Of a stretch of DNA of 22,167 bases, positions 1 to 22,167 are shown piece after piece; positions within the stretch are counted from its first letter, which is position 1, and every line of letters begins with the position of its first letter. Origin of the DNA: a virus; the IMG/VR virus record IMGVR_UViG_3300042673_002329, positions 1 to 22,167 of that record; one strand, written 5' to 3'. Made by a program: the position numbers and the translations under genes. Under the pieces are notes generated by a model. It was not told the origin of the DNA and searched no databases. It saw only the letters and a program-made list of their open reading frames with translations.

Positions 1-652
1 GCAGCCGCCAATGCACCACCTCATAAGGCTCGAAAAATGTCACGCCCTGCGGCAACTTCTTGTTTTTTATGTCCTCTGCCATCTGCTTTCCATCAAGCAG
101 AAAGCGACCGTCCATCGACTGGATGAACCCGATCAGGTTTCCCTTGGAATCCTCGATCCGACGCATAGATGGTGCAGGCAAATAGTTCAGGCCAACAATG
201 CCGTTCTCGTTTGCCAAGATTTCGGCATAGGCGTTGCCATACTTTGCCAAGCCTCGCGTAAGGGCATAAATGTCCTCCTCGATGCGCAAACGGCGATCGA
301 GCAGATCGCTGAGAACCTCACGAACCAACGAATCCGAAGAAAGGGGCCAAATGCAGGTATTATGCTGCGCATCCTGCACCGTGGCATCATCGGCATAAAC
401 ATCGAGAGCCGATCCGATCTCTGGGTAGTCGTCCATCTCCTCGTAGTCGGCGTACCGATACATCAGCGTCTCTTCCATATGGAGAGAATCCGCCAACTGA
501 TCGTAACCAGACCAATCGCTTACGAGGCCACCGCCGTTGCCACCCGCAATATCCGCACCATCATCGCCCTTCTTGAGCGAAGTGATGACCGCCTCTTTGT
601 CGGTGCCAAACCACTTCTGGACTCGACTTGAAATGTTGGAAACAATGCCCAT
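1..652 (-). CDS. Portal protein, N-terminal part (runs off the window)
   Basis: The reading frame begins with ATG one base after the large terminase stop and stays open to base 2, so 217 codons of a longer gene are present. Portal proteins form the dodecameric ring at the capsid vertex through which terminase pumps DNA. Residues about 45-85 carry the pattern typical of T4 gp20-type portals: EETLMYRYADYEEMDDYPEI, then a SALDVYADDAT-like stretch. A further segment reads GLNYLPAPSMRRIED, which resembles the conserved region before the wing domain in that family. The position directly after the large terminase is the standard order of head genes. The ribosome site is weak, and translation is probably coupled to the terminase gene. 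The family call is from motif recognition. The missing C-terminal two thirds prevents a length check. Confidence 0.85.
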   Translation of the reverse strand, partial: MGIVSNISSRVQKWFGTDKEAVITSLKKGDDGADIAGGNGGGLVSDWSGYDQLADSLHMEETLMYRYADYEEMDDYPEIGSALDVYADDATVQDAQHNTCIWPLSSDSLVREVLSDLLDRRLRIEEDIYALTRGLAKYGNAYAEILANENGIVGLNYLPAPSMRRIEDSKGNLIGFIQSMDGRFLLDGKQMAEDIKNKKLPQGVTFFEPYEVVHWRL

Positions 653-653
653 T

Positions 654-2684
654 CTATCCCATCAAGAAAGGCAAAATGAGACCCTGCGGCGTCATCGCGT
701 TTGTGGCAGAAGAACTATCCTTGACCATGACCATTCTTCCGCTCACCCAAGTGTCATCGTCGCCATTGCCCATATCGATCTCTGGCATCAGAATTGAACT
801 CGATTTAGATGATTTTATCAAGCCGTAAACAACGCCTGCCACAGCGTCGGCAACATCCTTGGTGCCAGCGATGGGATGGTCGACCTTTCCACGAACACGA
901 TCATACTCCAACGCCCGCAATTCTGCAAGAAATGGCTCGTACCGATAATAGTCTATACGCCGTTCGTAAATTGCAGATTTCAACGAATCGTAGGCATCCA
1001 TCGTTCTGTCAACCGAGACAACATCCGAATTCACGCCGCGAGCCTTCATCTGCTGAAGCATCTCTGCGCTCTGGTAACTATCGCAGGAGAACCCAGAAAG
1101 GCTGAATCCATGCTCCTGCAATTCGTAGACAAGACGACGAATATCGGGAAGGAAAATCTGCTCACCTGACGGAGGGTTGATTCGGAGCATCAGGTCAATG
1201 ACGATCTTGGGGGCAACATCGCTGTATTCCTCGCCATCGGCACCACGCCGAACAACCTCAACCCAACCCTCGATATGCCCCATCGCAAGGCCAGTGCTGT
1301 CGCCAGAAAGCGACGGGTCGATGTGGATATGACGCATGGCCTGCGGATTCCGTCTGGGAACCCAATGCATCTCTTTATATCCGCCCGGCAATCTGCGCTC
1401 TTGCTGATAACAAAGTTTGTGCCAAGAAAATCCTGCACCAGATCCAAATTCGTACTCATCCGTCGAAAATGGATGCTGCTCCGAATTCACACATTCATCA
1501 ATTTTGTTCACGCGATGAATAAACGCCGATATCGCGTGCGTGCTGATGCCTGCAATATCTCGGATCGCGTTCTCTAGGTCTCGATCAAAATCGTCGTAAT
1601 ATTCAATCGGAACCTCGATCAGCCTGCACCCCTGATCTTCAATCCAATCTTTGTTCAACGCCTCCGCCTCCTCCGTACTCGTTATCAAACGGCTGCGGAG
1701 CGAAGTATTGCCGACGAGAACCCAAAATTTCTCGCCGCTGAAGTTCTGCTTTGGCTTCACATCCCATGCCGCATAATCACGAACAAAGATCGAAGAATCT
1801 GAATAAGAATCCTTGATCTTTCGGTTCGTGAAACTGTCAATCGTTGCCGCTGACGAGGCCAAGATCATCAGGCCCGGCAAATCTTGTGGTGCTTTCAAGA
1901 AACGCGATTTGATACGACGAACGATAGATGCGTACATCTTCTCGGCCAAGTCAAACTGCGCAACCGTCGCCTTCTTGCCAACCTGACCAGAAATAACCTG
2001 ACCCTTGGACACCATGAAGTTCGCTTCGTCCATCGCGCCGCCAAGGACATTCATACCCAAGATACGCTCTGAAAAGCAGGAGCCAATCGACAGGTTGATG
2101 CTGTTGGGAAATAGCGTGCTGTCGCGCCGAAAGTCGGGCTTGAAATGCTCCATAAAATAGGGAGACAATTTGATCTTGTCGTCCACCGCCGTTTTCATGA
2201 CCTGCCGCGATAGGTGCAACGACTTGCTCATCAAGGCGATGACAATTTCAGAGCCCGGCGATAGGCCATAAGATAACTGCGGAGATCGCAGGCAAGACAA
2301 CTCGTAAATGAGCCGAGCAACCGCGAACGAGATAAAGGTCGTCTTTCCGTAACCGATGCTGCCCGTCAGCACCACCTCGCGGATACCCGTAGTCTCAAAC
2401 ATTTCTGCGATATCTTTGCGTATCTGCGGATAAAGCGTCTGGCTCGAAACACCCATATAATAGGGATCGTCCAAAAACTGCTCAACCGAGACAGGTTTGC
2501 GAATCCATCGATGCTCGTTCATGTAGTCCATGAGCGAATTGTCGCCGCTCGATGAACCCATCAGCATCGCCTTGACCAACCTGCGCTGCTCTGGCGTAAG
2601 TTCGGCCAACTGCTCCTTCAGAATACGCCGATTCTCGTCATCTGTGCGAACAGACCGCGCCCGACCTGCGTGGTCACGAATCAT
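654..2684 (-). CDS. terL: Terminase large subunit (ATPase and nuclease)
   Basis: This is the motor that cuts concatemeric DNA and pumps it through the portal. Counted from the chosen ATG (676 residues), Walker A is GSIGYGKT at 108-115, the Walker B segment is LGGAMDEANF with catalytic Glu about 220, and a coupling-like LMILASSAAT lies near 272-281. The RNase H-like nuclease domain begins with HIHIDPSLSGDSTG (Asp about 456), followed by an Asp in GFSCDSYQSA (about 535) and the final GTKDVADAVAGVVYGL (Asp 610 and 613). All expected acidic residues are present. The frame is open 20 codons further upstream, but that would overlap the preceding gene by 71 bases. The ATG at 2684 overlaps it by only 11 bases and gives a normal N-terminus. 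Size fits large terminases of myovirus type. Confidence 0.95.
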   Translation of the reverse strand: MIRDHAGRARSVRTDDENRRILKEQLAELTPEQRRLVKAMLMGSSSGDNSLMDYMNEHRWIRKPVSVEQFLDDPYYMGVSSQTLYPQIRKDIAEMFETTGIREVVLTGSIGYGKTTFISFAVARLIYELSCLRSPQLSYGLSPGSEIVIALMSKSLHLSRQVMKTAVDDKIKLSPYFMEHFKPDFRRDSTLFPNSINLSIGSCFSERILGMNVLGGAMDEANFMVSKGQVISGQVGKKATVAQFDLAEKMYASIVRRIKSRFLKAPQDLPGLMILASSAATIDSFTNRKIKDSYSDSSIFVRDYAAWDVKPKQNFSGEKFWVLVGNTSLRSRLITSTEEAEALNKDWIEDQGCRLIEVPIEYYDDFDRDLENAIRDIAGISTHAISAFIHRVNKIDECVNSEQHPFSTDEYEFGSGAGFSWHKLCYQQERRLPGGYKEMHWVPRRNPQAMRHIHIDPSLSGDSTGLAMGHIEGWVEVVRRGADGEEYSDVAPKIVIDLMLRINPPSGEQIFLPDIRRLVYELQEHGFSLSGFSCDSYQSAEMLQQMKARGVNSDVVSVDRTMDAYDSLKSAIYERRIDYYRYEPFLAELRALEYDRVRGKVDHPIAGTKDVADAVAGVVYGLIKSSKSSSILMPEIDMGNGDDDTWVSGRMVMVKDSSSATNAMTPQGLILPFLMG

Positions 2685-3354
2685 CGTCTTCAAACATCGA
2701 AAGGTCGAAAACATCACCATCAAGAGCAGCGAGAGCCTTGGCAACAGAAAGTGCCTTTCCTCGACTCAACGGATCACTCGCCGTGTGCGCAATATCATTT
2801 CCGTAACGCTCAATCACATTTGCACCTAATTCTGGGCGAACCGAAGCAGAGGAAAGGGCGCGGCCATTTTCTTGACCTAAATCCATTTTGATCTCATGGC
2901 GTTTCATCAGAATCATCGCCGCCTGTGCGATTTCCTGCGTCATGTATTTATTCAACACCCGTGTCGTTTTCTCGAATTGGGAGCCTAACTCAATCCGCTC
3001 TCGCTGCAGATGGTAAAGTTTCTGCAATTCTTCCAACTCGTCAACCTGACGCTCGATCTCGATTTTCGCATCTTTGATGACGCTCGGAAGCAGCCGCTGC
3101 GCTACATCCATAGGCTTCATGTCCTCGCGGTATCTATACAGCGTTGTGACGAGGCTGTCCCGCGACAAATCGCCGCACTCCGTCTTATCTTCCTGCAGCC
3201 ATCGTGCAATATCTGGAAGAGAAAACCCATGCTTGATCCGCTCGTCAAGTTCACGGCGAATCGCAGGATCAATCGACATAATGCGACGGTGCCGCTGCCC
3301 TACTTTGGGCCGATCCCCCTTGCGGAAATCAGGCTTATCAGTGCGAATCGCCAC
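2674..3354 (-). CDS. Probable terminase small subunit
   Basis: This 226-residue protein lies immediately upstream of terL and overlaps it. The N-terminal part is basic. Residues about 40-80 contain a likely helix-turn-helix with FSLPDIARWLQED followed by a predicted recognition helix near DSLVTTLYRYRED. A long charged helical region rich in Glu, Arg and Leu follows (about 85-150), as would suit an oligomerising small terminase. The GTG start is chosen because AGGAAG lies 4-5 bases upstream. A TTG eight codons earlier lacks such a site. The small terminase recognises phage DNA and regulates the large subunit. The call rests on position, size and domain pattern rather than on a recognised family signature, so a different DNA-binding head gene is possible. 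Confidence 0.55.
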   Translation of the reverse strand: MAIRTDKPDFRKGDRPKVGQRHRRIMSIDPAIRRELDERIKHGFSLPDIARWLQEDKTECGDLSRDSLVTTLYRYREDMKPMDVAQRLLPSVIKDAKIEIERQVDELEELQKLYHLQRERIELGSQFEKTTRVLNKYMTQEIAQAAMILMKRHEIKMDLGQENGRALSSASVRPELGANVIERYGNDIAHTASDPLSRGKALSVAKALAALDGDVFDLSMFEDDDS

Positions 3355-4138
3355 TTTCTTCCTCGTCTGCCTCGTCAATATCTACCGCAGCCCGCCAATT
3401 CGTCGCAAGCGCACCAAAGAAATCCCCTGCGTCAATGCCAGAGCGTTTGACCTGCGCCATCATCTTCTCAATGGCCTTGAAAGCGGTCGAATCTACCTCA
3501 ACATACAGGTTCTTCTTTCCGCCAAAATCAAAATACATAAAGTGCTGATTGAGCGTCGATCCGTACTTCTGGTGAATCTGGTAAATAATCTCGGAAAGAT
3601 TATCGAGGCTCTTTGCGTTTTTGGCCTTGTCCTCCAACTCGGCCTCGGCCTCTGGCGGCAAGCCTGCGTCGCGGATCGCCTTCTTCGCCTGACCGACAAT
3701 CTTACGAAACGCATCCTCGTCCGTAAAACCCATCAAGTCGGCAACAGAATCGGCACCATGCTTCGACGCGACCTCCTGATACAGCGCGAGCATCTTCTCG
3801 CCGTTCATGGAGCCTTTGATCGCGTTTAGGCGCACCGTCTCCAACTTCTGACGCTCCTCGTCCTGCCACTTTACATCCGAAAGGATCACGCAGGGAACCT
3901 TCTCGTATCCAAGCAGTTTGCACGCCATCTTTCGGTGGTGGCCTCCGATGATACGGTACTTCCCGCCGTCGATCGGAACAACCTGAATCGGGTCGATCAT
4001 TCCGTTCTCCTCAATCTCTTTGACGAGGCGGTTGAACTCCTTGTCCTTCATCCTGTTTGGATTCCACTCGGCATCCGTCAAGATGCCAATCTCAATCTCA
4101 ACAAATTCGCCCGCAAGCGTCGATACTCCCTTCAACAT
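3338..4138 (-). CDS. ParB/Srx-fold domain protein
   Basis: The N-terminal 110 residues are a ParB/sulfiredoxin-type domain: WNPNRMKDKEFNRLVKEIEE, then GMIDPIQVVPIDGGKYRIIGG and the signature GGHHRKMACKLLG at about 65-77 (GGHHRK in place of GE+RR), then VPCVIL. In chromosomal ParB this fold binds CTP and spreads on DNA. Phage relatives are usually of unknown role or annotated as ParB-like nucleases. The rest (about 110-266) is helical, with an acidic tail (DIDEADEEESGDS). ATG at 4138 is chosen because GGAGG sits six bases before it. The frame extends 13 codons further without a better site. It overlaps the end of the zinc-ribbon gene upstream and the start of the TerS-like gene downstream. One copy of the repeated CGCGCAATYRATTGC motif lies directly upstream of its start codon. 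Confidence 0.85.
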   Translation of the reverse strand: MLKGVSTLAGEFVEIEIGILTDAEWNPNRMKDKEFNRLVKEIEENGMIDPIQVVPIDGGKYRIIGGHHRKMACKLLGYEKVPCVILSDVKWQDEERQKLETVRLNAIKGSMNGEKMLALYQEVASKHGADSVADLMGFTDEDAFRKIVGQAKKAIRDAGLPPEAEAELEDKAKNAKSLDNLSEIIYQIHQKYGSTLNQHFMYFDFGGKKNLYVEVDSTAFKAIEKMMAQVKRSGIDAGDFFGALATNWRAAVDIDEADEEESGDSH

Positions 4139-4271
4139 CTTCTTCCTCCGCGCAATCGATTGCACAAAAACCATCACAACATGGTGCTATGTTAGTCCTA
4201 CAGCATACGCACTGCAAATGTCCATGAACATTGATCGGGTCGCCAGAAAATCCGCACCAATCGCAACGCAC
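4098..4271 (-). CDS. Small zinc-ribbon-like protein
   Basis: This is a 57-residue protein with a CxxC pair near the N-terminus (RCDWCGFSGDP), a His (NVHGHLQC) and a second cluster CVCCRTNIAPCCDG, giving a compact potential zinc ribbon. A Cys-containing acidic tail follows. Nearly identical layouts (CxxCG...HGHxxCxxC...CC) occur in small unannotated phage proteins, usually beside DNA-metabolism genes. The GTG start is preceded by TTTTGGAGG at four bases. The frame is open back to a TTG at 4310, which has no ribosome site. The gene ends inside the start of the ParB-domain gene (41-base overlap). Its function is unknown. Zinc binding is inferred from spacing only. Confidence 0.6.
   Translation of the reverse strand: MRCDWCGFSGDPINVHGHLQCVCCRTNIAPCCDGFCAIDCAEEEDVEGSIDACGRIC
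4149..4163. repeat. CGCGCAATYRATTGC repeat, copy 1
   Basis: The plus strand reads CGCGCAATCGATTGC, with a perfect 12-base palindrome GCAATCGATTGC at 4152-4163. It lies just before the ribosome site and start of the ParB-domain gene, inside the last codons of the zinc-ribbon frame. Five further copies occur in this window. Confidence 0.7.
4189..4217 (-). promoter_or_regulatory. Weak candidate promoter before the packaging genes
   Basis: On the minus strand, TTGCAG (4212-4217) and TAACAT (4189-4194) are separated by 17 bases. The -35 match is poor and the -10 is four of six. It would sit inside the zinc-ribbon gene, downstream of a possible terminator and 50 bases before the ParB-domain start. 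This is a low-confidence call from spacing and position. Confidence 0.2.
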
Positions 4272-4280
4272 GCAGCCTCC

Positions 4281-4316
4281 AAAAGAAATCCCTGCAAGCC
4301 GTGATAGCAAGCAGGG
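4281..4316 (-). terminator. Possible intrinsic terminator
   Basis: On the minus strand CCCTGC and GCAGGG pair across 15 bases, with an extra inner GC/GC pair separated by a symmetrical bulge. ATTTCTTTT follows directly. It lies between the recombination genes (stop at 4337) and the zinc-ribbon/packaging genes, a sensible place for partial termination. The stem is short and interrupted, so it would be leaky. Confidence 0.35.
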
Positions 4317-4336
4317 AATCTAACGCAACGAGAAGA

Positions 4337-5089
4337 TTACTCTTCCGTAGTGCCTGCGATCTCGTCCAGAATCGCGCCGCCATAAACGACCGTATCATTG
4401 GATTTGTCATAGGCGATCAGGAACAGGCCGCTCGACTTCTCAAGCCGCCGAATCATGCCCTCAAAATCGTCCGTACCCGCATTTGTGGCAAGGAAGTCGC
4501 TGCAGATCAGGTCGAGCGCGTGGCCGTCCTTTTCTGTGTTCGCCAACTTCTTCGCCTTCTCGATCGCAGCCTCGACATTCGAGTTCTGCTCAGGGAACAA
4601 CGCAAACGCCTTCTTTGCCGCTTTTTCGGTAGCCACAGGCTTATCCGCACCAGTGTCAAGCGGGGTCGGTTCGGCATCGTCCTTCTGCGAGATCTGCTCA
4701 AGAATCTCGCGGTAGGTAAGGCCGTCGAGACGCGCCTTCCAATCGGAAGCATTCTCCTCCGTCACGATTCCAACTAACTCTTTGGCCTTCGTCCAACCAA
4801 GGCTCTGCACCCAAGCCTTCACCTCTGGCTTCATGCGACCGAACCAGTCCTGAATGCTGACCAGATACTGAGCCTTGCGGGGAGCGAATTCCAGTTCGCT
4901 TTCCACATACTCTTTCCACGACTGGAAGCCCCAAGCGATATAGTAGGAGCCGCTGTAGACCTCCGACAACGACTGGCTCAACTCCCAATAGGAATCGTCA
5001 ACCCGACGACGAAGATCAAGGATGCGTTTCCGCACCTCGGAATGCTCCACATTTACAACTTCACCATTCAACGAAACCATCTCAGCCAT
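4337..5089 (-). CDS. Phage protein of unknown function, helical N-terminus
   Basis: This 250-residue acidic protein is not recognised with certainty. The N-terminal 100 residues are helical and contain SYWELSQSLSEVYSGSYYIA, WGFQSWKEYVESELEF and RKAQYLVSIQDWFGRM. This arrangement recurs in phage and mobile-element proteins that I cannot assign to a function. The middle (about 150-185) is low-complexity and rich in Ala, Lys, Pro and Thr. The C-terminal part contains DFEGMIRRLEKSSGLFLIAY. The start is ATG at 5089, with GGGAGG 9 bases upstream and the RuvC-like stop one base before. The frame upstream of this ATG overlaps the RuvC gene and is not needed. Its place between resolvase and packaging genes suggests a DNA-related role, but that is inference. 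Confidence 0.75.
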   Translation of the reverse strand: MAEMVSLNGEVVNVEHSEVRKRILDLRRRVDDSYWELSQSLSEVYSGSYYIAWGFQSWKEYVESELEFAPRKAQYLVSIQDWFGRMKPEVKAWVQSLGWTKAKELVGIVTEENASDWKARLDGLTYREILEQISQKDDAEPTPLDTGADKPVATEKAAKKAFALFPEQNSNVEAAIEKAKKLANTEKDGHALDLICSDFLATNAGTDDFEGMIRRLEKSSGLFLIAYDKSNDTVVYGGAILDEIAGTTEE

Positions 5090-5090
5090 T

Positions 5091-5612
5091 CTACTTTCCT
5101 CCCGCGAGGGTTGTGCGCCGATTCCACTCGGCAATTAGGTATGCATCCGCTTCATCGCCATTTATGGTAGCCAGATGGCCAAGATCATTCAAGGCCAAGA
5201 CCGCATATTTGAAGGCATCTTCCTTCTTGGTGTTGCCCTTTCCGACCACAATCTTGCGGCAAGACGAGGCAGTAACGATCAATGGCACCACGCCGAAAAC
5301 ATGGTAAATCTGCAGTTTGATGCAGCCATGCAACTCGCCAAGATCGTTCTGCGCTCCACGCGCACCAAAGGCATAATTCTCAATCGCAACGCTGAAATTG
5401 TCCTTGATGGCCGTGTACGGCTCAATCTCGTCCAAAACGCGTTTTGTCAAAGCAGAAAGACGCTGAATCTTCTGCTTATGACTGGAGCCTCGCTCAAGGG
5501 GCGCACCAAACGAGACAACCCGCAAAGGCGCACCTTCTGCCGACAAGACGCAAAGGCCCGTAGACCGAAGCGAAAGGTCGAGGCCTATGAAGGCTTTTTG
5601 GGAGTAAAACAT
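5091..5612 (-). CDS. RuvC-like Holliday junction resolvase
   Basis: This is a 173-residue RNase H-fold protein, the usual RuvC length. It shows the catalytic acid layout: FIGLDLSLRSTGLCV (Asp12), VAIENYAFGARG (Glu78), a conserved GELHG (Glu93) and the C-terminal GDEADAYLIAEW (Asp153 and Asp156). It would resolve four-way junctions made by the RecA-type protein and debranch concatemers before packaging. ATG is at 5612 with a modest AAGG upstream. Its start overlaps the end of the Cas4-like gene by 28 bases, and its TAG is one base before the next ATG. Phage RuvC relatives of this group sometimes act on crossover and Y-structures generally, which cannot be told from sequence. Confidence 0.88.
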   Translation of the reverse strand: MFYSQKAFIGLDLSLRSTGLCVLSAEGAPLRVVSFGAPLERGSSHKQKIQRLSALTKRVLDEIEPYTAIKDNFSVAIENYAFGARGAQNDLGELHGCIKLQIYHVFGVVPLIVTASSCRKIVVGKGNTKKEDAFKYAVLALNDLGHLATINGDEADAYLIAEWNRRTTLAGGK

Positions 5613-6475
5613 GATGCCTTAGCGGGGCAATACTTGGCCCGATCGCTCGATTTCGTCCTGCACTCGACAAGACGGTCAGGAACAACGCCGCTGTCAAGAG
5701 CGGCAATCGTCTCCTTGAGCATGGCCTGAATCATCCCGATGATCTTGTCGTCACGATGCACAATATGCTCGCAAACCATATCATCGATCTTTCCAAACTT
5801 TTTGCAGAAATAGACGATGCGGGCGCGGTCAATCCCGCTCATCCACATATACGCCTGAGCCTGCAAAATATGCTCCGCTTTCGGAGAACCGCCATGCTCA
5901 GGATCGACATAAGCGTAACCGTTCTCGTTGATCGTTTTCAATTCGAAGATCTCTGGCCCATCGTCAGGCCAAACCAAGATGCCGTCGCAATGGCCCGTGA
6001 ACCGATACTCCGCGCTTCGAAACGATAGTTCCACATACTCGTAACGGTCGCTGCCACCCGTCTTTGGCATGGGAACCCAACCGTGGGGCAGAAACTGCCC
6101 GTTGTGGCCCAAGGCAAGCGAGTCTCCCTTGATAACAGCACCGCTCTCGCGATCCCGCCACCAACCCTGAAAAACGCCCTCTGGGAGGTTCCGAAGAAAC
6201 TCCTCTTGAAACTGGGTATGGATCGCCGTCCCGATGCCAAAAACCCAACCGAGTTCTGCGTCCACTTCCGTGCCGATCGAAAACGCATCGCGCATCGCTA
6301 GGGCATACATTCGTGGGCATAATTTCGGCAGGCCAGAGGCCCGAAACCAATCGCCAGATTTCGGGGGGCCGCTTTCGTCAGACCGAACAAGGCCCAACTT
6401 CATGGCATCCCGCAATTTTGACGATATCGACCTAACCCTAGGGGTTGACTGTGTCCGCAGCACGCTTCCGAGCAT
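5585..6475 (-). CDS. Cas4/RecB-like PD-(D/E)XK exonuclease with Fe-S cysteines
   Basis: The 296-residue protein carries the RecB-family nuclease core: His86 in GIGTAIHTQFQEEF, Asp164 in FTGHCDGILVW, the Glu-x-Lys pair of EIFELKTI (178 and 180) and the QAQAYMWM motif IV (from 205). Four cysteines, Cys53 (GLPKLCPRMY) plus Cys272, Cys283 and Cys289 near the C-terminus, match the split one-plus-three pattern of the 4Fe-4S cluster in Cas4 and AddB nucleases. There is no cas1 or cas2 nearby, so a role in processing recombination ends is more likely than spacer acquisition. ATG at 6475 is preceded by GAAGGAGG at nine bases. The gene overlaps the previous frame by 38 bases. Confidence 0.88.
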   Translation of the reverse strand: MLGSVLRTQSTPRVRSISSKLRDAMKLGLVRSDESGPPKSGDWFRASGLPKLCPRMYALAMRDAFSIGTEVDAELGWVFGIGTAIHTQFQEEFLRNLPEGVFQGWWRDRESGAVIKGDSLALGHNGQFLPHGWVPMPKTGGSDRYEYVELSFRSAEYRFTGHCDGILVWPDDGPEIFELKTINENGYAYVDPEHGGSPKAEHILQAQAYMWMSGIDRARIVYFCKKFGKIDDMVCEHIVHRDDKIIGMIQAMLKETIAALDSGVVPDRLVECRTKSSDRAKYCPAKASCFTPKKPS

Positions 6476-6833
6476 CGTATGAATCCTCCTTCAACTTTTC
6501 TGTGAGCATCTTTTCAACATCGAAACCAATTCGAATGATCGTAGATTCATCTGTAGCAGAACCATACATTTTTGCATAATTTGCTTTCCACCCCTCGATG
6601 CCGCTGAAGCCTTCGCCCTTCGCAAGATCAACGGTCATCTCCTTGACCTTCATAGGCCGAATCGTCTTAACCGTCAACTCCGCATATGGCCGAATCTCGC
6701 CTTCTGCATCAACGCGAGCAACAATCTTGGTGCCAATCTCGTAAGGGCAGGTGTTCATCCTGCGCGATACCGCGCTGCAACGCTTCCGCACCAACGCAAT
6801 AGCCTCTGCATCTGTCAAAGTAAGTCCAAGCAT
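6438..6833 (-). CDS. Small protein, possibly ASCH-like
   Basis: This 131-residue protein has a beta-rich centre (YEIGTKIVARVDAEGEIRPY, then ELTVKTIRPMKV) and a later block GEGFSGIEGWKANYAKMYG, followed by IIRIGFDVE. The order of strands, then a 'GF..iegW...Y' helix, then a strand resembles ASCH/PUA-like RNA-binding folds, but no catalytic signature is seen. The ATG is supported by AAGGAG eight bases upstream. An alternative GTG at 6914, with GGAAGG upstream and only one base after the preceding stop, would add 27 codons. It sits between two nucleases of the recombination unit. The assignment is tentative. Confidence 0.7.
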   Translation of the reverse strand: MLGLTLTDAEAIALVRKRCSAVSRRMNTCPYEIGTKIVARVDAEGEIRPYAELTVKTIRPMKVKEMTVDLAKGEGFSGIEGWKANYAKMYGSATDESTIIRIGFDVEKMLTEKLKEDSYDARKRAADTVNP

Positions 6834-6915
6834 AACAGTCTCTCCTTTTACCTTTTGCACCAACCAACGAAACCAACGATAGAACAACAGCCGTTCATAA
6901 AGCGAGTCTATCACA

Positions 6916-7287
6916 TCAGCCTTCCAAAATCCTGCGAAAAACACTCATCGGAATCGCAACCCAATGAGCCTCCGTTGTTGGATCAATATTCCCCCTTATC
7001 TCAATTGCAAGCGCAGGCTCTTTTCCTGCCGCCATCGCCTCCTTCGTGATCTTCGATAACCACTCGCCTTTTACCGAAAGCGAGGCATGAATCGTCTGCT
7101 TGCACTCGATCAAAAACCGATCAAGATCGTGCGCATTAGTCGTCCTCTGGATCACATCCCCCTTCGCGTAGATGCTGCTCCCGCTCCCTGCCTGACGCTT
7201 CCCGTTCAGGTGCTTTGCCACGGACTCCTCTTGCTCTCGCGGCGACTCTGTGTGCAGATCGAAAACCTTCGGTCGGAACCTTCCCAC
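6916..7287 (-). CDS. PD-(D/E)XK nuclease, archaeal Hjc-like resolvase type
   Basis: This 123-residue protein contains a compact restriction-endonuclease-like core: SVAKHLNGKRQAGSGSS, then AKGDVIQ (Asp44), then FLIECKQT (Glu61 and Lys63), followed by a helix with WLSKITKEAMAAGK. This order (conserved Glu helix, GD, ECKxT) is that of small Holliday-junction resolvases and phage endonucleases of the PD-(D/E)XK superfamily. GTG at 7287 is chosen because GGAGG lies seven bases upstream. An ATG six codons earlier lies ahead of that site. Its 5' third overlaps the upstream membrane-protein gene in another frame by about 150 bases, which is unusual. It is distinct from the RuvC-like enzyme downstream, so two resolvase-type nucleases share one operon. 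Confidence 0.75.
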   Translation of the reverse strand: MGRFRPKVFDLHTESPREQEESVAKHLNGKRQAGSGSSIYAKGDVIQRTTNAHDLDRFLIECKQTIHASLSVKGEWLSKITKEAMAAGKEPALAIEIRGNIDPTTEAHWVAIPMSVFRRILEG

Positions 7288-7540
7288 GCAGCAACCTCCA
7301 TTCATCGGCGGTAAAATGCATCCGTGTCACATCGCGGCCAACCCGCTGATAGACAAGACGCGCACCGCAAGCCTTGCAACATTCAATCACATCGCCAAAC
7401 GCCGAAACACCCTCAAGATTGAGCAAACTCTCGTCTGCGCGAGCGGCCTCGCAGCACCAAACCTCTTTCTTCTGCAAGAACAGCCGCCAAATCGTCGCGA
7501 CAACGACAATCACGGATATCGCTGCGGAAACCCAAATCAT
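7136..7540 (-). CDS. Membrane-anchored small protein, unknown
   Basis: The 134-residue frame starts with ATG overlapping the RecA-type gene stop (ATGA), a strong sign of coupled translation. Residues 2-22 (IWVSAAISVIVVVATIWRLFL) form a membrane helix, followed by a positive QKK, so the rest should be cytoplasmic. Cysteines at CC (29-30) and ECCKACGA (about 53-58) could bind metal. The C-terminal third is Arg/Glu-rich and overlaps the Hjc-like nuclease gene in another frame for about 150 bases, so its composition is constrained by that gene. No family is recognised. The start is well supported. The functional extent of the C-terminus is doubtful. Confidence 0.65.
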   Translation of the reverse strand: MIWVSAAISVIVVVATIWRLFLQKKEVWCCEAARADESLLNLEGVSAFGDVIECCKACGARLVYQRVGRDVTRMHFTADEWRLLRGKVPTEGFRSAHRVAARARGVRGKAPEREASGREREQHLREGGCDPEDD

Positions 7541-8751
7541 GCGAGCATTTTAGCCCGAAGAAGGGCCGTGATACGCGCCCACTCTCTAGGCTCCTGCATG
7601 GCCTCAATCGCTGCCTTCTTGCTCGTAAAGGTCTGCATCCCAAGGTTCCATTTCACGCCGTCTTTGGCAAGTTCACCGAACCGCTCGCAAAGGCTCACAT
7701 ACAGGTTGACCTGATCAATTGTGCCATCATCAAGCACCATTGAATAACTGCCCTTGCCTTTGGGCGGAGCGGTCTTGTTCTTCTCAATGCTGAAATTGAT
7801 CCGAACCGACTTGGCCTTCTGCAGATCTTTCTCGTCGCCACCTACGCTCTCGACATCCTCGATCTCGTAGCCGTTTGACCACAATTTGACCTCGCACGAT
7901 GAGACAAATCCTTGGCCCATTCCGCCCGGCATGGTTTCAGGATTGCCAAACATTACGCCGATCTTCATCCGCAACTGGTTGATCCACAACTGCGTGGGAA
8001 CCCGCCCGAAATCACGACCAACCGAATTCACGCTGCTCTGCGTCTTGCGGCAAAATTTGTTCAGCAGCCGCGCCTGCAAACCCTGCTGCCACTTCTCCGT
8101 CGATTCCTCGACCTCTTTGCTCGGTGTCATCGCCGCAAGCGAGTCCAAGATAAACAGGTCAACAGCACCTGTGCGCATCAGGCTATCGTAAATGTCGATG
8201 CCCTCCTCCGCCGTATCGGGCCGAACATAAACGATCAGCCGATCGTCTAGGCCAAGCGTTGCAGCCCACCGCTTGTCGTATGCGCCCTCGTAGTCGAACA
8301 ACGCGACCCGAAACTCCTCGTAACTATTCGCAGCGTAACCGCGAATCCTAGCCGCATACTCGTCCTTCTTCTCATCAGGATACTGCCTCGGAACGAACAG
8401 ACCCTTCGTGTAACAATCGCAATTGCCCTCTTGGTGCCAAGTGATCTCGCCCGTAGCCTCGTTCTCCTCCTCGACCACCACCGTCTCCACCTTCCGCAAG
8501 CAGTGGGCGCACAATTTCTGCGCGTTGCCTGCCGTCCGATAAGCCGTGGTCGTTTTGCCGCTGCTCTTATCGCCGTAAAAGATCGTCGTCCGACCAACAG
8601 GCAAGCCTCCGCCAAACGCGATATCAAGCGATAAACTGCCTGTCTCAATGCGCGGAATCACCATGTGACGCACGCCGATTCCAAGCGTCCCATCGCCATG
8701 CTTTTTGTCAACGGAAGTGGCAAGCCGCTTCAATGCATCCAATCTACTCAT
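7537..8751 (-). CDS. RecA-type recombinase with a cysteine-rich insertion
   Basis: This 404-residue strand-exchange ATPase has Walker A GDKSSGKT (60-67), a RecA-like segment VALFDYEGAYDKRWAATLG, Walker B VDLFILDSLAAMTP (about 198-210) and the L2-like region before INQLRMKIG. Between the Walker A helix and the next strand lies an extra block of about 65 residues (81-146) with CAHC and, about 27 residues later, CDC, a likely zinc-binding hairpin absent from cellular RecA. It should form filaments on ssDNA coated by the phage SSB. ATG at 8751 has AGAGGTG six bases before it. Upstream in-frame codons overlap the cysteine-rich mini-gene and are rejected. The C-terminal domain after residue 330 is short and phage-specific. 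Confidence 0.9.
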   Translation of the reverse strand: MSRLDALKRLATSVDKKHGDGTLGIGVRHMVIPRIETGSLSLDIAFGGGLPVGRTTIFYGDKSSGKTTTAYRTAGNAQKLCAHCLRKVETVVVEEENEATGEITWHQEGNCDCYTKGLFVPRQYPDEKKDEYAARIRGYAANSYEEFRVALFDYEGAYDKRWAATLGLDDRLIVYVRPDTAEEGIDIYDSLMRTGAVDLFILDSLAAMTPSKEVEESTEKWQQGLQARLLNKFCRKTQSSVNSVGRDFGRVPTQLWINQLRMKIGVMFGNPETMPGGMGQGFVSSCEVKLWSNGYEIEDVESVGGDEKDLQKAKSVRINFSIEKNKTAPPKGKGSYSMVLDDGTIDQVNLYVSLCERFGELAKDGVKWNLGMQTFTSKKAAIEAMQEPREWARITALLRAKMLA

Positions 8752-8905
8752 AGTACACCTCTGTAATGCAACGGCAGTAGCCCTGACAGCGCGGGCAACT
8801 GCAATCTTTGCCATCGGCCTCTTTGCTGCAGGAACACTGCTCAAAATAAAGCAGACACGACCGACACAATGGGCCTCCGTTGCCCTGCTGCGGATCGGTT
8901 GGCAT
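8744..8905 (-). CDS. Cysteine-rich mini-protein coupled to the RecA-type gene
   Basis: This 53-residue frame starts with ATG fused to the preceding stop (TGATG) and ends eight bases inside the RecA-type gene. It holds nine cysteines: LCRSCLLYFEQCSCSKEADG, followed by DCSCPRCQGYCRCITEVYYE. The pairs CxxC, CxC, CxCxxC and CxC suggest one or two bound zinc ions or an Fe-S site. An internal TTG at 8869 with CGGAGG upstream would give a 41-residue form that keeps every cysteine. Overlap on both sides and the high cysteine content argue that it is a true gene. Placement suggests an accessory to recombination, but nothing in it reveals a function. Confidence 0.7.
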   Translation of the reverse strand: MPTDPQQGNGGPLCRSCLLYFEQCSCSKEADGKDCSCPRCQGYCRCITEVYYE

Positions 8906-9441
8906 CAGAACCCGTTGTCGATGTTGCCTGCCGCGTGTCGGGCAAGTTCGCGCTCGATATAACGAGCCGTTTTTGCCTGAACCGCTGCGATCGCAACCTC
9001 CATCGGAACCCCGTCCGTAAGAGGCTCATCGATGGCAATGTCGAATTTGAGCGATTCGTAGGATTTCATCGCCTTCGTCATTCCGTAGTTTACCCGAATC
9101 GACCGACCGCGCAGCGCATCCGCATAATCAAGCGGCGTGACCACCCGATCCTGCGAGAGAACCGAGGCAACCTCGCGCATCAGAATCTCGTTTGCGATCC
9201 CTCCCGCGCAATCGATTGCATCCTGACCCGCCCCCGAAACCGTAACGCCGATCTCGATGCGAGCGAAGTTGAAATCGCCCATGTTGAGCGTCCGCCCAAC
9301 CGAGACCGTGGTCGATGAAGCAGGCCGATCATGCGCGACGATTTCGCCGCCATCAGATTCGGACGATCGGCCCGTAATCTCTCGACCCTTCTTCGTCTCA
9401 CGCGAGATCATAACCGAACCAGACGCATACCCGTTTTCCAT
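8905..9441 (-). CDS. Unknown protein with an internally duplicated domain
   Basis: In this 178-residue protein, after a polar N-terminus, two related segments of about 50 residues follow each other. The first reads TTVSVGRTLNMGDFNFARIE, IGV, then a long helix. The second reads SIRVNYGMTKAMKSYESLKF, DIAIDEP, then a helix ending ARYIERELA. Both share the order strand, GxT/G, M-x2-(F/Y)-x3-(R/K)-(I/F), strand, helix. Proteins with one such repeat are seen in phages and plasmids, without known function to my knowledge. ATG at 9441 has GGAGG five bases upstream. A first ATG at 9465 lacks a good site. One copy of the window-wide repeat lies inside the gene, read in a different frame from the other genic copies. 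Its neighbours are recombination genes. Confidence 0.75.
   Translation of the reverse strand: MENGYASGSVMISRETKKGREITGRSSESDGGEIVAHDRPASSTTVSVGRTLNMGDFNFARIEIGVTVSGAGQDAIDCAGGIANEILMREVASVLSQDRVVTPLDYADALRGRSIRVNYGMTKAMKSYESLKFDIAIDEPLTDGVPMEVAIAAVQAKTARYIERELARHAAGNIDNGF
9205..9219. repeat. CGCGCAATYRATTGC repeat, copy 2
   Basis: The plus strand is CGCGCAATCGATTGC, identical to copy 1. Here the minus-strand codons are GCA ATC GAT TGC GCG (Ala-Ile-Asp-Cys-Ala), a frame different from copies 1, 3 and 4, so DNA rather than peptide similarity is shared. Confidence 0.7.
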
Positions 9442-9505
9442 CTTTTCCTCCATCAGAGCAACCATTGCTCATTTCAGATTGTGTTTGTTTTTGTCTTTCG
9501 CTTTA

Positions 9506-9528
9506 GCGAGCCGCTATTGGCGACTCGC
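9506..9528 (-). other. Stable RNA hairpin between genes
   Basis: On the minus strand GCGAGTCGC and GCGGCTCGC pair over nine positions (one G-U) around a CAATA loop. The wobble pair forms only in the minus-strand RNA, so the structure favours the transcribed strand. No U-run follows, so it is not a classical terminator. It stands 65 bases before the start of the duplicated-domain gene and could be a processing or stability element. Confidence 0.4.
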
Positions 9529-9537
9529 AGACATTTG

Positions 9538-10062
9538 TCAGATTCGATCAGGCGAGTCAAGAGAAATCTGCGATTTTGAGATCTCTGGAAGCAGATTCCA
9601 ACCTTCGATGATTGCACCAGTAAAGGCAGTGTCGTTTTTGCGAATGTGAATCCGCTTCTTATTCTCGGACGGATGCCAAGATTTCACAACAGATGCAAGC
9701 ACTTCGATCATGCCGACGGTATAGAACCGAACGCCGCGACCTGTCAAGCGGAAAGGAGTCGTGGGGATCAAACCGCAGGCTTCCCAGTTCAAGATCGTCT
9801 CGCGGGAAATGCCAACCTGATGCGCCACGCTAGTGATGGGATGAGCCTCGTACTCAACACCATTGACGGTCACCGACTTCACAGAGGCAACATCGGTCGC
9901 CTTCTTGCGCGAAAGCGACGCTGCAGAAAGCACCTTTGCCTTGTAGTCTGGATCGTTGCGATAACGCTCTTTGCGTTTCTGCGACAACTTCTCCTTGTTC
10001 AGCGCGTACCAACCCTTGAAATAATTTGAAGCCTTATCGCCCGAAACAATCTCTTCCGACAT
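9538..10062 (-). CDS. MerR-like helix-turn-helix DNA-binding protein
   Basis: This is a 174-residue protein in two parts. The N-terminal region is basic and helical (NKEKLSQKRKERYRNDPDYK), resembling short DNA-contact motifs seen in phage endonuclease-associated proteins. The C-terminal part contains a winged helix of MerR type: PITSVAHQVGISRETILNWE, then CGLIPTTPFRLTGRGVRFYT with a final helix VGMIEVLASVV. No effector or coiled dimerisation domain of true MerR regulators follows, and only about 55 residues remain. AGGAG supports the third of three consecutive ATG codons. It may regulate phage transcription or bind DNA in recombination. The window's repeated palindrome and the ssb operator are possible targets, which is speculation. 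Confidence 0.75.
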   Translation of the reverse strand: MSEEIVSGDKASNYFKGWYALNKEKLSQKRKERYRNDPDYKAKVLSAASLSRKKATDVASVKSVTVNGVEYEAHPITSVAHQVGISRETILNWEACGLIPTTPFRLTGRGVRFYTVGMIEVLASVVKSWHPSENKKRIHIRKNDTAFTGAIIEGWNLLPEISKSQISLDSPDRI

Positions 10063-10088
10063 CATCATCTCCTGCTGCTATTGGGAAA

Positions 10089-11573
10089 CTAAATGCATCC
10101 AATCTCTTTGTAAAATGCAAGCCTACGGCGGTGGCTGTTCATCAGCCGCGAAACATTCTCGTCCACCACATCGACCACGATAGGGTGAGGCTTACCCTCG
10201 CAAACGCCTGCCCGCCAAGCACACAAATGTTTGCACTTTGTATCGCTCGGTTTGCAGTGCCGCCTAACGCGACCAATCGCCTGCTCTGCGTCGCCAATCG
10301 GAGTAACAAGCACCAACACATCAATTGCTGGAATATCTAGCCCTTCCTCGATCATCTGCTTCGTCGCCAAGACAACATTTGCCCGCTCTGCCTGCTTCAA
10401 ATCGTCTTCAGTTCTCGTCCGTTTGCGCGGGTTTCCCTTCGCGTCAACGCCGCCAGAAAACCACTCTCCTGTGTAGCAATCGATCACAGGCTCAAACGGA
10501 AGATTCATTCGCAGCAGAATACCTGCGATCTCCTTTTCGAGAATCCGCAAATGGCCAAGCCGTTCGCTGACAACCATCACCTTGCGGCCCTTCGCCACGG
10601 CCTGCGCAATTTCATCCGAAATCATTTTGTTCCGCAACGGATCGTTGACCAACTGCGTGACGATCTGCGTATGGCTCAACTTGTCCTCTGCAACCACCTT
10701 GCCGCGCATCCGAACAGGACTCATCCTGATCAGGGTTTTTAGACGCTTCAGAGAAGGCACGATTGCGTTTGTCTTGGCTGAATAAAGAATATCGCCAATG
10801 TGGTGGTAGAAAACATCCTCGGCCCCGTCCTTGCGGCGCGGAGTAGCCGTCAAACCAAGCCGATACTTCGCCTTGAAGCGGGGAATGATATCCGACCAAG
10901 TCTGCGCACCAACCCGATGGCATTCGTCGGAAATCACCAATCCAAATGCTTCGTAGATTTCTTCAGGATATTTTTTCCCGTCCTCGTCGTCTCGCGCAAT
11001 CGATTGCAGCATCCCGATCACAAAATCGCAATCCGCATATTCGCAGATTCCCTGCTGAATAATTCCGATGCGGGCATCAGGCATGAATTCCTTGATCCGC
11101 TCGATCCACTGCCGCAAGAAAAACTCCTTGTGGACTAAGATCAAGGTTTTGCGGCCCACCTGACGAGCGAACTCCAAAGCGACATTTGTCTTGCCGAAAC
11201 CACAACCTGCCCGAAGGATGAACCCGCCCCACGGATTGTCCTCCGTGTAACGCACCATCGTATTGATTGCCTCGCCCTGCTCTGCGTATGGGCCTTCAAA
11301 CCGCATTTTCGTGGCAAACGGGCGCATCGGATGGCCCTCTGCGACCATCACGGCCTCCTCATGAACCTCGCGACGGTTCTTTAGATAAAAACCGCGAGGC
11401 AACCCGATCCAACGATCGGTCTCTTTGTAGAGCAAAATGGGAAGCGGAACATCGTTCGCAAATTCGCTATTCACAACGGGCAGAACCGTTAGTTTCTTGC
11501 GAAGATTGGAAACCTGATGAGGCTCCATCTTCGATTTGTCGAGCCAGACCCGACCGTCTACTTTTACATTCAA
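10089..11573 (-). CDS. SF2 DNA helicase, UvsW/RAD25-like
   Basis: This 494-residue helicase has all main SF2 motifs: Walker A AGCGFGKT (122-129), Ia TLILVHKEFFLRQW, motif II SDECHR (DECH at 216-219), motif III GLTATPRRKDG (240-250), and motif VI QAIGRVRR (431-438). An N-terminal domain of 100 residues precedes it, as in UvsW, which rewinds forks and branch-migrates recombination intermediates. After motif VI comes a four-cysteine block (Cys440, 447, 451, 458) that may bind metal. The start is TTG, with AGGGG six bases upstream and about 24 bases after the predicted transcription start. No better ATG exists before the conserved N-terminal region. It is the first gene of the recombination unit. 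One repeat copy lies inside it. Confidence 0.9.
   Translation of the reverse strand: MNVKVDGRVWLDKSKMEPHQVSNLRKKLTVLPVVNSEFANDVPLPILLYKETDRWIGLPRGFYLKNRREVHEEAVMVAEGHPMRPFATKMRFEGPYAEQGEAINTMVRYTEDNPWGGFILRAGCGFGKTNVALEFARQVGRKTLILVHKEFFLRQWIERIKEFMPDARIGIIQQGICEYADCDFVIGMLQSIARDDEDGKKYPEEIYEAFGLVISDECHRVGAQTWSDIIPRFKAKYRLGLTATPRRKDGAEDVFYHHIGDILYSAKTNAIVPSLKRLKTLIRMSPVRMRGKVVAEDKLSHTQIVTQLVNDPLRNKMISDEIAQAVAKGRKVMVVSERLGHLRILEKEIAGILLRMNLPFEPVIDCYTGEWFSGGVDAKGNPRKRTRTEDDLKQAERANVVLATKQMIEEGLDIPAIDVLVLVTPIGDAEQAIGRVRRHCKPSDTKCKHLCAWRAGVCEGKPHPIVVDVVDENVSRLMNSHRRRLAFYKEIGCI
10993..11007. repeat. CGCGCAATYRATTGC repeat, copy 3
   Basis: The plus strand is CGCGCAATCGATTGC, the third copy with the perfect GCAATCGATTGC palindrome. 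It lies within the SF2 helicase gene (codons for Gln-Ser-Ile-Ala-Arg). Confidence 0.7.
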
Positions 11574-11603
11574 GGCAAACCCCTGACAAGTTGAACATGG
11601 GAA

Positions 11604-11632
11604 ATATTAGCATCAAATATTCCAAGTGTCAA
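11604..11632 (-). promoter_or_regulatory. Strong sigma70-type promoter for the helicase/recombination unit
   Basis: On the minus strand TTGACA (11627-11632) is a perfect -35. TAATAT (11604-11609) is the -10, 17 bases away. Transcription should start near 11597, about 24 bases before the helicase TTG. AATATT occurs on either side of TGATGCT in the spacer and -10, a possible operator. The element lies in one of the few intergenic gaps. Confidence 0.75.
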
Positions 11633-11651
11633 CGCTCGCAAGGCATCGCCA

Positions 11652-12119
11652 TCAGCAGGTGAATTTGGAATTGGTGCTAAACAGAATTTGATAGGCCTCA
11701 AGATAGTCAACCTCGCGCTGCAGCGTGCGGGCTGCGTCAAAGGTGACCATCCCATCAATGAAGCCAATGGGATCGGACTTCGTGACGCGAGCAAACGCCA
11801 GATAACGGCAGCAGGCAGAGAGGCACCGCTCGTTCAAATCATCGATGATCTTGGACAGGCCTTTGACGGAAATGTCGTCATCAAGGACGAACTTTACCAC
11901 GGTGCCGTTTGGGTACATCTGGTGGATCTCAAGATGCAGAACCCCGTCGATTACCTCAACCGCAAACGATACCTTAGAAAGGTGCCACTTCTCTGAAAAT
12001 CGCGGGTAGTCTGCCCCGTCCAGATACGATGGAATCCAACTGAAATCACCATTGGGCGACTTCAAGAATTCGGCCTTCGCAAGAGGAACGAAAGAGAAAA
12101 TCAGGTCAATCTTTCTCAT
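11652..12119 (-). CDS. Hypothetical protein in the ssb unit
   Basis: This 155-residue protein is not recognised. It is probably alpha/beta: strands near MRKIDLIFSFVPLAK, SFAVEVIDGVLHLEIHQMYP and VVKFVLDDDISV, then a helical stretch KGLSKIIDDLNERCLSACCRY and a C-terminal helix in AARTLQREVDYLEAYQILF. It has no signal peptide or membrane segment. The ATG overlaps a TGA of a short open frame upstream (ATGA) but has no clear ribosome site of its own, so its translation may depend on coupling. It is the last gene before the recombination promoter and follows ssb by 76 bases. A role beside the ssDNA-binding protein is inferred only from co-transcription. Confidence 0.75.
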   Translation of the reverse strand: MRKIDLIFSFVPLAKAEFLKSPNGDFSWIPSYLDGADYPRFSEKWHLSKVSFAVEVIDGVLHLEIHQMYPNGTVVKFVLDDDISVKGLSKIIDDLNERCLSACCRYLAFARVTKSDPIGFIDGMVTFDAARTLQREVDYLEAYQILFSTNSKFTC

Positions 12120-12195
12120 CTGAAACCAAAGGCAAAGGCCGAGTAGTGGCCACGACCATCATACTCGACCCGCCAACCGCAGAATAGAGCGTCGA

Positions 12196-12969
12196 TTAGT
12201 AGTCTACATCGTCGTCGCTGAACTTGCCGCCCGCTGCAGGAGACGCGCCACCTGCGCCGCCCATCCCGCCGACCAGACGCGCAAGCGAGTCGTAGTCCTT
12301 TGGCGTGAAGGTCTTGGCGTAGTCGAACGGCTTGATGTCGAGGCTTGCCTCTGCCGCGCCAAGATTGAGCAGATACTCGGCCCAATTCTTCTTCGGAACC
12401 TTCTCGACAAACTCGAACTCGTCGCCAACCGACTCCACCTTCGCGCCGCTACGGTAGACATCCCAAACCGTACCGCTCAGATCGTTGCCATGCTTCTGCG
12501 CCAACCGCTGCAACTTCTTCAAAACGCCCGGCTTATCTTTGCCGCCGCGCTTTGCACCAAACAGGCTCTTACCGAACTGGTAGGTAACGCCCTTCTTGCT
12601 CGTCCAACCCGTCAACTTCACGCCGCCAGATCCATGCGTAACATCGCCCATGTCGATGACGCTGAAATAGCCCACGAAGGCTGACCACTGCTCTGCATCG
12701 CAGATCGGGCAACCCTTGTCGTCAATGTTGTTCTTCTTCAGGCAAACAACGCGATCTTTCGATTTGTTGATCCCGTAGAGCGAATGCTCGTACAGGCAAA
12801 ACGGCTCGCCATCGAGGAAGAGAACCCTCTTCGTCGCCCCTGCGGGCATCCAGAAGGTTCGCGGCCCAAAGTCCTTGTTGCCGCCGTTTCCGCCTGCGCC
12901 AGAAAACGGATCATCATCGATGTCCCATCCAGCCTTATTGCCACCAAACGCACTACCGAATCCACTCAT
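12196..12969 (-). CDS. Single-stranded DNA-binding protein, gp32-like
   Basis: This 257-residue protein matches the phage gp32-type group by layout. It has a Gly-rich N-terminus (SAFGGNKAGW, GAGGNGGN), then a domain with a zinc-site pattern: Cys58, His62, Cys76 and the CPIC pair (87 and 90), as in gp32 of T4. An OB-fold-like stretch follows with DKPGVLKKLQRLAQKHGNDL and WDVYRSGAKVES. A Gly/Ala linker and an acidic C-terminal tail (KFSDDDVDY) end it, as SSB tails do for partner binding. It should coat ssDNA for the helicase and recombinase. ATG has GAGGTAGAGC upstream. It is the first gene after the operator-bearing promoter, so its dose is probably regulated. Confidence 0.88.
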   Translation of the reverse strand: MSGFGSAFGGNKAGWDIDDDPFSGAGGNGGNKDFGPRTFWMPAGATKRVLFLDGEPFCLYEHSLYGINKSKDRVVCLKKNNIDDKGCPICDAEQWSAFVGYFSVIDMGDVTHGSGGVKLTGWTSKKGVTYQFGKSLFGAKRGGKDKPGVLKKLQRLAQKHGNDLSGTVWDVYRSGAKVESVGDEFEFVEKVPKKNWAEYLLNLGAAEASLDIKPFDYAKTFTPKDYDSLARLVGGMGGAGGASPAAGGKFSDDDVDY

Positions 12970-13007
12970 GCTCTACCTCACTTGTCCTACCCAGAGGACG
13001 GTTGTTT

Positions 13008-13023
13008 GTTCACCCATGTGAAC
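13008..13023. promoter_or_regulatory. Palindromic operator at the ssb promoter
   Basis: The plus strand GTTCAC-CCAT-GTGAAC is a perfect 6+6 inverted repeat with a four-base centre. It covers about +1 to +17 relative to the start predicted from the -10 at 13031-13036, so a bound protein would block initiation. A second, weaker inverted repeat (GTCCT/AGGAC, 12984-12999) lies between it and the ssb start. I saw no other copy of this palindrome in the window. Confidence 0.55.
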
Positions 13024-13030
13024 GCTGAAA

Positions 13031-13059
13031 TCTATAGCCGCGCATCAAGATAGCGTCAA
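13031..13059 (-). promoter_or_regulatory. Sigma70-type promoter for ssb
   Basis: On the minus strand TTGACG (13054-13059) and TATAGA (13031-13036) are exactly 17 bases apart. A second TTGACGC occurs 14 bases upstream (13067-13073). The leader to the ssb ATG is about 55 bases. It lies downstream of a terminator, so ssb has its own start of transcription. Confidence 0.75.
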
Positions 13060-13092
13060 GCCGAAAGCGTCAAAAGTTGACCAATTATCTTA

Positions 13093-13118
13093 TGGTGCAA
13101 ACCCAAAACAAAGCACCA
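13093..13118. repeat. Inverted repeat upstream of the ssb promoter
   Basis: TGGTGC (13093-13098) and GCACCA (13113-13118) are separated by 14 bases, 34 bases upstream of the -35. The half-sites are about one and a half turns apart, so an activator or repressor site is possible. The same half-sites occur closer together inside two genes (17721-17737 and 20514-20531). Confidence 0.3.
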
Positions 13119-13160
13119 ATGGCAACGGCCCGCGATAAAAAACGACCGAATGATAATCAG

Positions 13161-13190
13161 AAAACGGACGCAACAGGAAACCTGCGCGTC
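13161..13190 (-). terminator. Intrinsic terminator at the end of the replication unit
   Basis: On the minus strand GACGC-G-CAGG, loop TTT, CCTG-TT-GCGTC forms a nine-pair stem with a small internal bulge, followed by CGTTTTC. It begins six bases after the preceding gene's stop codon. The U-run is short, so termination may be partial. It separates the helicase/primase unit from the ssb promoter. Confidence 0.6.
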
Positions 13191-13195
13191 AACAA

Positions 13196-14254
13196 TCACT
13201 CCAAGATATAGGTCTTGGATTCAGGCTTTCCGCCGTCTGCGTTGACGATCGTAGCAGGAATCCAACGCCGCTCCCGCCGATCCCCCATCCGCGCAGATCC
13301 ATCATCATGCCGTTTGCTGCCGACCCATTGCAAGCGGGTATGCGCCCTGCGCCAGTGAGCCTTTACCGCCACCCGATCTTGGCCCAGATACCGCAGGTTT
13401 GGATCGATAATCCGTACCTTGTAGGTCGGGATTTTCGTCAACATACGCTCTGCTTTTTTGGCCTTGCCTCCGCCGTTTTTGATGATCCGCTCAAGCCGTT
13501 TCCGCTCGTCGCTGAAATCGCGCTCGACAACCACCGCCTGACGACACTCAAGGTAGGCGCACATCCCGATGACGATACGAGAAACCTCAAGAGCGGTAAC
13601 CCGATTGAATTCTTCCTCGTCAGAAGTGCAATGTTGGTCGTTGCGTATCTCGCCGTTTAGGGTCTTCAAGATCGCGCCCTCGAAATCCATACTCTGCAAG
13701 ATTTTCGCATCTTCAAGCGAGTAGCCGAACATGATGTCGTCGGTAGGGTTTGCGCTTTTATTATGCGCCCAGACAACGATCGTAAGCGTATCGCCCATCA
13801 AGCGACCGTCTGCCGCCATTCCGATCGACTCGCGGATAACGCCGTCCCGAACCTGCGTACCGCCCTCAAGCGACGCCCTGCGCGTGACATAAACGCCCTG
13901 AACAGAATGCTCTGGATCGAACCCGCTCGCAAGACCTGCCTTCTCGATATCGGTGGGCATCGAAGCGCGGAGTTTTAGCCCTGAACCCTCCATGCAGATA
14001 TAGAAAGATTCAAACGGATATTTGATGTCGTTAGGCGTGATGCCTGACAGATCCATCTCCCGAAACATTCGGCACTGATCGGCCCCTAGCAGAAAGGTCT
14101 GCTCGCCGTCCGCCTCCCAACACAAAGAGGCAAAAAGCGTGATCGAGTTTGCCCCTGCTCCTGCGACTCCAAGCATCGCAGGCTCAAGCAAGGCAAGATT
14201 GCGATACGATGACCAATACGGGCAACTTCGTTTTGCATCCGAATGCAACAGCAT
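13196..14254 (-). CDS. Unknown protein with AcrVA2-like C-terminus
   Basis: This 352-residue protein ends in a motif block: VAVKAHWRRAHTRLQWVG at about 296-312, then RRERRWIPATIVN at 326-338. AcrVA2-family anti-CRISPR proteins and their many phage and plasmid relatives end similarly: a (R/K)xxHW stretch, a Gln/Gly turn, then an R-x-W-x-P-A-x-x-V-N strand. The order before it also fits: a segment ITPNDIKYPFESFYICM (about 72-88) in the place of a 'LP..c.yv.i' strand, and a helix VSRIVIGMCAYLECR (224-238) like 'L..LLwLclae'. Overall similarity is low, so function need not be shared. GAGGAGGTCAG precedes the ATG. It is the last gene before a terminator, a frequent site for accessory genes. AcrVA2 itself acts against Cas12a. 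Here the call is fold-level inference. Confidence 0.6.
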   Translation of the reverse strand: MLLHSDAKRSCPYWSSYRNLALLEPAMLGVAGAGANSITLFASLCWEADGEQTFLLGADQCRMFREMDLSGITPNDIKYPFESFYICMEGSGLKLRASMPTDIEKAGLASGFDPEHSVQGVYVTRRASLEGGTQVRDGVIRESIGMAADGRLMGDTLTIVVWAHNKSANPTDDIMFGYSLEDAKILQSMDFEGAILKTLNGEIRNDQHCTSDEEEFNRVTALEVSRIVIGMCAYLECRQAVVVERDFSDERKRLERIIKNGGGKAKKAERMLTKIPTYKVRIIDPNLRYLGQDRVAVKAHWRRAHTRLQWVGSKRHDDGSARMGDRRERRWIPATIVNADGGKPESKTYILE

Positions 14255-14308
14255 CTGACCTCCTCGTCCTGCAACCGAAGCAGGATCAAACTAAACCGTA
14301 CCTGATCG

Positions 14309-15469
14309 CTAAACCATACTCGGATACTCAAGCAGATCAAGTTTATTGGCCCTGTCAAACGAGCCGAGCATGACCGCAGGAGGCATCGTTTCCTGCACCT
14401 CTGCAAGCGTCAACGATCCGCCGTCTTTGCCATCGGCCACAGGGATTGCCTGCACCTTGATGTTGTAACGAGCGAAGAACAAACGCTCGACCTCGGAATT
14501 CATGATCTCGCCTGCCTTATCGCCATCGCCCATGACAAAGACCTTGTCCGTTCTTCGCGCAATCAATTGCGCCTGACCTGTTGATATCGAAGCACCCAAG
14601 ATCGCAACAGGATGACGCACTCCATGCCGCCAAAGATTCAGAGCATCGGTCGTGCCTTCGGTGATCACAATCGGCTCACCCTCAACATGACGCTCGATCC
14701 CAAATAGGTTGTCTCTGCGCCACGGCCCCGCATGGTGCTTGTATTTGGCATAAAAAGTGTTGCAGCCCCCGCAACGATGCAGCGTCTTGCCATCCGCGCC
14801 AACGATGATCGCCCCGCAACGAAAGCAGTGCGCACCCTCCCAACATAGTCTGGAAGTGTACCCAACAAGTTTGCGATCGACGCTCCGTATCGGATGAACC
14901 CAACGCCGCTCCTTCTCGTTGTACCCAAGCCCCCAAGCGCGATGAACATCCAAAAACCCACGATACAGAACATATTCTGGCGGCGGAGCGGCAATCCACT
15001 TGTTCATCAAATCTTCATCAGGCGGAAGATACTCAATCTGACCTTTCCGCACCACATCGGGAAACATTCTGGTCTGATCGCGGAAACCAGATTCGTCACG
15101 ACGCAAAACTGGCCCTGAACGAGAGAACTTTCCGCCTGCAGAATAATCCAGTTTGGAAACGGGAATCTTCTCGACATCGTCTTCAGGCTGATAGGCGAGC
15201 AAAGACGAACCAGAAACATACTCTGCACCTAGCGCGTAACCACGCCACAAAAGGCGCGGCAAATGCCCACGCTCGCCGCAGGAGAGGCACTTGTAGGTAT
15301 GACCTCCCCGCCCCTCAAAGACCGCGAAAGAAGGCCGACTGTCGCGGCCTGATCCATGCGTCCATCGTGCAAACGGGCAGGTCGCAATCAACTTGCCCCC
15401 GCGCCAACCCTCAACCTCTGATCCCAAAAGGCGCAACAACTGCTCTATTTCAATTCTGCGGTCGCTCAA
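14309..15469 (-). CDS. DNA primase, DnaG-type (CHC2 and TOPRIM)
   Basis: This 386-residue primase makes RNA primers for lagging-strand synthesis. The N-terminal zinc domain has CPFARWTH (Cys31, His38) and KCLSCGERGH (Cys61, Cys64). The TOPRIM domain has VITEGTTDALNLW (Glu271) and VMGDGDKAG (Asp315, Asp317). Between them sits a second zinc ribbon, CFRCG (215, 218) and RCGGCN (233, 236), which DnaG does not have. No helicase domain is fused. The next gene upstream supplies it. TTG is the start, sharing bases with the helicase stop (TTGA). GGGG lies upstream. The C-terminal helicase-contact domain is much shorter than in bacterial DnaG. One repeat copy lies inside the gene. Confidence 0.9.
   Translation of the reverse strand: MSDRRIEIEQLLRLLGSEVEGWRGGKLIATCPFARWTHGSGRDSRPSFAVFEGRGGHTYKCLSCGERGHLPRLLWRGYALGAEYVSGSSLLAYQPEDDVEKIPVSKLDYSAGGKFSRSGPVLRRDESGFRDQTRMFPDVVRKGQIEYLPPDEDLMNKWIAAPPPEYVLYRGFLDVHRAWGLGYNEKERRWVHPIRSVDRKLVGYTSRLCWEGAHCFRCGAIIVGADGKTLHRCGGCNTFYAKYKHHAGPWRRDNLFGIERHVEGEPIVITEGTTDALNLWRHGVRHPVAILGASISTGQAQLIARRTDKVFVMGDGDKAGEIMNSEVERLFFARYNIKVQAIPVADGKDGGSLTLAEVQETMPPAVMLGSFDRANKLDLLEYPSMV
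14556..14570. repeat. CGCGCAATYRATTGC repeat, copy 4
   Basis: The plus strand is CGCGCAATCAATTGC followed by GCC, so the CGC flank is partly present on both sides. It lies in the primase gene (codons for Gln-Leu-Ile-Ala-Arg). Confidence 0.6.
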
Positions 15470-16740
15470 AACGGAACCCCGTAACCCTTGGTATCGTAGT
15501 CGCCGTCCTTGAAATCTTTGTCATCGCCGTCCTTGGCGATCTCCTCAAAACGCATCCCGTCGAAATCCCAATGCACCTCAATAGGCTCACCATCGTGCGA
15601 ACCGCGCCGCAACTTGCCGACATGAAACTTCAGTCTGCGGTCTGCCTTCATGTCGGTATCCTGCTCCATGATGAACACCGCATGGGCATCCCATAGCAAC
15701 TGGTCAGATAGGGCAATCGCGCTCGTATCGTAGCCTCCGCCCTGCTTCTTATCCTTGGTCGCCTGCCTCGACAACTGGTGGAAAGCAACGAACGGAACAT
15801 TGTGCCGTTTCGCAGCCTGACGAATCCAGTCTACGGCCCGCATCGTTCGCTCCATTTTGTCTCCCTTGAAGCGGAGCATATAAATCGAGTCGACCGCAAC
15901 CAAATCTGGCTTCACCGCTGCAATCGCTATGTCCATTCCGTTAGGCGTAAGATCGTCCGTACTGTCAATGACATACACGCCGTCGTTGCCTTCCAAATCC
16001 TTGATCATTCCGAACAGTTTATCTTCGGCAAAACTCGACAACCGACCGCGAACAATATCGCCTGCCGATACGCCTGCCTGCACCACGAAGAACCGCTCGG
16101 CAATCTCGGATTTGCTCATCTCTGGCGAAATGATCAGAACCCGCTTCCCGCTGCGCCAAGTGTCCCGCGCAATCAATGTCGCAACCTGCGTCTTTCCAAC
16201 GCCCGGCCGAGCGACAAAATAGGTCGCCGTAGCAGGCCACAAACCCATCGTAAGGTCGGTCATCGTAGGCCAAGGCAAAGGCACGCCTGTGTAGCCTGCC
16301 TTGACCTTCAGGTAGGCCTCTTTGACGCTATCGCCTAACAAGAAAATGCTTGTTGGTGCTGCGCCTGTGGAAACGCCAACCTCAACCGCCGCAAAGTCCT
16401 TGATCATCTCAAGCGCAGCGTCAGGGTTGTTCATCCGCAACTGATCGCCGCTCTGATCAAGCAACGCGCTGATGCGACGATACATCGTCCGCTTCAACAA
16501 TTCGTGGATGACGAACGAAGATTCAAGCCCAAACCCGTCAAGGTCGAGGCCACAAATCGTTAGAACAGCACCAACGCCTGCAGGAACTTTGTGATCGTCA
16601 AAATGCTGCTTGATAAACTTGTAGGCTTTTCGGTGCTTTGGATCGTCCAACGAGGCAGGATCAAACCCTGCCGTCTCCAATCTCTCAACCACCGATCCGT
16701 CAACAGCAGCATGGAAGAGAACCGCAACTTCAATGTCCAT
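15466..16740 (-). CDS. Replicative DNA helicase, DnaB-like
   Basis: This 424-residue hexameric helicase has an N-terminal helical domain of about 120 residues (helical, with LLKRTMYRRISALLDQSGDQ) and a RecA-like motor. Walker A is ARPGVGKT (177-184), with IISPEMSKSE next (catalytic Glu207), Walker B PDLVAVDSIYML (278-289) and a sensor AFHQLSRQ (319-326). KLRRG-S near 375 fits the arginine-finger/DNA-loop motif. It unwinds the fork and recruits the primase encoded next, whose start overlaps this stop. AGAGGG precedes the ATG. The C-terminal tail is acidic (DGDDKDFKDGDYDTKGYG). The DnaC-like gene upstream is its probable loader. A partial repeat half-site is at 16168-16180. Confidence 0.92.
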   Translation of the reverse strand: MDIEVAVLFHAAVDGSVVERLETAGFDPASLDDPKHRKAYKFIKQHFDDHKVPAGVGAVLTICGLDLDGFGLESSFVIHELLKRTMYRRISALLDQSGDQLRMNNPDAALEMIKDFAAVEVGVSTGAAPTSIFLLGDSVKEAYLKVKAGYTGVPLPWPTMTDLTMGLWPATATYFVARPGVGKTQVATLIARDTWRSGKRVLIISPEMSKSEIAERFFVVQAGVSAGDIVRGRLSSFAEDKLFGMIKDLEGNDGVYVIDSTDDLTPNGMDIAIAAVKPDLVAVDSIYMLRFKGDKMERTMRAVDWIRQAAKRHNVPFVAFHQLSRQATKDKKQGGGYDTSAIALSDQLLWDAHAVFIMEQDTDMKADRRLKFHVGKLRRGSHDGEPIEVHWDFDGMRFEEIAKDGDDKDFKDGDYDTKGYGVPF

Positions 16741-16748
16741 AAAACCCT

Positions 16749-17348
16749 CTACTTCAAGATCGCACCGATCTCAGATTTAGCAGCCTCTCGCAGATCTTCT
16801 CCAGAAATTCGCATCGGATAAATGCACTCTTTCAGGCTGTGCATGGTCGATGATTTCAACTCCTCCTCAATCGCCTTCAAGGTCATGTTGGTCGTGATGA
16901 AGGTCACCCGCTTATTTGCGTTGCGGTGCCGAATCAACTCGTCCAACACCCGCGCTCCAAAACCTGTGCTGTCCTGCACGCCCTTGCCAAGGTCGTCAAT
17001 CAGCAGCACCTCAACGGTCTTTGCCCGTTCCCATAGCGTCTGCTCCTCGTCAAACATTTCACTGTTGATGACCGCGCCCTTGATCTCTGCGGCCTCAAGG
17101 AACAGCAGCGACTGACCGCGCCTGCGGTACTCCTTGCCAATCACCACCGAAAGGCTCGTTTTGCCTATCCCATTCGATCCCCAAAGCAGAAGGCCAACAC
17201 CTTTGGAGAGCATCTCCTCAATGTTGGCAAGATACTTGGTCGCAACTTCCCGAACCGATTCCTGAACACCATCCATCGATGCCGTCCAATACCGCTTCGG
17301 AACCCGCGCACGCAAAAGATCGTCTTTTGTTAATTCTCTTCTGTACAT
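16749..17348 (-). CDS. DnaC-like AAA+ helicase loader
   Basis: This 199-residue AAA+ ATPase of the DnaC/IstB type shows Walker A WGSNGIGKTS (56-65), Walker B VEVLLIDDLGKG (112-123) and sensor 1 TFITTNM (149-155). A C-terminal arginine (MRISGEDLRE) is in a position that suits the finger/sensor 2. It would open or deliver the DnaB-like ring onto DNA. It starts directly after the stop of the preceding gene (TAA then ATG) and ends eight bases before the helicase, so loader and helicase are made together. IstB transposition proteins share the fold, but no transposase is present. Confidence 0.88.
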   Translation of the reverse strand: MYRRELTKDDLLRARVPKRYWTASMDGVQESVREVATKYLANIEEMLSKGVGLLLWGSNGIGKTSLSVVIGKEYRRRGQSLLFLEAAEIKGAVINSEMFDEEQTLWERAKTVEVLLIDDLGKGVQDSTGFGARVLDELIRHRNANKRVTFITTNMTLKAIEEELKSSTMHSLKECIYPMRISGEDLREAAKSEIGAILK

Positions 17349-17882
17349 TTACCAGCCCGATTCTGGCGACCCGTCATCGGAACGGAATTCGTCCCGATTT
17401 TTAGGAGCAACAATCACAGTTTTTCCGTTCTGAACCTCGGCAAATATTCTCTCCCGCATCGACCAGAACAGATTCACCGTTGGCGCACCTGATAAGCGAC
17501 CGCGAGACTGCTGTACCATCTCGTTCCAGTTCGAGCAGTAGTATTCAACCGCAGATTTGACCAAATCTCGGCCATAAATCCCAAGAAGATCTTTCGCCAA
17601 CTTGCGCTGCTTCACAGTCCATTTTGGAACGATATAACCTGCCCCAAACAGATCTGCGAGGCCAACCCGAAACCAACGCTCAACATCCGTCGAGTTTGAT
17701 GGAATCTGCCGATCAGCCAATGGTGCCAGAAGCACCAGTGATTCAGGCGCAGCCGCAAATGGTGCAGGGGCCAGTTTGATCTTCTCCAAACGCCGCTCCG
17801 AGACCTCTTCCCGAACCCGCTGCGTGTTCTCAGATACCGTCCTGACCTTCGCCCTCAACGATGCCAACTTCTCTCTTGACAT
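17349..17882 (-). CDS. Hypothetical replication-unit protein
   Basis: This is a 177-residue protein. The first 60 residues form a charged coiled-coil-like helix (SREKLASLRAKVRTVSENTQ and REEVSERRLEKIK), then a Pro/Ala linker. The C-terminal domain (about 75-165) is helical with aromatic residues: DVERWFRVGLADLFGAGYIV, KQRKLAKDLLGIYGRDLVKS, YYCSNWNEM and VNLFWSMRERIFAEV. This resembles the helical domains of phage replisome organisers or helicase-loading accessories (DnaD/gp59-like role), but I cannot confirm a family. ATG at 17882 has GAGG six bases upstream. It directly precedes the DnaC-like loader, which supports a replication role by position. Confidence 0.7.
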   Translation of the reverse strand: MSREKLASLRAKVRTVSENTQRVREEVSERRLEKIKLAPAPFAAAPESLVLLAPLADRQIPSNSTDVERWFRVGLADLFGAGYIVPKWTVKQRKLAKDLLGIYGRDLVKSAVEYYCSNWNEMVQQSRGRLSGAPTVNLFWSMRERIFAEVQNGKTVIVAPKNRDEFRSDDGSPESGW

Positions 17883-18135
17883 GGGCAACCTCGAAATTGT
17901 GCTTCCAAAATAAAGCGTCGCCAACTTTGATGGCAACCCTCTGATAATCGTCCACTTTTCCCACGCACCGAGCGCGGATTTGATCCGTGAACATGATAGC
18001 GTCCGTGTCATCCATGGTCAAGATACAATCGCGCCAACTGACCACGCTCACAATGGTGCCGCAAGAGCCTCCGCTCCCGTCCCAAGTGGCCAAGTCGCCA
18101 ATCCTAAACTTTGTCACAGGCCCAATCAAATCCAT
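17830..18135 (-). CDS. Small SH3/KOW-like protein
   Basis: This 101-residue beta-rich protein has FRIGDLATWDGSGGSCGTIV, then SVVSWRDCILTMDD, then MFTDQIRARCVG. The pattern GD..tw.g....GTI..v..w resembles small SH3-like barrels (KOW or similar) that bind nucleic acid or protein. A second copy-like stretch is VAIKVGDALFWKHNFEVAHV. The ATG is taken as the most likely start. It overlaps the preceding gene by 32 bases and has no clear ribosome site, so translation may be coupled. Alternative starts are a GTG six codons later and a TTG twelve codons after ATG. It overlaps the following gene by 53 bases, which is long for this genome. Confidence 0.6.
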   Translation of the reverse strand: MDLIGPVTKFRIGDLATWDGSGGSCGTIVSVVSWRDCILTMDDTDAIMFTDQIRARCVGKVDDYQRVAIKVGDALFWKHNFEVAHVKREVGIVEGEGQDGI

Positions 18136-18520
18136 GCGACGCAAGATCGCGGTAAAGAATCTCTGCGCAAGGTACCATCCAAGCAGGCGTTTTCAACGCA
18201 GAAAGGCCCCAAACCCAACCCTCTGCGGCCATGATGCGGAGACATACCGCCTCGGCATCTGCCGCGCTTTCTAGGGGCATTTGATCAACCACGCAGCGCA
18301 TATGGGTAAGGTGGTAGGCCCACGATACCTCCTGCAAGACAGGGATTTTGATATCAACAGATAGGCCGTCCATGATCGGAATAGAAACAGACCGATCAGA
18401 AAAATCCATCCTAGATAGCGTCTCTGCGAAATCCGCAAGCACCATGTCATCAAAAGACGCAGGAACCGCATCCTGCGCCGCCTCTCTCCGCTTCAACGCC
18501 AACAACTTCAACCTGTGCAT
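18104..18520 (-). CDS. Hypothetical protein of the replication unit
   Basis: This 138-residue protein is unknown to me. A basic N-terminal helix (MHRLKLLALKRREAAQD) is followed by VPASFDDMVLADFAETLSR. Strands follow in SVSIPIMDGLSVDIKIPVLQ, and a helical C-terminal part contains MRCVVDQMPLESAADAEAVC and WVWGLSALKTPAWMVPCAEI. The ATG lies four bases after the KH gene stop, with only a weak GGCGG upstream. The frame is open for 64 more codons upstream, but these overlap the KH gene and are shadow sequence. It has no membrane helix. The Cys-Trp-rich C-terminus might bind a partner. No function can be stated. Confidence 0.7.
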   Translation of the reverse strand: MHRLKLLALKRREAAQDAVPASFDDMVLADFAETLSRMDFSDRSVSIPIMDGLSVDIKIPVLQEVSWAYHLTHMRCVVDQMPLESAADAEAVCLRIMAAEGWVWGLSALKTPAWMVPCAEILYRDLASHGFDWACDKV

Positions 18521-18524
18521 CGCG

Positions 18525-18815
18525 CTACCGCCGCTGAATATTCTTCTGCTCAGTGATGTAATCCAGATCAACCCTGATCCGATGCTTGCCGCCGTAGGCC
18601 GATAGCAGCCCACGGATCGAACTGATAACGCTGCCCTGCCGCCCGATGACCTGCCCGACATCGGATGCATCGGTATGCAACTCCACCAGAACGCGATACG
18701 ATGCAGGAACAACCGATACCTCGACCGATTCGGGGTTGTCCACGATGCTCGAAACGACCGATTTCAGAAGGATATGAATCCCGTCCAAAGTGTCCTGAGA
18801 GATGCTTTTTGACAT
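18525..18815 (-). CDS. KhpA-like KH-domain RNA-binding protein
   Basis: This 96-residue protein follows bacterial KhpA along most of its length: a helix LLKSVVSSIVDNPESVEVSV (17-36), a strand YRVLVELHTDASDVGQ, the GxxG loop VIGRQGSVI (Gly58 and Gly61), a helix SSIRGLLSAYG and a final strand HRIRVDLDYI. KhpA is a small type II KH protein that binds many RNAs, commonly with KhpB. Here the domain has an N-terminal extension of about 10 residues and a C-terminal polar tail of 10. It would bind phage or host RNA in the cytoplasm. The ATG is two bases after the previous stop. The ribosome site is weak. A KhpA gene in a phage replication operon is unexpected. Confidence 0.82.
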   Translation of the reverse strand: MSKSISQDTLDGIHILLKSVVSSIVDNPESVEVSVVPASYRVLVELHTDASDVGQVIGRQGSVISSIRGLLSAYGGKHRIRVDLDYITEQKNIQRR

Positions 18816-18817
18816 GA

Positions 18818-19153
18818 TTAGAATCCGAGATCAGTCTTGCGAATTGCGGCAACGGTAGCCTTACGATCCTGCTCCGATTCAAGGCTGTCACGGCTGCTGC
18901 CGTTGCGCTCCAAGGCCATCGTTACTCTGGCCCTCTCACGCGCTGCCTCAACCTCGCGGATCTTCGACACATTCGACCTATACAACCCGCGCAACATGGT
19001 TGCAATAGCAGGCGCGACCGACCCGTTCCGCTGCAGCGTTTCCTGCGCCCCCAAAACGGCTGATCGCCGCTCCCCCTTCATGACCGTAAGGAGAGCGGCA
19101 ATCAATTGCGCGACGGTAAGGCCGTCAGCCCCCGTCGAGCCCCTGCTAGGCAT
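18818..19153 (-). CDS. Small helical protein, unknown
   Basis: This is a 111-residue, mostly helical, basic protein. A hydrophobic helix with TVAQLIAALLTVM (about 13-25) is followed by KGERRSAVLGAQETLQR, then a long charged helix with VSKIREVEAARERARVTMAL and ERNGSSRDSLESEQDRKATV, likely a coiled coil. It starts with ATG inside the last codons of the DUF932 gene (eight-base overlap), with a poor ribosome site, so it is probably translated by coupling. The frame is open far upstream but only as a shadow of DUF932. One inverted repeat copy falls in its early codons. No family is recognised. Confidence 0.7.
   Translation of the reverse strand: MPSRGSTGADGLTVAQLIAALLTVMKGERRSAVLGAQETLQRNGSVAPAIATMLRGLYRSNVSKIREVEAARERARVTMALERNGSSRDSLESEQDRKATVAAIRKTDLGF
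19098..19112. repeat. CGCGCAATYRATTGC repeat, copy 5 (inverted)
   Basis: The plus strand reads GCAATCAATTGCGCG. The CGC flank is on the other side from the rest, so this copy is inverted (minus strand CGCGCAATTGATTGC). It is in the start of the helical-protein gene after DUF932. Confidence 0.5.
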
Positions 19154-20108
19154 ACTCGGCAAGCAACTGAACCGCTCGGCTGTTAAGGCCCGCTCCTGCC
19201 CCGAACATGATGTTCTCGAACCGCAGGCCGTCCTTGTGGCTCTTGACGGTCGAGTGATGCGTAGTGAATTCCGTGATCGCGTTGTACGCGCCCCACGCCG
19301 TTCCCTTAACGCCCGCAATGTCCGTCCCGATGCCGCCCTCAAAAAGGGCCGTCAATTCGCCCTTGATATTCTCGCGGCGCGTATTGAAGCCATCCCCCTC
19401 GGCCTTGTCGGGAATGAGCGAGTCGATGAACTTCAGCCATTCGGCGGTTCCCATCTTGATCTCGGTCAAGCGTCTGTGGAAATCCGCGCTGCGATCCGAG
19501 GCCTGCTTCGCAAGGCCAAGAACCCGCGCTGCCTCGCCAACCTTGACCTGCATATTGCGGGTATGGCGGATCGAAACCCCCTCGGCTGCTTTGGACGATC
19601 CAAGAGCCATCCGCGCCGTATTTGCGCAGACAACCCGAACCTCCGTCCAGAGAACCCGCAACGCGCTGCTGCCATCGTGGGCGTTGTAGAGCATGATGAA
19701 TTGGTCGACCCGATCGTTGGGCAGAATCTCGTTCGAACCGATCTGGCCAAGCAGCCAGACCCGCTGCCCGCCGCGAAGCGAGCCTGCGGTATGATACCGC
19801 ATCGAACCGTCATCGACTAGCGTATCCATGAAGGCGAAAGCGTCCATGTTCTGCATCGGCGTGTATTTCGCGCCGACAACCCCAAGGATCGCGTCGTCCG
19901 TATTGCGGCGTACCGCAACATGGCTTTTGATCGGGAATCGGCCACCCATGCCGTCCGTTGCGAAGATCGGCGTCTTCGATACCGACCAGTCCAACCCGCT
20001 CTCCTGCAAGGCAGTCGCGCTGTCGACATTCTGCGCCCCGACATAGGTTCCCAACCCATGCCACGGTACTTCTCCGCTGTACATCATCGTCTCAATCTCG
20101 TGTGCCAT
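19146..20108 (-). CDS. DUF932 phage/plasmid-like protein
   Basis: The 320-residue protein matches the DUF932 family (phage/plasmid-like protein) in length and N-terminal signature: MAHEIETMMYSGEVPWHGLG, with the conserved PWHGLG. Further family features are VGAKYTPMQNMDAFAFMDTL, a GGQRVWLLGQI strand, a VVCANTARMAL strand and helix, and a late block with KGTAWGAYNAITEFTTHH. Members occur widely on phages, plasmids and integrative elements, often near replication or recombination genes. No biochemical activity is established to my knowledge. It is the first gene after the promoter at 20174-20201 and has GGAGGAGG four bases before ATG, so it should be strongly translated, consistent with an early gene. 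The long plus-strand open frame over it is a shadow. Confidence 0.9.
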   Translation of the reverse strand: MAHEIETMMYSGEVPWHGLGTYVGAQNVDSATALQESGLDWSVSKTPIFATDGMGGRFPIKSHVAVRRNTDDAILGVVGAKYTPMQNMDAFAFMDTLVDDGSMRYHTAGSLRGGQRVWLLGQIGSNEILPNDRVDQFIMLYNAHDGSSALRVLWTEVRVVCANTARMALGSSKAAEGVSIRHTRNMQVKVGEAARVLGLAKQASDRSADFHRRLTEIKMGTAEWLKFIDSLIPDKAEGDGFNTRRENIKGELTALFEGGIGTDIAGVKGTAWGAYNAITEFTTHHSTVKSHKDGLRFENIMFGAGAGLNSRAVQLLAEYA

Positions 20109-20173
20109 GTGGCCTCCTCCGCTTTTGCCGCCCGACCATCGGACAGCGTCGACCCTCGTTGGGTACGGGCATC

Positions 20174-20201
20174 AATCTAGGCAGATCAAAGTGTAAGTCA
20201 A
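20174..20201 (-). promoter_or_regulatory. Sigma70-type promoter for the DUF932/replication unit
   Basis: On the minus strand TTGACT (20196-20201) and TAGATT (20174-20179) are 16 bases apart. The predicted start near 20167 leaves a leader of about 59 bases before the DUF932 ATG. The -35 overlaps the stop codon of the preceding gene. It heads the long operon ending at the terminator near 13167. Confidence 0.6.
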
Positions 20202-20827
20202 GCGGAATTAACAACGGGAGAGCAAAAATAAACCAGATCAAAAACGGGAGCGTCAATCTCGACCTTCCTGCCGTCATAAAGAAACGCGCAAGTGACCGTT
20301 TTATCAAGAGATTCTGACCATTGGTCGTCGTCTATCGATGGCTCGAAAACGAGGCCCGCAAGACCGTCAAACGCGCCAAACCCGAAATCGACGCTGTATC
20401 TGTCGCAAACAATAAACGGGGTTTCAAACGGGTTTCCGAACCAAGATAGTGGCTCGCCAAGACTTTCGCCCCACCCGTTTGCACCAAGACGGATTGCATG
20501 GAGCATGATCCTATGGTGCAACGCAGCACCATCATGGCCCAAACTTTCTGCAAGGTGCATCAACTTGTTCCACGAAGGGCTATCGAGGCTGATGCTCTCG
20601 CAAATAGACCACTCGGCAGGCAACTCGGTGTTGCTCATCGAAAGCGTGCCAACCGCATCGCCAGAATCATTGAGAACCGAGACCGATCGATCATCGGTGA
20701 AAACGAGCCTGTTTTGATAGGCAAGGTTGATCGTGCCAGAAGAAAAATCTACCCAACACTTCAGCCAAAGACCCCTAGCCGTCTTCAGGTAGTATTCCGC
20801 TTTGTCGAAGCCGCTCCCTTCTCTCAT
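20198..20827 (-). CDS. Hypothetical protein
   Basis: This 209-residue, acidic, Trp-rich protein is not recognised. It starts with REGSGFDKAEYYLKTARGLW, then beta-rich stretches (WVDFSSGTINLAYQNRLVF, SVSVLNDSGDAVGTLSM). A helical centre contains SWNKLMHLAESLGHDGAALH and RIMLHAIRLGANGW. A beta-rich C-terminus has FIVCDRYSVDFGFG and FDGLAGLVFEPSIDDDQWSE, then a final VFDLVYFCSPV. It has no signal or membrane segment. The second ATG is chosen, with GAGG nine bases upstream. An ATG three codons earlier is equally open. It overlaps the end of the preceding gene by 53 bases. A perfect 7-base inverted repeat ATGGTGC/GCACCAT (20513-20532) falls within it. Confidence 0.7.
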   Translation of the reverse strand: MREGSGFDKAEYYLKTARGLWLKCWVDFSSGTINLAYQNRLVFTDDRSVSVLNDSGDAVGTLSMSNTELPAEWSICESISLDSPSWNKLMHLAESLGHDGAALHHRIMLHAIRLGANGWGESLGEPLSWFGNPFETPFIVCDRYSVDFGFGAFDGLAGLVFEPSIDDDQWSESLDKTVTCAFLYDGRKVEIDAPVFDLVYFCSPVVNSA

Positions 20828-21065
20828 TCCACGCATCCTCGGTCATCAATTTGTCGATCCCAATGTATCTGTTCATGCCTTCCAGATGCACCAAGAAAAC
20901 CCGCACCTTATCAATCTCTTGATAGCGGGAAATCTTCTGCCTCTCTTCTTCATTGGGTTTCACAAGATATCCCTTCGTCCAAGCAGGGATCGTAACCCAC
21001 TCCTTGTCCGCATTATTGTGGAACAGCATCGGCTCTTTCGTCCAAACCCAACGGCGACCGCTCAT
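20775..21065 (-). CDS. Small hypothetical protein
   Basis: This 96-residue basic protein has a beta-rich N-terminal half (RRWVWTKEPMLFHNN, EWVTIPAWTKGYLV) followed by helical, charged sequence KPNEEERQKISRYQEI, a strand KVRVFLVHLEGM, and a helix EDAWNERRERLRQS. The ATG has AGGA about nine bases upstream. One copy of the CGCGCAATYRATTGC repeat sits in the short gap just before it. No motif identifies a function. Its small size and position among other unknown genes upstream of a promoter suggest an accessory host-takeover role, which is a guess. Confidence 0.7.
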   Translation of the reverse strand: MSGRRWVWTKEPMLFHNNADKEWVTIPAWTKGYLVKPNEEERQKISRYQEIDKVRVFLVHLEGMNRYIGIDKLMTEDAWNERRERLRQSGILPEDG

Positions 21066-21080
21066 GCAAAATCCTAGTCA

Positions 21081-21095
21081 CGCGCAATCAATTGC
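21081..21095. repeat. CGCGCAATYRATTGC repeat, copy 6 (intergenic)
   Basis: The plus strand is CGCGCAATCAATTGC. This is the only copy outside coding sequence. It lies in a 34-base gap, about 16 bases upstream of the ATG of the 96-residue protein, just ahead of its likely ribosome site. That resembles copy 1, which lies before the ParB-domain start. Confidence 0.65.
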
Positions 21096-21099
21096 ACGA

Positions 21100-21600
21100 T
21101 TACCACGGGATGTCATCATCCGAAAATCCAACGCTCTTTCTCTCAAAATTTGAGGCATTCGCAAGGACGGCTTTCAACCTGTCGTTTCGCATAATCCGCC
21201 GAATGCGGAACTGATCGCCGCCCTTCCCTTCGGTTGCGGCAATCCGCTCATGCAGCGTGACAAAATTGTTCACAAACTTGGCAATCCAAACAAGCGTCTG
21301 GGCCTTTGCCTCGGAAACGCTGTCAAAATTGTCCTCAAACAGCAGAACACCATCGTAGTAAATCGATGCCCTTGCACCAGATACATCCTCGACCTTGGTG
21401 AACCGAACATCAATGCCGCTGATGGAATGAACCTCATCGAAACTATATCTGGAGTCCGAATCAAAATCTTTGCCAATCTCGTCGTCGTTCAAACTCATCG
21501 CAACCTCCATCAACCAGACCGCATGAACCAAATCGTGCGGCAAACCAACCCGAAACTTGTCAGAAAACAACGCCAATATCTGACGAAGATCATAGATCAT
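21100..21600 (-). CDS. Unknown protein ending in an SSB-like tail
   Basis: This 166-residue acidic protein has a helical N-terminus (IYDLRQILALFSDKF, DLVHAVWLMEVAMSL), a beta-rich middle (SISGIDVRFTKVEDVSGA, ASIYYDGVLLFEDNF) and a long helix SEAKAQTLVWIAKFVNNFVT followed by LHERIAATEGK. The last residues, VGFSDDDIPW, closely resemble the DDDIPF tip of bacterial SSB, which binds many repair and replication proteins. ATG shares bases with the previous stop (ATGA). A second ATG at 21495 has GGAGG five bases upstream and would give a 131-residue form, so two starts are possible. No catalytic motif or known family is seen. Confidence 0.72.
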   Translation of the reverse strand: MIYDLRQILALFSDKFRVGLPHDLVHAVWLMEVAMSLNDDEIGKDFDSDSRYSFDEVHSISGIDVRFTKVEDVSGARASIYYDGVLLFEDNFDSVSEAKAQTLVWIAKFVNNFVTLHERIAATEGKGGDQFRIRRIMRNDRLKAVLANASNFERKSVGFSDDDIPW

Positions 21601-21752
21601 TTGGCATCGACCTGATGCACCTCAATCCGAACCGTCACAGGATTCTCGCGGCAATTATTGATCTCGATACTTGCCCAAATGATGAGCAGAAAAGCGGCAG
21701 CGAAAACGCCGCATCCTGTATCACTAGAAACCTTGACGATAGGATCGCTCAT
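21597..21752 (-). CDS. Small single-pass membrane protein
   Basis: This 51-residue frame begins with ATG directly after the TAG of the preceding gene and ends in TGA overlapping the next ATG (ATGA). Residues 13-28 (GCGVFAAAFLLIIWAS) form one membrane helix. A short polar N-terminus (SDPIVKVSSDT) and a C-terminal part ENPVTVRIEVHQVDAK follow it on opposite sides. Orientation is uncertain. Tight coupling on both sides makes a real gene likely although it is short. It may be an inner-membrane protein used early in infection. No holin-like second helix is present, and no family is recognised. Confidence 0.65.
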   Translation of the reverse strand: MSDPIVKVSSDTGCGVFAAAFLLIIWASIEINNCRENPVTVRIEVHQVDAK

Positions 21753-22167
21753 CTAGTCCTTTTTCTCATCAGGGGTTGAAGCACCTGTCATCGAAGCACC
21801 CTGCTCGACAATCGAGACGCTCTGATCAATGGGCGGTGGGTTCTCTAGGTACATAACCATCGCACGCGCCAACTCACGGTAGGGCGTAATCGATGTGAAA
21901 GCCACCACGAAATCGCGGTCAGGCAACGCGCTGCGAACCAGATCGATGATCGACAACACCGTAAGCGGGTCGCTCAAATCAGGAATCGCCTCGTCCGCAT
22001 TGCGAACCTCGATGAACCGCTTTGCATTCAAGACCTGCAAAATGCCATCTTCACTGGTGCCAACAACCAACTCGCGATCGGTTGTCGACATACCCTTGAT
22101 CCAACGCCAACCAGACAACTTCTTGAGCCGCTCGGCAAACTCGCGATCCTCTGCCTCGGTCTCCTCA
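21753..22167 (-). CDS. Hypothetical protein, C-terminal part (starts outside the window)
   Basis: The frame is open from the window edge, beginning EETEAEDREFAERLKKLSGW and continuing to TAG, giving 137 residues. Internal TTG and ATG codons (22118, 22091) are possible starts, but the upstream residues look coding, so the gene probably continues beyond the edge. It has an alpha/beta pattern: RELVVGTSEDGILQVLNAKR, then FIEVRNADEAIP, a helix SDPLTVLSIIDLVRSALPD, a strand FVVAFTSITPY and a helix ELARAMVMYLE. The tail is polar and flexible (Gly, Ser, Thr, Pro, Lys). No family is recognised. Confidence 0.7.
   Translation of the reverse strand, partial: EETEAEDREFAERLKKLSGWRWIKGMSTTDRELVVGTSEDGILQVLNAKRFIEVRNADEAIPDLSDPLTVLSIIDLVRSALPDRDFVVAFTSITPYRELARAMVMYLENPPPIDQSVSIVEQGASMTGASTPDEKKD

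Follow-up and report, generated by a model that had tools for sequence, protein, structure and literature searches.

A gene for a single-domain KhpA-like protein is consistently present in the replication operon of one clade of large tailed phages

In one clade of large tailed phages, the replication operon consistently includes a gene for a KhpA-like protein. We give a probability of about one half to the reading that its product is a phage-owned, single-domain RNA binder of the KhpA type, as predicted from its family, which acts together with the replication proteins. KhpA is a small bacterial RNA-binding protein whose best-studied role needs KhpB. Study of a widespread viral KhpA branch set in replication operons, where a viral KhpB appears to be missing, could help to establish the role of KhpA alone, and also whether post-transcriptional regulators are encoded by phages themselves. 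The gene was analyzed in a 22-kb IMG/VR fragment, the whole of which is referred to below as the window.

Identification of the protein

The interval 18525-18815 represents a single complete open reading frame of 96 codons plus stop, read on the minus strand from an ATG at 18815 to a TAG at 18527-18525. The plus-strand frame across it is closed, and the preliminary description of this DNA had given no strand. The encoded protein of 96 amino acids (MSKSISQDTLDGIHILLKSVVSSIVDNPESVEVSVVPASYRVLVELHTDASDVGQVIGRQGSVISSIRGLLSAYGGKHRIRVDLDYITEQKNIQRR) carries a type II KH domain, and the GxxG loop noted in that description is intact, as G-R-Q-G at residues 58-61 (18633-18644, minus strand). In a Pfam scan, KH_KhpA-B (PF13083) matched residues 16-84 with an E-value of 3.3e-16 and 59.4 bits against a cut-off of 32.1, and was the sole family over its cut-off; Jag_N and R3H were absent from the 96 residues, so that the KH domain stands alone. 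KhpA was also the top PDB sequence match (phmmer E 9e-8, profile E 4e-14), and the homology to KhpA proposed earlier is thereby borne out. Similarly, 36 of 36 viral KhpA-like sequences match KH_KhpA-B at E <= 0.001. Three NCBIfam KhpA-type models match the window protein at E 1e-12 to 1e-13, but the scores of 48-51 bits lie well under the equivalog cut-offs of 85-106 bits, and we therefore describe the protein as KhpA-like rather than as a strict equivalog.

Predicted fold

The AlphaFold2 model of the window protein has a pLDDT of 92.7. Its predicted secondary structure (helix 7-24, strands 32-37 and 41-47, helices 50-57 and 59-77, strand 81-87) corresponds to type II KH topology, with the GxxG loop located between α2 and α3. 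A Foldseek search with the model returned KhpB structures and uS3 at the head of the list. In VIA-align 2, where rows less than 1 apart count as tied, the top match was RNA-bound Thermus KhpB (9lri; Z 10.5, rmsd 4.1, 89 residues), narrowly ahead of uS3 (Z up to 9.7). The profile search and the structure prediction, both suggested as checks in the preliminary description, point to the KhpA family and to a modeled KH-II fold, respectively. The model gives the fold as KH-II, and it is the sequence that decides the predicted identity as KhpA rather than uS3. The uS3 identity was rejected because KhpA is a far better sequence match, the protein is only 96 residues long, and KH_KhpA-B is its sole Pfam family over the cut-off.

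Gene organization around khpA

The window holds genes for portal, terminase, ParB-like, RuvC, PDDEXK, RecA, helicase, primase, DnaB and DnaC proteins, all of them on the minus strand. Upstream of khpA are a gene for a DUF932 protein (19146-20108) and, directly adjacent with a 2-nt gap, gp18818 (18818-19153), whose conserved, basic and predicted helical product has a C-terminal D[LV]G[FI] and belongs to no known family. Directly downstream is the weakly conserved gp18104 (18104-18520), together with the small conserved gene gp17830 (17830-18144) and the conserved gp17349 (17349-17882, probable ATG at 17882), which stands just before the gene for a DnaC-like helicase loader (16749-17348). Genes for a DnaB-like replicative helicase (15466-16740), a Toprim DNA primase (14309-15469), a conserved protein with an acidic C-terminus that is SSB-like by sequence alone, with no Pfam match (12196-12969), a ResIII-type helicase (10089-11573) and a RecA-like recombinase (7537-8844) follow on the same strand. 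The location in a replication operon, claimed in the preliminary description, is thus confirmed.

PDB searches with profiles of gp17349 and gp18818 yielded nothing convincing, and a known family was not found for gp17349, which is conserved before the DnaC-like gene throughout the clade and also in more distant phages with no khpA in the flank. The gp18818 model has a pLDDT of 74.5 and structural matches all at Z <= 4.5, a comparison that excludes nothing; its product is a possible partner of KhpA. C-termini resembling SSB tails are present in gp21100 (21100-21600, minus strand; ...GFSDDDIPW) and in DnaB (...YGVPF), and these could be shared docking tails. PADLOC gave zero matches for khpA and five neighboring genes, and no Rfam RNAs or tRNAs were found in the window.

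Conservation of the locus in viral relatives

Queries with a single sequence (window KhpA, DnaB or DUF932 alone) found none or one distant viral locus, and alignments were needed. A search with a KhpA alignment identified 59 viral loci. Relatives of the window protein, 41-58% identical, are found in viral contigs of 41-195 kb, placed between DUF932 and the DnaC-DnaB-primase-SSB-helicase-RecA genes. For instance, six loci (L010-L015) share, whole or in large part, the order DUF932-gp18818-khpA-gp18104/gp17830-gp17349-DnaC-DnaB-(primase)-SSB-like-ResIII-MerR-RecA. In the more distant L062, khpA is likewise beside helicase-loading genes, and replication genes are present in the khpA flank of L040/L041 and L068. 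A seventh record of 113 kb, G041, was reached via its terminase (58% identity) and not via KhpA; it carries khpA, which together with gp17349 adjoins DnaC on the opposite strand. L002 was rejected as a relative, since DUF932 is all that it has in common with the window and KhpA is absent from its record.

As a less biased test, 40 viral loci were fetched in a scan with a DnaB alignment. Where DnaB was at least 41% identical and upstream DNA was present, khpA was found in 11 of 11 loci, with gp18818 as its adjacent upstream gene in 10; six of the 11 were already known via KhpA, and five (L091, L096, L097, L100 and L118) were reached without it. At DnaB identities below 38%, KhpA was in the flank at L098 and L104 only. 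L089, the closest relative (DnaB 74%), ends about 1.2 kb before DnaB, which makes its missing KhpA uninformative. This pattern of linkage indicates that khpA is fixed in the replication locus of one clade, and not in such loci generally.

The phage origin assumed in the preliminary description is upheld by these relatives, which lie in viral contigs with conserved phage synteny, and for the window clade bacterial contamination is rejected on that ground. In two small, unannotated INPHARED contigs that were inspected (L007, L008), KhpA is indeed accompanied by bacterial genes, rimM and trmD among them, but the window itself holds terminase, portal and replication genes, ribosomal protein S16 was present in 0 of 32 records, and RimM, TrmD and Ffh are absent from the loci, so these are not bacterial khpA neighborhoods. 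We give practically no credence to khpA being bacterial DNA in a viral assembly. When genomes were scanned for the clade pattern, a search limited by that pattern, three ordinary bacterial KhpAs were returned and zero clade members in bacterial genomes.

Conserved residues and selection

Across 43 viral KhpAs, the first glycine of GxxG and the cleft arginine R68 are invariant (43/43 each), and loop position 2 is basic (K or R) in 42. The preliminary description held that loss of the GxxG loop in relatives would speak against its proposal. Such loss is marginal: 41 of 43 sequences still have the last glycine, which is replaced by alanine (GxxA) in two, the L012 lineage and L097, both of them members of the window clade, in which GxxG is retained in 9 of 11. 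The residue directly after GxxG is S, A, Y, H or T here and basic in many KhpAs, and the net charge is about zero. After β3, Y-[VI]-T-[ED] occurs in 11 of 11 clade members, with a preceding D in 10; in the window protein this motif is D-Y-I-T-E, codons 85-89 (18549-18563, minus strand), and DY[VI]T[ED] was not seen in the remaining aligned viral KhpAs outside the clade. Two close pairs show purifying selection (dN 0.011/dS 0.10 and dN 0/dS 0.056). The clade is monophyletic, with support of 98/91, in a tree built on 61 short rows whose deeper branching order is not resolved.

By eye, we take R68 and L70 to be the probable equivalents of pneumococcal R59 and I61. In work on pneumococcal KhpA, R59 is described as directed into the RNA cavity and I61 on α3 as governing dimerization; the I61F change abolishes homodimers and leaves KhpB binding intact, and a change to GDDG abolishes function (PMC6403258). 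The dimer-residue position is hydrophobic throughout the viral KhpAs (L, V, I or F, with A in one), so dimerization with itself or with KhpB is possible. F is found at the I61-equivalent position in 6 of 11 clade members, and positions 63/64, two and three on from the dimer position, hold small residues in the clade (A/S/T and A).

Distribution among phages and prior literature

Among 50,697 phage records searched with three KhpA queries, one credible phage gene was found, gp147 of Tunturi_5, a jumbo phage of 309 kb with an Acidobacteriota host. It is annotated as hypothetical, and the words KH domain and RNA-binding are not present in the main text of the Tunturi_5 paper (PMC11924767). The other matches are unannotated metagenomic or wastewater contigs. 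No paper on a phage KhpA was found in the literature searched, the window protein falls in no PHROG, and a single weak PHROG match (E 0.0016) was obtained in total among 36 viral KhpAs, all of which agrees with the earlier remark that such proteins have had little attention. The viral KhpA branch appears undescribed, though the protein family is known. About 60 viral KhpA loci were found in all; almost none of them is in an annotated phage collection, and PHROGs have next to nothing that represents them.

A second coherent viral KhpA group (L017, L019-L021, L023, L025, L027, L028, L030-L032, L048-L050 and L057-L059) is found on contigs of 45-317 kb; most of its members end in VNVFNKP, and the replication genes of the window are not nearby. 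The KhpAs of L036, L060 and L063/L066, on contigs of up to 427 kb, have long arginine-rich or proline-rich C-terminal tails that are probably disordered. A 195-kb phage record holds a second KhpA copy (L084 8075-8680; G003:C1 near 125164), a single open reading frame with a KH domain and then a hydrophobic, transmembrane-like segment, located downstream of PDDEXK, RuvC and gp4337 genes.

Proposed function

The constant place of khpA beside the DNA-copying genes of these large, uncultured viruses makes it probable that they handle RNA, or single strands, while replicating. As a predicted RNA binder, the window KhpA would dimerize through helix α3 and bind short ssRNA stretches in its GxxG cleft, by analogy with its family. 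Its targets may be the transcripts of the phage or RNA intermediates, on which it would work alongside the replication proteins in the early phase of infection. It could influence their stability or translation, as the preliminary description suggested, or RNA present at replication forks. This action would be independent of a phage KhpB, and no such protein appears to be present in these phages. R3H domains of the KhpB type were looked for in 16 phage records and in Tunturi_5, and none exceeded the cut-off, which makes a phage KhpB unlikely there, though most of the records may be incomplete and could have left one out. More tentatively, and with rather more doubt than belief, we propose that a phage-specific KhpA subfamily, fixed in the replication operon alongside the conserved helical gp18818 as its partner, is a core factor coupling RNA handling to DNA replication in this large-phage clade without any KhpB, with related KhpAs recurring in other large and jumbo phages.

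Several features count against an RNA role, namely the net charge near zero, the altered residue after GxxG and the GxxA of two clade lineages. In addition, ssDNA can be a ligand of KH domains, and all neighbors of known function act on DNA. The KH domain could instead serve as a replication factor that works with gp17349, DnaC and DnaB and contacts ssDNA or RNA primers, either at the origin of the phage or at the fork. The constant place of khpA by helicase-loading genes, L062 included, its linkage to DnaB in 11 of 11 loci, the replication genes flanking it in L040/L041 and L068, and the ssDNA binding reported for some KH domains (PMC6403258) are consistent with such a role. We nevertheless consider it unlikely, if worth serious attention, as khpA in G041 is on the strand opposite DnaC-DnaB, most phages with a DnaB less than 38% identical have no khpA in the flank, and the closest family is RNA-binding.

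A lower probability is assigned to a takeover of the host, in which phage KhpA would take the place of its host counterpart in the KhpA-KhpB complex, thereby redirecting or blocking it; the preliminary description had raised this as competition with host KhpA for KhpB. The hydrophobic dimer residue would permit this, the F at the I61 position in 6 of 11 clade members recalls I61F (PMC6403258), and R3H proteins are encoded in both bacterial genomes checked that hold a KhpA-like gene; the small residues at 63/64, however, mean that F may still suit a homodimer, and fixation in the replication operon suggests a core role. Quite improbable, in our view, is a role apart from nucleic acids, with the KH fold as a dimerization or adaptor module, for example for gp18818 via the DYxTE tail. 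The adjacency of gp18818 in 10 of 11 loci, the clade-specific motif, GxxA in two lineages and the near-zero charge would suit an adaptor, but nine of the 11 clade members retain GxxG and every one the cleft arginine, which speaks against it.

Comparison with known systems

The KH domain of KhpB/EloR/Jag (PDB 9lri, 9lrg, 3gku) is the best structural match to the window protein (Z 10.5), but the latter, with 96 residues only, is without Jag_N or R3H. The KH domain of ribosomal protein uS3 shares the KH-II fold with the window protein (Z up to 9.7), but its sequence match is far weaker (E 2e-4 against 4e-14 for KhpA) and the window protein is without the S3 C-terminal domain. Among phages, gp147 (XOB77590.1) of the Tunturiibacter phage Tunturi_5 is likewise a single-domain KhpA, encoded in a complete jumbo phage genome, yet it is about 30% identical and lies outside the window clade.

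Like the window protein, bacterial KhpA, such as that of Streptococcus pneumoniae (PDB 7xqc, chain KhpA), is of similar length and consists of one KH-II domain with GxxG, a cleft arginine and a hydrophobic dimer residue. In contrast, the window protein is about 30% identical to the sequences compared, scores below the NCBIfam equivalog cut-offs, has another residue after GxxG, and bears at its C-terminus a DY[VI]T[ED] motif and a predicted helix in addition. Bacterial khpA stands beside rimM and trmD, whereas the khpA of the window resides in a phage replication locus.
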